From Streptomyces brasiliensis (GTDB lineage Bacteria > Actinomycetota > Actinomycetes > Streptomycetales > Streptomycetaceae), in NCBI RefSeq assembly GCF_014647875.1, contig NZ_BMQA01000009.1, forward strand, positions 1-64,000: 64,000 nt of DNA, in the 5' to 3' direction. Shown piece after piece: positions 1-64,000 of this stretch (positions within the stretch are counted from its first letter, which is position 1; each line of letters starts with the position of its first letter). The notes beneath the pieces were generated by a model. It did no database searches, was not told the DNA's origin, and was given only the letters and a program-made list of their open reading frames with translations. Position numbers and translations under genes: made by a program.

Positions 1-162
1 ACCTACGGGTGGCTGATGTTCCACCGCCGCCTGGCCCGTGACTACGAAACCCTGCCCGCCTGCTCCGAAGCCATGATCCACCTCGCCATGACCGACCTGA
101 TGGCCCGCCGCCTGACCAACGAAGCCACCATCTCCTGGCGCGACCCGACACCCCGGGATTAA
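1..162 (+). CDS. Transposase C-terminus (IS5-type), partial
   Basis: The window opens inside an open frame that runs to a TAA at 160-162. The 53 visible residues include YGWLMFHRRLARDYE followed by a short helical tail (SEAMIHLAMTDLMARRL). This is the usual C-terminal end of IS5-family DDE transposases of streptomycetes, which act on the element's terminal repeats to move it. The 5' part lies outside the window, so whether the gene is intact cannot be judged. It fits the mobile-DNA character of the next 17 kb. The family call rests on recalled similarity of the tail only. Confidence 0.75.
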   Translation, partial: TYGWLMFHRRLARDYETLPACSEAMIHLAMTDLMARRLTNEATISWRDPTPRD

Positions 163-266
163 ACACCTATTCCAGGATGAAACATCGGGAGAAAACGACC
201 TCTAAGGACTCTCCTCCGGAAATCCCCGAAGCGCTATCTGCACGGCATGCCAAACGGCGATCCCAC

Positions 267-908
267 CTAGGCTGCCGTCGCTCGCATTACCTCGATGGCC
301 TCTGGGACGCCCGACACCACGATGTCGGGCCGGTGGAGGCCATCGAGCCAGGTACGGCCGTTGGACACCCAAGCCGTGCGGAGCCCCGCCACGCTGCCCC
401 CATGCACGTCCGTCTCGGGACCGTCCCCGACCATCCACCCTCCAGCGTCCAGTCGGGCACCGCACAGGGCGGCGGCAGCCTCAAAGTGTTCGTACGCCGG
501 CTTCCGGGAGCCGATCTCCTCCGAGACGCAGATGCCATCGAAGAGGAACGCGAGCCCGGTCGCAGTGAGCTTGGCCCGCTGGACATCCCCTGCTCCGTTC
601 GTTGCAATGCCGAGTGTCCACCCACCGCGGCGCAGATCTTCGAGACTCTCCCGAACCCCCGGAAAGCGCACTGACCGAGCGATACCTTCGACGTACCCGT
701 GCCAGAGGTCGCCCGGATCATCACTGAGCCCGAATGCTTCCCGCAGGTCCACGAAGTCCGAGGGGTAGGCCCGCTCCCGGAGTCGCTCGCAGATGAGAGA
801 CTCCGCCTCTGGGAGCAGACGCCTTGAGCGCACGAAAACCCGTGCCCAGTCCTCCAGGCCCCCGCGTCGGTCTATCAGGGTGTTGTCTAGGTCGAAAAGC
901 GCCAACAC
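267..908 (-). CDS. HAD-family hydrolase
   Basis: A 213-residue protein of the haloacid dehalogenase superfamily, with all four motifs. Motif I is DLDNTLID near residues 6-13 (nucleophile and general acid Asp), motif II is ATNG near residue 100, motif III is the Lys in GSRKP, and motif IV is GDGPETDV. The helical cap between motifs I and II makes it a subfamily I member, probably a cytosolic phosphatase acting on a small phosphorylated metabolite. The substrate cannot be read from sequence. It stands alone, between a transposase end and a stretch without clear genes. Confidence 0.85.
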   Translation of the reverse strand: MLALFDLDNTLIDRRGGLEDWARVFVRSRRLLPEAESLICERLRERAYPSDFVDLREAFGLSDDPGDLWHGYVEGIARSVRFPGVRESLEDLRRGGWTLGIATNGAGDVQRAKLTATGLAFLFDGICVSEEIGSRKPAYEHFEAAAALCGARLDAGGWMVGDGPETDVHGGSVAGLRTAWVSNGRTWLDGLHRPDIVVSGVPEAIEVMRATAA

Positions 909-1271
909 GGAGCGACGGTACGCGATGGGCGCGCCGTGTCAGTTTCCGTCTCATTCATGGCCGTACGTGCCCGTTCACGGCCGCACTCGACCCACCTTCG
1001 CCGTACGGATATACAGGCGCCGACGACTCCGGATCATGCTCTGACCAGCACGAACAGTCCTTACCGGCACGATCGGACCTCGCTGAAGGGAAGGCTGCTG
1101 TCGTCGTGAGCCGTCGCGGGGGTGGTGCCTCATTTCATGAAGTGCGGCACCATCCAGTGCCACGTGCCCCATGGTGCCCGAACGCGTCGAGGACCGCCTG
1201 CGCGTCGCCCACCGCCACCACCTTCGGCTGCCGACCCACTGCGGTCCGGTGCACCGCTAGGCGACAGCTGA
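909..1271. other. Intergenic stretch, possible gene remnant
   Basis: No complete gene is convincing here. On the minus strand at about 1135-1257 a short frame reads QPKVVAVGDAQAVLDAFG. It has coding-like composition but no start or family I can name, and may be the tail of a lost gene. The rest shows no hairpin or promoter that I can support. Confidence 0.3.
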
Positions 1272-2645
1272 TCAGCAGAGCAGGCGGAGGGTGACGGCCG
1301 CCCCCTGCGTCGCGTTGTGGGCGTGGGCGGTGCCGCCGTGGGCGGTGGCCACCGCGTATACGAAGGCGAGTCCCAGGCCGGATCCGTCGCTGGTGCGGCT
1401 GGGCTCGGCGCGGGCGAAGCGGTTGAACGCCCGCGGCAGGAACTCCGGCGGGAAGCCGGGGCCCTCGTCCGTGACGCACATGCTCAGCACGCTCTCGTGG
1501 ACGGTCGCCGTTACGCGAACTGTGCCGTGTCCGTGCCGCAGGGCGTTGTCGACAAGATTGCGGATGGCGGGTTGCAGCCACCGGACGTCGACGTCGACGA
1601 TCACACGGTCGGTGTCGACGGTCACAGCACGCCCGGTCTGCTCCGCAGTGCGTAGGTGAGGGGCGACAGCGGCGTCGAGGAGGTCGGCGAGGTGCGCGGG
1701 AGCGCGGGTGATGTGGCCTGTGCTGCCGAGTTCTTCCAGGTCCAGCAGCGCGTTGGCGAGGTCGATCAGGCGCTGGACCTCGGCGTCCACGGAGCGCAGG
1801 GTCTCGGTGAGTTCCCCCGCCGAGCGGGGGCGGTGCAGGGCGACGTCGAGTTCGGCGCGCATCAGGGTGAGCGGGGTGCGTAGTTCGTGGCTGGCGTCCG
1901 CGACGAAGCGGCGTTCGCGTTCGGCAGACGCTTCCAGGCGATCGAGCATGTGGTTGAGGGTGTGGCCGAGGCGGGTGATCTCGTCGTCGCGGTCGGCGGG
2001 CACGTCCAGGCGTAGGTGCTGGGTGCCGTCGGCGAGGGTGGCGGCTCCGCTGCGGTAACGCTCGACGGGACGCAGGGCGGCGCGGGCGGTGCGGTAGCCG
2101 ACGTAGGAGGCGGCGATGAGGGTCAGGCCGGAGGCGATAGCCAGCTGGGCGAGGAGTTCGCGCAATGCTTCGTCGCGGTGGCCGCGTCGGACGGCGGTGA
2201 TCACGATCCGCCTGTGGCCGCCGGCCGTGACACGCGTGGCCTGCAGACGCAAGGGATAGGAGGTGATCGGCAGCAGGGAGCCGACGTCACGCCGGATCGT
2301 GGCTCCGCGTGCGACGGAGTCCACTTCGGCCGCAGTGAGCAGCACCTGGTGGCGGAGGGAGTCGCTGGAGTTCAGAACCCGGCCGTGCGCGTCGAGGACC
2401 TGCTGCAGACTGCAGCGGGGGCCGGGAGGCAGTTGCGCTTGGTTGCGTACGGCACGGTCGAGACTGCGCTGGCAGGTGGTCAGGTCGTCGTTCAGTTGCT
2501 GGTCCAGCGCGGTTCTGACCCGCCAGTAGACCAGCCCCGCTGCGCCCGCCAGGACCAGCGACATGGTGATGGCCACGGCCAGCACGAGGCGCGTGACCAC
2601 GGGCAGCCGCTGAAACCGCGGCATCAGCCGGCCGTGCAGGCTCAC
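1272..2645 (-). CDS. Sensor histidine kinase
   Basis: A two-component sensor kinase of about 450-457 residues. Numbered from the ATG at 2622-2624, transmembrane segments lie near residues 10-35 and 158-178 and enclose an extracytoplasmic sensor of about 120 residues. A HAMP linker follows, then the H box VADASHELRTPL (His near 246), and an ATPase domain with N (NLVDNALRHG), G1 (DEGPGF) and G2 (GSGLGL) boxes. I chose the GTG at 2643-2645 because it overlaps the regulator's stop codon (GTGA), which implies translational coupling; the ATG is a fair alternative. It should phosphorylate the regulator encoded just upstream. Confidence 0.9.
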   Translation of the reverse strand: MSLHGRLMPRFQRLPVVTRLVLAVAITMSLVLAGAAGLVYWRVRTALDQQLNDDLTTCQRSLDRAVRNQAQLPPGPRCSLQQVLDAHGRVLNSSDSLRHQVLLTAAEVDSVARGATIRRDVGSLLPITSYPLRLQATRVTAGGHRRIVITAVRRGHRDEALRELLAQLAIASGLTLIAASYVGYRTARAALRPVERYRSGAATLADGTQHLRLDVPADRDDEITRLGHTLNHMLDRLEASAERERRFVADASHELRTPLTLMRAELDVALHRPRSAGELTETLRSVDAEVQRLIDLANALLDLEELGSTGHITRAPAHLADLLDAAVAPHLRTAEQTGRAVTVDTDRVIVDVDVRWLQPAIRNLVDNALRHGHGTVRVTATVHESVLSMCVTDEGPGFPPEFLPRAFNRFARAEPSRTSDGSGLGLAFVYAVATAHGGTAHAHNATQGAAVTLRLLC

Positions 2646-3313
2646 TGGGCGGGCTCCAGCCGATACCCGCGTCCGCGCAGCGTGGTGATCGTCGTACGGC
2701 CGAAGGCCCGGTCGACCTTGGCACGCACCTTGGAGACGTGCACGTCGATGGCGTTGCTGCGCAGGTCGGCCTCGCCATCCCACACCTCCTCCAGCAGCCG
2801 CAGGCGGGACACCACGCATCCCGCGTTCTCCATCAGCACCCGCAGCACGGCGAACTCCCGTCGGGACAGTTCGAGTTCGCTGTCCGCGCGCCAGGCGCGC
2901 TGCTGCTCGGGGTCGAGGACGAGGTCGCCGACCTGGAGCCGGCCGGCCGGATCGGGGCGGCGCCGGGATATCGCACGCAACCTTGCCAGCAGCTCCTCCA
3001 TGGCGAACGGCTTGACCACGTAGTCGTCGGCACCGGCATCCAGTCCGGCGACCCGCTCGTTGATCGCGCCGCGCGCGGTGAGCAGGATCACGGGCACGTC
3101 GATGCCCTCGCCGCGCAGCGTCCGGCACACCTCCACGCCGTCCATGCCGGGCAGCATCACGTCCAGAAGTACGGCCTCCAGCCGGGGATCACGAGCGGCA
3201 GCGAGCCCGGAGGGTCCGTCGTAGCGGCCCTCGGCGGTGTGTCCCGATTCGGTCAGGTAGCGGACGACCAGATCGCTCAGGCGGGTCTCGTCATCGATGA
3301 CCAGGCAGTGCAT
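2642..3313 (-). CDS. OmpR/PhoB-family response regulator
   Basis: A 223-residue DNA-binding regulator. The receiver domain (about 1-115) has the acidic pair DD near residue 7, the phospho-acceptor Asp near 51 in LLDVMLPG, the conserved Thr in LLTARG and the Lys in VVKPF near 101. The C-terminal winged helix (about 125-220) contains LSRREFAVL and ends RGRGYRLEP, typical of the OmpR class. Its stop overlaps the start of the kinase gene, so the two form an operon. The divergently read DUF4956/VTC/PAP2 operon begins 150 bp away and is a plausible target; that is inference from position. Confidence 0.92.
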   Translation of the reverse strand: MHCLVIDDETRLSDLVVRYLTESGHTAEGRYDGPSGLAAARDPRLEAVLLDVMLPGMDGVEVCRTLRGEGIDVPVILLTARGAINERVAGLDAGADDYVVKPFAMEELLARLRAISRRRPDPAGRLQVGDLVLDPEQQRAWRADSELELSRREFAVLRVLMENAGCVVSRLRLLEEVWDGEADLRSNAIDVHVSKVRAKVDRAFGRTTITTLRGRGYRLEPAQ

Positions 3314-3464
3314 GCCGGGCAGACTAGCCGTCCGCCGGCTGCGGTCAGCCGGCGGGAAAGCTTCATGGTCTGTTCATGTGACATCCCTACCGTCCTTCCG
3401 GTCGCGGTGCTCCGCGGACCGCGACCGGTCCGCCGTCCGATGTGCCGTGACGGAAGGGACAGCC

Positions 3465-4115
3465 ATGCACACATGGATGCTCGCCGCCAAGGGCATCACC
3501 GACCACATTGCGGTCACCGACCTGATAACCCGCGGCGGTCTCGACGTCATCGCTCTGCTAATCCTGGTCGGTTGGTTCTACCGTCGCCGCCCCAGCCCAC
3601 CGGCGATGCTGCTGGTGCTGGCCGCACTGAACATCGGCCTGTTTGCCGCGATGAGCACGATCAGCGCCGGCAAGTTCCCCGCCGGGGTCGGGTTCGGCCT
3701 GTTCGGAATCCTCTCCCTGGTCCGGTTGCGCAGCGCGGCCTTCACCCTCCGGGATGTCGCCTACACCTTCGTCACCCTGGTGATCGCCCTGTGCACGGGT
3801 CTGCCGCAGCGCCAGACCTGGCTCGTCGTCGCGCTGGACGTGGTGGTCCTGGTGGCGGTGCTCGTGGTCGACGACCCCAAGTCGTACGAGCCGCCGACCC
3901 GGACGGTGAAGCTCACCCTCGACCGGATCTACCCGGACCCCTCCGCGATCGCCCAGGATGTGGCCTTCCGCTTCGGTCAGGCACCGCTGTCCGTGGTCGT
4001 GGACGAGGTCGACTATGTCCGCGAGACCACCCGGGTCTCCGCCCGCTACCCCGCCCAGCCCCAGGAGCCCGCCATCGCTTCGGACCCCGAGCCGCGTGAG
4101 CCGGCGGTGGTGTGA
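3465..4115 (+). CDS. DUF4956-type membrane protein
   Basis: A 216-residue protein with four predicted membrane helices in the first 130 residues (GLDVIALLILVGWF, AMLLVLAALNIGLFAAM, VGFGLFGILSLV, TFVTLVIALCTG and following) and a cytosolic tail. ATG 3465 was chosen because GGAAGGGA sits 7 bases upstream; longer in-frame starts lack a ribosome site. DUF4956 proteins are commonly encoded beside VTC-domain polyphosphate polymerases, as here, but their molecular role is not established. It overlaps the next gene by the sequence ATGA or GTGATG, so the genes are coupled. Confidence 0.8.
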   Translation: MHTWMLAAKGITDHIAVTDLITRGGLDVIALLILVGWFYRRRPSPPAMLLVLAALNIGLFAAMSTISAGKFPAGVGFGLFGILSLVRLRSAAFTLRDVAYTFVTLVIALCTGLPQRQTWLVVALDVVVLVAVLVVDDPKSYEPPTRTVKLTLDRIYPDPSAIAQDVAFRFGQAPLSVVVDEVDYVRETTRVSARYPAQPQEPAIASDPEPREPAVV

Positions 4116-4933
4116 TGAGCCTTGGCTTCTCCCTCGCGGCCGGGCTGGGGCTGGGAGAGCTGCGCGGCGCAACGCTCGCCGAGGTGGACGCAGCCGCAGC
4201 TCTCCAGCACCGTGTCGACCGCAAGTACCTGGTCCCGCTCGACCGTGCTCGCCGCCTCATCGCCTGCCTCACCGACAGCCACCACGTCCTCGACCTCGGC
4301 GGCCGGCGTACGACGCGCTACCTCAGCACCTACTTCGACACCCCGGAGCTGGGTGCCTGGCGCGCCCACGTCCAAAGGCGCCGCCGCCGCTGGAAGGTCC
4401 GCACCCGCCTGTACGCGGAGGACGGTCTGTGCCGGGTGGAGGTGAAGACGAAGGACGGCCGCGGCGCCACGGTCAAGCACGCCCTGAGGGTCCCGGCCAG
4501 CCAGTACGGCGAACTGACCACGCGGGCAGAGCAGTTCGTCGACGAGGTGCTGGACGGGGCCGGCATCCCCGTCAGGGCCAAGGAACTGTCTGCCGCCGCC
4601 GAGGTCCGTTACGTCCGCGCAGCCCTTGCCGACCTCGACCACGGCAGCCGCGTCACCCTCGACGGAACCCTCAGCTGTCATCGCGACGACCGCACCGCCG
4701 CGCTCGACCCCGGACATGTCCTGATCGAGACCAAGGGCGGCGCACAACTCGCACCCGCCGACCGCCGGCTGCTCGGCATGGGCGCCCGGCCGGTCTCGCT
4801 CAGCAAATACATCGTCGGCCAGTCCCTGCTCACCCCGGGCCTGCCCGACAACGACGTACGCCGCCTCGCCCGCACCCACTTCACCACCGAGGCGAACCCG
4901 GCACCGCTCCACGAAAGGATCCCCGCCGCATGA
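4115..4933 (+). CDS. VTC-domain polyphosphate polymerase-like protein
   Basis: A 272-residue single-domain protein of the VTC/CYTH-like triphosphate-tunnel fold. Basic and acidic strands typical of the tunnel are visible: DRKYLVPL near the N-terminus, YFDTPEL, KVRTRLY, the ExKxK-type motif VEVKTKDG, IETKGG, and a late SLSKY. In yeast Vtc4 such residues bind triphosphate and polyphosphate during synthesis from ATP. The yeast enzyme is membrane-anchored; here the adjacent DUF4956 membrane protein might supply that role. Activity is inferred from fold residues only. GTG 4112 just upstream is an alternative start. Confidence 0.8.
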   Translation: MSLGFSLAAGLGLGELRGATLAEVDAAAALQHRVDRKYLVPLDRARRLIACLTDSHHVLDLGGRRTTRYLSTYFDTPELGAWRAHVQRRRRRWKVRTRLYAEDGLCRVEVKTKDGRGATVKHALRVPASQYGELTTRAEQFVDEVLDGAGIPVRAKELSAAAEVRYVRAALADLDHGSRVTLDGTLSCHRDDRTAALDPGHVLIETKGGAQLAPADRRLLGMGARPVSLSKYIVGQSLLTPGLPDNDVRRLARTHFTTEANPAPLHERIPAA

Positions 4934-5790
4934 ACGTCCTGCGCGGCATCAAATGGCCCTACGCCCTGATCGCGGTACTCGCGGTTGCGGCCGTCGCCGT
5001 CGGCGTGCTGCGACCGCAGCTGGTCACGGCCGCCACCCCCACCTCCGCGAAGAAAAAGCCCGGCGCGACGGAAAGAATCAAGCAAGACCCGCCGCCCACG
5101 CTCTTCACCGACGCAGAGATCGCCACGATCGGTAAGAAGGCAGACGCCCAGCGCAAGAAGGCCGACGCCCTCTTCGCCCAGTGGGAGAAGGCGCACGGCA
5201 CCACCCGCGACGACAAGGCATTCGCTGCCTGGGCTGCCCAGCAGGTACCCGCCCCGCCCACGGCGGCACAGCGCACCGCCGAACTCCATCAGGACCAGCA
5301 ACTCGCCAAGTCCCGCACTGCAGCCGGGAAAAAGGCCGCCACCTGGCTGGAGCTCCACGGCAAGAAGGACATCTGGAAGCTCTACCTCCACGACCAGCGC
5401 GAACTGATCCCCGCCCAGCAGGGCACGGCTGAGAAGGCACAACTCAAGGCGGCACTGAAGCTGGCCAAAACGATCTGCGACCAGGTGGCGGCCAAGGACA
5501 AGCAGCCGGCCCCCTACGTCCTGGATCCCACCTTGCGCCCGGACAAGCACATCAAGCCCGGTACCAAGGGCCCGTACTCCTACCCCTCCCGGCACGCCAC
5601 CCGCTCTGCCGCCGCAGTCACCTACCTCAGCGCCCTCTCCCCGCACCGCGTCGCAGACTACGAGTGGATGCAGGCCGAGGTCCTCTACTCCCGCCTCTAC
5701 ATGGCGGGGCACGTGACCAGCGACCTCACCGCCGGCACCCTCCTCGGTAACCTGATCGGCGACTACGAACTCGCCGTCAGCAGGCGCTGA
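4930..5790 (+). CDS. PAP2 / class A acid phosphatase-like protein
   Basis: A 286-residue protein with one N-terminal membrane segment or uncleaved signal (about residues 9-30) and a Lys/Ala-rich helical middle. Its C-terminal catalytic region holds YPSRHATRSAA followed by YSRLYMAGHVTSDLTAG. These correspond to the PSGH and SRxxxxxH motifs of class A acid phosphatases and PAP2 enzymes, with the phospho-accepting His in the second. The usual PSGH glycine is Arg here. It starts inside the previous stop (ATGA at 4930-4933). Polyphosphate or phosphate-ester hydrolysis outside the membrane is a reasonable inference. Confidence 0.8.
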   Translation: MNVLRGIKWPYALIAVLAVAAVAVGVLRPQLVTAATPTSAKKKPGATERIKQDPPPTLFTDAEIATIGKKADAQRKKADALFAQWEKAHGTTRDDKAFAAWAAQQVPAPPTAAQRTAELHQDQQLAKSRTAAGKKAATWLELHGKKDIWKLYLHDQRELIPAQQGTAEKAQLKAALKLAKTICDQVAAKDKQPAPYVLDPTLRPDKHIKPGTKGPYSYPSRHATRSAAAVTYLSALSPHRVADYEWMQAEVLYSRLYMAGHVTSDLTAGTLLGNLIGDYELAVSRR

Positions 5791-5815
5791 GACCCGCCGT
5801 CGTGCTGTGCGCCGT

Positions 5816-6790
5816 CTACTGTGCCGGCTTCACCCTGCGGTGACCGCGCCGTACGACGGTAAGTACCGGGCCGAGCGCAAGGATGACGCCGAGAACGGCG
5901 TAGCCGTGGCTCAGGGTGGTGAGGGCGGCGACCGCTGCGACCAGCAACGGGCCGCCCGCATCGCCGAGTTCGCGGCCCAGTTCGGCAGCGCCCATGGTCT
6001 GGCCGAGACGCTCGGCCTGGGTGGCGGCGGCCAGGGCGGCGAAGCCGAGCGGGGTGATCAGACCGGTCCCCACGCCGATCAGGGTGGCGCCGACGAGGAC
6101 GCCGGTCAGGCCCGGCAGCATCGCGCACCCCAGCCCGGCGGCGGTCAGCAGCAGTCCCGCCGCGATGCCGGACCGGGCCGTCAGGCGGCCATCGTCCAGT
6201 GCCCGTCCAGCGCGCGGCTGGATCACCGCCGCGCAGGCGGCCAGCACCGACACGGCGGCACCGGTGGCCACCGTGCCCAGACCTGCTGCCCGGCCCGAGA
6301 CCGGCAGGAATCCCACCCCGACCGACAAGGCGGCGGTCGCCGCGGCCAGGGCCGATGTCGGGGCGAGGAACGCCGGGTCGGACAGCCGCCGGGCCAGGTC
6401 GAGTACCGTCTGCCGGGCCTTGGGCAGCGGTGGTACGACCGGGACGGCGAGTGCGGCCCACACGGCGACTGCCGCCCCGAGCACGGCCAGGACGGCAAAC
6501 AGCAGGCGCAGGCCCCCAGCCCACACCAGAACCCCGCCGAGCAGCGGGCCGAGGGTGTAGCCGATCGACTTGTAGAAGCCGTAGCTGCCAAAGGCCCGGC
6601 CGTGCTTGGCTGCCGGGTTGAGGCGGGCGACTAGGGCGGAGGCCGACGGGGAGAAGGCGGAGGCCGCGGCGCCTTGGCCTAGGCGGGCGGCCCACAGCCA
6701 GCCGGGGCTGTCCGCGACGACGTACAGGCCGGATGCGGCGGCGAAGGCGACGAGTCCGCCGAGCAGGCCCTGGAGTCCTAGCCCAGACAC
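5816..6790 (-). pseudogene. MFS transporter lacking its first helices
   Basis: About 324 residues of a major facilitator protein. The reading frame begins abruptly at SGLGLQGLLGGL, which matches the start of helix 3. The following WAARLGQGAAASAFSP is the helix-4 signature, and the remaining helices are present to a normal C-terminus. Helices 1-2 and the loop-2/3 signature (GxxxDRxGRR) are missing. The break lies at about 6788-6800, where the recombinase gene of the Tn3-type remnant begins, so insertion most likely beheaded the gene. The GTG at 6790 is unlikely to rescue transport function. Confidence 0.8.
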
Positions 6791-6818
6791 CGGGGAACAA
6801 GTAACCGGCCGGTAGCTT

Positions 6819-7709
6819 TTAGGTGTTCACCGCCGTCTCGGCCGCCTGCTCGTCGTGCTCGCGCAGCATCCGCATCACGGTCGCAGGCGAGGGGTGTTGC
6901 CCCTTCTTCGCGCCGGTGGTGATGACGAGCCGCTTGGCGATGTCGCGCAGGCTCATCTCCTGGTCGCGCAGGTGGAGGGCCATGGAAAGCATGTCGCCGT
7001 CGGTGACCCCGGCGCCGCCGATGGTCTTGCCGCGCTTCCGCGCGCTCTCGTGGCCTTCGAGGGTGCGGTCGCGGATGTACTCGCGCTCCATGCCGGACAT
7101 GGCCGCGAGTACGGTGAAGACGATGCCGGACGGGTCGTGCGAGCCCTTCAGCTCTCCGGTGAGGAACTCCAGGCCGACGTCGCTCGCCTTCAGCTCCTCG
7201 GCGAGCATGGCGAGTTCGATGCCGCGGCCGAGGCGCTTGTGCTCGTGCACGACGAGGGTGACGGCGACACCGGAGGAGCGGATCTCCCCGGCCAGCTTCA
7301 CAGCGGCCTCCAGCTCGGGACGCCGGGTGGCGCGGGTGGAGATCTTCTCCGAGAAGACCCGGGTGACCCCGGCCTCGGCGAGGGAGTCGAGTTGTGCGTC
7401 GAGGGACTGCCGGGCGGTCGAGGCGCGGGCATAGCCGAGGCGGACGTGTCCGACCAGCTCGGCGCCGGCGCGCACGGGCCGGGGCAGTTCGGTCCATGCC
7501 GAGCCCGGCTTACGTACGGCGGGGGTCGGCACGCTCAACGCCTTGGCGAGTTGGGGCACCAGGCGGAAGCGGGCGGTGTGGTACTGGATGGCCACCTTGC
7601 CCTTGCCGGTCCGGCACGGGGAACCCGCCGGGGCGGCGCAGGTGGACATCGGGCAGTCGTGCGATTCCACACGCTTGAAGTCGTCGCTCACGACCCCGGA
7701 CTGTTTCAT
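6819..7709 (-). CDS. Serine recombinase with N-terminal zinc-binding domain
   Basis: A 296-residue site-specific recombinase. The catalytic domain starts near residue 90 with LGYARASTARQS (active Ser near 97). It continues through the VHEHKRLGRG segment and GMEREYIRDRT, and ends in a helix-turn-helix region (residues 250-285). The first 60 residues carry Cys19, Cys24, Cys32 and His44 in an arrangement like a small zinc finger (CAAPAGSPC then YHTARF), a fusion seen in actinobacterial mobile elements. It would resolve transposition cointegrates at the res site directly upstream. A start at Met21 is possible but would lose the first Cys. Confidence 0.85.
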   Translation of the reverse strand: MKQSGVVSDDFKRVESHDCPMSTCAAPAGSPCRTGKGKVAIQYHTARFRLVPQLAKALSVPTPAVRKPGSAWTELPRPVRAGAELVGHVRLGYARASTARQSLDAQLDSLAEAGVTRVFSEKISTRATRRPELEAAVKLAGEIRSSGVAVTLVVHEHKRLGRGIELAMLAEELKASDVGLEFLTGELKGSHDPSGIVFTVLAAMSGMEREYIRDRTLEGHESARKRGKTIGGAGVTDGDMLSMALHLRDQEMSLRDIAKRLVITTGAKKGQHPSPATVMRMLREHDEQAAETAVNT

Positions 7710-7816
7710 GAGGGTGTTTCAGATGTCCAGTCGTTTGCAACAACTCATGAAACATGATCGCCGCAGGTGGCCGACGACCCGGCTGGGTGTTTCATGAGCG
7801 ACCACCTATGAAACAG
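7700..7816. promoter_or_regulatory. res-like recombination site
   Basis: Inverted copies of TGTTTCAT cluster between the recombinase and kinase genes: TGTTTCATGAG at 7702-7712, its complement CTCATGAAACA at 7744-7754, and a 28-bp pair TGTTTCAT / ATGAAACA at 7788-7815. A related GTGTTTCA lies at 7714. Several paired subsites beside a resolvase gene are the normal plan of a Tn3-type res site, and the same site usually also represses the flanking promoters. The subsite assignment is by eye. Confidence 0.7.
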
Positions 7817-7872
7817 CGAAAGGGGCCGTCCGGGGCTGCCAAAGCCGACATGATCTGAGAACACAACAGGAC

Positions 7873-9093
7873 ATGGAGAGTTCCGGGGTGACTGTGCGCG
7901 CAGACATGACTATCCAAGACCGCTACCAGTTGCAGCACCTGCTGGGTGCGGGAGGCTTCGGGCAGGTCTGGAAGGCGACGGACCAAACTCTTGAACGTGA
8001 GGTAGCGGTCAAGTTCGCTATCGCCATCGCTGATGATCCGCAGGCGGTCGCCCGTTTCACGGCTGAAGCCCGCAAACTCGCCAGGCTACGTCACCGCGGG
8101 ATCGTCACCGTTCACGATGCCGGAACCGTCGTCGCCGATAGTGGCCATCAGATCCCGTACCTAGTGATGGAGCTCCTGGACGGTACAACCTGGCAGCAGA
8201 GCACCTCCATGGAATCGATCGTACGGACGGGGGCGAGCCTTGCCGACGCACTCGCGCACATGCACGAGAAGGGGATCGTGCACCGGGATATCAAGCCTGC
8301 GAACGTCATGATCGGCGCGGATGGGAGTGCCGTGCTGATGGACCTCGGCATAGCCCGGGACTTCGCCGCCCTGACCACGGTCACCGCAGCCGCTTCCCCG
8401 GGGACCCTGGCCTATATGGCCCCTGAACAGCTCGCCGGGGAGCCTGCCACCGCTGCTTCCGATGTGTACGCGCTCGGTCTTGTCCTGATCGAGAAGCTCA
8501 CCGGCAAACGTGGCCCGGCCGCACAGCTCCCCGCCACCGACCGGAACACCCTCACTCCCCACCTCCGCATGCTGCTCGACCGCATGACCGCTCTCGACCC
8601 AGCCGAGCGCCCCAGCGCGGCCGAATGCCGAATGCAACTGGCCCAGCCATCGCCCCCTGGTCACCCAGTGCCCGGAGAGCCCACCATGCCGCGGCCGAAC
8701 GCGGAGAGCCCTGGGCACCGCGCACAGTGGGAGCGGTTCGGCCCTCCGGTGATCGTGTTCGTGCTTCTGAGCCTGTCTTCTGACCTCTGGCGCATCGACT
8801 TGGCTGGAGAAGGCGAGGATTGGGCCCTTGCCATCTGGCTTGTGCGTTTCCTTGAGGTGGGTCTGCTCGTGCTTACGGCAGTGCTGACACCGCGTTCTGA
8901 GAATGTGACGCGTACGGTCGGCTACCTGTTTGCGTCCTGCAATGCTGTGGGCTTCATCCTGGGCGTAACCCTGGGTCCGGGACCCTCGCTCGCCCACAAC
9001 CTGCCGCTGTACTGCATAACGATCTTCCTGAGCGTCACGGCGTACTGCTACCGCGACTTCAAGACCCGTCGCATTCGGTTGCGGAGCGAATAG
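7873..9093 (+). CDS. Membrane-anchored Ser/Thr protein kinase
   Basis: A 406-residue protein. The kinase domain (about residues 18-260) has the glycine loop GAGGFG, the VAVK lysine (near 47), the catalytic HRDIKPAN (Asp near 139), DLG in place of DFG (157-159), and APEQ. After a short Pro-rich linker, four hydrophobic segments occupy about 295-395, leaving an unusual C-terminal membrane domain instead of the PASTA repeats of PknB-like kinases. It lies between the recombinase and transposase of a Tn3-type element and ends two bases from the transposase stop, tail to tail. It is therefore transposon cargo. GTG/ATG starts up to Met12 are possible. Confidence 0.88.
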   Translation: MESSGVTVRADMTIQDRYQLQHLLGAGGFGQVWKATDQTLEREVAVKFAIAIADDPQAVARFTAEARKLARLRHRGIVTVHDAGTVVADSGHQIPYLVMELLDGTTWQQSTSMESIVRTGASLADALAHMHEKGIVHRDIKPANVMIGADGSAVLMDLGIARDFAALTTVTAAASPGTLAYMAPEQLAGEPATAASDVYALGLVLIEKLTGKRGPAAQLPATDRNTLTPHLRMLLDRMTALDPAERPSAAECRMQLAQPSPPGHPVPGEPTMPRPNAESPGHRAQWERFGPPVIVFVLLSLSSDLWRIDLAGEGEDWALAIWLVRFLEVGLLVLTAVLTPRSENVTRTVGYLFASCNAVGFILGVTLGPGPSLAHNLPLYCITIFLSVTAYCYRDFKTRRIRLRSE

Positions 9094-9094
9094 G

Positions 9095-10456
9095 TCAAAG
9101 CGTCTCTCTTGCTGCGGGAGGCTGATCGGCGGTGTCCGCTCGGGGGCGGGGTACGACGGATGCCGGGGCGAAGTTGAGGCGCTTGTCCATGTCGAGGCGG
9201 AAGGTGCCGTACGGGTTGACGTTCGACCAGAACAGCGCGGTCAGGCCGCGCCGGTCCTCGTGGTTGAGCTTCTTCGCCCACGCTGGTTCGGCCAGGACGT
9301 GCTGAACCAGAAGCGTGTTGACGTGCACGAGTGCGGACTGAAGCAGGTGCAGGGCGAGCATCGACGTCTCGGCGTGCTCCTTGTCCGGGCCGGTCAGGGC
9401 GCCGTCCTTGCCGTAGTGGAGCACGGTGTTCGCGCTGTTCCAGTTCTCCACGACCTGGAGCCCGCCGTGGATCTCGCGGCGTAGATCGGGGCTGGCGAGG
9501 TAGTCGCACGCGAAGATCGTACGCACGGCGCGGCCGAGTTCTTCGAGGGCCTGGTAGGTGGGGTGCTTGGGGCCACCCCGGGTGAAGCGCCGCAGCACCT
9601 GCTCCGCCTCCGCCGTTCCGAGCCGGAGCGCGGTCGCGTACTTCACCATCTGGTCGTACTGCTGCTCGATCAGCTCCCAACGGATCGGCCGCGTCAGCGA
9701 GGCGCCGAGCGACGGCCAGCCAGGCGGGGTGTCGTCCGGGCGGTACAGGCGGATGCTGCCGATGTTCTTCAACCGCGGCAGGAGGCGGAAGTTGAGCAGT
9801 TCGGTGAACGCGAACCCGACCACCGAGGCGCCGTGCGTATCGACGTAGTTCGACTCGATCTCGGCGTCCGTACAGTGCCGCAACAGGCCCTCGATCATCG
9901 CCGCGACCTCGGACGACGAACAACTCTTGAGCTGGGAGTAGATGCAGACGTTCTTCCGCTCGACGTGCCAGTAGATCATCACGCCGTTGCCGCCGTACCG
10001 GGCGTGGTACTCGGTCATGAAGTTCGAGGACCAGGACCCGAACTTCTTCGAGTCCGACGCGCACGCGGTGCCGTGACCCCACCATGCGGTGTCGCGGGCG
10101 GCGAAGGTGGCGTTCACCAGCCTGGTGACGGCGGCCCGAAGGTTGTCGACGGTGATGAAGTGCCGGCGGACGTGCCGCAGCGCGGCCTCGCTCTCGCCGT
10201 GCTCGCCGGTCGCCACGATCGCCCGGATGCCCATGTTCGTGCCCAGAGCGAAGAGGGCCAGTAGCAGGCGGCGCTGGAGAACGTCACGCTCGATGCGCTC
10301 GTACGCGGCCACCGAGGAGAACTCCTCGGTGAAGCCGGTGAGAAAGTCGGCGTTCTTCAGCACGTCCAGGAGGTCCAGGACACCCCAGCGGCGTGCGACC
10401 TCCTCCTTGAGGGCCGCCAGACCGGTGGCCTCGGCCAGCGGCTCCAGCTTCGGCAC
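9095..10456 (-). pseudogene. tnpA: Tn3-family transposase, C-terminal half
   Basis: About 453 residues of a Tn3-type DDE transposase. The catalytic residues appear intact: Asp near 135 in ASDSKKFG, Asp near 206 in NYVDTHG and Glu near 337 in [10 protein letters not shown]. Complete family members are about 890-1000 residues, so the N-terminal DNA-binding half is missing. The GTG at 10454-10456 looks like a chance start, since upstream sequence switches to a LuxR-type regulator on the other strand. The protein could not be expected to bind transposon ends by itself. Confidence 0.85.
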
Positions 10457-10461
10457 GGTCC

Positions 10462-10590
10462 GCGGCGCGGCTCGGGACCAGCGAACGGACGGTGCAGCGC
10501 CGGATCAAACGGCTGATGGAGCTGTCCGGCACCGACAGCCGGATGCAGCTGGCCTGGTACGCAGCCCGCTCCGGCCTGATCGCCCCGTGA
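10462..10590 (+). pseudogene. LuxR-type regulator, C-terminal remnant
   Basis: A short open frame ends at TGA 10588-10590 and reads [16 protein letters not shown] followed by LAWYAARSGLIAP. This is the recognition helix and final helix of a LuxR/NarL-type helix-turn-helix domain as found in actinomycete regulators. Everything upstream is gone, replaced by the truncated transposase read from the opposite strand. It marks the right breakpoint of the transposon remnant. It has no start and cannot be functional. Confidence 0.8.
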
Positions 10591-10632
10591 GCGTGGCCCC
10601 ACCCCTTGCTCGAGGCGGGGCCACGCTACGAG

Positions 10633-11846
10633 TCAGCGGACCTGGTACGCGCGGGTCACGGTCTGCTCGACGGCGGTCCCGTCGACGTCCGTGGCCTGCA
10701 CCTTCAGCGTCACGAACCCGGCGGTCTTCGGGTTCAGCAGGACGGCGGTGGCTCCGGCGTCACCGGTCAGGCGTACCTGGGCCTGCGTCCAGGTCGCGCC
10801 GTCGTCGTACGACGCCGACACCTTGACGTCCTTCAGGTTCGGCGCGGCCAGCCCCTTCGGGTACCGGAAGCCGAGGCCGAGCGTACTGGTGCTCCCCTTC
10901 CGAACGCTGTTGTCGAGTGCCAGGTCCAGGTCGTAGTCGATCGACATGACCCCCAGTGCACCGTTGTCCGCGTGCTCGGAGCGGAACGTCCAGGCGCTCT
11001 GGACCTTCGTCGAGGTCGTCCACCACGGCTGGTCCCTGACCACCTCGCCGACCAGCGTGTACGTCGCCGGCTCCGGAACCATCGGGAAGTCCACCGACAG
11101 CGAGGGCGCCGTCCCGACCAGCTGACCGTCCCGGTACACCGTGAGCTTCTTCGTCTCCAAGAGGCTGACAAAGTTGGACTGCTGGCGAGGCTCCTCGGCC
11201 AGCAGCGGGGCGATGTCGACGGTGCCGAGCTCGCCCAGCCTGCGGGTGCCGTGCGCGTTGCCCGCGACGATGGCCGACCTGTACACGCCCTTGTTCCAGT
11301 CCATGGAGTACACCTGGCCAGCCTGCAGCCGCTCCGCAGAGGTCTGGACGGCCCCATTGCCCGGCTGCCAGAGCGGGGCACCGGCGACAAGCTCATAGGT
11401 CTGCACGCCGGCCGTGACGTACTCCGTCAGCGTCCGCGGCATCGTCGTCCGGACGATCGTCGGGTAGACGAACGCCTGCTTGTCCGACCTCATGACCCGT
11501 GCGAAGCCACCCTCGGTGGCCGGCGTCGAGGCGTAGAACCTGTCGTTGACCGTCGCCAGCTCGCTCGGGTCGGTCCGGTACTGCTGGTCGGCCGAGATGC
11601 CCTGTTCGGTCTTCATTACCTCGTAGCTGTACGCCGGCATCGCCTTGCCCTGGAACTGCAGCTTGACGTTGCCCTGCGCGGCGAGTGCCGCCAGCTTCGC
11701 GCCCTGCTCACCGGACAGCGTCAGCGCCGGGATCGCGGTCTCCGTCCTCGCGTCGACCTTGGTCCCCCACTCGCCCGGTACGTCGCTGTAGATGACGACC
11801 GCACCGGCGCCGGCGGCGGCCGCGTTCTGGAGGCTGTAGCCCTCAG
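10633..11846 (-). pseudogene. S8 (subtilisin-like) peptidase, C-terminal part
   Basis: About 404 residues from the C-terminal part of a large secreted S8-type peptidase. The first part (NAAAAGAGAVVIYSD through IPALTLSGEQGAKL) is a protease-associated (PA) domain. The rest is a beta-rich C-terminal region with segments such as GLGFRYPKGL and SYDDGATWTQ. The catalytic Asp, His and Ser regions are absent. The in-frame continuation beyond 11846 has no peptidase character and overlaps the next remnant, so the break is near 11843. The function, extracellular proteolysis, is lost. Confidence 0.7.
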
Positions 11847-12404
11847 CTTCGCGAGCATCTCCTTCTTCGAGCACCGCAAGCCGCTGCAGCGGCTGCTCGA
11901 CGACAGCCGGTCCGCCTACACCATCCGCCCGGACGGCCGCGCCCTCGTCCACCGGGTCGACCCGACAACGACCGCGCTGCTCGACGCCGCCAAGCGCGCT
12001 GGCGAACAGCCCGACCGGGGCTCCTCCAGCACTCATCTACAGCACGCGTACGCCGCGGCGTACGCGCTGCACCAAGACCCGGTACGCGCCTACAGCGAGG
12101 CGGTCAAGGCGGTCGAGTCCGCCGCACCCTGGAGCCGAATAACACGAAGGCCACGCTGGGCACGATGCTGCGCGAACTGCGGCAGCACCCGAGGCAGTGG
12201 GACGTCACGCTCGCGGGCAAGACTGGCACTGAGGGAGCGGCGACCGTCGAGGCGATGATGTCCCTGCTGTGGACCGGGCAGACCAGCCGCCACGGCAACC
12301 TCCAGACCACCCGCGAAGAGACCCCGGCCGAGGCACGCATGGCCGTCGACCTCGCCGTGTCTCTGGTCCGTTGGTTCGCCGACGGCGCCGTACGGCGCCG
12401 CTGA
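11842..12404 (+). pseudogene. Frameshifted hypothetical protein remnant
   Basis: The frame begins without a start at LSFASISFFEHRK and runs through HAYAAAYALHQDPVRAYSE. The homologous reading then jumps frame at about 12121-12130 to continue as LEPNNTKATLGTMLREL and ends at TGA 12402-12404. I recognise the general type (helical, with an SLLWTGQTSRHG segment) as a conserved streptomycete hypothetical, sometimes grouped with abortive-infection-like proteins, but I cannot assign a function. The missing start and the one-base deletion (or two-base insertion) show it is dead. Confidence 0.65.
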
Positions 12405-12965
12405 CCGACCGCGCTCGGTCGGTCGGTGCCCTTTCCGCCCACCGTGGACGACGTGTGGACGATCGCGAGCCGTCTCTAGGTGAATACAGCAGTTTCACCA
12501 GGTCAGCGCCTACATTGCTGCGTGATTTTGGGGGGACTGTAAACCTGCTCCCGAGTTCAGTCGTCCCGGGATGACCGAGACGGGGGCTGCCTCGACAACG
12601 ATCACGAGGCGCGGCGGTTTGCCGCGTCTCGTGGTGTGTGCCCAGTGCAAGGGGCATGGTGTGTGTCCATGGCGCGCAGTGCCTGGGTCCGCCACTTGAC
12701 GTCGACGGGAACCTGTACTTCGCCGTCGTGCTTGATGCGGTATCCGCTCATATCCAACAGGGCACCACTGCGGACGGCGATGTTTCCCGCCCACCGGGAC
12801 GCTGCGCTCAGGAGTCGCGCCGATCAGCCGAACGAACGCTGCCGGCCGAGGCGCAGTCGAACGGCGCCGGTCTCGGGGTCACTGTGACCCATGTCTCATC
12901 CCGGCCGTGCAGCAGGCGTGGGCGTGTGCACGTCGAGGACGGGTGACAGGAAGGGAGGAGAGCGT
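12405..12965. other. Gene-poor stretch with short remnants
   Basis: A hairpin GACCGACC/GGTCGGTC at 12403-12424 follows the preceding remnant. At 12571-12699 a frame of 42 residues with CAQCKGHG could be a small zinc-knuckle peptide, but it has no clear ribosome site. At about 12690-12760 a frame contains NLYFAVVLDAVSA, which faintly recalls the integrase core of IS3-family transposases. Neither is strong enough to call a gene. The last 70 bases lead into the sigma-factor gene. Confidence 0.35.
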
Positions 12966-13475
12966 GTGGAGACGGACTTCGAAGGCTTTGTCGCCGCTCG
13001 GGCCGGCGCCTTGTTCCGTGGGGCACTGGTGCTGACCGGGAACCGGGAGGCAGCCGAGGACCTGGTCCAGGAGACGCTGGAGCGGGCTTGCCGCAAGTGG
13101 CGGAGGATCGCCGTGGCGGACGCTCCGGACGCCTACGTACGGCGGATCATGGTGAACCTTGCCAACGACCGCTGGCGCAGGTTCCGCAGGACCGTTCCCG
13201 ACCGTGGCGACCGGGTCGCCCCGGGGGACGAGTACGGACAGGTCGACAGCCGCGACCAGTTGGTGCGCGCCTTGCAGCAACTGCCCATGAGAATGCGGAC
13301 GGTGGTGGTGCTGCGCTACTTCCACGACCTCTCCGACGCCGAGATCGCGGCCGACCTCGACATCTCGCCGAGCACCGTGCGCTCGCAGCTCGCCCGTGGC
13401 ATCGACAAGCTCAGAAGCCAGATCCCCGCGCTCTCCAGCCCCTCATCACGGCAGCCCACGGAAGGAGTCCGATGA
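12966..13475 (+). CDS. SigE-family ECF RNA polymerase sigma factor
   Basis: A 169-residue extracytoplasmic-function sigma factor. Region 2 covers about residues 8-80 (FRGALVLTGNREAAEDLVQ and the -10 recognition helix YVRRIMVNLANDRWRR). Region 4 covers about 105-160 (LPMRMRTVVVLRYFHDLSD, then ISPSTVRSQLARGI for -35 binding). GTG 12966 is preceded by GGAAGGGAGGAG at the right distance. This is the SigE-like group (often annotated SigE family) common in actinomycetes. It overlaps the next gene (ATGA), so the membrane protein downstream is probably its partner or regulator. Confidence 0.88.
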   Translation: METDFEGFVAARAGALFRGALVLTGNREAAEDLVQETLERACRKWRRIAVADAPDAYVRRIMVNLANDRWRRFRRTVPDRGDRVAPGDEYGQVDSRDQLVRALQQLPMRMRTVVVLRYFHDLSDAEIAADLDISPSTVRSQLARGIDKLRSQIPALSSPSSRQPTEGVR

Positions 13476-14062
13476 CTTCCCACGACTCACGACCCTTCGA
13501 CGGCGCCGGTCGCACATCCTTCGAAGAGGAACTGGTGAACGCCATGAACGCCTTCGCGAACTCCACCGAAACGCCGGACTTCGACGCGCCCAGTATGGTC
13601 CGCCGGTCGCGCCGCAGGCGGACCACAGTCATCGCCGCCGTAGCCGTGGCTCTGGTCACGGCGGGGGGCGGCAGCGCACTCGCGGCGATGAGCGGCAGCA
13701 CGACGCACACCGCACGGCCCGCCGCGACGGGCGTCGCGTCCAAGCCCGCCACGATCCGCGTCGTGCCCAGGCCCGCCACGACCAGCGTCGCCCCCAAGCC
13801 CACCATCGGCCACGCGCCCACGGGCCATGACGCGACCACCGTGCTGGTCGCCGAGAAGGGGGTGAAGATCCCCATCGACTTCTCCGGCCTGAGCCGGTCG
13901 GCGGCCGAGCAGCGGATCCTGAAGGAGGGGTTCAAGCCGGGCACGGTCGCCAATGCGGCCCGCAAGGGCTGCACCCCGGGAACGGTGGTCGGCGTGAGCC
14001 CGCACAGCCCGACGGCCGTGCATCGGGGTGTCGCGATCGACCTCACTCTCTGCTCCCGCTGA
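13472..14062 (+). CDS. Membrane protein with C-terminal PASTA-like domain
   Basis: A 196-residue protein translationally coupled to the sigma factor. Residues 1-45 are cytosolic and basic near the membrane (RRSRRRRT), a single helix spans about 50-68 (VIAAVAVALVTAGGGSALAAM), and a Thr/Pro/Lys-rich linker with repeated KPAT/RPAT units follows. The last 70 residues resemble a PASTA domain (SAAEQRILKEGFKPGTV and VVGVSPHSPTAVHRG). Position suggests an anti-sigma or sensor role, but no ZAS or RskA motif is visible. A cell-wall-sensing input through the PASTA-like part is inference. Confidence 0.75.
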   Translation: MTSHDSRPFDGAGRTSFEEELVNAMNAFANSTETPDFDAPSMVRRSRRRRTTVIAAVAVALVTAGGGSALAAMSGSTTHTARPAATGVASKPATIRVVPRPATTSVAPKPTIGHAPTGHDATTVLVAEKGVKIPIDFSGLSRSAAEQRILKEGFKPGTVANAARKGCTPGTVVGVSPHSPTAVHRGVAIDLTLCSR

Positions 14063-14072
14063 CCTGAGACAC

Positions 14073-14110
14073 CTCCGCTCCGCCCGGTAGCACTGCCGGG
14101 CGGAGCGGAG
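14073..14110. terminator. Hairpin terminator after sigma/PASTA operon
   Basis: A perfect 15-bp stem, CTCCGCTCCGCCCGG paired with its complement at 14096-14110, with an 8-base loop. It begins 10 bases after the PASTA gene stop. There is no clear T-run, which is common in streptomycete terminators. Confidence 0.7.
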
Positions 14111-14242
14111 TCGCGGGCGAGCCCGGGGCCGCGCACCGGGATCGATGCGCACGTGGGTGGCTCGGCCGGTGGCTCGAGGGCCTCGCCGTACCTAGCGAGG
14201 AACGTCTCATGCCCGACCCGGTCGTACTCCGCAATTGCTTGG

Positions 14243-14261
14243 AGGATCCCCGCGCGCGCGT
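14243..14261 (+). repeat. 19-bp direct repeat, copy 1
   Basis: AGGATCCCCGCGCGCGTGA occurs here and again, identically, at 14978-14996, 735 bp downstream. In the second copy it follows a partial tRNA-Tyr-like sequence. The two copies bracket the complete att-like scar at 14391 and suggest duplication or recombination at this locus. Confidence 0.7.
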
Positions 14262-14390
14262 GAAAGCCGCTGAGGCGGGGACTGATCGATCAAGCCGTCA
14301 TACCCTCCAGAGAGCCCTGTGGGGCAAGGGCGGGGCGAAAGCAGTGGTGTCCACACGTAAGCGCTAGTCACGGCGTATTACGCGCGCGGT

Positions 14391-14441
14391 CTGTAAATCT
14401 GCCGGCTCAGCCTTCCCAGGTTCGAATCCTGGCGCCGCCAC
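14391..14441 (+). repeat. tRNA-Tyr 3'-half (attachment-site scar 1)
   Basis: From CTGTAAATCTGCC (anticodon loop with GTA and 3' anticodon stem), through the variable arm, a perfect T arm (CCAGG-TTCGAAT-CCTGG) and the acceptor strand CGCCGCCA, this is the 3' half of a tRNA-Tyr(GTA). Upstream bases do not provide a D arm or the matching GGCGGCG acceptor strand, so it is not a working tRNA. Homology beginning at the anticodon loop and reaching the 3' end is the pattern left by integrases that use tRNA genes. SLP1 of S. coelicolor is known to use a tRNA-Tyr gene. Confidence 0.8.
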
Positions 14442-14448
14442 GTTGAGG

Positions 14449-14493
14449 GAGACCCCCTCTGACCAGGTTATTTGTCTGGTCAGAGGGGGTCTC
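14449..14493 (+). terminator. Terminator following tRNA-Tyr scar 1
   Basis: An 18-bp perfect stem, GAGACCCCCTCTGACCAG with its complement at 14476-14493, and a 9-base loop. It directly follows the tRNA 3' half, as a native tRNA terminator would. A related GACCCCC hairpin follows the second tRNA-Tyr scar. Confidence 0.8.
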
Positions 14494-14855
14494 TCGTTGG
14501 CTCTCCCTGTTCGATGCTCCCAATCGGTGATCCACAGGCGGAGCTTGCGTGCGGCCTCGGGGATCGTGATGAACACCTCGTGCCTCATGCCGGGTCAGGT
14601 TCTCCGCCAGCTCGCGGCGCCGCTTCTGTACCTCGTTCGTGGTGACCCCGAAGACAGGTCCACGTCGACTTCCACGCCGCATTCGGCGATGCGGATCGGG
14701 CCGAGAGTGGAGGCGCCTGCCTCGCCCATCTCCTTGATGGCGCCTCGCAGCGCGGGCACCCCCAGGTCACGCAGTGCCTTGACCGCGATGGGCTCGCCCT
14801 CGCTGGAGCGAAGGTCGTCGGGGAGCGCCCGCACCTTGTTGACGACTGAGGCGTG
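14480..14855 (-). pseudogene. Unrecognised degraded gene
   Basis: On the minus strand a frame with coding-like composition reads EGEPIAVKALRDLGVPALRG and EMGEAGASTLGPIRI (14660-14834). It then continues in other frames as VQKRRRELAENLTRH and EVFITIPEAARKLRLWITDW (14480-14650). At least two frame changes are needed to join the pieces. I do not recognise the family. It lies in the att-scar region and is probably decayed cargo of an integrated element. Confidence 0.35.
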
Positions 14856-14960
14856 GCAACGCGCTAGGGACGCAGACGCTGTTCCTCCAGGCGTCCCCTG
14901 ACAGCGTCAAGTTCAAGGGAACCCGCTGGTAACGGAGAGCGAACGGAGCCCGATGCACAT

Positions 14961-14996
14961 CTGCCGGCTCAGCCCTCAGGATCCCCGCGCGCGTGA
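14961..14996 (+). repeat. Partial tRNA-Tyr-like segment plus 19-bp repeat copy 2
   Basis: CTGCCGGCTCAGCC at 14961-14974 repeats the anticodon-stem and variable-arm part of the tRNA-Tyr scar, then diverges into the 19-bp repeat (14978-14996) also present at 14243. It looks like a recombination joint between the two repeat families. Bases 14856-14960 and 14997-15265 otherwise show no gene that I can support. Confidence 0.55.
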
Positions 14997-15265
14997 TCTC
15001 GGAAGGGGCCATGAGCGACACCGTAGATCAGGGCACTGACAACGAGGCCGTGCTCTGGTCCCGCAGGCGTCCTCCCAACCAAGGCCGGAAGACGGAGAAT
15101 CGCAGGCTCAGGCGGGGCCACCGTGCCCGGCAGGCGTGGTCGCGGATGAAAGTGACCCTCCACCAGGACGGTGAGCTGCGCCCCGGCGGATCTGCGCGAC
15201 GGAGGTGTCAGGAATAGCCTGGAATTCCCTTCGCCGCGCGGGACGCGAAACAGGGAGATAAAGCC

Positions 15266-15880
15266 ATGCCCTGGAATCTCAACGGCACGTACCTGGAGAG
15301 CTGCAACTGTGACGTGGTGTGCCCCTGCACCACCTCGGGCCTCACCGCACCGGCCGACCACGAGCGCTGCCAGGTGACCTTCGCCTTCCACGTGGACAGC
15401 GGGAACGTGGACGGCGCGGACGTCTCCGACCGCAGCGTCGCCGTCTTCATCGACGCGCCCCGGGTGATGGCCGAGGGCGGCTGGCAGGTGGCGCTGTACA
15501 TCGACGCTTCGGCCGACGACGGCCAGGCGGACGCGCTGGGCAAGGTCTTCTCCGGCCAGGCCGGCGGGCCGATGGCGGCGCTCACTCCGCTCATCGGCGA
15601 GGTCCTCGGCGTGGAGCGCGCCCCCATCGACTACCGCGACGACGGCCGCCGCCACGCCGTGCGGGTGGGCGACGCCATCGACATCGAAATCGAGGACCAG
15701 GTCGCCCCGCAGTTCGGCGAGGACGGTCCGGTCATGGGCCTGACCGGCATGTTCCACCCGGCGAACAGCACGCTGACGATCGCCCGGTCCACCCGGGCCA
15801 CGGGCGACGGCGTGTACGGCCGATCCTGGGACTTCACCGGCGGCAACGGACACTCGGCGCCGTTCACGTGGTCCGCGTGA
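15266..15880 (+). CDS. DUF1326-family protein
   Basis: A 204-residue soluble protein. The N-terminal CNCDVVCPC (residues about 12-20) followed by TTSGLTAPADHERC is the signature of DUF1326; clustered Cys suggest metal or redox chemistry, which is not established. The remainder is a beta-rich domain with no signal peptide or membrane segment. ATG 15266 follows GGGAGATAAAGCC. The stop overlaps the start of a DUF2182 gene, a pairing that recurs in bacteria. Both sit between two tRNA-Tyr scars and so may be mobile cargo. Confidence 0.85.
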   Translation: MPWNLNGTYLESCNCDVVCPCTTSGLTAPADHERCQVTFAFHVDSGNVDGADVSDRSVAVFIDAPRVMAEGGWQVALYIDASADDGQADALGKVFSGQAGGPMAALTPLIGEVLGVERAPIDYRDDGRRHAVRVGDAIDIEIEDQVAPQFGEDGPVMGLTGMFHPANSTLTIARSTRATGDGVYGRSWDFTGGNGHSAPFTWSA

Positions 15881-16635
15881 CCGGTGGGCCGGCCGCCGTC
15901 CGCGGGAAGGCGGGCCCCGCCGGGTTGCTGCTGGTCGCGGCAGCTGCCGCCTGGGTCTGGGTGGTAACGCGCTGGGGCGGCATGCAGGCGATGCCCGGCA
16001 CCATGGGCTTGGGCCTGCCCGCTTTCCTGGCCGTGTGGACGCTGATGATGGCTGCGATGATGCTGCCCGCCACGTCGCTCGTCGCCGCGCTGTACGCGCG
16101 CACCATCACCGCGCATCGGGCATCGCGCATGGTCGTCTTCACCGTCGCCTACCTGCTCGTCTGGGCTGCGGCCGGGCTGCCGGGGTACGCGCTGGCCGTT
16201 GGCCTGGACCGGGCGGCGAGCCTCCCCGCCGCGGCGGGGACCGCAGTGGCCGCGGCTGTGTTCGCGGTCAGCGGCGTCTACCAACTCACGCCCGTAAAGG
16301 ACCGCTGCCTGGCGAGGTGCCGCTCGCCGATCGGGCTGATGCTGCGCTACGCCTCGTATCCGGGGCCCTCGCGCGATCTGCGTGCCGGAGCCCACCACGG
16401 GGCCTTCTGCCTGGGCTGCTGCTGGTCGCTGATGGTGCTGCTGGCGGCGTTCGGTGTGATGAACCTGTGGGCCATGGTGGTCCTGGCCTTTGTGATCACC
16501 ACTGAGAAGCTCGCTCCGGTCGGCCGTCTGGTGGCCCGTGTCGTGGGGATCGCCTCGATCGCCCTGGCCGTCGCCGTCTTCTGGGTCCCGGCGCTGGCTC
16601 CGGGCCTCACCGGTGCGGGTATGGCCGGTATGTGA
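15877..16635 (+). CDS. DUF2182-family integral membrane protein
   Basis: About 252 residues with six or seven membrane helices. The DUF2182 hallmarks are MMAAMMLPATSLV in the second helix, YQLTPVKDRCLARCRSP after the fourth, and HHGAFCLGCCWSLM in a late helix. The Met/Cys/His-rich face fits the family's annotation as a predicted metal-binding membrane protein. I chose GTG 15877, which overlaps the DUF1326 stop (GTGA); GTG 15868 is possible. The transported or sensed metal is unknown. It ends 129 bp before a broken guanine deaminase gene read from the other strand. Confidence 0.82.
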   Translation: MTGGPAAVRGKAGPAGLLLVAAAAAWVWVVTRWGGMQAMPGTMGLGLPAFLAVWTLMMAAMMLPATSLVAALYARTITAHRASRMVVFTVAYLLVWAAAGLPGYALAVGLDRAASLPAAAGTAVAAAVFAVSGVYQLTPVKDRCLARCRSPIGLMLRYASYPGPSRDLRAGAHHGAFCLGCCWSLMVLLAAFGVMNLWAMVVLAFVITTEKLAPVGRLVARVVGIASIALAVAVFWVPALAPGLTGAGMAGM

Positions 16636-16763
16636 CAACAGGCCGTCTCCGCCAGTGGATCACGGGCGGGCGCGGGAGTCCTGGGATCGGCGGCGGAGAT
16701 CCTGGCAACCGTGAACACGGCGAGCGTGGTCAGCGGCGATGCGACGACCGCCCTGATCGACCG

Positions 16764-17035
16764 TCAGCAGGGATGGTGGTTCGGCTTGTCCTGCCACGCC
16801 TGGTAGGCCTCGGCGCCCAGCTCGGGGAACATCTGCTGATGCTGATGCTCCGTTGGTCCGGAGGCCGCTGGAAGTCCTCGTACTGGAAGTCGTCGCTGAA
16901 CCTGATCTCCTCGGTGGCTTTCCAGCCACAGCTGAAGTGGACGGCGTCGATTCGCGCCCAGTAGATAGCGCTCATGCACATGGGACAGGGCGCGCCGCTG
17001 GTGTAGATCGAGAGTGGCACGAGGGGCGTGTCCAC
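16764..17035 (-). pseudogene. Guanine deaminase (CDA fold), broken
   Basis: The minus strand encodes the second half of a nucleoside/guanine deaminase: APCPMCMSAIYWARID with the PCxxC zinc ligands, then FQYEDFQRPPDQRSISI. The family continuation QMFPELGAEAYQAWQDK lies in another frame, so there is a frameshift near 16840-16850. The N-terminal third with the HAE catalytic motif is missing. The known enzyme converts guanine to xanthine. This copy cannot work. It sits between the DUF2182 gene and the second tRNA-Tyr scar. Confidence 0.75.
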
Positions 17036-17220
17036 ATCGTTTCAAGTCACCTGACAATTCAGTAAGAAGGCTGTGGGAAAGAGCAAAAAATCCCTCATGA
17101 ATTGCCCTCCCGCCTTTGGGTAAATGAAGAGGGAGCGATAATGGCGATCGTTCATTGGTGGCGCGACGCCCTGCTGGAGGTCCCTGGAGAAGGCCCGGCT
17201 CAGGCCGGACGACTCGCGCG
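17036..17220. other. AT-richer stretch before scar 2
   Basis: Between the broken deaminase and the second tRNA-Tyr scar is a stretch clearly richer in A and T than its surroundings (around 17040-17160). An ATG at 17141 with GAGGGAG upstream opens a frame that runs through the tRNA scar and terminator, so I do not call it a gene. The composition suggests imported sequence. Confidence 0.4.
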
Positions 17221-17263
17221 TCTGCCCGCTCAGCCTTCCCAGGTTCGGGTCCTGGCGCCGCCA
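17221..17263 (+). repeat. tRNA-Tyr 3'-half (attachment-site scar 2)
   Basis: A second copy of the tRNA-Tyr 3' part, TCTGCCCGCTCAGCC then CCAGG-TTCGGGT-CCTGG and CGCCGCCA. It differs from the copy at 14391 at a few positions, including GAA to GGG in the T loop, which would break a functional T loop. It ends at the same tRNA 3' end. With scar 1 it brackets about 2.8 kb carrying the DUF1326/DUF2182 pair. Confidence 0.75.
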
Positions 17264-17271
17264 CATTGGGG

Positions 17272-17317
17272 AAGACCCCCTTTCATCTGCGGAGACGCAG
17301 ACTGGAGGGGGTCTTTT
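17272..17317 (+). terminator. Terminator following tRNA-Tyr scar 2
   Basis: Outer stem AAGACCCCCT (17272-17281) pairs with AGGGGGTCTT (17306-17315), an inner CTGCG/CGCAG stem lies between, and TTTT follows. It is placed after the tRNA 3' end just as at scar 1. Confidence 0.8.
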
Positions 17318-17414
17318 CGTGTTCTCGGAGGGAGCGGGGTCCACTGCCGCGGCCCAGGCATCCAGGCGCGCAGGGCTCGGCACGTCCTCATACGCTCCGG
17401 GGCACACTGACCCC

Positions 17415-17627
17415 ATGTCGTCCCGCCGTAGAACCTGTCCTGTGTGTCGTCGTGAGATCGCCGTCGTCGCGGGGCGGTTCGCGCGGCACGATCCGCCCGG
17501 GGCGCGGGAGAGCGGGGAACTCGTGTCTTGCTCCGGTTCGCGAAGGCAGGCGCAACTCGGGGCAGTCCAGCCGTCGTTGGACGGGTACGCCGTGCCGGAA
17601 TTCCCCGGACAGCTGCCTCTCTTCTAA
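17415..17627 (+). CDS. Small zinc-ribbon-like protein
   Basis: A 70-residue basic protein from ATG 17415. The N-terminus RRRTCPVCRREIAVVAGRF has one CxxC, and a second Cys (residue about 39) follows the ARHDPPG stretch. I recall similar small proteins in streptomycetes but no function. A ribosome site is weak, so expression is uncertain. It ends 17 bases from the convergent oxidoreductase gene and lies just beyond the tRNA-Tyr scar, where conserved core gene order resumes. Confidence 0.5.
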   Translation: MSSRRRTCPVCRREIAVVAGRFARHDPPGARESGELVSCSGSRRQAQLGAVQPSLDGYAVPEFPGQLPLF

Positions 17628-17643
17628 CGGTCGGTGACCAACC

Positions 17644-18300
17644 TCAGTTCCCCGCCACCGACTTCACCGCCACCGACACCGGCGTCGAACCGCCGATCAG
17701 CTCCAGCGTCAGACCGGTCGTCGCCGAGCTGTCCACCAGTTCCGTGAGCACGGCGGCCACGTCCTCGCGCGGGACCGAGCCACGACCCGTGTGGGCTTCC
17801 AGGCGTACGAGGCCGGTGCCGGGGTCGTTCGTCAGGGAGCCGGGGCGCAGGATCGTCCAGTCCAGGGCGTCCAGGCCGCTGACGTACGCGTCGGCCTCGC
17901 CCTTGGCACGCAGGTACACGTCGAAGACGTCGTCTCCCTTGTGCGCGGGATCCGCGCCCATCGAGGAGACGACCACGAAACGGCGTACGCCGGCGCGTAC
18001 GGCCGCGTCCGCGAACAGCACCGCCGCGCCCTTGTCCACGGTGTCCTTGCGGGCCGCGCCACTGCCCGGGCCGGCGCCCGCCGCGAACACCGCCGCGTCC
18101 GCGCCCTGCAGATACGCCGCCACCTCCTCCACCGAGGCCGACTCAAGGTCGAGCAGGACCGGTTCGGCACCGGCCTCCCGTAGATCGTCGCCCTGTTCGG
18201 CCTTGCGGATGATCCCCGCGACCTCGTCCCCGCGCGCGGAGAGCAGCCGCTCCAGCCGCAGCGCGATCTGACCATGACCACCAGCGATGACAATGCGCAT
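17644..18300 (-). CDS. NAD(P)-binding Rossmann-fold oxidoreductase
   Basis: A 218-residue atypical short-chain dehydrogenase-like protein of the NAD(P)H-binding (YwnB/NmrA-like) kind. The N-terminal dinucleotide motif is VIAGGHGQIALRLERLL. Central strands contain VFAAGAGPGSG and RRFVVVSSMGAD, and the usual catalytic YxxxK is replaced by YLRAKGEAD, which keeps Tyr and Lys. The DWTILRPGSLTNDPGTG segment is typical of this family. Substrate unknown. It reads away from a 540-bp stretch with unusual GCGCAC repeats. Confidence 0.85.
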   Translation of the reverse strand: MRIVIAGGHGQIALRLERLLSARGDEVAGIIRKAEQGDDLREAGAEPVLLDLESASVEEVAAYLQGADAAVFAAGAGPGSGAARKDTVDKGAAVLFADAAVRAGVRRFVVVSSMGADPAHKGDDVFDVYLRAKGEADAYVSGLDALDWTILRPGSLTNDPGTGLVRLEAHTGRGSVPREDVAAVLTELVDSSATTGLTLELIGGSTPVSVAVKSVAGN

Positions 18301-18837
18301 GTCTCCGACCGTACGCCCGAAGGACCGCCGTCGCCGTACGGCTTGGGAGTGGCCGCGGAGGTTCGACCAGGGAGTGGTGTTTCAGCGGCGCTCGAACGCG
18401 GTTGCGCGCCCCAGGCGTACGCTCCGGGAGCGGCTTTCGTGACTCCGCGGGCGCGCACGGCAGGCGCAAGCGCGCACGCCCAGCGCGCACCACCCTCCGC
18501 GCGCACTTCGCCCCGCGTGCGCACCACATGCACGCGCCCGGCGTGCGACCCCCCCGGCGCACGAGTCAGGCGCGCCTACCGGGGCGCACGCGCCCCTCAC
18601 CGCACCACGAGACGCGCACTCGGTGCGTGGCGCGCACGCCGCCAACCACACCACGCGGCGCGCACCCCACGGCGCACCAGCCGAGGCTGCACACCCACGG
18701 TGCACAGCGCACTCCACAGCGCACACGCCACGGCATGTACTCCACGGCTCGCAAGCCCCAGGAAGACGCCCCCTCGCGCGCCGCTCCGCACCCGCCTCCC
18801 CCCTGTCTCCCGCCCGCGCCCGACCCCCTCACACCCC
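18301..18837. repeat. Intergenic region dense in GCGCAC hexamers
   Basis: No gene is convincing in any frame. Between about 18444 and 18733 I count at least 13 GCGCAC hexamers on the plus strand, irregularly spaced at roughly 10-40 bases, many as GCGCGCAC. By composition alone well under one would be expected. The stretch is C-rich with few T residues. It lies between the start of the oxidoreductase gene and the stop of the amidohydrolase gene. Confidence 0.6.
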
Positions 18838-20106
18838 CTAGGACAACTCCTTACGTCCCTGCCGCGGCAACCCCAGCTCCGCCGTCGCTGCCGATTTGCA
18901 GTACTCCCGTACCGCGCTCGTCCGGGCCACGATCCGCCCCCGGTGGACCACGACCCGGCTGTACGCGAGGGACAGCGCGCCCGCCAGGTGGTCGCCGCGT
19001 ACGGCGAGGAGTTCGGCGGGGAAGCCGGCCTCCACGCGTACTTCGGGGAGGCCCAGCGCCGCTCGGGCCGCCGTGCTCACCGCGCCGTACGCGTCCTCGG
19101 GGCGCAGGCCGTGGCGGGAGGCCAGCAGGTAGGCGGCCTCGAGAGGGTCGCCGCGGCCGACCGGGTTGGAGACGTCCCGCAGCGCACCGCTTCCAGCCGC
19201 GACGCGGACGCCGGCCGCCCGCAGCAGCCGTACCGGAGCCGTGCCCCGCCGGTCCGCGCACCCGCAGCCGCCCTGGGGCAGGCACACCACCGTCACGCCG
19301 GCCGCCGCGAGCTGGTCGGCGACGCGTGAAGCCGCGTCCGTACGGAGGCGGGCCAGGCCGGCGCACGGGCCGAGGGTCACGCCGGGGCGCAGGCCGCCCG
19401 CCATCGCGGCGAGCCGGGACAGCCGGGCCGGATCGGTGGCGTCCGTGTGCAGGTCGACGGGACACCCGTGCTCGGAGGCCACCTCCAGGACCGCCTCCAC
19501 ATAGCCCGTGGGATCCGGGTCCAGGTCGGGACAGCCACCCACCACCGAGGCGCCCATCTTCACCGCGTCCCGCAGCATCGCGAGGCCGTCGGCCCCGGCA
19601 ACGCCGGTCAGCACCCGCGGCATCGCCACCGTCGTCAGCTCGGCGAGCTCGCGCAGCGACCGCCGTGCCCGCAGTACGGCGGACAGCGCGCTCAGCCCCT
19701 GGACGTCGCCCACGCGCACGTGCGCGCGCAGTGCGGTGGTGCCGTGCCCGAGTTGCAGCAGGGCGGCCTCCGTCGCGCGGCGCTGGACGTCCTCGGGGTC
19801 GTACGAGACCGGTCCCTCGCTCGCGGCGGAGAGGGCGGTGTCGGCGTGGGCGTGCGGTTCGGCCGGGGCAGGCAGGAGCAGATAGCCGGTGAGGTCCACG
19901 CGTGTGCCGCCGCAACGGGACGGGCCCGGTGCCAGGCTGCCGGCGGTGCCGACCGCCTCGATGCGCGCGCCAGCGAGCCGTACGTCCACGATCCGTCCGT
20001 CGGTCAGCCGGGCCCCGCACAGCAGGAGGGCGGCCGCGTCCGACTGCCCCGAGGAACCCGGGGGGTTCGACGACGGAGGGGGCGGCTGCGGCTGGCTGTC
20101 GGGCAT
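18838..20106 (-). CDS. Amidohydrolase, cytosine-deaminase-like
   Basis: A 422-residue metal-dependent hydrolase. After a disordered Pro/Gln/Ser-rich N-terminus it has the composite amidohydrolase plan: GARLTDGRIVDVRLAGARI, then LPAPAEPHAHADTAL (metal-binding HxH), GHGTTALRAHVRV, VDLHTDATD, a late AGSGALRDVSNPVGRGD segment and a C-terminal beta-sandwich with VVVHRGRIVA. The nearest recognisable enzymes are cytosine deaminase and related deaminases. The catalytic Asp is shifted or atypical, so the substrate is open. ATG 20104-20106 was preferred over an upstream start that would add 45 low-complexity residues. Confidence 0.75.
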   Translation of the reverse strand: MPDSQPQPPPPSSNPPGSSGQSDAAALLLCGARLTDGRIVDVRLAGARIEAVGTAGSLAPGPSRCGGTRVDLTGYLLLPAPAEPHAHADTALSAASEGPVSYDPEDVQRRATEAALLQLGHGTTALRAHVRVGDVQGLSALSAVLRARRSLRELAELTTVAMPRVLTGVAGADGLAMLRDAVKMGASVVGGCPDLDPDPTGYVEAVLEVASEHGCPVDLHTDATDPARLSRLAAMAGGLRPGVTLGPCAGLARLRTDAASRVADQLAAAGVTVVCLPQGGCGCADRRGTAPVRLLRAAGVRVAAGSGALRDVSNPVGRGDPLEAAYLLASRHGLRPEDAYGAVSTAARAALGLPEVRVEAGFPAELLAVRGDHLAGALSLAYSRVVVHRGRIVARTSAVREYCKSAATAELGLPRQGRKELS

Positions 20107-20389
20107 CGCGCTCCAGGGGATCGGGGGTCCGGCGGGCCGCGGGGGGGAGGGAGGGCTCGGGGACCGTGCACGGGGACGCAAGATCACGCAGAGTGAGTCG
20201 AGCCTAGGGTGGCCGGACACGTGCGTCGCGGAGGAGCGCAATAGTCGTACCGGCGTGGTCCCGCCCGGTGGTGAGGCGTGCGGGAGGGGCCCGCGGGGCT
20301 GCCGGGGACGGGCGCGGAACGAGCCCGGACGGGCGGTGCGAAACGGATTTGGGTGAACGGCGGCCGAGCGTGTAATGTCTTCATCGCTC

Positions 20390-20462
20390 GCCCCAATAGC
20401 TCAGTCGGCAGAGCGTCTCCATGGTAAGGAGAAGGTCAACGGTTCGATTCCGTTTTGGGGCT
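20390..20462 (+). tRNA. tRNA-Thr (GGT)
   Basis: A complete 73-nt cloverleaf: acceptor GCCCCAA/TTGGGGC with discriminator T, D arm AGCTCAGTCGGCAGAGC, anticodon stem-loop TCTCC-ATGGTAA-GGAGA (anticodon GGT), and T loop TTCGATT. CCA is not encoded. It lies 45 bases upstream of tRNA-Met and rpmG, probably one transcript. Confidence 0.95.
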
Positions 20463-20507
20463 CTGGTGTGAGAGGTACCCGCCGCGAGGCGGGACCGATC
20501 TCATCAA

Positions 20508-20580
20508 AGCGGTGTAGCTCAGTCGGTAGAGCAAGCGGCTCATAATCGCTGTGTCACCGGTTCAAGTCCGGTCACCGCTA
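20508..20580 (+). tRNA. tRNA-Met (CAT)
   Basis: A complete 73-nt cloverleaf: acceptor AGCGGTG/CACCGCT with discriminator A, anticodon stem-loop AGCGG-CTCATAA-TCGCT (anticodon CAT), T arm ACCGG-TTCAAGT-CCGGT. The fully paired acceptor marks it as elongator rather than initiator. A lysidine-modified tRNA-Ile with the same CAT is not excluded by eye but is less likely. Confidence 0.9.
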
Positions 20581-20670
20581 CTGACAGTAGCCGATTGTGG
20601 GGTCGGTCCTTCGATCGGCTACTCTTTCTTGCGTTGAACAAGTCTATCCGTTCGTCTTAGGAGCACTCAC

Positions 20671-20835
20671 GTGGCTGCCACCGACGTCCGCCCGAAGATC
20701 ACGCTGGCCTGCGTGGAGTGCAAGGAGCGGAACTACATCACGAAGAAGAACCGGCGTAACAACCCGGACCGTCTCGAACTGACGAAGTACTGCCCGCGTG
20801 ACAACAGGCACACGGTGCACCGCGAGACGCGATAA
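20671..20835 (+). CDS. rpmG: 50S ribosomal protein L33
   Basis: A 54-residue ribosomal protein with the expected Streptomyces sequence ([28 protein letters not shown]). GTG 20671 follows TTAGGAG. L33 sits in the large subunit near the E site. The first zinc pair CxxC is intact, but the second pair reads CPRD rather than CPxC, so one of four zinc-ligand Cys is replaced by Asp. It directly follows tRNA-Thr and tRNA-Met, the conserved streptomycete order, and is followed by a strong terminator. Confidence 0.95.
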
Positions 20836-20848
20836 CAACAGGCTCGTA

Positions 20849-20888
20849 CCGCGAGGCCGCCCCCTGCAATCCGGGGGCGGCCTCGCGG
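20849..20888 (+). terminator. rpmG terminator
   Basis: A 16-bp GC stem, CCGCGAGGCCGCCCCC pairing with GGGGGCGGCCTCGCGG at 20873-20888, followed by CGTTTC. It starts 14 bases after the rpmG stop. Confidence 0.85.
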
Positions 20889-20952
20889 CGTTTCACCCGC
20901 TGGTTCCAGCTAAGTTGTGGGCATTCACAGCAAATTCAGGAGGTACCGGGCC

Positions 20953-21405
20953 ATGGCGCTCGACCAGTCCTTCGTCGGGCGGACCTATCCGCCCACCGAG
21001 CCCTACGAGGTGGGCCGGGAGAAGATCCGTGAGTTCGCCGAGGCGGTGGGGGACACCAACCCGGTGTACACCGACACGGAGGCCGCAAAGGCGCTCGGCC
21101 ACCCCGATGTGATCGCCCCGCCGACCTTCGTGTTCTCGATCACCTTCCGGGCCGCGGGACAGGTCGTCGAGGACCCGCAACTCGGTCTCGACTACAGCCG
21201 CGTTGTCCACGGCGACCAGCGGTTCGTGTACGCCCGTCCGGTCCGCGCCGGCGACCGGCTCACGGTCGTCTCGACCATCGAGTCGATCAAGTCCCTTGCG
21301 GGAAACGACGTCCTGGACATCCGTGGCGAGGTCCGCGACGAGGCGGGCGAGCACGTGGTGACCGCCTGGACCAAGCTGGTGGCCCGTGCGGCCGAGGAGG
21401 CGTGA
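20953..21405 (+). CDS. MaoC-like dehydratase subunit (HadA/HadC type)
   Basis: A 150-residue hot-dog-fold protein of the FAS1-type N-terminal dehydratase family. PPTEPYEVGREKIREFAEAV and NPVYTDTEAAKALGHPDVIAPPTF are the family hallmarks, and the last 70 residues carry the GDQRFVYARPVRAGD strand. In mycobacteria HadA and HadC pair with HadB as (3R)-hydroxyacyl-ACP dehydratase. Here the HadB-like partner follows after 7 bases. ATG 20953 follows TCAGGAGG. The physiological substrate in streptomycetes, which do not make mycolic acids, is not known to me. Confidence 0.88.
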   Translation: MALDQSFVGRTYPPTEPYEVGREKIREFAEAVGDTNPVYTDTEAAKALGHPDVIAPPTFVFSITFRAAGQVVEDPQLGLDYSRVVHGDQRFVYARPVRAGDRLTVVSTIESIKSLAGNDVLDIRGEVRDEAGEHVVTAWTKLVARAAEEA

Positions 21406-21412
21406 GGCAGCG

Positions 21413-21841
21413 ATGACGGCGAAGATCGCGTACGACGATGTCGAGGTCGGCACCGAACTCCCGGCGCAGACCTTCCCGGTGACCCGCGCGACGCTGGTGC
21501 GCTACGCGGGCGCCTCCGGGGATTTCAACCCGATCCACTGGAACGAGAAGTTCGCCAAGGAGGTGGGCCTGCCGGACGTCATCGCGCACGGCATGTTCAC
21601 CATGGCCGAGGCGATCCGGGTGGTCACCGACTGGGCCGGCGACCCCGGCGTGGTGGTCGAGTACGGCGTCCGCTTCACCAAGCCGGTCGTCGTCCCGAAC
21701 GACGACAAGGGTGCCCTGATCGAGGTCGCCGCCAAGGTCGCGGCCAAGCTCGAAGACAACACGGTCCGCGTGGACATCACCGCCACGAGCGACGACAAGA
21801 AGGTGCTGGGCATGTCCCGGGCGGTCGTTCGGCTGGCCTGA
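21413..21841 (+). CDS. MaoC-like dehydratase catalytic subunit (HadB type)
   Basis: A 142-residue hot-dog-fold hydratase/dehydratase. The catalytic signature is YAGASGDFNPIHWNEKFA, with Asp and His of the MaoC active site, followed by the GMFTMAEAIRVV helix and FTKPVVVPND strand. It probably forms a heterodimer with the product of the gene just upstream. ATG 21413 lies 7 bases after that stop, with GTGAGGCAGCG upstream. The pair next to rpmG is conserved in streptomycetes. A terminator hairpin follows at 21860. Confidence 0.9.
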   Translation: MTAKIAYDDVEVGTELPAQTFPVTRATLVRYAGASGDFNPIHWNEKFAKEVGLPDVIAHGMFTMAEAIRVVTDWAGDPGVVVEYGVRFTKPVVVPNDDKGALIEVAAKVAAKLEDNTVRVDITATSDDKKVLGMSRAVVRLA

Positions 21842-21859
21842 GCGGCAGGTGGCGGATCG

Positions 21860-21894
21860 GTAAGGGGCGTTCTCCATTGCGGGGCGCCCCTTAC
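21860..21894 (+). terminator. Terminator after MaoC pair
   Basis: GTAAGGGGCG (21860-21869) pairs with CGCCCCTTAC (21885-21894) across a 15-base loop, followed by TTGTGTG. The next 100 bases contain two near repeats of TGACTTGTGTGGTCCCC-like sequence of no clear role. Confidence 0.75.
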
Positions 21895-22131
21895 TTGTGT
21901 GTGGTCCCCCTGACTTGTGTGGTCCCCGTACGGGCAAGAGCGGCCCCAGGGGCTGACGGGGTTGTCCGAATCTGATCCTGGCCGCGCTTGCGTGTGACTG
22001 CGGATGCGCCGTCGGCCTGCCTCGTCGAGCCGATCCGTCACGGAGACGCGGCCAGAAGGATGTCGAATGCGCCGGTTCTCGATCGACGTGAGAGTGAAAG
22101 CAGCACATCCCAGGACTCAGGAGCACCCATC

Positions 22132-22746
22132 GTGACCGTGACCGCGGACATGGCCATCTCCCTCGACGGCTACATCGCCGGCACCGACGTCGCCATCGAC
22201 AACCCGGGAGGCGACGGCGCCGAGCCGCTCTTCGAGTGGATCCACGATCTGGCGAGCTGGCGCGAGCGCCAGGGCATGACCGGCGGGAAGGAAAACCGCG
22301 ACTCCGAGCTGATGCGTGAATGGTTCGACGCCACCGGAGCGGTGGTCATGGGCCGGATGATGTACGACACGGGTGAGGAGTTCTGGGGCGACAACCCGCC
22401 GTTCCGGGCCCCGGTCTTCGTACTCACCCACCGCCCCCGGCCGACCCTTGTCAAGGAGGGCGGTACCAGCTTCACCTTCGTCACCGACGGCATCCACAGC
22501 GCCCTCGACCAGGCGAAGGCCGCCGCCGGCAACAGGAACGTCGACATCGCGGGCGGTGCGAGCACGGTGCAGCAGTACCTCAGGGAGGGGCTCATCGATG
22601 AGCTGCAGCTGCACGTGGTGCCCGCGCTCCTCGGAGGGGGGCTGCGGCTCTTCGAAGGACTGGGCGCCGGGCGGCGGTCCCTCGAACCGGTCAGGGTGGC
22701 CGACACGCCCCTCGCAACCCACCTGAAATACCGCTTCGTGAAGTGA
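22132..22746 (+). CDS. Dihydrofolate-reductase-like (RibD C-terminal) protein
   Basis: A 204-residue protein of the RibD C-terminal / dihydrofolate-reductase-like family. TADMAISLDGYIAG opens the Rossmann-like fold, and VVMGRMMYDTGEEFW, DIAGGASTVQQYLREGLIDEL and VPALLGGGLRLFEGL complete the pattern seen in these NADPH-binding reductases. The specific substrate is unknown; it is probably not the housekeeping DHFR. GTG 22132 follows CAGGAG. It is a single-gene unit ending in a hairpin at 22769. Confidence 0.88.
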   Translation: MTVTADMAISLDGYIAGTDVAIDNPGGDGAEPLFEWIHDLASWRERQGMTGGKENRDSELMREWFDATGAVVMGRMMYDTGEEFWGDNPPFRAPVFVLTHRPRPTLVKEGGTSFTFVTDGIHSALDQAKAAAGNRNVDIAGGASTVQQYLREGLIDELQLHVVPALLGGGLRLFEGLGAGRRSLEPVRVADTPLATHLKYRFVK

Positions 22747-22768
22747 CGGACCAGGCATGGACAAGGTT

Positions 22769-22797
22769 GGGCCCCGCCGGCCCGCCCGGTGGGGCCC
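22769..22797 (+). terminator. Hairpin after DHFR-like gene
   Basis: GGGCCCC (22769-22775) pairs with GGGGCCC (22791-22797), with inner CCGG/CCGG pairing. It begins 22 bases after the gene stop. The remaining bases to 22960 contain no gene that I can see. Confidence 0.6.
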
Positions 22798-22963
22798 GGC
22801 CGCCGACCCGTCATGACCACAGACGAGGAACCGGCGCTACGCGGTCGGTGGAAGGCTTCACGAGAGGAGCGGTCAGATCCGTATTCACGCCGGTCGGAGC
22901 CGTCTTCACGCGGCCCGTCTCCGTGCGGGAATGCCCGGTGCGGACATCCCCTCCCGCCGGGGC

Positions 22964-22993
22964 TTGACCAAGTTAGTGATTGAGTACTAACTT
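22964..22993 (+). promoter_or_regulatory. TetR operator overlapping its promoter
   Basis: A perfect inverted repeat AAGTTAGT-N8-ACTAACTT occupies 22970-22993, ending 6 bases before the regulator's ATG. It overlaps a promoter-like TTGACC at 22964 and TAACTT at 22988 (18-bp spacing). A variant repeat precedes the MFS gene at 23612. This arrangement fits autorepression; a leaderless or near-leaderless transcript would result. Confidence 0.75.
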
Positions 22994-22999
22994 AGTCGC

Positions 23000-23569
23000 A
23001 TGGTCAGGATGAGCGCGGAAGAGCGGCGCGAGAGCGTCATCAGTGCGGCGATCGCCGAGTTCGCACAGAGGGGCTACTACGGCACCTCGACCGAGGTGAT
23101 CGCCAAGCGGGTCGGTGTCTCGCAGCCGTATCTCTTCCGGCTCTTCCCGGGCAAGAAGGCGATCTTCGCAGCGGCTTCGCTGCGCTGCATCGAGGACGTC
23201 CGCCGTGTCTTCGCCGAGGCGGCCGACGGCCTGGAGGGCGAGGAGGCGCTCCACGCCATGGCGCAGGCGTACGTCAGTCTGATCCAGGTGGAGCCGGAGC
23301 GGCTCCGGATGCAGATGCAGACGTACATCGCGGTCGCGGCCGCAGAGGCGGAAGGCGACCACGAGTTCGGCGAGGCCGTACGGGCCGGCTGGATGAAGCT
23401 CTGGGAGACCGTGCATCTGCCGCTGGGGGCGGACGTGAACGAGACGACGACCTTCCTGGCGTACGGCATGCTCGTCAACACCCTCGCGGCCATGGGGTTC
23501 CCGCCGGGGCACCAGGTCTGGCAGGGCATGTATCCGTCCGCCCGCGTCACGGGGCGGCTGGAGAAGTAG
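23000..23569 (+). CDS. TetR-family repressor of adjacent efflux gene
   Basis: A 189-residue TetR/AcrR regulator. The N-terminal helix-turn-helix spans residues about 10-55 (ISAAIAEFAQRGYYGTST, then VGVSQPYLFRLFPGKKAIF); the rest is the helical ligand-binding and dimerisation domain. ATG 23000 was taken because the operator ends just before it; Met4-Ser is an alternative. The same operator half sites recur upstream of the following MFS transporter gene, so it most likely represses itself and the pump until a drug-like ligand binds. Confidence 0.9.
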   Translation: MVRMSAEERRESVISAAIAEFAQRGYYGTSTEVIAKRVGVSQPYLFRLFPGKKAIFAAASLRCIEDVRRVFAEAADGLEGEEALHAMAQAYVSLIQVEPERLRMQMQTYIAVAAAEAEGDHEFGEAVRAGWMKLWETVHLPLGADVNETTTFLAYGMLVNTLAAMGFPPGHQVWQGMYPSARVTGRLEK

Positions 23570-23611
23570 GGGGTCACGGGGAGGCTGCCTGCCGCCTTTC
23601 TGTGCCCGCAG

Positions 23612-23634
23612 AAGTTAGTAATCGATAACTAATC
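23612..23634 (+). promoter_or_regulatory. Second TetR operator, before MFS gene
   Basis: A near-perfect palindrome TTAGTAATCGATAACTAA at 23615-23632 shares the AAGTTAGT/ACTAA half sites with the operator at 22970. The spacer is shorter and centred on ATCGAT. It lies 31 bases before the start of the efflux gene. Confidence 0.75.
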
Positions 23635-23664
23635 ACTGCTCGTGCATCACGCTCTGGGGGAGCG

Positions 23665-25119
23665 ATGTCACAGGAAACCGCACCGACCACAGAACGCCGC
23701 GGGGGAGCCGTCTGGGCCCTCGTCATCACCGGCGTCGCCGGATTCATGGCGGCTCTCGACAACCTCGTCGTCACCACCGCACTGCCGTCCATCCGCGAGG
23801 ACCTCGGCGGAGCGCTGGACGACCTCGAATGGACCGTGAGCGCCTACACGCTCACCTTTGCCGTCCTGCTGATGTTCGGTGCCGCCCTCGGCGACCGCTT
23901 CGGCCGCCGCCGGCTCTTCCTCGCCGGTCTCACCGTCTTCACCGGCGCCTCGGCCGCAGCGGCCATGGCACCCGGCATCGACTCCCTGATCGCCGCCCGC
24001 GCGGTCCAGGGCGTCGGCGCGGCGGTGATGATGCCACTGACGCTCACCCTCCTGACGGCCGCCGTGCCGGTCGCCAAGCGCGGGATGGCGTACGGCATCT
24101 GGGGCGCCGTCAACGGCCTCGCGGTCGCCTCCGGGCCCCTCATCGGCGGCAGCCTCACCGAGCACGTCTCCTGGCACTGGATCTTCTGGCTGAACGTCCC
24201 GCTCGGCCTGGCCGTGCTGCCCCTGGCCCGTCTTCGCCTCGCCGAGTCGTACGGCACCGGCGCGCCGCTCGACGTCCCCGGCACCCTCCTCGCCAGCGGC
24301 GGCCTCTTCGGCATCGTCTACGGCCTGGTGCGCGGACCGGCCGACGGCTGGACCGGCTCCCTCGTGCTGACCGGGCTGATCGCGGGCGGATCCCTGCTCG
24401 TCGGCTTCGTCCTCTACAGCACCCGCGCCAAGAACCCCATGCTCCCCATGCGCCTCTTCCGCTCCCGCGCCTTCTCCGGGATCAACGCGGCCAGCCTGCT
24501 GATGTACCTCGGGATGTTCGGCTCGATCTTCCTGCTCAGCCAGTACATGCAGGGCGTGCTCGGCTACTCGCCCACCGAGGCGGGTCTCAGGATGCTGCCG
24601 TGGACCGGCATGCCGATGCTCGTCGCGCCGATCGCGGGGATCCTCTCCGACCGCATCGGCGGCCGCCCGGTCGTCGCCGCCGGCCTGTTCCTGCAGGCCG
24701 CCGGACTCGCCTACCTGGCCTCCGTCGCCACGGCCGACGTCTCCTACGCCGCCCAGCTGCCCGGCCTGATCGGCAGCGGCATCGGCATGGCCCTGTACTT
24801 CGCCCCGGCGGCCAACCTGGTGATGTCCAGCGTCCGCCCGACGGAGCAGGGCATCGCCTCCGGCGCCAACAACGCCCTGCGCGAGGTCGGCGGCGCGCTC
24901 GGCATCGCGGTCATGGCGTCGATCTTCTCGGCACAGGGCGGGTACGAGTCCGCGCAGTCCTTCGTCGACGGCCTGCGGCCCGCGCTCGTCACCGGCGCCG
25001 CGGTGGTCGCCCTCGGCGCGCTCGCGACCCTGGCGATCTCGACCCGGCGCCGGGCCGCCACGCTGGTGGCGTCGGGCTCGGTCGAGCAGGAACCGGTTCT
25101 GGAGGCCGCCGCTCACTGA
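23665..25119 (+). CDS. MFS efflux transporter, DHA2 (EmrB/QacA) type
   Basis: A 484-residue proton-driven exporter with 14 predicted helices. Helix 1 contains the D-motif-like FMAALDNLVVTTALPSI, the 2/3 loop has GDRFGRRRLF, helix 4 has ARAVQGVGAAVMMP, and motif C in helix 5 reads WGAVNGLAVASGPLIGG. These mark the DHA2 drug-exporter family. Control by the TetR gene upstream is indicated by shared operators. The C-terminus ends in a short charged tail, followed by a 21-bp hairpin terminator. Substrate unknown. Confidence 0.92.
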   Translation: MSQETAPTTERRGGAVWALVITGVAGFMAALDNLVVTTALPSIREDLGGALDDLEWTVSAYTLTFAVLLMFGAALGDRFGRRRLFLAGLTVFTGASAAAAMAPGIDSLIAARAVQGVGAAVMMPLTLTLLTAAVPVAKRGMAYGIWGAVNGLAVASGPLIGGSLTEHVSWHWIFWLNVPLGLAVLPLARLRLAESYGTGAPLDVPGTLLASGGLFGIVYGLVRGPADGWTGSLVLTGLIAGGSLLVGFVLYSTRAKNPMLPMRLFRSRAFSGINAASLLMYLGMFGSIFLLSQYMQGVLGYSPTEAGLRMLPWTGMPMLVAPIAGILSDRIGGRPVVAAGLFLQAAGLAYLASVATADVSYAAQLPGLIGSGIGMALYFAPAANLVMSSVRPTEQGIASGANNALREVGGALGIAVMASIFSAQGGYESAQSFVDGLRPALVTGAAVVALGALATLAISTRRRAATLVASGSVEQEPVLEAAAH

Positions 25120-25144
25120 GCACCACCGGCTCCTCGAGCAATGG

Positions 25145-25193
25145 CACGCGCGCGTACGGCCCCGCTCTCCCGGCGGGGCCGTACGCGCGCGTG
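25145..25193 (+). terminator. Strong hairpin terminator between MFS gene and murB
   Basis: A perfect 21-bp stem starting CACGCGCGCGTACGG at 25145 pairs with its complement ending at 25193 across a 7-base loop. It isolates murB from the efflux operon. Confidence 0.85.
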
Positions 25194-25340
25194 GGCCGTG
25201 TCTCCGCCGGGGCCCCGCGGCAGCCGCACGCACGCGTGCACATGAGGGGGCCCGCGGCCCCACCGCTGCCGGGCCCGTGTTTCCACAGGACCCGCGCCGC
25301 CCCGCCGGCGGTGTCCGTGGTGTCTCGTAGTCTTGGGCGC

Positions 25341-26396
25341 GTGCTGGAACTCCACGACGCTCCCCTCGCCCCGCTGACCACCTTCCGGCTGGGCGGTCCC
25401 GCGACCCGGCTGGTCACCGCCGCCACCGACGCCGAGGTGATCGCCGCCGTCCGCGAGGCCGACGACAGCGGTACGCCGCTGCTGGTCATCGGCGGCGGAT
25501 CGAACCTCGTCATCGGGGACAAGGGCTTCGACGGCACAGCCCTGCGCATCGCCACGCGCGGGTTCGAGCTGGACGGCACCCGGCTCGAGCTGGCCGCCGG
25601 CGAGGTGTGGACCGACATCGTCGCGCGCACGGTGGAGGCCGGACTCGCGGGCATCGAGTGCCTCGCCGGCATCCCGGGCTCCGCGGGCGCGACACCGATC
25701 CAGAACGTCGGGGCCTACGGCCAGGAGGTCTCCGCCACCATCACCGAGGTCGTCGCCTACGACCGCACCGCGCGCGACACCGTCATGCTGACGAACGCCG
25801 AGTGCGCGTTCTCGTACCGCCACAGCCGCTTCAAGGCCGACCCGCAGCGCTACGTCGTCCTGCGCGTCCGCTTCGAGCTGGAGGACGCGGGCGGGCTGTC
25901 GGCGCCGGTGAAGTACGCCGAGGCCGCCCGCGCGCTGGGCGTCGAGCCGGGCGACCGGGTGCCGCTCGCCGCCGCCCGTGAGGCCGTCCTGAAGCTGCGG
26001 GGCGGGAAGGGCATGGTGCTGGACCCCGAGGACCACGACACCTGGTCGGCCGGGTCGTTCTTCACCAACCCGATCCTCACGCACGAGGAGTTCGCCGCCT
26101 TCCACGCGCGCGTGCGCGAGCGCCTGGGCGACGGGGTGGAACCGCCCGCCTATCCCGCGGGCGACGGGCACACCAAGACCTCGGCGGCCTGGCTGATCGA
26201 CAAGGCGGGCTTCACCAAGGGGTACGGCGCCGGTCCCGCCCGTATCTCCACCAAGCACACCCTCGCCCTCACCAACCGCGGCCGGGCCACGACCGAGGAC
26301 CTGCTCGCGCTGGCCCGCGAGGTCGTCGCCGGTGTCCGTGAGGCCTTCGGGATCACCCTGGTCAACGAGCCCGTGACGGTTGGCGTCAGCCTCTAG
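25341..26396 (+). CDS. murB: UDP-N-acetylenolpyruvoylglucosamine reductase
   Basis: A 351-residue FAD-dependent enzyme that reduces UDP-GlcNAc-enolpyruvate to UDP-MurNAc with NADPH, the second committed step of peptidoglycan synthesis. FAD-binding motifs are TTFRLGGPA, VIGGGSNLVIG and PGSAGATPIQNVGAYG. The catalytic part shows SYRHSRFK, AGSFFTNPIL (proton-donor Ser) and KTSAAWLIDKAGF. GTG 25341 starts VLELHDAPLAP, matching the family's N-terminus; the frame is open much further upstream but that part overlaps the MFS gene. Single copy next to conserved genes supports the call. Confidence 0.96.
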   Translation: MLELHDAPLAPLTTFRLGGPATRLVTAATDAEVIAAVREADDSGTPLLVIGGGSNLVIGDKGFDGTALRIATRGFELDGTRLELAAGEVWTDIVARTVEAGLAGIECLAGIPGSAGATPIQNVGAYGQEVSATITEVVAYDRTARDTVMLTNAECAFSYRHSRFKADPQRYVVLRVRFELEDAGGLSAPVKYAEAARALGVEPGDRVPLAAAREAVLKLRGGKGMVLDPEDHDTWSAGSFFTNPILTHEEFAAFHARVRERLGDGVEPPAYPAGDGHTKTSAAWLIDKAGFTKGYGAGPARISTKHTLALTNRGRATTEDLLALAREVVAGVREAFGITLVNEPVTVGVSL

Positions 26397-26466
26397 GAGG
26401 CCCGGCTTCCGCATACGCCGGCCACCAGGAGCGCGAGCCCGAGGGAACCCCCGGAAACGCGACCCC

Positions 26467-27099
26467 CTAGTACGCCACCCCCACCCCCCGGCCGACCGTC
26501 CCCCGATCGTCGATCATCGCCAGCATCGCGTGGGCCACGTCCGCGCGGGCGATGAAACGGCCCTTGGGCGGAAAGCCCTCGACGACCGTGCGGTACCTGC
26601 CGGTGACGGGCTTGTCCTGCAGGCGCGGCGGCCGTACGGACGTCCAGTCCGTGCCGCTGCGCGCCAGCTCGGCCTCCATCTCCCGCAGGTCCGCGTACAC
26701 GTCCTTGAGCAGCGCCGAGACGACACCCCGCGCGGTGCGGTCGAGGAAGCCGTCGTTCTCCGGCTCGGGGCCGACCGGACCGGCGCTCACCACGAGCAGC
26801 CGCCGTACACCCTCCGCCTCCATGGCCGCCAGGACCGTACGGGTCAGCCGGGCCGCGACACCCGCGTCCTTGCGGCTGCGCGCCCCCAGCCCGGACAGCA
26901 CCGCGTCCCGGCCCGCGACGGCGGGGCGGACGGCCGCCGGGTCGGTCAGGTCGGCGCGGAAGACCTCCAGGCCGGTGCCGGTCACGGTCAGCCGGGCCGG
27001 GTCCCGGACGACCGCCGTGACCCTGTGGCCCGCGGCGAGCCCCTGCCGGACGATCTCCTGGCCGATGCCGCCGGTGGCGCCGAAGACGGTGAGGTGCAT
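26467..27099 (-). CDS. NAD(P)-binding oxidoreductase (NmrA-like)
   Basis: A 210-residue Rossmann-fold protein opening LTVFGATGGIGQEIVRQGL, the NAD(P)-binding GxxGxxG motif. Mid-protein segments AVLSGLGARS and RRLLVVSAGPVG, and DWTSVRPPRLQD, fit the NAD(P)H-binding family. ATG 27097-27099 was chosen as it begins exactly at the dinucleotide fold and lies just downstream of operator-like repeats shared with the divergent TetR gene. It is probably a redox or quinone-reductase-like enzyme; substrate unknown. Confidence 0.87.
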   Translation of the reverse strand: MHLTVFGATGGIGQEIVRQGLAAGHRVTAVVRDPARLTVTGTGLEVFRADLTDPAAVRPAVAGRDAVLSGLGARSRKDAGVAARLTRTVLAAMEAEGVRRLLVVSAGPVGPEPENDGFLDRTARGVVSALLKDVYADLREMEAELARSGTDWTSVRPPRLQDKPVTGRYRTVVEGFPPKGRFIARADVAHAMLAMIDDRGTVGRGVGVAY

Positions 27100-27123
27100 G
27101 GCGTACTCCCGAGCTCCCATGGG

Positions 27124-27182
27124 TGGGTGAGCGTTCACTCACCCCTCTGGCTCCCAGAGTGGGTAAGCACTCACCCACTCGT
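27124..27182. promoter_or_regulatory. Double TetR operator in divergent promoter region
   Basis: Two inverted repeats lie between the divergent oxidoreductase and TetR genes. The first is GGGTGAGCGTTCACTCACCC at 27125-27144; the second is GAGTGGGT-N8-ACCCACTC at 27157-27180. Both contain GGGTRAGC-type half sites with matching CTCACCC. They should bind the TetR protein encoded at 27203 and control both genes. Confidence 0.8.
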
Positions 27183-27202
27183 CAAGCCCGGTCGGGGCAG
27201 CC

Positions 27203-27838
27203 ATGAAATCCTTGGACGCCATGGAGCAGAAACCGGCCCGTGTCCGCATCCTCGACGCCGCCCACGAGCTGATGCTCACCATCGGCCTCGCCCGCGCCAC
27301 CACCAAGGAGATCGCCAAGGCGGCCGGCTGCTCCGAGGCCGCGCTCTACAAGTACTTCCCGAGCAAGGAGGAACTGTTCGTCCGGGTGCTCGCCGAGCGG
27401 CTGCCCCGTCTGACCCCCCTGCTCAGCAGCCTCGCGGCCGAACCCGGGCAGGGCACGCTGGAGGACAACCTCACCGAGATCGCCCGCCAGGCCGCCCTGT
27501 TCTACGAGCAGAGTTTCCCGATCGGGGCCTCCCTGTACGCCGAGACCCAGCTGAAGCGGCGTCACGACGAGGCGATGCGGCAGATGGGCTCGGGACCGCA
27601 CATGCCGATCCGGGGCCTGGACGCCTACCTCCGCGCCGAGCAGAAGGCCGGCCGTGTCCGCCCAGATGCCGACACCTTCGCCGCCGCCTCCCTCCTGCTC
27701 GGCGCCTGCGCCCAGCGCGCGTTCGCCTACGATGCAGCGGACACCGGGCAGCGCCCCCCGGTCGACGACTTCGCCCGCCGTATCGCCCGGACCCTGCTGG
27801 GCGGAATCTCCGTTGCCGCGGACCACGCCACACCGTGA
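27203..27838 (+). CDS. TetR-family transcriptional regulator
   Basis: A 211-residue TetR regulator. The DNA-binding domain covers about residues 12-58 (RILDAAHELMLTIGLARA, KAAGCSEAALYKYFPSKEEL). The remaining helical domain is of the type annotated TetR C-terminal in actinomycetes. ATG 27203 encodes MKSLDAMEQ; Met7 is an alternative. It is divergent from an NAD(P)-binding oxidoreductase across two palindromes, a classic autoregulated pair. The inducer is unknown. Confidence 0.9.
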   Translation: MKSLDAMEQKPARVRILDAAHELMLTIGLARATTKEIAKAAGCSEAALYKYFPSKEELFVRVLAERLPRLTPLLSSLAAEPGQGTLEDNLTEIARQAALFYEQSFPIGASLYAETQLKRRHDEAMRQMGSGPHMPIRGLDAYLRAEQKAGRVRPDADTFAAASLLLGACAQRAFAYDAADTGQRPPVDDFARRIARTLLGGISVAADHATP

Positions 27839-27862
27839 CCCTGAGCGCATGAGGCGTCCCGC

Positions 27863-28624
27863 ATGCGCCTGAGACTGCGCGAGTTCAGGCCCAGGACCGG
27901 TCCCCACGAGCACCGCGTCGTCCAGCCGTGGCAGCCGCTGCGCCACACCTCACTGCGCTCCCCGGAACCCATCGGCCTGCTCTTCGGCGACCACGACGGG
28001 CTGAACCGGCTCGCGGGCCTGTTCTCGTTCGCCGCCTACTCACGGCACACGATCGTCCACGTGCCGCTGCGCGACGGCGTCCCGCCGGACGAAGGCACCG
28101 GCGAACTGGTCGATCTCGTCCTGGCCCACCGCTCCTACGGCCTGCGCCCCAGCAAGTGGCCCGCGCTGCGCCGCACGCTCGGCGGCCCGGGTACCCCGCT
28201 CACCGTCCGCACCGACGAGGCCCGCACCGCGCGGGACGCGGCGGCCTGGCGCGAGCGCGGGCCGCGCTCGGACCGCCGGGACGACCTGCGGCACACGACG
28301 CACGCCCGCACGCTGGTCCTCCTGGGGGGCCGGGAGGTCTTCGCTGAGGCCGCGATGTCCTTCGCGTACGCGGCGGGCTGGGGGCCGCGCCAGAAGCGGG
28401 TCGCCGAGGGACGCCTGGCGTACATGACAGGCCTTCCGCTGGCCGACGCGCCCGGCGGCGGACACCCTGTCGAGGTGCTGGTCTGCTTCAAGCCGTATCC
28501 GCCCTACGCGCACTTCAGGCGGCCGGGCGAACGGGCCGGTCTCAGACCACCGGGTGAACGAGCCAGTCGTCGACGCCGGCCAGCAGTTCCGCCCGTACGT
28601 CCTCCGGCGCCGCCGACCCCCTGA
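27863..28624 (+). CDS. Hypothetical protein conserved near add
   Basis: A 253-residue basic, Arg-rich protein without signal or membrane segments. I recognise no domain. It has folded-protein character up to about residue 220 (EPIGLLFGDHDGLNRLAGLF, FAEAAMSFAYAAGWGPRQKR, HPVEVLVCFKPYPPYAHF). The last 30 residues are low-complexity Pro/Arg and overlap the convergent adenosine deaminase gene by 83 bp. The position between a TetR gene and add is, from memory, the same in other streptomycetes. No function is assigned. Confidence 0.65.
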   Translation: MRLRLREFRPRTGPHEHRVVQPWQPLRHTSLRSPEPIGLLFGDHDGLNRLAGLFSFAAYSRHTIVHVPLRDGVPPDEGTGELVDLVLAHRSYGLRPSKWPALRRTLGGPGTPLTVRTDEARTARDAAAWRERGPRSDRRDDLRHTTHARTLVLLGGREVFAEAAMSFAYAAGWGPRQKRVAEGRLAYMTGLPLADAPGGGHPVEVLVCFKPYPPYAHFRRPGERAGLRPPGERASRRRRPAVPPVRPPAPPTP

Positions 28625-29582
28625 CCGACTGCCGGGCCAGCTCGGCCAGCTCCGCGTCCGTGAAGTCGTGGTGGCGGCGGGCGAGTTCGTACTGCGCGGC
28701 CAGCCGGGAGCCGAACAGGAGCGGGTCGTCGGCGCCGAGGGCCATCGGGACACCCGCCTCGAACAGAGTCCGCAGCGGCACGTCCTCCGGCTTCTCGTAC
28801 ACGCCCAGCGCCACGTTCGACGCCGGGCACACCTCGCACGTCACGCCCCGGTCCGCCAGCCGCTTCAGCAGCCGCGGGTCCTCGGCCGCGCGCACCCCGT
28901 GCCCGATCCGCGAGGCGTGCAGGTCGTCCAGGCAGTCGCGCACCGACGCCGGACCGGTCAGCTCGCCGCCGTGCGGGGCCGCGAGCAGGCCGCCGTCCCG
29001 GGCGATGGCGAACGCCCGGTCGAAGTCCCGCGCCATGCCGCGGCGTTCGTCGTTGGACAGCCCGAAGCCGACCACACCCCGGTCCGCGTACCGCACCGCG
29101 AGGCGGGCCAGCGTGCGGGCGTCCAGCGGGTGCTTCATGCGGTTGGCCGCCACCAGGACCCGCATCCCGAGCCCGGTGTCCCGCGAGGCCGTCTCCACCG
29201 CGTCCAGGATGATCTCGAGGGCCGGGATGAGCCCGCCCAGCCTGGACGCGTACGAAGTCGGGTCCACCTGGATCTCCAGCCAGCGCGATCCGTCCCGCAG
29301 ATCCTCCTCCGCGGCCTCCCTGACCAGCCGCTGGATGTCCTCCGGGGCCCGGAGGCAGGAGCGCGCCGCGTCGTACAGCCGCTGGAAGCGGAACCAGCCC
29401 CGCTCGTCCGTGGCCCGCAGCTTCGGAGGCTCCCCGCTGGTCAGCGCGTCCGTCAGGACCTCGGGCAGACGCACGCCGTACTTGTCGGCCAGCTCCAGCA
29501 GGGTGGTGGGTCGCATCGACCCGGTGAAGTGCAGGTGGAGATGGGCTTTCGGCAGCTCAGAGACATCACGTACACGCTCCAT
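28542..29582 (-). CDS. add: Adenosine deaminase
   Basis: A 346-residue zinc hydrolase that converts adenosine to inosine in purine salvage. The signatures are PKAHLHLHFTGS (zinc HxH), VVGFGLSNDERR, the APHGGELT active-site His/Glu, RIGHGVRAAED and ALGADDPLLFG (zinc and catalytic Asp). The start at 29580-29582 gives MERVRDVSELPKAHLHLHF, the usual family N-terminus; an upstream in-frame Met would add 23 unusual residues. Single gene, converging on the hypothetical gene downstream. Confidence 0.95.
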   Translation of the reverse strand: MERVRDVSELPKAHLHLHFTGSMRPTTLLELADKYGVRLPEVLTDALTSGEPPKLRATDERGWFRFQRLYDAARSCLRAPEDIQRLVREAAEEDLRDGSRWLEIQVDPTSYASRLGGLIPALEIILDAVETASRDTGLGMRVLVAANRMKHPLDARTLARLAVRYADRGVVGFGLSNDERRGMARDFDRAFAIARDGGLLAAPHGGELTGPASVRDCLDDLHASRIGHGVRAAEDPRLLKRLADRGVTCEVCPASNVALGVYEKPEDVPLRTLFEAGVPMALGADDPLLFGSRLAAQYELARRHHDFTDAELAELARQSVRGSAAPEDVRAELLAGVDDWLVHPVV

Positions 29583-29706
29583 CCCAGGATCCTGCCGCAC
29601 GTCCCCGCCGACCCGGAAGCGGATTCCCCGAACGTGGTCTTGCTCGCACAAAGGGACGGGGTCACCTACGCCAATCCGTAGGTGACCCCCGTGCCGGAGG
29701 CGGACG

Positions 29707-30933
29707 TCAGTCCCGCGCCTCCGCGAGCAGCTTCTGGATCCGGCTCACGCCCTCGACGAGGTCCTCGTCACCGAGCGCGTACGACAGCCGCAGATAGCCC
29801 GGGGTGCCGAAGGCCTCGCCCGGGACGACCGCGACCTCGGCCTCCTCCAGGATCAGCGCGGCCAGCTCGACCGAGTTCTGCGGGCGCTTGCCGCGGATCT
29901 CCTTGCCGAGCAGTGCCTTCACCGACGGGTACGCGTAGAACGCGCCCTCGGGCTCCGGGCAGATCACGCCGTCGATCTCGTTGAGCATCCGCACGATCGT
30001 CCGGCGGCGCCGGTCGAAGGCCTCGCGCATCTTCGCGACCGCGTCCAGGTCGCCGGAGACGGCGGCCAGGGCGGCGACCTGGGCGACGTTCGAGACGTTC
30101 GACGTGGCGTGCGACTGGAGGTTCGTCGCGGCCTTGACGACGTCCTTCGGGCCGATGAGCCAGCCCACACGCCAGCCGGTCATGGCGTACGTCTTCGCCA
30201 CACCGTTGACCACGATGCACTTGTCGCGCAGCGCGGGCAGGAGCGCCGGCAGCGAGGTGAACTTCGCGTCGCCGTAGACGAGGTGCTCGTAGATCTCGTC
30301 CGTCAGGACCCACAGGCCGTGCTCGACGGCCCAGCGGCCGATCGCCTCGGCCTCCTGCTCGGAGTAGACGGCGCCGGTCGGGTTCGAGGGGGAGACGAAC
30401 AGCACGACCTTCGTCTTCTCCGTGCGCGCGGCCTCCAGCTGCTCCACGCTCACCCGGTAGCCGGTGGTCTCGTCGGCGACGACCGCCACCGGGACACCGC
30501 CGGCCAGCCGGATCGACTCCGGGTACGTCGTCCAGTACGGCGCCGGGACGATCACCTCGTCGCCCGGGTCCAGGATCGCGGCGAAGGCCTCGTAGATGGC
30601 CTGCTTGCCGCCGTTGGTGACCAGGACCTGCGACGCGTCGACCTCGTAGCCCGAGTCGCGCAGCGTCTTCGCGGCGATCGCGGCCTTCAGCTCCGGCAGA
30701 CCGCCGGCCGGCGTGTAGCGGTGGTACTTCGGGTTCTTGCAGGCCTCGATCGCGGCTTCGACGATGTAGTCCGGGGTCGGGAAGTCGGGCTCACCGGCGC
30801 CGAAGCCGATCACCGGACGCCCGGCGGCCTTGAGGGCCTTGGCCTTGGCGTCCACGGCGAGGGTGGCGGACTCGGAGATCGCGCCGACTCGGGCGGAGAC
30901 CCGGCGCTCGGTGGGAGGGGTTGCAGCGCTCAT
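29707..30933 (-). CDS. aspC: Pyridoxal-phosphate aminotransferase (aspartate type)
   Basis: A 408-residue class I aminotransferase of the bacterial aspartate aminotransferase subgroup Ib. Segments visible are [40 protein letters not shown], the PLP-lysine region [17 protein letters not shown], and the C-terminal [11 protein letters not shown] with the substrate-binding Arg. It exchanges amino groups between aspartate and 2-oxoglutarate and may also act on prephenate in this subgroup. It lies upstream of tRNA-Trp/secE on the opposite strand, its conserved streptomycete position. Confidence 0.92.
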
Positions 30934-31078
30934 GAGCCCATCGTTTCAGACTGGAAATCTCCCCGGCACGCGGGTTTCACAGACTGAACAGCAATGGGTC
31001 GGTCCGTGAACAAGCGTCCGGAACCGGCCACCGGCCAGGACGATCTTCCCTACGGAGAGCCTGTGCGGGCACTTTCTG

Positions 31079-31108
31079 TTCGACGCCGAGCCGCGGACCA
31101 CGTACACT
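31079..31108 (+). promoter_or_regulatory. Candidate promoter for tRNA-Trp/secE
   Basis: TTCGAC at 31079-31084 and TACACT at 31103-31108, spaced 18 bp, form a fair sigma-70-type promoter in the 259-bp interval between the divergent aminotransferase gene and tRNA-Trp. The rest of the interval shows no supported gene. Confidence 0.4.
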
Positions 31109-31192
31109 CTCACCTCGTTGGCCTCCAGCCGCCGTCTTAGGCCGGTGCACACCGAGCACCCGGTCGGATGCGGTACGTTGGGGTACACACAA

Positions 31193-31265
31193 AGGGTCGT
31201 AGCTCAATTGGTAGAGCACTGGTCTCCAAAACCAGCGGTTGGGGGTTCAAGTCCCTCCGGCCCTG
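31193..31265 (+). tRNA. tRNA-Trp (CCA)
   Basis: A complete 73-nt cloverleaf: acceptor AGGGTCG/CGGCCCT with discriminator G, D arm AGCTCAATTGGTAGAGC, anticodon loop CTCCAAA (anticodon CCA), T arm GGGGG-TTCAAGT-CCCTC. It precedes secE-nusG, the usual actinobacterial order. Confidence 0.96.
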
Positions 31266-31370
31266 CTACACACACCGCCAGGATGTGTGCGCATGTACGT
31301 ACAGCATTGCACTGCCGTGCGGCTCAAACCGGGCGCGGCACGGCCACGACCCGGGATCAGGTGAGGACGC

Positions 31371-31658
31371 ATGACGGACGCCGTGGGCTCCATCGACACG
31401 CCTGATGCGCAGGACGAGGTGGCGGAGTCCAAGAAGAGGACCCGTAAGGGTGGTAAGCGCGCCAAGAAGGGCCCGCTGAAGCGTCTTGCGATCTTCTATC
31501 GCCAGATCATCGCGGAACTCCGCAAGGTCGTCTGGCCGGCTCGCAATCAGCTGACGTCGTACACCACCGTGGTGATCTTCTTCGTCGCCATCATGATCGC
31601 GCTGGTGACCGTGATTGACTATGGGCTCAACCACGCGGCCAAGTACGTCTTCGGCTGA
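31371..31658 (+). CDS. secE: Protein translocase subunit SecE
   Basis: A 95-residue essential component of the SecYEG channel. A Lys/Arg-rich cytosolic stretch (residues about 20-40) is followed by the conserved amphipathic segment [21 protein letters not shown] single membrane helix follows ([22 protein letters not shown]), the minimal one-helix SecE. ATG 31371. It is followed by a short hairpin that probably attenuates transcription into nusG. Confidence 0.97.
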
Positions 31659-31670
31659 GCCAAGAGCGAA

Positions 31671-31697
31671 GGGCGCCGTGGTACCGGCGCCCGTTTT
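31671..31697 (+). terminator. Attenuator hairpin between secE and nusG
   Basis: GGGCGCCG (31671-31678) pairs with CGGCGCCC (31685-31692) across a 6-base loop, followed by GTTTTC. A partial terminator within the secE-nusG operon is likely. Confidence 0.65.
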
Positions 31698-31738
31698 CGC
31701 ATGTTCCACCCCTATGTATCCAGGAAGAAGCAGCCATC

Positions 31739-32584
31739 GTGTCTGACGTGTCTGACCCGAACCTGAACGACGCCGTCGAGCGTCGCGAGGACGCAGCCGA
31801 GTCCGTGCATGACGAGCTCGACATCGTCGAGGGCGCGGACGAGCAGGACGAACTCGAGGCTGAGGACGCTCAGGCGGGGGAGCCGGCCGAGGAGGCTGCT
31901 CTCCAGGTCGTGACCGACGACGAGATCGAGGCGGCCGAGGAAGAGCCGGCCGAGCCTGCGGAGCCCGTCGACCCCGTCCAGGCCCTGCGCGAGGAGCTGC
32001 GCTCGCTGCCCGGCGAGTGGTACGTCATCCACACGTACGCCGGCTACGAGAACCGCGTGAAGACCAACCTGGAGCAGCGCGCCGTCTCGCTGAACGTCGA
32101 GGACTACATCTTCCAGGCCGAGGTGCCGCAGGAAGAGGTCGTCCAGATCAAGAACGGCGACCGCAAGACGATCAAGCAGAACAAGCTGCCGGGTTACGTC
32201 CTGGTCCGCATGGACCTGACCAACGAGTCCTGGGGCGTCGTCCGCAACACCCCCGGCGTCACCGGCTTCGTCGGCAACGCCTACGATCCCTACCCGCTGA
32301 CCCTGGACGAGATCGTCAAGATGCTCGCCCCGGAGGCGGAGGAGAAGGCCGCCCGCGAGGCCGCCGAGGCCGAGGGCAAGCCCGCGCCGCAGCGCAAGGT
32401 CGAGGTCCAGGTGCTGGACTTCGAGGTCGGCGACTCGGTCACCGTCACGGACGGCCCGTTCGCCACGCTCCAGGCCACGATCAACGAGATCAACCCCGAT
32501 TCCAAGAAGGTCAAGGGCCTGGTGGAGATCTTCGGCCGCGAGACGCCGGTGGAACTCTCCTTCGACCAGATCCAGAAGAACTAG
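31739..32584 (+). CDS. nusG: Transcription factor NusG
   Basis: A 281-residue elongation/termination factor. An acidic Glu/Asp-rich N-terminal extension of about 85 residues, typical of streptomycetes, precedes the NGN domain ([38 protein letters not shown]). A C-terminal KOW domain follows ([34 protein letters not shown]). It bridges RNA polymerase to Rho or to S10 in the ribosome. GTG 31739 has GGAAGAAG upstream. A strong intrinsic terminator follows at 32616. Confidence 0.97.
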
Positions 32585-32615
32585 CCGGCACCGGCTTCTT
32601 CTGGAACCACCTCTT

Positions 32616-32665
32616 CCGAGCAGGTCAGACGGGCTCTCGTAGCCAGTCTGACCTGCTCGGTTTTT
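32616..32665 (+). terminator. Intrinsic terminator after nusG
   Basis: A perfect 15-bp stem, CCGAGCAGGTCAGAC pairing with its complement at 32646-32660, with a 15-base loop and TTTTT immediately after. It separates secE-nusG from rplK-rplA. Confidence 0.93.
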
Positions 32666-32762
32666 GGCCGCGCATCTATACCCGTTATCGTTGTGCGGTA
32701 TGCCTTCATCCGGGACGCGACCCGGGCGGGGGCACACTTCGATCGAAAGGACCCGGAGAGCT

Positions 32763-33197
32763 ATGCCTCCCAAGAAGAAGAAGGTCACGGGGCTCATCAA
32801 GCTCCAGATCCAGGCCGGTGCCGCCAACCCGGCTCCGCCGGTCGGCCCCGCGCTGGGTCAGCACGGCGTCAACATCATGGAGTTCTGCAAGGCCTACAAC
32901 GCCGCGACCGAGTCGCAGCGCGGTTGGGTCATCCCGGTGGAGATCACGGTCTACGAGGACCGTTCCTTCACCTTCATCACCAAGACGCCGCCGGCCGCCA
33001 AGATGATCCTCAAGGCCGCGGGCATCGAGAAGGGCTCGGGCGAGCCGCACAAGACCAAGGTCGCCAAGATCACCGAGGCGCAGGTCCGCGAGATCGCCCA
33101 GACCAAGCTGCCCGACCTCAACGCCAACGACCTGGACGCCGCCGCGAAGATCATCGCCGGTACCGCGCGCTCCATGGGCGTCACGGTCGAGGGCTGA
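32763..33197 (+). CDS. rplK: 50S ribosomal protein L11
   Basis: A 144-residue protein that with 23S rRNA forms the GTPase-associated centre, the thiostrepton target. The N-terminal domain shows [20 protein letters not shown] and [17 protein letters not shown]; the C-terminal RNA-binding domain ends in [21 protein letters not shown] 32763 is the family start ([10 protein letters not shown]); GAAAGGACC lies upstream. It forms an operon with rplA, which follows after 85 bp. Confidence 0.98.
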
Positions 33198-33282
33198 CCT
33201 CAACCCCGTAAGCAGAAGAACCGTGGCAGGGCCTGCTCGGCCCGTACACCACGACTCCTTTCAGAACACACAGGAGCAAGTT

Positions 33283-34008
33283 GTGAGCAAGCGCAGCAAG
33301 GCTCTCCGCGCTGCGGACGCCAAGATCGACCGGGAGAAGCTGTACGCCCCGCTCGAGGCCGTCCGTCTCGCCAAGGAGACCTCCACGACCAAGTTCGACG
33401 GCACCGTCGAGGTCGCCTTCCGTCTGGGTGTCGACCCGCGCAAGGCCGACCAGATGGTCCGTGGCACCGTGAACCTTCCGCACGGCACCGGTAAGACCGC
33501 CCGGGTCCTGGTCTTCGCGACCGGTGACCGTGCCGAGGCCGCGCGTGCCGCGGGCGCCGACATCGTCGGCGCCGACGAGCTGATCGACGAGGTCTCGAAG
33601 GGCCGTCTGGACTTCGACGCCGTCGTCGCCACCCCGGACCTCATGGGCAAGGTCGGCCGCCTCGGCCGCGTCCTCGGTCCGCGTGGTCTGATGCCGAACC
33701 CGAAGACCGGCACCGTCACCCCCGACGTGGCCAAGGCCGTCAACGACATCAAGGGCGGCAAGATCGAGTTCCGCGTCGACAAGCACTCGAACCTGCACTT
33801 CATCATCGGCAAGACGTCGTTCGACGACACCAAGCTGGTGGAGAACTACGGCGCCGCGCTGGAGGAGATCCTCCGTCTGAAGCCGTCCGCCGCCAAGGGT
33901 CGCTACATCAAGAAGGCCGCCATCAGCACCACGATGGGCCCCGGCATTCCGGTCGACTCCAACCGCACCCGCAACCTCCTCGTCGAGGAGGACCCGGCCG
34001 CCGTCTGA
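33283..34008 (+). CDS. rplA: 50S ribosomal protein L1
   Basis: A 241-residue L1-stalk protein that aids tRNA release from the E site and in many bacteria represses its own L11-L1 operon. The family segments are [40 protein letters not shown] and [18 protein letters not shown] 33283 follows CAGGAGCAAGTT. The operon ends in a long terminator at 34053. Confidence 0.98.
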
Positions 34009-34052
34009 GCCGTGCGCTCACTCCGGTAGCCGCGTCAGGGACGCGATGCGGA

Positions 34053-34098
34053 GCACGGGCCCCGCAACCTTCCGAGGTTGCGGGGCCCGTGCCTTTTC
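34053..34098 (+). terminator. Terminator of rplK-rplA operon
   Basis: A perfect 17-bp stem, GCACGGGCCCCGCAACC with its complement at 34076-34092, a 6-base loop, and CTTTTCC after the stem. Confidence 0.92.
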
Positions 34099-34159
34099 CG
34101 GTGTACGTCCATGCCCTGCGTTAGCGTGCGAACACAGCAGTCGCATAGGGGTGGGACGT

Positions 34160-35008
34160 ATGAAGAGCACGACCGTGCGCCGCGGCGCCCTCACGATCGC
34201 GGTGACGATCGCGCTCTCGGGGACGGGCGCCTGCACCTCCTCCGGTTCCTCCGGGGCCTCCGGCACGTCCGGCAGAGGCACGCCGCACGCCGGCGTCGTC
34301 GCGGCCCTGCGCAGTGCCGAGAAGCGCACCGACGACGCGGAGTCGGCCAGGGTCCGCTCCACCACGACCATGGGCTCCGACCTGTCCATGACGGCGAACG
34401 GCGTCCTCGGCTGGAGCGACGGCACGACGGGCACCGTCACCATCGCCTACACCGGCGGCACGACGGCCGACCTGATGCGCAAGCTCGGTACGACCTCGAT
34501 GGAGGCCCGCTATCTGCCCGACGCCTACTACGCGAAGGTCGGCGAGAGGTTCGCCGCGCAGGCGGGCGGCAAGCACTGGATCCGCTACGAGTACGCCGAC
34601 CTCGCCGGCCTCGGCAACCAGATGCAGACCACCGCGCCCCACCACTCGGTGAAGCTCCTGCTGACCTCCGGCGACGTGAGAAAGGTCGGCGAGGAGACCG
34701 TCCGGGGCGAGCACACCACCCACTACACAGGCGCGGTGGACGTCGCCGGCCTGGCCTCCGGGGAGCTGAAGAAGCAGCTCACCCGGGCCGGCGTCATCAC
34801 GGAGACCGTCGACATCTGGATCGACGACCGCGACCTGCTCGTCAAGAAGGTCGAGAAGGGCCGGACGGCGAACGGCGCCTACAGCCAGACCGCGTACTAC
34901 AGCGAGTACGGCGCGAAGGTCTCGGCCACCCGGCCCCCGGCGAGCGACACCGAGGACTTCAGGGACCTGCTGTCGAAGCAGGGGGCGACACCCCGTAGCA
35001 CCTCCTGA
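34160..35008 (+). CDS. Putative lipoprotein (LppX/LprG-like), copy 1
   Basis: A 282-residue secreted lipoprotein candidate. A basic N-terminus (MKSTTVRRG) and hydrophobic stretch lead to LSGTGAC, an imperfect lipobox with Cys as the expected acyl site, then a Ser/Gly linker. The mature part is a single beta-rich domain like mycobacterial LppX/LprG proteins ([39 protein letters not shown]). It is a paralogue of the next gene. The location between L1 and L10 is, from memory, conserved in Streptomyces. A lipid or glycolipid carrier role is inference. Confidence 0.78.
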
Positions 35009-35100
35009 CCCCGGGAGAATTCAGGAGCCGCTGTCACACCCGTGGGATAGGCTCACGCGGTCTTGCTGTGAGTGGCTCATGTCTTCCTTGGGGGGAATCA

Positions 35101-35961
35101 ATGAGAGCTTCTGTACGCGTTTCGGGCGGGGCCAAGGTCGCAGGCGCCTCGCTGGCCGCCCTGCTCCTCGCCGCCGGTGCGGTCGGCTGTTCCAAGGGGG
35201 CCGACGAGCAGTCGCCGGCCATGACCCCGGCGGCTGCCGTCGCCAAGGCGGCGAAGAAGACGGAGCGCATCACGTCGCTCCGGTACCGGATGGACGGGAC
35301 GATGCCCGGCGCGGGCTCCGTCAAGGGAGAGGCGGCGATGAGCATGAAGCCGCTGGCGATGAGCATGAAGATGACCTCGTCCCAGACGCCCGACCCGGTG
35401 GAGGTCCGCCTCGTCGGCCAGGCGCTCTACATCAACGGCGGCGCCGAGGCCGCCAAGGAGATGGACGGCAAGAGCTGGATGAAGCTCGGCACGTCCGAGC
35501 TGGGCGCCGCCGGCAAGGGGCTGAACACCGACTCGCTGGGCGCCGGCCAGGCCGGCCAGAACCCGGCCGCGGAGTCCACCTTCCTCACCGGCTCCAAGGA
35601 CGTGAAGAAGGTCGGCACCGAGACCGTCGACGGCGTCAAGACCACCCACTACAAGGGCACGGTCACCCTCGACGAGCTGCGCAAGGCCATGAAGGGCGGC
35701 GACAAGGACACCCGCGAGAGCCGCGAGAAGAGCCTTCAGCAGTACGAGAAGATGGGCGCCGACAAGATCACGATGGACATGTGGGTCGACGGCAGCGACC
35801 ACGCCAAGCAGTTCCGGATGAACTCGGACACCGGCAACGGCCCGCTCGACATGACCATCACCTTCCTCGACTACAACAAGCCGGTCACCGTGAAGGCCCC
35901 GCCGGCCTCCCAGACCGTCGACCTGGCCCAGATGATGAAGGACGCCCAGGCCCAGGGCTGA
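35101..35961 (+). CDS. Putative lipoprotein (LppX/LprG-like), copy 2
   Basis: A 286-residue lipoprotein with a clear signal peptide: [13 protein letters not shown], with Cys27 or so as the lipidation site. The mature domain shares with copy 1 the pattern [19 protein letters not shown] followed by a helical insert (residues about 190-220) and [16 protein letters not shown]. This is the LolA/LppX-like fold. ATG 35101 was chosen for its signal peptide. It is 92 bp downstream of copy 1 and precedes the rplJ leader. It is probably anchored to the outer face of the membrane; the ligand is unknown. Confidence 0.82.
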
Positions 35962-35999
35962 GCGCCGTACGGACGGATTTGCTCGACCGCACCCCGTTC

Positions 36000-36245
36000 C
36001 CGTACTCTCCTACAGAAGCCAAAGACCGCTGGTCGTTGCCGTGCTCTCGCAAGAGGGTGCGGTGGCCGAAGGATCCGCTGACACGCGGACGACCCGCGCA
36101 GGTGACTGTGGAAGTGCTCCCGGAGCCCGCCGCCGTAGTGTGCGAGCAGCCGGTCGAGCTACGCCCCGTGCGCCTGCGCCGGGGCGTTTCGTTTACCCCA
36201 GCCCCTTCCGAGCGGTCTCATCACCCGGAAGGAGGCCGACGCTCT
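36000..36245 (+). promoter_or_regulatory. rplJ leader region (L10-binding type)
   Basis: No gene fits here. The 250-base leader before rplJ corresponds to the known L10 leader, where L10(L12)4 binds mRNA to repress its own synthesis. Within it a hairpin CGCCCCG/CGGGGCG (36162-36186) followed by TTTCGTTT looks like an attenuator. The kink-turn itself I cannot draw reliably by eye. AAGGAGG at 36229 serves rplJ. Confidence 0.6.
36162..36193 (+). terminator. Attenuator hairpin upstream of rplJ
   Basis: CGCCCCG at 36162-36168 pairs with CGGGGCG at 36180-36186, with TTTCGTT directly after, 53 bases before the rplJ start. It fits transcription attenuation within the leader. Confidence 0.6.
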
Positions 36246-36776
36246 ATGGCAAGGCCCGACAAGGCTGCCGCGGTGGCCGAGCTGACGGAGCAGTTCCGCA
36301 GCTCGAACGCCGCCGTGCTGACCGAGTACCGGGGTCTCACCGTGGCGCAGCTCAAGACGCTGCGCCGTTCGCTCGGTGAGAACGCCCAGTACGCCGTGGT
36401 GAAGAACACGCTGACCAAGATTGCGGCCAACGAGGCCGGGATCACGACGCTCGACGACCTGTTCAACGGTCCGACGGCGGTCGCCTTCGTCACCGGTGAC
36501 CCGGTGGAGTCGGCGAAGGGTCTTCGTGACTTCGCCAAGGACAACCCGAACCTCGTCATCAAGGGCGGTGTCCTTGACGGCAAGGCGCTGTCCGCCGACG
36601 AGATCAAGAAGCTTGCGGACCTCGAGTCCCGCGAGGTTCTGCTCGCCAAGCTGGCGGGCGCCTTCAAGGGCAAGCAGACCCAGGCTGCTCAGCTCTTCCA
36701 GGCGCTCCCGTCGAAGCTCGTCCGCACCGTGGATGCTCTTCGCGCCAAGCAGGACGAGCAGGGCGGTGCCGAGTAA
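36246..36776 (+). CDS. rplJ: 50S ribosomal protein L10
   Basis: A 176-residue protein that anchors L7/L12 dimers on the ribosomal stalk. The conserved N-terminal rRNA-binding part has [19 protein letters not shown] and [12 protein letters not shown]; the C-terminal helix ([20 protein letters not shown]) binds L12. ATG 36246 follows GGAAGGAGG. rplL follows after 111 bp. Its own product is known in bacteria to repress the operon through the leader upstream. Confidence 0.97.
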
Positions 36777-36887
36777 CTCGGCTCGCGCATTGACCGCCGC
36801 CTGACGCGACGGTCGCAGCGGGCCGACCGTACGCCCGCCAGACATGTACATCCGGCACCAGCCGAATTAGTGGAAGGATCGCCCATC

Positions 36888-37271
36888 ATGGCGAAGCTCA
36901 GCCAGGAAGACCTGCTCGCGCAGTTCGAGGAGATGACCCTCATCGAGCTCTCCGAGTTCGTGAAGGCGTTCGAGGAGAAGTTCGACGTCACCGCCGCCGC
37001 CGCGGTCGCCGTCGCCGCTCCGGGTGCCCCGGGCGCCCCGGTCGAGGCCGTCGAGGAGAAGGACGAGTTCGACGTCATCCTCACCGGCGCCGGCGACAAG
37101 AAGATCCAGGTCATCAAGGTCGTGCGTGAGCTGACCTCCCTGGGCCTGAAGGAGGCCAAGGACCTCGTGGACGGCGCTCCGAAGCCGGTCCTCGAGAAGG
37201 TCGCCAAGGACGCCGCGGAGAAGGCTGCCGAGTCCCTCAAGGGCGCCGGCGCCTCCGTCGAGGTCAAGTAA
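36888..37271 (+). CDS. rplL: 50S ribosomal protein L7/L12
   Basis: A 127-residue stalk protein. N-terminal dimerisation helices (residues 1-35) are followed by an Ala/Pro/Gly-rich hinge ([17 protein letters not shown]), then the C-terminal domain that recruits translation GTPases ([36 protein letters not shown]). ATG 36888 matches the family start [10 protein letters not shown], with GGAAGGATC upstream. A hairpin at 37339 sets its level relative to rpoB. Confidence 0.98.
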
Positions 37272-37338
37272 GACCCTTCGGAGTCCTCGCGACTCCCGCG
37301 TGACGACCACGGCCCGGTAGGGCTGTAACGCGAACGCA

Positions 37339-37376
37339 CCGAAGAGCGATCATCCATCCGGGTGGTCGCTCTTCGG
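37339..37376 (+). terminator. Hairpin between rplL and rpoB
   Basis: CCGAAGAGCGA (37339-37349) pairs with TCGCTCTTCGG (37366-37376) across a 16-base loop, followed by CGTTTACG. A partial terminator or processing site at this junction is general among bacteria. Confidence 0.75.
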
Positions 37377-37666
37377 CGTTTACGAGGGCCCGGCGGCGGC
37401 TGCCTTGCACCCTCGGTCGCGAGGGGTATGGTGATCTTCGTCGTGCCTCGAGCGCCCCTGGTGGCAGGCTGCAAGTGACGAGCGCAGCACCCGGTTTGGG
37501 CAAGGGAGGCCTTGACGAACCGCACGCAGCGCGCAATTCTCAGGGCGTCGTCACAACGATCCGAATCCGAGGCATGGATCGACGACGAAGAGGGCAGTAT
37601 GAACGTGCGTTGAGGGCAGGCATGCCGAGGGCGTTGACAACAACTAGGGTCTCAAAAAACCCGCAC

Positions 37667-37695
37667 TGGACATCAGTGTGCCAAGTGGCTACACT
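37667..37695 (+). promoter_or_regulatory. rpoB-rpoC promoter
   Basis: TGGACA at 37667-37672 and TACACT at 37690-37695 with a 17-bp spacer form a good sigma-HrdB-type promoter, about 180 bases before the rpoB start. The rest of the 600-base interval from rplL holds no gene that I can see and forms the rpoB leader. Confidence 0.65.
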
Positions 37696-37878
37696 GACCC
37701 TTTGCGCTGCCTGTTAGCTGTCCCCTGCCCGTCACCAGGGGCATGCCCTCGCTTGAGCACCGACGACCGGATCATCCCTGACCTGGCTTTATCGCCAGTT
37801 CAGGAACAACCTGTCTCCGTGCACGGGAGAGGGGCCGGCACGCGCGTAGTGAGTCCGAGCCCTCGGAAGGACCCCCTC

Positions 37879-40800
37879 TTGGCCGCCTCGCGCAACGCCT
37901 CGACCGCGAATACGAACAACGGCGCCAGCACCGCCCCGCTGCGCATTTCCTTTGCAAAGATCAAGGAGCCCCTCGAGGTTCCGAACCTTCTCGCGCTCCA
38001 GACCGAGAGCTTCGACTGGCTCCTCGGCAACGACGCCTGGAAGGCTCGCGTCGAGGAGGCTCTGGAGAGTGGTCAGGACGTCCCCACCAAGTCCGGCCTC
38101 GAGGAGATCTTCGAGGAGATCTCCCCGATCGAGGACTTCTCCGGGTCGATGTCGCTGACCTTCCGTGACCACCGTTTCGAGCCGCCCAAGAACTCCATCG
38201 ACGAGTGCAAGGAGCGCGACTTCACGTACGCCGCCCCGCTCTTCGTCACGGCTGAGTTCACCAACAACGAGACCGGCGAGATCAAGTCCCAGACCGTCTT
38301 CATGGGCGACTTCCCGCTCATGACGAACAAGGGCACCTTCGTCATCAACGGCACCGAGCGTGTCGTCGTCTCGCAGCTGGTCCGCTCGCCCGGTGTCTAC
38401 TTCGACTCCAGCATCGACAAGACGTCCGACAAGGACATCTTCTCCGCCAAGATCATCCCGTCCCGGGGTGCCTGGCTGGAGATGGAGATCGACAAGCGCG
38501 ACATGGTCGGTGTCCGCATCGACCGCAAGCGCAAGCAGTCCGTCACCGTCCTCCTGAAGGCGCTCGGCTGGACGACCGAGCAGATCCTCGAGGAGTTCGG
38601 CGACTACGAGTCGATGCGCGCCACCCTGGAGAAGGACCACACCCAGGGCCAGGACGACGCGCTGCTCGACATCTACCGCAAGCTGCGTCCGGGCGAGCCC
38701 CCCACGCGTGAGGCCGCGCAGACGCTGCTCGAGAACCTGTATTTCAACCCGAAGCGCTACGACCTCGCCAAGGTCGGCCGCTACAAGGTCAACAAGAAGC
38801 TGGGTGCGGACGCCCCGCTCGACGCGGGCATCCTGACCGTCGAGGACGTCATCTCGACGATCAAGTACCTGGTCAAGCTGCACGCGGGCGAGACCGAGAC
38901 GGTCGGTGACTCCGGCCAGACGATCGTCGTCGAGACCGACGACATCGACCACTTCGGCAACCGCCGCCTGCGCAGCGTCGGCGAGCTCATCCAGAACCAG
39001 GTCCGTACGGGTCTGGCGCGTATGGAGCGCGTCGTGCGCGAGCGCATGACCACGCAGGACGTCGAGGCGATCACGCCGCAGACCCTGATCAACATCCGGC
39101 CGGTCGTCGCCTCCATCAAGGAGTTCTTCGGCACCAGCCAGCTGTCCCAGTTCATGGACCAGAACAACCCGCTGTCCGGGCTGACGCACAAGCGTCGTCT
39201 GTCCGCGCTCGGCCCGGGTGGTCTCTCCCGTGAGCGGGCCGGCTTCGAGGTCCGTGACGTGCACCCCTCGCACTACGGCCGCATGTGCCCGATCGAGACG
39301 CCCGAAGGCCCGAACATCGGCCTGATCGGCTCGCTCGCCTCGTACGGCCGGGTCAACGCGTTCGGTTTCGTCGAGACGCCGTACCGCAAGGTCGTCGACG
39401 GCCAGGTCACCGACGAGGTGGACTACCTGACCGCCGACGAGGAGGACCGGTTCGTCATCGCGCAGGCCAACGCCACGCTCAACGACGACCTCAGCTTCGC
39501 CGAGGCCCGCGTTCTCGTCCGTCGCCGTGGCGGCGAGGTCGACTACGTCGGTGGCGAGGACGTGGACTACATGGACGTCTCGCCGCGCCAGATGGTGTCG
39601 GTCGCGACCGCCATGATCCCCTTCCTCGAGCACGACGACGCCAACCGTGCCCTCATGGGCGCGAACATGATGCGCCAGGCCGTCCCGCTGATTAAGTCGG
39701 AGTCCCCGCTCGTCGGCACCGGCATGGAGTACCGCTCCGCCGTCGACGCCGGCGACGTCGTCAAGGCCGAGAAGGCCGGTGTGGTCCAGGAGGTCTCCGC
39801 GGACTACATCACCACGGCCAACGACGACGGCACGTACATCACGTACCGCCTGGCCAAGTTCTCCCGCTCCAACCAGGGCACCTCGGTCAACCAGAAGGTC
39901 ATCGTCTCCGAGGGCGACCACGTCGTCACGGGCCAGGTGCTCGCCGACGGCCCGGCCACCCAGAACGGTGAGATGGCGCTGGGCAAGAACCTGCTCGTGG
40001 CGTTCATGCCGTGGGAGGGTCACAACTACGAGGACGCGATCATCCTGTCGCAGCGCCTCGTGCAGGACGACGTCCTCTCCTCGATCCACATCGAGGAGCA
40101 CGAGGTCGACGCCCGTGACACCAAGCTCGGCCCCGAGGAGATCACCCGGGACATCCCGAACGTCTCCGAGGAGGTCCTCGCCGACCTCGACGAGCGCGGC
40201 ATCATCCGCATCGGTGCCGAGGTCGTCGCCGGTGACATCCTCGTCGGCAAGGTCACGCCCAAGGGCGAGACCGAGCTGACGCCGGAGGAGCGCCTGCTGC
40301 GCGCGATCTTCGGTGAGAAGGCCCGTGAGGTCCGTGACACCTCGCTGAAGGTGCCGCACGGTGAGATCGGCAAGATCATCGGCGTGCGCGTCTTCGACCG
40401 CGAGGAGGGCGACGAGCTTCCCCCCGGTGTGAACCAGCTGGTGCGCGTCTACGTCGCGCAGAAGCGCAAGATCACCGACGGTGACAAGCTCGCCGGCCGG
40501 CACGGCAACAAGGGTGTCATCTCGAAGATCCTGCCGATCGAGGACATGCCGTTCCTGGAGGACGGCACCCCGGTCGACATCATCCTCAACCCGCTGGGTG
40601 TGCCGTCCCGAATGAACCCGGGACAGGTCCTGGAGATCCACCTCGGCTGGCTCGCCAGCCGCGGCTGGGACGTCTCCGGGCTCGGCGAGGAGTGGGCGCA
40701 GCGTCTCCAGGCCATCGGTGCCGACCAGGTCGCCCCGCGCACCAACGTCGCCACCCCGGTCTTCGACGGCGCGCGCGAGGACGAGCTGGCGGGTCTGCTG

Positions 40801-41364
40801 CAGCACACCATCCCGAACCGGGACGGCGAGCGCATGGTGCTCCCGTCCGGCAAGGCGCGGCTGTTCGACGGCCGCAGCGGTGAGCCGTTCCCGGACCCGA
40901 TCTCGGTCGGCTACATGTACATCCTGAAGCTGCACCACCTGGTCGACGACAAGCTGCACGCCCGTTCGACCGGACCGTACTCGATGATCACCCAGCAGCC
41001 GCTGGGTGGTAAGGCCCAGTTCGGTGGCCAGCGCTTCGGCGAGATGGAGGTGTGGGCCCTCGAGGCCTACGGCGCCGCCTACGCGCTCCAGGAGCTGCTC
41101 ACCATCAAGTCCGACGACGTCACCGGCCGCGTGAAGGTCTACGAGGCCATCGTCAAGGGCGAGAACATCCCCGAGCCCGGCATCCCCGAGTCCTTCAAGG
41201 TCCTCATCAAGGAGATGCAGTCGCTCTGCCTGAACGTGGAGGTGCTCTCCAGCGACGGTATGTCCATCGAGATGCGTGACACCGACGAGGACGTCTTCCG
41301 CGCTGCGGAGGAGCTCGGCATCGACCTGTCCCGGCGCGAGCCGAGCAGCGTCGAAGAGGTCTGA
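37879..41364 (+). CDS. rpoB: RNA polymerase beta subunit
   Basis: An 1161-residue catalytic subunit. I chose TTG 37879, preceded by GGAAGGA, because the protein then begins [14 protein letters not shown], the Streptomyces N-terminus, and has the expected length; the upstream frame is not conserved in character. The rifampicin region is wild type ([15 protein letters not shown] then [14 protein letters not shown]). Also visible are the [13 protein letters not shown] catalytic-loop segment and the C-terminal [20 protein letters not shown]. It is cotranscribed with rpoC, 94 bp downstream. Confidence 0.98.
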
Positions 41365-41458
41365 CGGGAGTCCGGAGGCCTTCCCTGTGAAGGCCTCCGG
41401 CCCCAGGACCCCCGTATCAGACCCAAAGACTCACAACCCTGAGAGGGATTGACGCATA

Positions 41459-45358
<3,900 letters not shown>

Positions 45359-45375
45359 GCGAGCAGCTTGAGTTG

Positions 45376-45407
45376 AAGGGCGGTCACCTTTCGGGGTGAC
45401 CGCCCTT
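45376..45407 (+). terminator. Terminator after rpoC
   Basis: AAGGGCGGTCACC (45376-45388) pairs perfectly with GGTGACCGCCCTT (45395-45407), loop TTTCGG. Confidence 0.88.
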
Positions 45408-45549
45408 CGGCGTACCCGGCGTGTGAATTCCGGCGCGCGGCGCGCGAATTGCCGCGCGCGGAAAGGCGAAGGAAGGAAACCATGCCGGACAATGGGCGTT
45501 GAAATGTGACAGAGGCCGGTATTCGGGAGCGGTCCCGGGGGAGGTGCCC

Positions 45550-46095
45550 ATGTCCCAGCCGACACCGTGGCAGCAGCAGCCCTGGCAGCCGTGGCAGGGG
45601 CAGAGCGGTTCGTCGATGCTCGCGTCGCACGCCGACCGGGAGCGCGCCGTGGACGTGCTCAGGGCGGGCTTCGGCGAGGGGCGGCTGCTGCGGGACGAGT
45701 TCGACAAGCGGGTCGCGCGGGCGCACCAGGCGCGCACGGTGGGGGAGCTGGCCCTGCTGGTCGCCGACCTCCCGCAGGGGCCCGTACCGGTCGCTCTTGT
45801 ACTTCCTGCCGCGCCGACGGCCGTCCCGGCGGCCTTCATGCCCGCCCCGCGCCCGCCGGCCAACGGGAAGGCCGTGGGCGCCATGGTCTGCGGAGTCCTC
45901 ACGGTCATGACCGCCGGCATCACCGGCATCCCCGCGGTCGTCCTGGGCCACTCGGCCCGCGCGGAGATCCGGCGTACGGGTGAGGGCGGCGACGCGCTCG
46001 CCCTGACCGGGCTGATACTGGGCTGGCTGTCGATCGCCGGCTGGGCGCTGTTTTTCACGATCATCATCGTGGCCGCGGCCGCCTCGCCGGGCTGA
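45550..46095 (+). CDS. DUF1707/DUF4190 membrane protein
   Basis: A 181-residue protein. After a Gln/Pro/Trp-rich N-terminus (residues 1-22) comes a DUF1707 (SHOCT-like) domain, [23 protein letters not shown] and [20 protein letters not shown] Pro-rich linker and a DUF4190 unit with two membrane helices follow ([21 protein letters not shown] and [20 protein letters not shown]). ATG 45550 was preferred to an upstream Met for its ribosome site (GGGGGAGGTG). Found beside rpoC in other streptomycetes; function unknown. Confidence 0.8.
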
Positions 46096-46204
46096 CCTGG
46101 GCGAACCGGCAGTGCCGAAGATCATCGGCCATGGATTCGAAGATCGTCGGCGGGCCGGAGTTTTGGCATGGTTCGCGCAGCTGGGCAGGGGCCGCCCATT
46201 TGTT

Positions 46205-46233
46205 TTGACCGCAGCGTATGAGGTAGGTACGCT
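46205..46233 (+). promoter_or_regulatory. str operon (rpsL) promoter
   Basis: TTGACC at 46205-46210 and TACGCT at 46228-46233, 17-bp spacing, in a locally AT-richer stretch. It would give a leader of about 190 bases containing the hairpin at 46352. Confidence 0.6.
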
Positions 46234-46351
46234 CAGACCTTGTGCCTGGGGTGTGCCCTGGCTCTCGTGCGTGCCTTCAACCGCATCGCGAGCCGCGACC
46301 GGCCACCGTAATCTGCGCCCTTTTCGCCTTGCGGCGGAGGTCTGCGGGATT

Positions 46352-46379
46352 CGACACACCCGACCGCGTGGGTCGGAGA
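46352..46379 (+). promoter_or_regulatory. Leader hairpin shared with S10 operon, copy 1
   Basis: A 28-base element containing the hairpin CCGACC-GCGTG-GGTCGG, 47 bases before the rpsL start. An element with only one base different lies at 57450-57477, 59 bases before rpsJ. It is probably an RNA-level control site common to both ribosomal protein operons; that role is inference from conservation and position. Confidence 0.6.
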
Positions 46380-46426
46380 CGTTCCAGGTTAGCTGTACCC
46401 ATCGGCACACAGAAACCGGAGAAGTA

Positions 46427-46798
46427 GTGCCTACGATCCAGCAGCTGGTCCGCAAGGGCCGGCAGGACAAGGTCGAGAAGAACAAGACGCCCGCACTCGA
46501 GGGTTCCCCTCAGCGTCGTGGCGTCTGCACGCGTGTGTTCACGACCACCCCGAAGAAGCCGAACTCGGCCCTGCGTAAGGTCGCGCGTGTGCGTCTGACC
46601 AGCGGCATCGAGGTCACGGCCTACATTCCGGGTGAGGGACACAACCTGCAGGAGCACTCCATCGTGCTCGTGCGCGGCGGCCGTGTGAAGGACCTGCCGG
46701 GTGTTCGCTACAAGATCATCCGTGGCTCCCTCGACACCCAGGGTGTCAAGAACCGCAAGCAGGCCCGTTCCCGCTACGGCGCCAAGAAGGAGAAGTAA
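46427..46798 (+). CDS. rpsL: 30S ribosomal protein S12
   Basis: A 123-residue decoding-centre protein. GTG 46427 encodes [14 protein letters not shown] after it. The segment [16 protein letters not shown] has Lys at the streptomycin-resistance position (K43), and [13 protein letters not shown] keeps the second resistance-site Lys, so it predicts a streptomycin-sensitive, wild-type allele. GGAGAAGTA precedes the start. It is the first gene of the str operon with rpsG two bases downstream. Confidence 0.98.
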
Positions 46799-46800
46799 GA

Positions 46801-47271
46801 ATGCCTCGTAAGGGCCCCGCCCCGAAGCGCCCGGTCATCATCGACCCGGTCTACGGTTCTCCTCTGGTCACCTCGCTCATCAACAAGGTGCTGCTGAACG
46901 GCAAGCGCTCCACCGCCGAGCGCATCGTCTACGGCGCCATGGAGGGCCTGCGTGAGAAGACGGGCAACGACCCGATCATCACGCTGAAGCGCGCGCTGGA
47001 GAACATCAAGCCGACCCTCGAGGTCAAGTCCCGCCGTGTCGGTGGTGCGACGTACCAGGTTCCGATCGAGGTCAAGCCCGGTCGTGCCAACACGCTCGCG
47101 CTGCGCTGGCTGGTCGGTTACTCGCGCGCCCGTCGCGAGAAGACCATGACCGAGCGTCTGCTCAACGAGCTTCTCGACGCCTCCAACGGCCTCGGTGCCG
47201 CTGTGAAGAAGCGCGAGGACACCCACAAGATGGCCGAGTCCAACAAGGCCTTCGCGCACTACCGCTGGTAG
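46801..47271 (+). CDS. rpsG: 30S ribosomal protein S7
   Basis: A 156-residue primary rRNA-binding protein of the small-subunit head. The conserved parts are [33 protein letters not shown] and [20 protein letters not shown] 46801 lies 2 bases beyond the rpsL stop, with AAGGAGAAG inside rpsL's end as ribosome site. In other bacteria S7 represses the str operon; no matching site can be assigned here. Confidence 0.98.
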
Positions 47272-47310
47272 TCGCTACCCCATCGAGAACCGAGAGAAGA
47301 CTGAAGCCTT

Positions 47311-49437
47311 ATGGCTACCACTTCACTTGACCTGGCCAAGGTCCGCAATATCGGGATCATGGCCCACATCGACGCGGGCAAGACGACCACCACCGAGCGG
47401 ATCCTGTTCTACACCGGTGTGTCATACAAGATCGGTGAGGTCCACGACGGCGCTGCCACCATGGACTGGATGGAGCAGGAGCAGGAGCGTGGCATCACGA
47501 TCACCTCTGCTGCCACCACCTGCCACTGGCCGCTGGAAGACGTCGACCACACCATCAACATCATCGACACTCCGGGCCACGTCGACTTCACGGTCGAGGT
47601 GGAGCGTTCCCTGCGCGTGCTCGACGGTGCCGTGACGGTGTTCGACGGCGTCGCCGGCGTTGAGCCACAGTCCGAGACGGTGTGGCGTCAGGCGGACCGC
47701 TACGGCGTTCCGCGCATCTGCTTCGTCAACAAGCTCGACCGCACCGGTGCCGAGTTCCACCGCTGTGTCGACATGATCTCCGACCGCCTGGGCGCTCAGC
47801 CGCTGGTCATGCAGCTGCCGATCGGCGCCGAGGCGGACTTCAGGGGCGTCGTCGACCTGGTGACGATGAAGGCCCTGGTGTGGTCCGCCGAGGCCAGCAA
47901 GGGCGAGATGTACGACGTCGTCGACATCCCGGACACGCACACCGAGGCTGCCGAGGAGTACCGCGGCAAGCTGCTCGAGGCCGTGGCCGAGAACGACGAA
48001 GAGATCATGGAGCTGTACCTGGAGGGCGAGGAGCCCTCCGTGGAGCAGCTGTACGCCGCGATCCGCCGCATCACCATCGCGTCCGGCAAGTCCAAGGACA
48101 CCACGGTCACCCCGGTGTTCTGCGGTACCGCGTTCAAGAACAAGGGCGTCCAGCCCCTGCTCGACGCGGTCGTGCGCTACCTCCCCTCCCCGCTCGACGT
48201 CGAGGCCATCGAGGGCCACGCCGTCAACAACGCGGAGGAGATCATCAAGCGCAAGCCGTCCGAGGACGAGCCGCTGTCCGCGCTGGCGTTCAAGATTATG
48301 AGCGACCCGCACCTCGGCAAGCTCACCTTCGTCCGGGTCTACTCGGGCCGCCTGGAGTCCGGCACCTCGGTGCTGAACTCCGTCAAGGGCAAGAAGGAGC
48401 GCATCGGCAAGATCTACCGCATGCACGCCAACAAGCGTGAGGAGATCGACTCGGTGGGCGCCGGCGACATCGTCGCCGTCATGGGCCTGAAGCAGACCAC
48501 CACCGGTGAGACGCTGTCCGACGACAAGAACCCGGTCATCCTGGAGTCCATGGACTTCCCGGCGCCGGTCATCCAGGTCGCCATCGAGCCCAAGTCGAAG
48601 GGCGACCAGGAGAAGCTGGGCGTCGCGATCCAGCGCCTGGCCGAGGAGGACCCGTCCTTCCAGGTCCACTCGGACGAGGAGACCGGCCAGACCATCATCG
48701 GCGGTATGGGCGAGCTGCACCTCGAGGTGCTGGTCGACCGTATGCGCCGTGAGTTCAAGGTCGAGGCCAACGTCGGCAAGCCGCAGGTCGCCTACCGCGA
48801 GACGATCCGCAAGGCCGTCGAGCGCGTCGACTACACGCACAAGAAGCAGACCGGTGGTACCGGCCAGTTCGCCAAGGTGCAGATCGCGATCGAGCCGATC
48901 GAGAGCGGCGACGCGTCGTACGAGTTCGTGAACAAGGTGACCGGTGGACGTATCCCGAAGGAGTACATCCCTTCGGTGGACGCCGGTGCGCAGGAGGCCA
49001 TGCAGTTCGGCATCCTCGCCGGTTACGAGATGACCGGCGTGCGCGTCACCCTGATCGACGGTGGCTACCACGAGGTCGACTCCTCCGAGCTCGCGTTCAA
49101 GATCGCCGGTTCGCAGGCCTTCAAGGAGGCCGCGCGCAAGGCCAGCCCCGTGCTGCTCGAGCCGATGATGGCCGTGGAGGTCACCACGCCCGAGGACTAC
49201 ATGGGTGAGGTCATCGGCGACATCAACTCCCGCCGTGGTCAGATCCAGGCCATGGAGGAGCGGGCCGGTGCCCGCGTCGTGAAGGGCCTCGTGCCCCTGT
49301 CGGAGATGTTCGGCTACGTCGGCGACCTCCGTAGCAAGACGTCGGGTCGCGCAAGCTACTCGATGCAGTTCGACTCCTACGCCGAGGTTCCGCGGAACGT
49401 CGCCGAGGAGATCATCGCGAAGGCCAAGGGCGAGTAA
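47311..49437 (+). CDS. fusA: Elongation factor G
   Basis: A 708-residue translocase GTPase. The G motifs are [15 protein letters not shown] (P loop), [11 protein letters not shown] (switch I Thr), DTPGHVDF, and NKLDR. Domains II-V follow, with [14 protein letters not shown] in domain IV and the C-terminal [23 protein letters not shown] 47311 with AGAGAAGA upstream. It is followed by a 156-bp gap with a long hairpin before tuf. Confidence 0.98.
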
Positions 49438-49480
49438 CGCACCGCGTTCCCACGCTTTAGGCTTGACTCCGGAGCCTCCA

Positions 49481-49514
49481 GGGGCAAACACCCGCAAACG
49501 CGGGCGTTTGCCCC
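49481..49514 (+). terminator. Hairpin between fusA and tuf
   Basis: GGGGCAAAC (49481-49489) pairs with GTTTGCCCC (49506-49514), and CCCGC/GCGGG continue the stem inside. A TTGACT at 49463-49468 just upstream could be the -35 of a separate tuf promoter, but no good -10 is seen before the hairpin. The structure may separate tuf levels from the str operon. Confidence 0.65.
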
Positions 49515-49593
49515 GGGCCCCGGGCATTAACAGCAAAGATCACCTGGCGCCGATGAAGTAAGGCGTACAGAACCACTCCACAGGAGGACCCCA

Positions 49594-50787
<1,194 letters not shown>

Positions 50788-50827
50788 TCCTGACCTGACC
50801 CCGGTACTGAACCGGTAGGTCTTCGAG

Positions 50828-50860
50828 AGGCCCGTACGACTTCGGCCGTACGGGCCTTTC
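50828..50860 (+). terminator. Terminator after tuf
   Basis: AGGCCCGTACG (50828-50838) pairs with CGTACGGGCCT (50847-50857), loop ACTTCGGC, with TTTC after. It closes the str operon. Confidence 0.9.
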
Positions 50861-50992
50861 GGCGTTCTCGGACCCGGCCCGGAGTGTCCGGCGGGTTCGA
50901 AACTATTCGGCGCGTACGACCCGTTGTCCCCTCGCTTCACTCCCCCCAGCATTTGTCATGCCGCTTATCAAATTCGCGAGGAGGGGTGAGGC

Positions 50993-53900
50993 ATGTCTGG
51001 ACACGTCAGCCGGAGAGCCGTACTGGGGGCGGGGATCGCCGCAGTGCCCGTGCTGTCGTCGCAAGGCGCCTGGGCCGGAGACGAGGGTCACGCCGGCGAC
51101 GGGGCGTTGCGGGTCACGGACCCGGGTGCGTACATCTCCTTCACCGGCGGGGCCTTCTCGCTGGTGGGCGCGCCGGTCGTGGTGAGCGCCGACGACCACC
51201 CCGGCGTCGTCCGCGTGGCGGGCGACCTGCGTGACGACCTCGAGCGCGTCACGGGCGTACGGCCCGGCAGCACCATCTCCCGCTACCCGGTCCTGATCGG
51301 CACGATCGGCCGCAGCAAGCTGATCGACGGCCTGATCGCGAGCGGCAAGCTGGATGTCGCGGGCGTGCGCGGCAAGTGGGAGACGTCGCTGCAGACCGTC
51401 GTCGAGCACCCGATGCCGGGCGTGGAGCGGGCGTTCGTGATCGCGGGCAGCGACCAGCGGGGGACGATCTTCGGGGCGTACGACGTCTCGTACGGCATCG
51501 GCGTCTCGCCCTGGTACTGGTGGGACGACGTGCCGCCGGTGCGCCGCACCAAGGTGTGGGTCCTGCCCGGGCGCTTCACGCAGGGCACCCCGACCGTGAA
51601 GTACCGCGGCTTCTTCATCAACGACGAGAACCCGTCGCTCGGCACCTGGGCGCCGGCGTACTTCGGCCCCGGCAAGGCCCCCGGCTACCCCGGCGGCTTC
51701 AACGCGGACTTCTACGCCAAGCTCTTCGAGGTCCTGCTGCGGATGAAGGGCAACTACCTCTGGCCCGCCGTGTGGGGCCGGGCCTTCGCCGAGGACGACC
51801 CGGAGAACCACAAGCGGGCGACGGAGTACGGCGTCGTCATGGGCACCTCGCACGAGGCCCCGATGGTGCGCGGCATCGAGGAGTGGAACCGGCACGCGAC
51901 CGGGGGCACGGACCCGTACGGCGGCACGGGCGAGTGGTCGTACGTCCGCAACGCCGAAGCGATCAGGAAGTACTGGCGCGACGGCCTCCAGCGGATGGTC
52001 GACGATGGCTTCGAGGGCGTCGTCACCCTCGGCATGCGCGGCAACGGCGACACGGGCCTGCCCGACGGCGACGGCATCGAGCTGATGCAGGAGATCATCG
52101 CGGCGCAGCGCCAGATCATCGAGGAGGTCACCGGAAAGCCGGCCGCCGAGACCCCGCAGGTGTGGACGCTCTACAAGGAGGTCCAGCGCTACTGGGACCG
52201 CGGTCTGCGGGCACCGGAGGACGTGACGGTGGTCCTCACGGACGACAACTGGGGCAACATCAGGAAGCACCCGGACCCGGCGGAGCCCGGGAGATCGGGC
52301 GGCTACGGCCTCTACTACCACTTCGACTACGTCGGAGCGGGCCGCAACTACAAGTGGGTCGACACCGCTAACCTCCGCAACGTCTGGGACCAGCTCCACC
52401 AGGCGCACGCGTACGGCAACCACGGCCTGTGGGTGGTGAACGTCGGCGACCTGAAGGGCAACGAGCTGCCGACGGAGTTCTTCCTCGACTACGCGTGGAG
52501 CCCGGACCGTTGGACCTTCGACTCGCTGGGCGAGTGGGAGGAACGGTACGCCCGGCAGAACTTCGGCGCGGCGTCGGCGGGAGCGATCGCCGAACTGCTC
52601 GCCGAGTACGGGCAGTTGCAGGCTCGCCGCAAGCCGGAACTGCTCAACCGCCGCATCACACTGGTCGACGGCCAGGTGGTGTACGACGACCAGCAGACGC
52701 CGTACTACGCCGGGCACCGCGAGCTGGAGCGGGTCACCGACGAGTGGCGGGAGTTGGGCAAGCGGGCGGAGCGGATCGGGCGCGGGCTGCCGGCGCGGGT
52801 GCAGGACGCGTGGTACGAGCTGGTGGGCTACGAGGTGCAGGCGACGGCGAACCTCTACGCCCTGCGCCAGGCCGAGTTCACCAACCTGCGGTACGCCGCG
52901 CAGGGCCGGGCGGCCACCAACGACCGCGCGTCGGAGGCGGAGGCGGGCCTGAAGACCGACTTCGCACTGGCCGACCGCTTCAACACCGAGGTGGCCGACG
53001 GAAAGTGGGCGGGCTTCCAGACCCAGCCGCACATCGACTACGGCGACGTGGACCGGTACGGCCCCAACGCCCCGTGGCAGCAGCCGGAGATCGACAACGC
53101 GGCGATCCCGGACGTCCTGTTCCCGGCGGTGAAGCGGATCGACGTGCTGGAGGCGGCCGCGCTGGGCGTGTCGGTGGACGGCTCGGAGGACACGGGGGAC
53201 TGGTGGCCCGGGGGCGCGTCCGCGGCGGCGAAGCTGCCGGAGTTCAGCCCGTTCCAGACGCGTCCGCAGCAGTATGTCGAGGTCTTCAACCGGGGGCGTA
53301 CGCCGTTCGACTACCGGGTGGAGGTGTCGGCGCCGTGGCTGCGGGTGTCCCGGACGCGGGGGCGCGTGGAGCAGCAGATACGGCTGGAGGTGAGCGTCGA
53401 CTGGTCGAAGGCACCGGCGGGCCGGTCCGAGGCCGAACTGACGGTGAGCGGTGCGGGGGAGTCCGTGACGGTGGCGTGCGTGGCGGCGGGAGCCTCCCGA
53501 CGGGGGCTGCGCGGCTTCGTCGAGGCGGGCGGGTACGTCGCGATCGACGCGGAGCACTACGACCGTACGGTGGGCGAATGGCGCCGACTGGACGGCATCG
53601 GCCGCACGGGCGCGGGGATGACGCCGTGGCCGGTGACGGGGCCGCGGCTGACGCCCGGAGGCTCGTCGTCGCCTCGCCTGGAGTACGAGGTGAGCCTGCT
53701 GTCGGCGGGTTCGGGCGAGGTGACGGTGTGGGCGTACGTCTCCCCGCGCAACCCGGCGCTGGGGCGGCAGGGGCTGCAGTACGCGGTGTCGTTCGACGAC
53801 GCCGAGCCGCAGGCGGTCGACATCATCGCGGCGACGGGCTCGGACGACGGCACGATGAACACGGGCTGGGCCCGCAACACGTCGGACAACGTCAACCGCA

Positions 53901-54049
53901 CGTCCACGCGGCACACGGTGAGCGGACCCGGGGTGCACCGGCTGAAGTTCTGGGTGGTGGACCCGACGATGGTGCTGCAGCGGCTGGTGATCGACGCGGG
54001 TGGGCTGGAGCCGACGTATCTGGGCCCGCTGGAGAGCAAGCGCGTGTAG
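50993..54049 (+). CDS. Secreted GH115-family alpha-glucuronidase
   Basis: An 1018-residue protein with a twin-arginine-like signal (HVSRRAVLGAGIAAVPVLSS). The family GH115 catalytic region follows: YPVLIGTIGRS, SDQRGTIFGAYDVSYGIGVSPWYWWDDVP, VKYRGFFINDENPSLGTWAP, LRMKGNYLWPAVWGRAFAEDD and VVLTDDNWGNIRKHP. The C-terminal 200 residues are beta-rich, with EAGGYVAIDAEHYDR. GH115 enzymes remove 4-O-methyl-glucuronic acid from xylan. ATG 50993 with GAGGAGGGGTGAG upstream. It lies alone between tuf and a palindromic terminator, an accessory gene for plant-biomass use. Confidence 0.88.
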   Translation: MSGHVSRRAVLGAGIAAVPVLSSQGAWAGDEGHAGDGALRVTDPGAYISFTGGAFSLVGAPVVVSADDHPGVVRVAGDLRDDLERVTGVRPGSTISRYPVLIGTIGRSKLIDGLIASGKLDVAGVRGKWETSLQTVVEHPMPGVERAFVIAGSDQRGTIFGAYDVSYGIGVSPWYWWDDVPPVRRTKVWVLPGRFTQGTPTVKYRGFFINDENPSLGTWAPAYFGPGKAPGYPGGFNADFYAKLFEVLLRMKGNYLWPAVWGRAFAEDDPENHKRATEYGVVMGTSHEAPMVRGIEEWNRHATGGTDPYGGTGEWSYVRNAEAIRKYWRDGLQRMVDDGFEGVVTLGMRGNGDTGLPDGDGIELMQEIIAAQRQIIEEVTGKPAAETPQVWTLYKEVQRYWDRGLRAPEDVTVVLTDDNWGNIRKHPDPAEPGRSGGYGLYYHFDYVGAGRNYKWVDTANLRNVWDQLHQAHAYGNHGLWVVNVGDLKGNELPTEFFLDYAWSPDRWTFDSLGEWEERYARQNFGAASAGAIAELLAEYGQLQARRKPELLNRRITLVDGQVVYDDQQTPYYAGHRELERVTDEWRELGKRAERIGRGLPARVQDAWYELVGYEVQATANLYALRQAEFTNLRYAAQGRAATNDRASEAEAGLKTDFALADRFNTEVADGKWAGFQTQPHIDYGDVDRYGPNAPWQQPEIDNAAIPDVLFPAVKRIDVLEAAALGVSVDGSEDTGDWWPGGASAAAKLPEFSPFQTRPQQYVEVFNRGRTPFDYRVEVSAPWLRVSRTRGRVEQQIRLEVSVDWSKAPAGRSEAELTVSGAGESVTVACVAAGASRRGLRGFVEAGGYVAIDAEHYDRTVGEWRRLDGIGRTGAGMTPWPVTGPRLTPGGSSSPRLEYEVSLLSAGSGEVTVWAYVSPRNPALGRQGLQYAVSFDDAEPQAVDIIAATGSDDGTMNTGWARNTSDNVNRTSTRHTVSGPGVHRLKFWVVDPTMVLQRLVIDAGGLEPTYLGPLESKRV

Positions 54050-54066
54050 CGGTCACCGCTGCCGGC

Positions 54067-54116
54067 TGAGGTCGGCGTCCCCGTCCTGCGTCCGCAGGAC
54101 GGGGACGCCGACCTCA
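54067..54116. terminator. Perfect palindromic bidirectional terminator
   Basis: A 24-bp arm starting TGAGGTCGGCGTCCCC at 54067 is repeated perfectly inverted to 54116, with only TC between. It sits between the convergent GH115 and FkbM genes and would stop transcripts in both directions. Confidence 0.88.
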
Positions 54117-54127
54117 GGTCTGTGGCC

Positions 54128-54970
54128 TCAGGCCTGCGGGGTGAAGAGCAGGTTCCGGGTGCGCGGCGGCCGGGGCTGGTGCCAGGGCACGAGGGTGCCG
54201 TCGTGCTCGGTGATCCAGTGGCAGTCGTAGCCGAGCGGTTCGAACTTGGCGACGAGCCCGTCCAGGGGCACCTTCACCAGCGCCTCCATGATCACGGTCG
54301 GCCGGTCGCGCTTCAGCACCCGCCGGGCGCCGCGCAGGACCGACATCTCGTGACCCTCGACGTCGACCTTGACGAGGTCGAGCTTCGTGTCGGCGAAGAC
54401 CTCGTCGAGCGTGTGGAGCCGGATGCGCTTGGGCTCGGCGTCGGTGGCGGCTCCCTCCAGGGTCGAGCCCGTGGAGAGGAGGTTCCCGGAGAAGCGCACG
54501 CTGATCTCGGCCCATCCCGGCTTGCTGGACACGCCCGCCTGGTAGAGCTTGACGTTCTGGACGCCGTTCGAGCGGACGTTCACCGAGAGCCGGGCGTGGA
54601 TCTGGTCCACCGGCTCGAACGAGTGGATCTTCGCCTGCGGGTTGGCGAGTGCGGCGATCATGGAGAAGTACCCGACGTGCGCACCGACGTCGGCGATGGT
54701 CGCGCTCTTCGCGGCCAGTCGGGCCCAGGTGGAGAGGGTGCCCGGCTCGTAGCCGAACTTCCCGTTCCACAGAGTGTCCAGGGCGGCCGCGTCGTCGTTC
54801 ACGCAGAACATGACGAACGGCGGACAGTACGGGGAGTCGATCTCGGCGAAGCCCCGATAGGGGAACTTCTTTCGGTGAACACGGATGATGTCGCTCGCGG
54901 GGACCGGCCGGACGGATGGCGCATGGGCCAGCATGCGGGCGTTTGCTTCTTCGAGCTGCGAGGTACGCAT
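54128..54970 (-). CDS. FkbM-family methyltransferase
   Basis: A 280-residue class I SAM-dependent methyltransferase of the FkbM family. Motif I is TIADVGAHVGYFSMIAAL, followed by IHSFEPVDQIHARL (acidic ribose-binding Glu), a GNLLSTGSTLEG segment, and LDLVKVDVEGHEMSVLRGA. FkbM enzymes typically O-methylate sugars or polyketides; the substrate here is not known. It starts beside an AT-rich stretch and has no partner biosynthetic genes. It may therefore be an orphan acquired with the variable interval. Confidence 0.88.
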   Translation of the reverse strand: MRTSQLEEANARMLAHAPSVRPVPASDIIRVHRKKFPYRGFAEIDSPYCPPFVMFCVNDDAAALDTLWNGKFGYEPGTLSTWARLAAKSATIADVGAHVGYFSMIAALANPQAKIHSFEPVDQIHARLSVNVRSNGVQNVKLYQAGVSSKPGWAEISVRFSGNLLSTGSTLEGAATDAEPKRIRLHTLDEVFADTKLDLVKVDVEGHEMSVLRGARRVLKRDRPTVIMEALVKVPLDGLVAKFEPLGYDCHWITEHDGTLVPWHQPRPPRTRNLLFTPQA

Positions 54971-55254
54971 TGGGCGATCGTAAAGCAGAGGTTAAGTATT
55001 TTTATGGGCTTTGAAAATGTTCCAAAAAGCCTGCTCAAGGGCGTATCTGAGCTGCCCTTTCGCTGCGCACCCATTTCGAATCACCTGGAATTAATTCGTC
55101 CTTTACCCGTGAGGACTCCGCAGGGGTGGACGACGGCGAAGGATCAAGGCGCATACCGGAAGCACCGGGGAAAATGCGAAATGCCCCTCGCCCGAGAGGT
55201 CTTCGGCCCGCTGGGCGGCGCACCGGAGGAGGCGCTCGTCGGCCCACGCGCGCC
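54971..55254. other. AT-rich intergenic interval
   Basis: Upstream of the FkbM gene, about 54975-55095 has A/T runs (GTATTTTTATGGG, TTGAAAATG) that stand out from the rest of the window. No coding frame is supported. The interval ends at the stop of the WXG100-like gene, read from the minus strand. Confidence 0.5.
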
Positions 55255-55593
55255 TTACTCCTTCTTCTGTGCCGGGCTTCGGGTGTCCTTCGTCTTCACC
55301 GCGTCGTTGACCTTCTTCGCCAGTTCGTCGTCCAGCTTCTTGAACTCGCGGACCACCGTGTCCGACATGTCGGCGAGAGCGTCGAGTTGCTGGGTGATGT
55401 CCTCGCGGCCGTCCTCCCAGTGGGACTCGAAGTCGTCGAGGGCGTCGTTGACCTTGCCCTCGGCGATGTCGTCCTTGTAGGACTCGAAGAGCTTCTTGGT
55501 GTGGTTGAGACGGGTCTTGATCGAGCGCAGCCGGCGGCCGTAGTCCTCCAGCTCGGTCAGCGGGAGCGAGAGGTCGCTCTTGCCCTTGCCCAC
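55255..55593 (-). CDS. WXG100-like helical protein
   Basis: A 112-residue, almost wholly helical, charged protein with no signal peptide. It looks like a helical hairpin centred on HWEDGREDI, where WEDG occupies the WxG turn of ESX/WXG100 proteins (EsxA-like), with about 50 residues on each side. GTG 55591-55593 was chosen as the start (VGKGKSDLSLPL) because it gives the usual length and lies in the divergent promoter region. Type VII-type export is possible but no secretion genes lie nearby. The divergent neighbour probably works with it. Confidence 0.6.
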   Translation of the reverse strand: MGKGKSDLSLPLTELEDYGRRLRSIKTRLNHTKKLFESYKDDIAEGKVNDALDDFESHWEDGREDITQQLDALADMSDTVVREFKKLDDELAKKVNDAVKTKDTRSPAQKKE

Positions 55594-55684
55594 GTGCCCG
55601 TCCCCCGTCCTCGTAATCTGGGCCGCACCGTACAACAGCATGTTGCCTGGACAACTGACCGGCGAAACGGGGGAACACGACACC

Positions 55685-56332
55685 ATGGCCCGCTACATGG
55701 AGACGCTCACCATCGAGCGCGGCGGTTTCCGGATCAACGTGCCTGAGTCGTGGTGGGAGTTCGACGTCCGCCCGGAGTCGCGCGACGACTCGATCCGGCG
55801 GATGGTGAGCGAGCGGGTGGCGGCGCATCCGGAACTGGCACAGTACCGGGACACGTACATCACGTTCCTCCGGAAAGCCGCCGCCGACGCCTGGAAGTCC
55901 GGTGCGATGTACTGCGGTTGCATGGCCGAGAGCTTCGGCGGCGACACCCCGATCACCGGTTCCGTCACCGTCTCCCTGGTCGGTGGCCGCACCCGATCCG
56001 GCGAGCCTCTCCCGAACGACCCCGCCACCATCGCCGGCCGGCTCGCCGTGAAGGAGGCGAGGAGGGCGGGTGACTCCTGGCGGAAGGTGACGACGGTCGA
56101 CATCGCGGGTGTCGGGCCCGCGGCACGGACGTACGGCATCGAGGACATCCCCGTCCCCGACGACACCCGGGGCCGCACCATCCGCGCGGTACTGATGCAG
56201 ACGTACATCCCCGTCCCCGGCCAGGAGGGCAAGGTCGCGCTGGTCGCGGGCAGCAGCCAGGTCCTGGACCTCGCGGACAGCTTCTTCGACATCTTCGACG
56301 CGATCACGTCGACGTTCCGTTTCGCGGACTGA
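55685..56332 (+). CDS. Hypothetical protein divergent from WXG100-like gene
   Basis: A 215-residue cytosolic protein that I do not recognise. The N-terminal MARYMETLTIERGGFRINVPESWWEFD starts a mixed alpha/beta fold. A CGC at about residue 76 and SVTVSLVGGRTRSG, VTTVDIAGVGPAARTYG and GKVALVAGSSQVLDL strands follow. ATG 55685 follows GGGGGAACACGACACC. Sharing a divergent promoter with a WXG100-like gene suggests a chaperone or immunity partner, as in EspG- or toxin-related loci, but this is guesswork from layout. Confidence 0.6.
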   Translation: MARYMETLTIERGGFRINVPESWWEFDVRPESRDDSIRRMVSERVAAHPELAQYRDTYITFLRKAAADAWKSGAMYCGCMAESFGGDTPITGSVTVSLVGGRTRSGEPLPNDPATIAGRLAVKEARRAGDSWRKVTTVDIAGVGPAARTYGIEDIPVPDDTRGRTIRAVLMQTYIPVPGQEGKVALVAGSSQVLDLADSFFDIFDAITSTFRFAD

Positions 56333-56458
56333 GCCCGGCCTGTCCCGGATCCGACGCCCGGGGACCCGCACCTCCTGGCGCCCGTGTCCGTCGCCCGTCC
56401 GGTCCCAGTAGGTTCGCGTGGGCGCCGGCACGGAGGTGCCGATCGAGCGGGGAGCGGC

Positions 56459-56926
56459 GTGACGACGGAGTGGGACTGGGAGAGCGGCGAGGGTCTGCTG
56501 GGTCTCGACGACCCTGGAGAGTGGGATTCCGCGTTCGAGCGCGGCGAGGGCCATCTCGGTACGGCGGTGATCGGACTGGCGTTCCAGTGTTCACTGGAGG
56601 AAGCGTCGCCGCGGATCGTCAGGGCGATGCGGCTTCCGGACCATGATCAGCGAGGGTACGCGTTCACAGCGGCCGGTACTGCGGCTCGTCTCAACGGCCG
56701 GTCGACCACCGAGCTGTACGCCGCGCTGCGGGCCGAGGGCCCCGAGGGTGTCGCCGGGGACGCCATCGACGACACGCTGACGTTCGTACCGTTCCGCGAT
56801 CTGCCGCCGTGGTTCAAGTGGAGGTGGGTGCTCAGCACCGTGCGGAACACGCCGGAGGGCTGGTGGCTGCGTTCCGGGGACGCTGTCGCGGGTGCCTGGC
56901 GGGCCCTGCGCGGCCGGCGCTCGTGA
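56459..56926 (+). CDS. Hypothetical protein, possibly immunity-like
   Basis: A 155-residue acidic protein from GTG 56459 (GGGGAGCG upstream). The middle carries IVRAMRLPDHDQRGYAFTAA and TARLNGRSTTELYAALRAEG, a helical repeat-like pattern. The C-terminus is rich in Trp/Arg (PPWFKWRWVLS, TPEGWWLR). No family is known to me. Proteins of this shape and size next to WXG-type genes are sometimes immunity proteins. It is followed by the long S10 leader. Confidence 0.5.
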   Translation: MTTEWDWESGEGLLGLDDPGEWDSAFERGEGHLGTAVIGLAFQCSLEEASPRIVRAMRLPDHDQRGYAFTAAGTAARLNGRSTTELYAALRAEGPEGVAGDAIDDTLTFVPFRDLPPWFKWRWVLSTVRNTPEGWWLRSGDAVAGAWRALRGRRS

Positions 56927-57536
56927 AGCGGGCACCGTATTGTGGTCCGCGGATACAGAGCTGTGCGATGTGACCTGACCGGGCCGGCGGCATCTTCCGC
57001 TGCCGGCGGCACCCGGACGGCACCTGGAACCGAGGCGCCGGGAAGACCGGGTCCGCGGCTTCCCAGAGCCGGTGGCGACACCCTGGCGGCCGGCCCCGTG
57101 CCGAGGTCACTTGGGCCATGTGTTTGGCCTGTGTCACGCCCGGGGTAATCTCTACGGCCCGATTGGCCAGCCCCCCGCCCCCTGTGGCAGACTGTCCGAG
57201 TTGCTCGGTCGAGTGTTGATGCTGCGCGCCTCCCGCCGGGGGGACCGGAAGCGAGTCCCACAGTACTCGTCGTCCTAACTGCCACCACGGCAGCACTGGG
57301 GCGGACGTACGGGAATCTTCCGGGAAGTGTCAGCGCAGCACCGGCCAGGCACCCGGTGGGCCTTCCGCCCCCGGCCTGCGGTTCCACCAGGGCCGTGCGC
57401 ATTCCCCGCAGGGATGTTCGAGCAAGGGACATTCATGTCAGCGGGGGCGCGACACGCCCGACCGCGTGGGTCGGAGAACGAGAACATGGAACACCGGGTT
57501 CCGGAGCGTGAGAAGAGACAGGACTACGGAGTAGCC
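56927..57536 (+). promoter_or_regulatory. S10 operon promoter and leader region
   Basis: No gene is supported in these 610 bases. A promoter-like TTGGCC (57124-57129) and TAATCT (57146-57151), 16-bp spacing, lie 390 bases before rpsJ; another weak TTGGCC at 57163 has no clear -10. The hairpin element at 57450 is shared with rpsL. A frame from 57327 leads in-frame into rpsJ but does not look like protein coding sequence. Confidence 0.5.
57450..57477 (+). promoter_or_regulatory. Leader hairpin shared with str operon, copy 2
   Basis: A 28-base element differing from that at 46352-46379 by one base (G for A), with hairpin CCGACC-GCGTG-GGTCGG. It ends 59 bases upstream of the rpsJ start. Confidence 0.6.
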
Positions 57537-57845
57537 ATGGCGGGACAGAAGATCCGCATCCGGCTCAAGGCCTACGACCACGAGGTCATCGACTCCTCGG
57601 CGAAGAAGATCGTCGAGACGGTGACCCGCACTGGTGCGTCGGTCGCGGGCCCGGTGCCGCTGCCCACTGAGAAGAACGTGTACTGCGTCATCAAGTCGCC
57701 GCACAAGTACAAGGACTCGCGCGAGCACTTCGAGATGCGCACGCACAAGCGCCTGATCGACATCCTCGACCCGACGCCCAAGACCGTTGACTCTCTGATG
57801 CGACTCGACCTCCCGGCCGGTGTCGACATCGAGATCAAGCTCTGA
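57537..57845 (+). CDS. rpsJ: 30S ribosomal protein S10
   Basis: A 102-residue small-subunit protein, also the NusE partner of NusG. The sequence [20 protein letters not shown] and [19 protein letters not shown] is the full family pattern. ATG 57537 gives the standard MAGQKIRI start, although the frame stays open upstream. It opens the S10 operon; rplC starts 17 bases after it. Confidence 0.98.
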
Positions 57846-57862
57846 GGGCCGGTGATCTGAGA

Positions 57863-58507
57863 ATGGCTAAGCAGATCAAGGGCATCCTGGGCGAGAAGCT
57901 CGGCATGACGCAGGTGTGGGACGAGAACAACCGTGTTGTTCCGGTCACCGTCGTCAAGGCCGGCCCCAACGTCGTGACCCAGGTTCGCACCAACGACGTC
58001 GACGGCTACGAGTCGGTCCAGATCGCCTTCGGCGAGATCGACCCGCGCAAGGTGAACAAGCCCCTCAAGGGCCACTTCGCCAAGGCCGATGTCACCCCCC
58101 GTCGTCACCTCGTCGAGATCCGCACCGCTGACGCCTCCGAGTACACGCTCGGCCAGGAAGTCACGGCTGAGGTCTTCGAGGCCGGCGTGAAGGTCGACGT
58201 CACCGGCAAGAGCAAGGGCAAGGGCTTCGCCGGTGTCATGAAGCGTCACAACTTCAAGGGCCTCGGCGCCGGACACGGCACCCAGCGCAAGCACCGCTCT
58301 CCCGGTTCCATCGGTGGCTGCGCCACCCCGGGCCGCGTGTTCAAGGGCCTCCGCATGGCGGGTCGCATGGGCAACGAGCGGGTCACCACCCAGAACCTGA
58401 CCGTCCACGCCGTTGACGCGGAGAAGGGTCTGCTGCTCATCAAGGGCGCGGTTCCCGGTCCGAACGGCGGCCTCGTCCTGGTCCGCACCGCGGCCAAGGG
58501 GGCCTGA
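57863..58507 (+). CDS. rplC: 50S ribosomal protein L3
   Basis: A 214-residue protein near the peptidyl-transferase centre. Key segments are [15 protein letters not shown], the W-loop region [20 protein letters not shown] and [23 protein letters not shown] 57863, 17 bases from the rpsJ stop. rplD starts 8 bases after its stop. Confidence 0.98.
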
Positions 58508-58515
58508 GGTAACCG

Positions 58516-59172
58516 ATGAGCACTGTTGACATCCTTTCGCCGCTGGGCGACAAGGCCGGTTCCGTCGAGCTCCCCGCGGAGATCTTCGACGTCGAGAAGA
58601 TCAGCATCCCGCTGATCCACCAGGTCGTCGTCGCGCAGCTGGCCGCTGCCCGCCAGGGCACGCACAAGACGAAGACCCGTGGCGAGGTCCGTGGTGGCGG
58701 CAAGAAGCCGTACCGCCAGAAGGGCACCGGTCGCGCCCGTCAGGGTTCGACCCGCGCGCCGCAGTTCGCCGGTGGTGGCGTCGTGCACGGTCCCGTGCCG
58801 CGCGACTACTCGCAGCGCACCCCGAAGAAGATGAAGGCCGCGGCCCTGCGCCACGCCCTCACCGACCGGGCGCGTCACAACCGCATCCACGTCGTCTCCG
58901 GCGTGGTCGAGGGCGAGAACCCCAGCACCAAGGCCGCCAAGAGCCTGTTCGGCAAGATCAGCGAGCGCAAGAACCTGCTCCTGGTCGTCGAGCGCGCCGA
59001 CGAGGCCGCGTGGCTGTCCGCCCGCAACCTGCCCCAGGTCCACATCCTGGAGCCGGGCCAGCTGAACACGTACGACGTTCTCGTCTCGGACGACGTGGTC
59101 TTCACCCAGGCCGCGTTCGAGTCCTTCGTGTCCGGCCCGAAGGCCAATGACACCGAAGGGAGCGAGGCCTGA
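58516..59172 (+). CDS. rplD: 50S ribosomal protein L4
   Basis: A 218-residue protein lining the exit tunnel. The tunnel loop reads [20 protein letters not shown] then [19 protein letters not shown], unaltered at macrolide-sensitive positions as far as can be judged. ATG 58516. Its stop overlaps the rplW start (TGATG), showing coupling. In E. coli L4 represses the S10 operon; no equivalent site can be claimed here. Confidence 0.97.
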
Positions 59173-59591
59173 TGGCTGTCCGTCACCCGAGCATCGCCTC
59201 GAAGGCGGCGAAGGCCGCCAAGGCCGCCCGCCTCGCCAAGGCGAAGCGTCACGCCACCGAGGGCAAGAACACCGTCGAGACCCCGCTGAGCAAGTCGTAC
59301 ACGGACCCCCGTGACGTGCTGCTGAAGCCGGTCGTCTCGGAGAAGAGCTACGCGCTCCTGGACGAGAACAAGTACACGTTCATCGTCGACCCGAACGCCA
59401 ACAAGACCCAGATCAAGCAGGCCGTCCAGGCGGTCTTCTCGGTCAAGGTCACCGGGGTCAACACGATCAACCGCCAGGGCAAGCGCAAGCGGACCCGCAC
59501 CGGCTTCGGCCAGCGTGCGGCGACCAAGCGCGCGATCGTGACCCTCGCCGAGGGCGACCGTATCGACATCTTCGGCGGTCCGACCGCGTAA
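59172..59591 (+). CDS. rplW: 50S ribosomal protein L23
   Basis: A 139-residue exit-site protein that docks SRP and trigger factor. The family core is [38 protein letters not shown] and [15 protein letters not shown]. The first 35 residues are an Ala/Lys-rich extension ([17 protein letters not shown]), which lengthens it compared with the usual 95-100 residues of other bacteria. ATG 59172 overlaps the rplD stop. Confidence 0.96.
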
Positions 59592-59629
59592 GCGGGTCGG
59601 ATCGTCCGATATCGGACGAGGACTGAGAA

Positions 59630-60466
59630 ATGGGAATCCGCAAGTACAAGCCGACTACGCCGGGCCGTCGTGGCGCCAGCGTCGCCGACTTCGTCGAGGT
59701 CACGCGGTCCACGCCGGAGAAGTCGCTGGTCCGCCCCCTGCACAGCAAGGGCGGCCGTAACAACGCCGGTCGTGTGACCGTTCGCCACCAGGGTGGCGGA
59801 CACAAGCGCGCCTACCGCGTGATCGACTTCCGTCGTCACGACAAGGACGGCGTGCCGGCGAAGGTCGCGCACATCGAGTACGACCCCAACCGCACCGCGC
59901 GCATCGCGCTGCTGCACTACGCCGACGGCGAGAAGCGCTACATCCTCGCGCCGCGCGGCCTGTCGCAGGGCGACCGCGTCGAGAACGGTCCCGGGGCCGA
60001 CATCAAGCCGGGCAACAACCTCGCCCTGCGCAACATCCCGGTCGGTACGACGCTGCACGCCATCGAGCTGCGTCCGGGCGGCGGCGCCAAGTTCGCCCGC
60101 TCGGCCGGTGCCTCGGTGCAGCTGCTCGCCAAGGAGGGCGCCTACGCCCACCTGCGCATGCCGTCCGGTGAGATCCGCCTGGTCGACGTCCGCTGCCGCG
60201 CCACTGTCGGCGAGGTCGGCAACGCCGAGCAGAGCAACATCAACTGGGGCAAGGCGGGTCGCAAGCGGTGGCTGGGCGTTCGCCCGTCCGTCCGTGGTGT
60301 GGTCATGAACCCGGTTGACCACCCGCACGGTGGTGGTGAGGGCCGGACCTCCGGTGGTCGCCACCCTGTGTCCCCGTGGGGCAAGAAGGAAGGCCGTACT
60401 CGTTCGCCCAAGAAGGCGTCGAACAAGTACATCGTCCGCCGCCGCAAGACGAACAAGAAGCGCTAA
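59630..60466 (+). CDS. rplB: 50S ribosomal protein L2
   Basis: A 278-residue protein required for peptidyl transfer and subunit joining. Signatures are [40 protein letters not shown] and, near the C-terminus, [20 protein letters not shown] with the key His. ATG 59630 follows GAGGACTGAGAA. It lies 38 bases after rplW and 12 before rpsS. Confidence 0.98.
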
Positions 60467-60478
60467 GGACGGGTTGAG

Positions 60479-60760
60479 ATGCCTCGTAGCTTGAAGAAGG
60501 GACCCTTCGTCGACGACCACCTGATCAAGAAGGTGGACGCGCAGAACGAAGCCGGTACCAAGAACGTCATCAAGACCTGGTCCCGCCGCTCGATGATCAT
60601 CCCGGCCATGCTCGGCCACACGATTGCGGTGCACAACGGCAAGACCCACATCCCGGTGTTTGTCACCGAGTCGATGGTCGGCCACAAGCTCGGCGAGTTC
60701 TCGCCGACGCGCACCTTCCGGGGTCACGTCAAGGACGACCGGAAGTCGAAGCGCCGCTAG
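60479..60760 (+). CDS. rpsS: 30S ribosomal protein S19
   Basis: A 93-residue protein of the small-subunit head. [20 protein letters not shown] and [20 protein letters not shown] identify it. ATG 60479 just after the rplB stop, with AAGGACGGGTTGAG as the ribosome site. Confidence 0.98.
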
Positions 60761-60804
60761 TCAGCGGGGTGTGAAAGATCATGACAAACACTGAAGGGAC
60801 AACC

Positions 60805-61152
60805 ATGGAAGCCAGGGCCCAGGCGCGGTACATCCGCGTCACGCCCATGAAGGCCCGCCGTGTGGTGGACCTCATCCGTGGCATGGACGCCACGGAGGCT
60901 CAGGCGGTCCTGCGTTTCGCCCCGCAGGCCGCGAGCGTGCCGGTCGGCAAGGTGCTGGACAGCGCCATCGCCAACGCCGCGCACAACTACGACCACACCG
61001 ACGTCGACAGCCTCTTCATTTCCGAGGCCTACGTCGACGAGGGCCCGACCCTGAAGCGGTTCCGTCCGCGTGCCCAGGGCCGTGCCTACCGGATCCGCAA
61101 GCGGACCAGCCACATCACCGTGGTCGTCAGCAGCAAGGAAGGAACCCGGTAA
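60805..61152 (+). CDS. rplV: 50S ribosomal protein L22
   Basis: A 115-residue tunnel protein. [20 protein letters not shown] and [14 protein letters not shown] identify it, and the extended loop [20 protein letters not shown] contacts the tunnel. ATG 60805 was chosen (GAAGGGAC 6 bases upstream and the usual N-terminus) over ATG 60781, which would add MTNTEGTT and lacks a good ribosome site. Its stop overlaps the rpsC start (TAATG). Confidence 0.97.
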
Positions 61153-61973
61153 TGGGCCAGAAGGTAAACCCGCACGGGTTCCGGCTCGGTGTCACCACGG
61201 ACTTCAAGTCCCGGTGGTACGCCGACAAGCTGTACAAGGACTACGTCAAGGAAGACGTCGCCATCCGTCGGATGATGACGTCCGGCATGGAGCGCGCCGG
61301 CATCTCCAAGGTCGAGATCGAGCGCACCCGTGACCGCGTGCGTGTGGACATCCACACCGCTCGTCCGGGCATCGTCATCGGCCGCCGTGGCGCCGAGGCC
61401 GACCGCATCCGCGGTGACCTCGAGAAGCTCACGGGCAAGCAGGTCCAGCTGAACATCCTCGAGGTCAAGAACCCCGAGACCGACGCTCAGCTGGTTGCCC
61501 AGGCCGTTGCCGAGCAGCTCTCCTCCCGCGTCTCCTTCCGTCGGGCCATGCGCAAGAGCATGCAGTCCGCCATGAAGGCCGGCGCCAAGGGCATCAAGAT
61601 CCAGTGCGGTGGCCGCCTCGGCGGCGCCGAGATGTCCCGCTCGGAGTTCTACCGCGAGGGCCGTGTGCCCCTGCACACGCTCCGCGCGAACGTGGACTAC
61701 GGCTTCTTCGAGGCCAAGACGACCTTCGGCCGTATCGGTGTGAAGGTCTGGATCTACAAGGGCGACGTCAAGAACATCGCCGAGGTCCGCGCCGAGAACG
61801 CTGCCGCCCGTGCGGGCAACCGCCCGGCCCGCGGTGGCGCCGACCGCCCGGCCCGTGGTGGCCGCGGTGGCGAGCGGCGCGGTCGCAAGCCGCAGCAGGC
61901 TGCCGGCGCCGAGGCCCCCAAGGCCGAGGCTCCCGCTGCCGCTCCGGCTGAGAGCACCGGAACGGAGGCCTGA
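61152..61973 (+). CDS. rpsC: 30S ribosomal protein S3
   Basis: A 273-residue protein at the mRNA entry site. The KH domain includes [20 protein letters not shown], and the core [20 protein letters not shown] and [21 protein letters not shown]. The C-terminal 55 residues are a low-complexity tail, RPARGG repeats then an Ala/Pro/Glu-rich end, typical of actinobacterial S3. ATG 61152 overlaps the rplV stop. Confidence 0.97.
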
Positions 61974-61978
61974 CCGTC

Positions 61979-62398
61979 ATGCTGATCCCCCGTAGGGTCA
62001 AGCACCGCAAGCAGCACCACCCGGGACGCAGCGGCGCTGCCAAGGGTGGCACCACGGTTGCGTTCGGCGAGTACGGCATCCAGGCGCTCACTCCGGCGTA
62101 TGTGACGAACCGTCAGATCGAGGCCGCTCGTATCGCCATGACGCGTCACATCAAGCGTGGTGGCAAGGTCTGGATCAACATCTACCCGGACCGTCCGCTC
62201 ACCAAGAAGCCCGCCGAGACCCGCATGGGTTCCGGTAAGGGTTCTCCGGAGTGGTGGATCGCCAACGTCAAGCCCGGACGCGTCATGTTCGAGCTGTCGT
62301 ACCCCAACGAGAAGATCGCCCGTGAGGCGCTGACCCGTGCGGCCCACAAGCTGCCGATGAAGTGCCGGATCGTCAAGCGCGAGGCAGGTGAAGCGTGA
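61979..62398 (+). CDS. rplP: 50S ribosomal protein L16
   Basis: A 139-residue protein near the A-site t[41 protein letters not shown] and [20 protein letters not shown] are the family hallmarks. ATG 61979, five bases after rpsC's stop. Its stop overlaps the rpmC start (TGATG). Confidence 0.98.
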
Positions 62399-62622
62399 TG
62401 TCGGCCGGTACCAAGGCGTCCGAGCTGCGCGAGCTGGGCAACGAGGAGCTTCTGGCGAAGCTCCGCGAGGCCAAGGAAGAGCTGTTCAACCTCCGCTTCC
62501 AGGCGGCGACCGGTCAGCTCGAGAACCATGGCCGTCTGAAGGCGGTCCGCAAGGACATCGCGCGGATCTACACCCTGATGCGCGAGCGTGAGCTGGGCAT
62601 CGAAACGGTGGAGAACGCCTGA
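62398..62622 (+). CDS. rpmC: 50S ribosomal protein L29
   Basis: A 74-residue two-helix protein at the tunnel exit. [20 protein letters not shown] and [20 protein letters not shown] identify it. ATG 62398 (overlapping the rplP stop) gives [10 protein letters not shown], the expected start; the GTG one codon earlier is less likely. Its stop overlaps the rpsQ start. Confidence 0.96.
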
Positions 62623-62900
62623 TGAGCGAGAAGAACGTGACTGAGACCGAGCGCAACGCACGGAAGACCCGTGAGGGTCTGGTCGTCAGCGACAAGATGG
62701 ACAAGACCGTCGTCGTCGCCGTCGAGGACCGCGTGAAGCACGCCCTGTACGGCAAGGTCATCCGCCGTACGAACAAGCTCAAGGCGCACGACGAGCAGAA
62801 CGCTGCCGGTGTCGGCGACCGCGTCCTCCTGATGGAGACCCGGAAGCTGTCCGCCAGCAAGCACTGGCGCGTCGTCGAGATCCTCGAGAAGGCCAAGTAG
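62622..62900 (+). CDS. rpsQ: 30S ribosomal protein S17
   Basis: A 92-residue OB-fold protein that binds early in 30S assembly. [20 protein letters not shown] and [20 protein letters not shown] are the family marks. ATG 62622 overlaps the rpmC stop. It is the last gene of the S10 group; two hairpins lie in the 111-base gap before rplN. Confidence 0.97.
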
Positions 62901-62905
62901 CAATT

Positions 62906-62983
62906 CCTGCGGGGCAGTTGCCTCGCAGGACAGTTCCGCCAGGCTCGGCAGGGGCTCCCCTCGGACAGAGGCGGCCCCTGCCG
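62906..62983 (+). promoter_or_regulatory. Two hairpins at the S10/spc operon junction
   Basis: CCTGCGGGGCA/TGCCTCGCAGG (62906-62929, 2-base spacer, one G-U) is followed by CGGCAGGGGC/GCCCCTGCCG (62946-62983). No T-run follows either, and AACAGGAGAT for rplN comes 30 bases later. They may attenuate or process the transcript, or bind a regulatory ribosomal protein. Confidence 0.55.
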
Positions 62984-63011
62984 GGAACCGGCAGACAAAC
63001 AGGAGATAGAC

Positions 63012-63380
63012 GTGATCCAGCAGGAGTCGCGACTGCGTGTCGCCGACAACACTGGTGCGAAGGAGATCCTTTGCATCCGTGTGCTCGGTGGCTCCGGTCG
63101 CCGCTACGCGGGCATCGGTGACGTCATCGTCGCCACCGTCAAGGACGCGATCCCCGGTGGCAACGTGAAGAAGGGTGACGTCGTCAAGGCGGTCATCGTT
63201 CGCACCGTCAAGGAGCGCCGCCGTCCGGACGGCTCGTACATCCGCTTCGACGAGAACGCCGCCGTCATTCTGAAGAACGACGGCGACCCTCGCGGCACCC
63301 GCATCTTCGGCCCGGTCGGCCGTGAGCTGCGCGAGAAGAAGTTCATGAAGATCATCTCGCTCGCGCCGGAGGTGCTGTAA
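63012..63380 (+). CDS. rplN: 50S ribosomal protein L14
   Basis: A 122-residue protein at the subunit interface. [20 protein letters not shown] and [20 protein letters not shown] identify it. GTG 63012 with AACAGGAGATAGAC upstream. It is the first gene of the spc group; rplX starts two bases after its stop. Confidence 0.98.
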
Positions 63381-63382
63381 GC

Positions 63383-63706
63383 ATGAAGATCAAGAAGGGC
63401 GACCTGGTCCAGGTCATCACCGGCAAGGACAAGGGCAAGCAGGGCAAGGTCATTGCCGCTTACCCGCGCGAGGAGCGTGTCCTGGTCGAGGGTGTCAACC
63501 GGGTCAAGAAGCACACCAAGGCCGGCCCGACCGCCAGCGGTTCTCAGGCCGGTGGCATCGTGACCACCGAGGCCCCCGTCCACGTGTCCAACGTTCAGCT
63601 GGTCGTGGAGAAGGACGGCAACAAGGTCGTCACGCGTGTCGGTTACCGCTTCGACGACGAAGGCAACAAGATCCGCGTTGCCAAGCGGACGGGTGAGGAC
63701 ATCTGA
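63383..63706 (+). CDS. rplX: 50S ribosomal protein L24
   Basis: A 107-residue assembly-initiator protein. The KOW motif [20 protein letters not shown] opens it and [19 protein letters not shown] follows. ATG 63383; its stop overlaps the rplE start (TGATG). Confidence 0.98.
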
Positions 63707-64000
63707 TGGCTACCACCACGACTCCGCGTCTGAAGCAGAAGTACCGCGAGGAGATCGCGGGCAAGCTGCGTGACGAGTTCAAGTACGAGAACGTCATGCA
63801 GATCCCCGGCCTCGTCAAGATCGTGGTCAACATGGGTGTCGGCGACGCCGCCCGTGACTCGAAGCTCATGGACGGTGCCGTCCGTGACCTGACCACCATC
63901 ACCGGTCAGAAGCCGGCCATCACCAAGGCCCGCAAGTCCATCGCGCAGTTCAAGCTGCGTGAGGGTCAGCCGATCGGTGCCCACGTCACGCTTCGTGGCG
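63706..64000 (+). CDS. rplE: 50S ribosomal protein L5, partial
   Basis: The first 98 residues of L5, which binds 5S r[42 protein letters not shown] and [20 protein letters not shown] are family sequence. The gene continues beyond the window (a full protein is about 185 residues). Confidence 0.97.

Follow-up and report, generated by a model that had tools for sequence, protein, structure and literature searches.

A cluster of GCGCAC hexamers upstream of an oxidoreductase gene in Streptomyces brasiliensis, probably a lineage-specific and partly decayed repeat expansion

The 13 GCGCAC hexamers clustered between an amidohydrolase gene and an oxidoreductase gene in Streptomyces brasiliensis are best explained, with a probability of about 0.82, as a short-repeat expansion, specific to the lineage and partly decayed, in a little-constrained spacer, which is a known kind of feature. 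Replication slippage or unequal local duplication would have put down short direct copies on one strand, and these would then have decayed via substitutions and small indels, giving a repeated hexamer with irregular spacings. The spacer would tolerate this expansion because the putative oxidoreductase promoter occupies a block of its own by the gene. For the cluster we infer both how the copies arose and that they have no function. The features discussed are located in Table 1, where positions refer to the window, that is the whole stretch of 64,000 nucleotides that was analysed; GTGCGC stands for GCGCAC read on the transcribed strand.

Table 1. Location of the genes, the spacer and its repeated and conserved parts in the window
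Feature	Position	Strand	Remark
NAD(P)-binding oxidoreductase	17644..18300	-	Pfam NAD_binding_10
Non-coding spacer between two minus-strand genes, 537 bp	18301..18837	-	holds the GCGCAC cluster
Conserved block beside oxidoreductase start	18301..18345	-	alignment of 69 spacers
GCGCAC cluster, 13 copies and one reversed	18453..18724	+	irregular spacings, 12-38 bp
Degenerate 16-bp tandem array, 3.2 copies, 70% matches	18475..18527	+	
12-bp tandem duplication within cluster, 92% identity	18703..18726	+	
Amidohydrolase, longest ORF, possibly starting at 20106	18838..20241	-	Pfam Amidohydro_3

Composition of the cluster and its rarity in the genome

All 13 forward-strand copies fall within 18440-18740, where the original prediction had counted at least that many on one strand, and they are joined by a single copy on the minus strand (18517-18522), which makes the orientation 13:1 direct. 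The spacings are, in order, 12, 35, 12, 28, 18, 30, 27, 38, 18, 16, 13 and 19 bp. Comparison of the six bases on each side of the 13 copies revealed no base shared by more than nine of them at any position, and neither a helical phase at 10, 10.5 or 11 bp (p about 0.59, 0.76 and 0.34) nor a common codon frame could be found for the copies. Partial duplications of 12-19 bp are internal to the cluster, and three 19-bp copies with 79% identity remain visible.

When the core was shuffled 5,000 times with its dinucleotides kept, the hexamer occurred 3.1 times on average and nine times at most, so that 13 was never reached. As the hexamer had been chosen post hoc the maximum over any hexamer was tested as well; none of 3,000 core shuffles reached 13, the top value being 12, seen twice. 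Chance is excluded as the source of the pile-up, and the density is, as had been predicted, far above expectation. When the whole 10.7-Mb genome was searched for three GCGCAC separated by gaps of 4-34 bp, 22 forward and five reverse matches (27) were obtained, of which 11 of the forward ones are the window cluster while the remaining 16 are all single; a second cluster like that of the window was not revealed by this pattern. None of the 15,760 stretches of 301 bp sampled from 400 kb of the same genome held more than four copies on one strand, so the equal density elsewhere that could have spoken against the original prediction was not found in this sample. Nucleoid organisation, one of the uses suggested at the outset, would call for a signal spread over the genome, and the finding of just one such cluster speaks against this. 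In the 400 kb and the window together a count of 13 for one hexamer within 301 bp was reached at a single further place, by GCCGCC and outside any called gap. Of the 164 gaps in this sample that measure 130 bp or more, window spacer included, 4 reach p 0.01 with their most frequent hexamer.

The claim that no frame is protein-like was confirmed with codon statistics trained on the same genome, by which the six frames of the spacer score from -42.5 to -77.3 and the oxidoreductase gene +83.5. The ORFs of 114, 351 and 88 aa within the spacer score -49.0, -64.0 and -29.2 and have no Pfam matches. A protein-coding spacer was ruled out on the negative scores in six frames together with the lack of Pfam matches in the three ORFs.

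The homologous spacer in Streptomyces

The amidohydrolase gene was found upstream of the oxidoreductase gene in 77 of the best 80 named loci listed in a search with the oxidoreductase, the three others lying near contig ends (upstream sequence of 659, 175 and 261 bp), and the pair is also present at 27 of 29 loci from further genomes; some organisms may be represented in both sets, and two rows are identical to each other. Streptomyces keeps the two genes together, but the spacer between them is changeable in length and content, with 105 spacers (window included) ranging from 2 to 1,431 bp with a median of 145. An exceptional length variability was considered and rejected, its absolute spread being similar to that of the neighbouring divergent spacer (interquartile range 139 bp for this spacer and 99 bp for the neighbouring one, 33 loci). 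At seven loci (L044, L055, L057, L061, L063, L081 and L089) the homologous spacer measures 1.26-1.43 kb and holds an extra reading frame on the opposite strand with a gene-like codon composition.

GTGCGC is missing in both orientations from 72 of the 105 spacers, window included, and at least five copies occur in four, namely the window (13+1), L027 (8+5), L042 (4+3) and L028 (4+1). In a tree of both genes, built with a quick method, the window belongs to a well supported clade of 13 rows, and the other 12 rows have 0-3 copies each; the similar clusters at homologous loci that the original prediction had named as a check were thus not encountered in this clade, and their absence from close relatives is the outcome that this prediction had named as refuting it. 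The nearest relative compared, L152, shares 88% DNA identity over both genes. On the tree the state of two or more copies requires at least 11 changes, i.e. it is recurrent, a point against the favoured reading. BLAST of the window spacer against the other spacers gave 54 matches. Of these, 51 start at the promoter-proximal end, two fall in L027 and one, 18 bp long, in L024; no alignable cluster was found in the spacers of the clade relatives. A DNA search with the whole spacer in 101 genomes recovered its full length in its own genome only; in the 25 other genomes with matches these are short (at most 77 bp), several at the promoter end.

The nearest copy begins 153 bp before the start codon of the oxidoreductase, in agreement with the predicted position upstream of this gene. 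When 69 spacers are aligned, they resemble each other over roughly the final 45 bp ahead of this start, where CGGCG and GGCGTACGGTCG hardly vary, and conservation of the spacer is limited to this end, away from the cluster. On the minus strand TACGGT (18308-18313) ends 7 nt before the ATG, the conserved CGGCG being located about 18 bp further upstream. For Streptomyces avermitilis a -10 motif TANNNT and a share of 22.2% leaderless mRNAs are given in PMC8780764, and TACGGT matches this motif. Judged from its sequence, the 45-bp block is probably a leaderless promoter, the distance of only 7 nt to the ATG making a leaderless oxidoreductase transcript likely. The regulatory use once proposed for the cluster is disfavoured by its absence from the relatives examined and by the position of the conserved promoter-like part in this separate block. 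At the other side, upstream of the amidohydrolase, genes for tRNA-Thr and tRNA-Met are found at 20390-20581 in the window.

Word tests were performed on spacers of 130-999 bp with the last 60 bases removed, leaving out the seven spacers above 1,200 bp with the extra reading frame. The most frequent hexamer of a spacer is in excess at p 0.01 in eight of 52 spacers, a different word in each, and at p 0.05 in 12 of 52. In L152, the nearest row, the word is CGTTCG with seven copies (p 0.004), and other spacers have an excess of GCGGTG, CGGAAG, CGCCGG, TCGGCC, GTGCGG or GCGCGC. In L153, belonging to the clade of the window, GGCTTC occurs six times with a non-significant clumping test (p 0.19), and a 15-bp tandem is common to the spacers of L039 and L041. 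The spacer upstream of the oxidoreductase in L097 is filled by seven copies of a 109-bp tandem repeat. The repeat content at the same site thus differs between lineages, as in decayed slippage repeats, and the evidence favours the suggestion of the original prediction that a repeat was expanded by slippage, or else local duplication, the relatives differing from the window in their repeated words.

A kept site and local copying can be told apart by comparing how often the word is present with how often it is multiplied. The 51 other spacers contain 49 copies of GTGCGC against 20.3 expected, a number reached by none of 300 shuffles, and the excess persists when L027 is omitted (41 against 18.1) or four rows are dropped (32 against 16.9). 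The number of spacers containing the word is 19 of 51 against 15.6 expected, which is about chance, and an excess in multiplicity and not in presence points to local copying and not to a kept site. In 272 other gaps at the same loci GTGCGC is not enriched (68 copies, 83.8 expected), so that the site or its composition favours the word, which counts against full neutrality. Clumping of any word was found in 9 of 38 spacers at this site and in 21 of 272 other gaps (Fisher p 0.005), the control gaps being longer (median 411 bp, compared with 144.5 bp here), while tandem repeats called by TRF are not commoner (19 of 38 and 102 of 272, p 0.16). The amidohydrolase-oxidoreductase spacer may be somewhat prone to repeat expansion.

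Related repeats and alternative readings

Cryptically simple sequence and decayed tandem repeats are produced by slippage. The cluster resembles them in that one word is over-used locally with no strict tandem order and in that partial tandem units are still visible; the local word excess beyond composition, by which decayed slippage is recognised, is present. Close direct repeats of the class 6n6g24, defined in a prokaryotic survey (PMC4060949) as a 6-mer found at least six times with no gap longer than 24 nt, are a further likeness, and in Table 2 of that survey the seventh column, Actinobacteria by the order of the legend, holds 2.00, the top of its row. Six copies at 18557-18677 fit the class as it is written there, and all 13 qualify with gaps up to 36. 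Elsewhere the rule finds three places in the 400-kb control, and among the homologous spacers 4 of 80 with the window included. In 33 of 40 other genomes the triple GCGCAC pattern is more frequent than its reversed control (908 against 466 overall). Twelve GCGCAC places in other Streptomyces, picked for their clustered look, vary from strict tandems (9, 17, 18, 25, 30 and 34 bp) to irregular sets at unrelated loci, six of them outside called genes. The largest of these groups has seven copies in 301 bp, and the window cluster, with its 13 copies in 272 bp, exceeds every other GCGCAC group encountered. A literature search found no paper on GTGCGC in Streptomyces or on slippage of intergenic simple repeats in Streptomyces.

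Iterons, which are elements of replication origins, consist of a short word repeated directly many times in non-coding DNA, and the window cluster is like them in this respect. An iteron- or operator-like array, in which a protein recognising GTGCGC controls the oxidoreductase or organises DNA, is nevertheless an unlikely reading. The many copies of one orientation upstream of a gene and the genus-wide excess of GTGCGC in this spacer, absent from neighbouring gaps, argue for it, but the 13 copies have neither shared flanks nor phasing, the other rows of the clade have few copies or none, presence across spacers is not above chance and the nearest relative uses a different word. The conserved sites at the homologous locus that mark an operator array were not found, and the cluster differs from iterons in having no longer conserved unit, no regular spacing and no conservation; among the genes examined no replication gene adjoins it, the neighbours being the oxidoreductase and the amidohydrolase. 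A more orderly array, of CTGCGTCA, stands in another gap of the same genome. The iteron-like protein binding considered in the original prediction is thereby disfavoured.

Somewhat less probable still is a structural element that would soak up supercoiling between the two co-directional genes by adopting Z-DNA. Alternating purine-pyrimidine runs of at least eight cover 114 of the 301 bases of the core, a content reached by 25 of 2,000 shuffles; when 1,274 stretches of 301 bp were sampled from the window, one had as much, presumably the cluster stretch. The stretch is Z-DNA-prone, which counts against full neutrality, but its longest run is 13 bases, the measure is partly a consequence of GCGCAC itself and the word is not conserved in relatives. 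That the 3' region of the amidohydrolase holds a transcribed RNA element or a terminator appears very improbable. The transcribed strand is G-rich in 38 of 39 spacers and the absolute fold is strong (-192 kcal/mol), yet it is no better than that of shuffled sequences (z -0.94; 14 of 100 as good), a search of the spacer in Rfam gave no match up to E 5 and no site resembling an intrinsic terminator was found in the spacer. Hardly any weight can be given to the idea that the stretch is what remains of a mobile element or coding gene, the sole pointer to which is the local repeat excess: there is no match among plasmids or phages and no full-length match in 100 other Streptomyces genomes, and the codon scores are negative in six frames.

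The CTGCGTCA array is situated in a gap at 17390-17866 of L133 (G000:C7:57390-57866), and has eight copies and three reversed ones, partly 9-10 bp apart. By eye this gap is flanked by a replication primase/helicase-like gene and by excisionase- and tyrosine integrase-like genes, and the array is a better candidate for the iterons of an integrative element than the GCGCAC cluster. Another gap, located in the window at 14063-15265, contains CGCGCG eight times and a stretch that by eye resembles the 3' end of a tRNA, although ARAGORN calls no tRNA there; it is possibly the remnant of an attachment site.

Implications for Streptomyces spacers

Beyond the single expansion in the window, the spacer could be a nursery of repeats in which different short words are amplified repeatedly by lineage with a preference for GTGCGC, a tentative idea that we consider rather improbable. 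The G-rich transcribed strand and the Z-prone sequence would perhaps destabilise replication there. If this were true, effects on readthrough or on the putative leaderless oxidoreductase promoter would be possible, and the site would offer a handle on the origin of short repeats in Streptomyces spacers. The cluster in addition provides a worked example of how one test tells a striking oligonucleotide cluster in high-GC DNA from a binding array, namely whether the word is present above chance over the homologous spacers or merely multiplied, and here it is multiplied.
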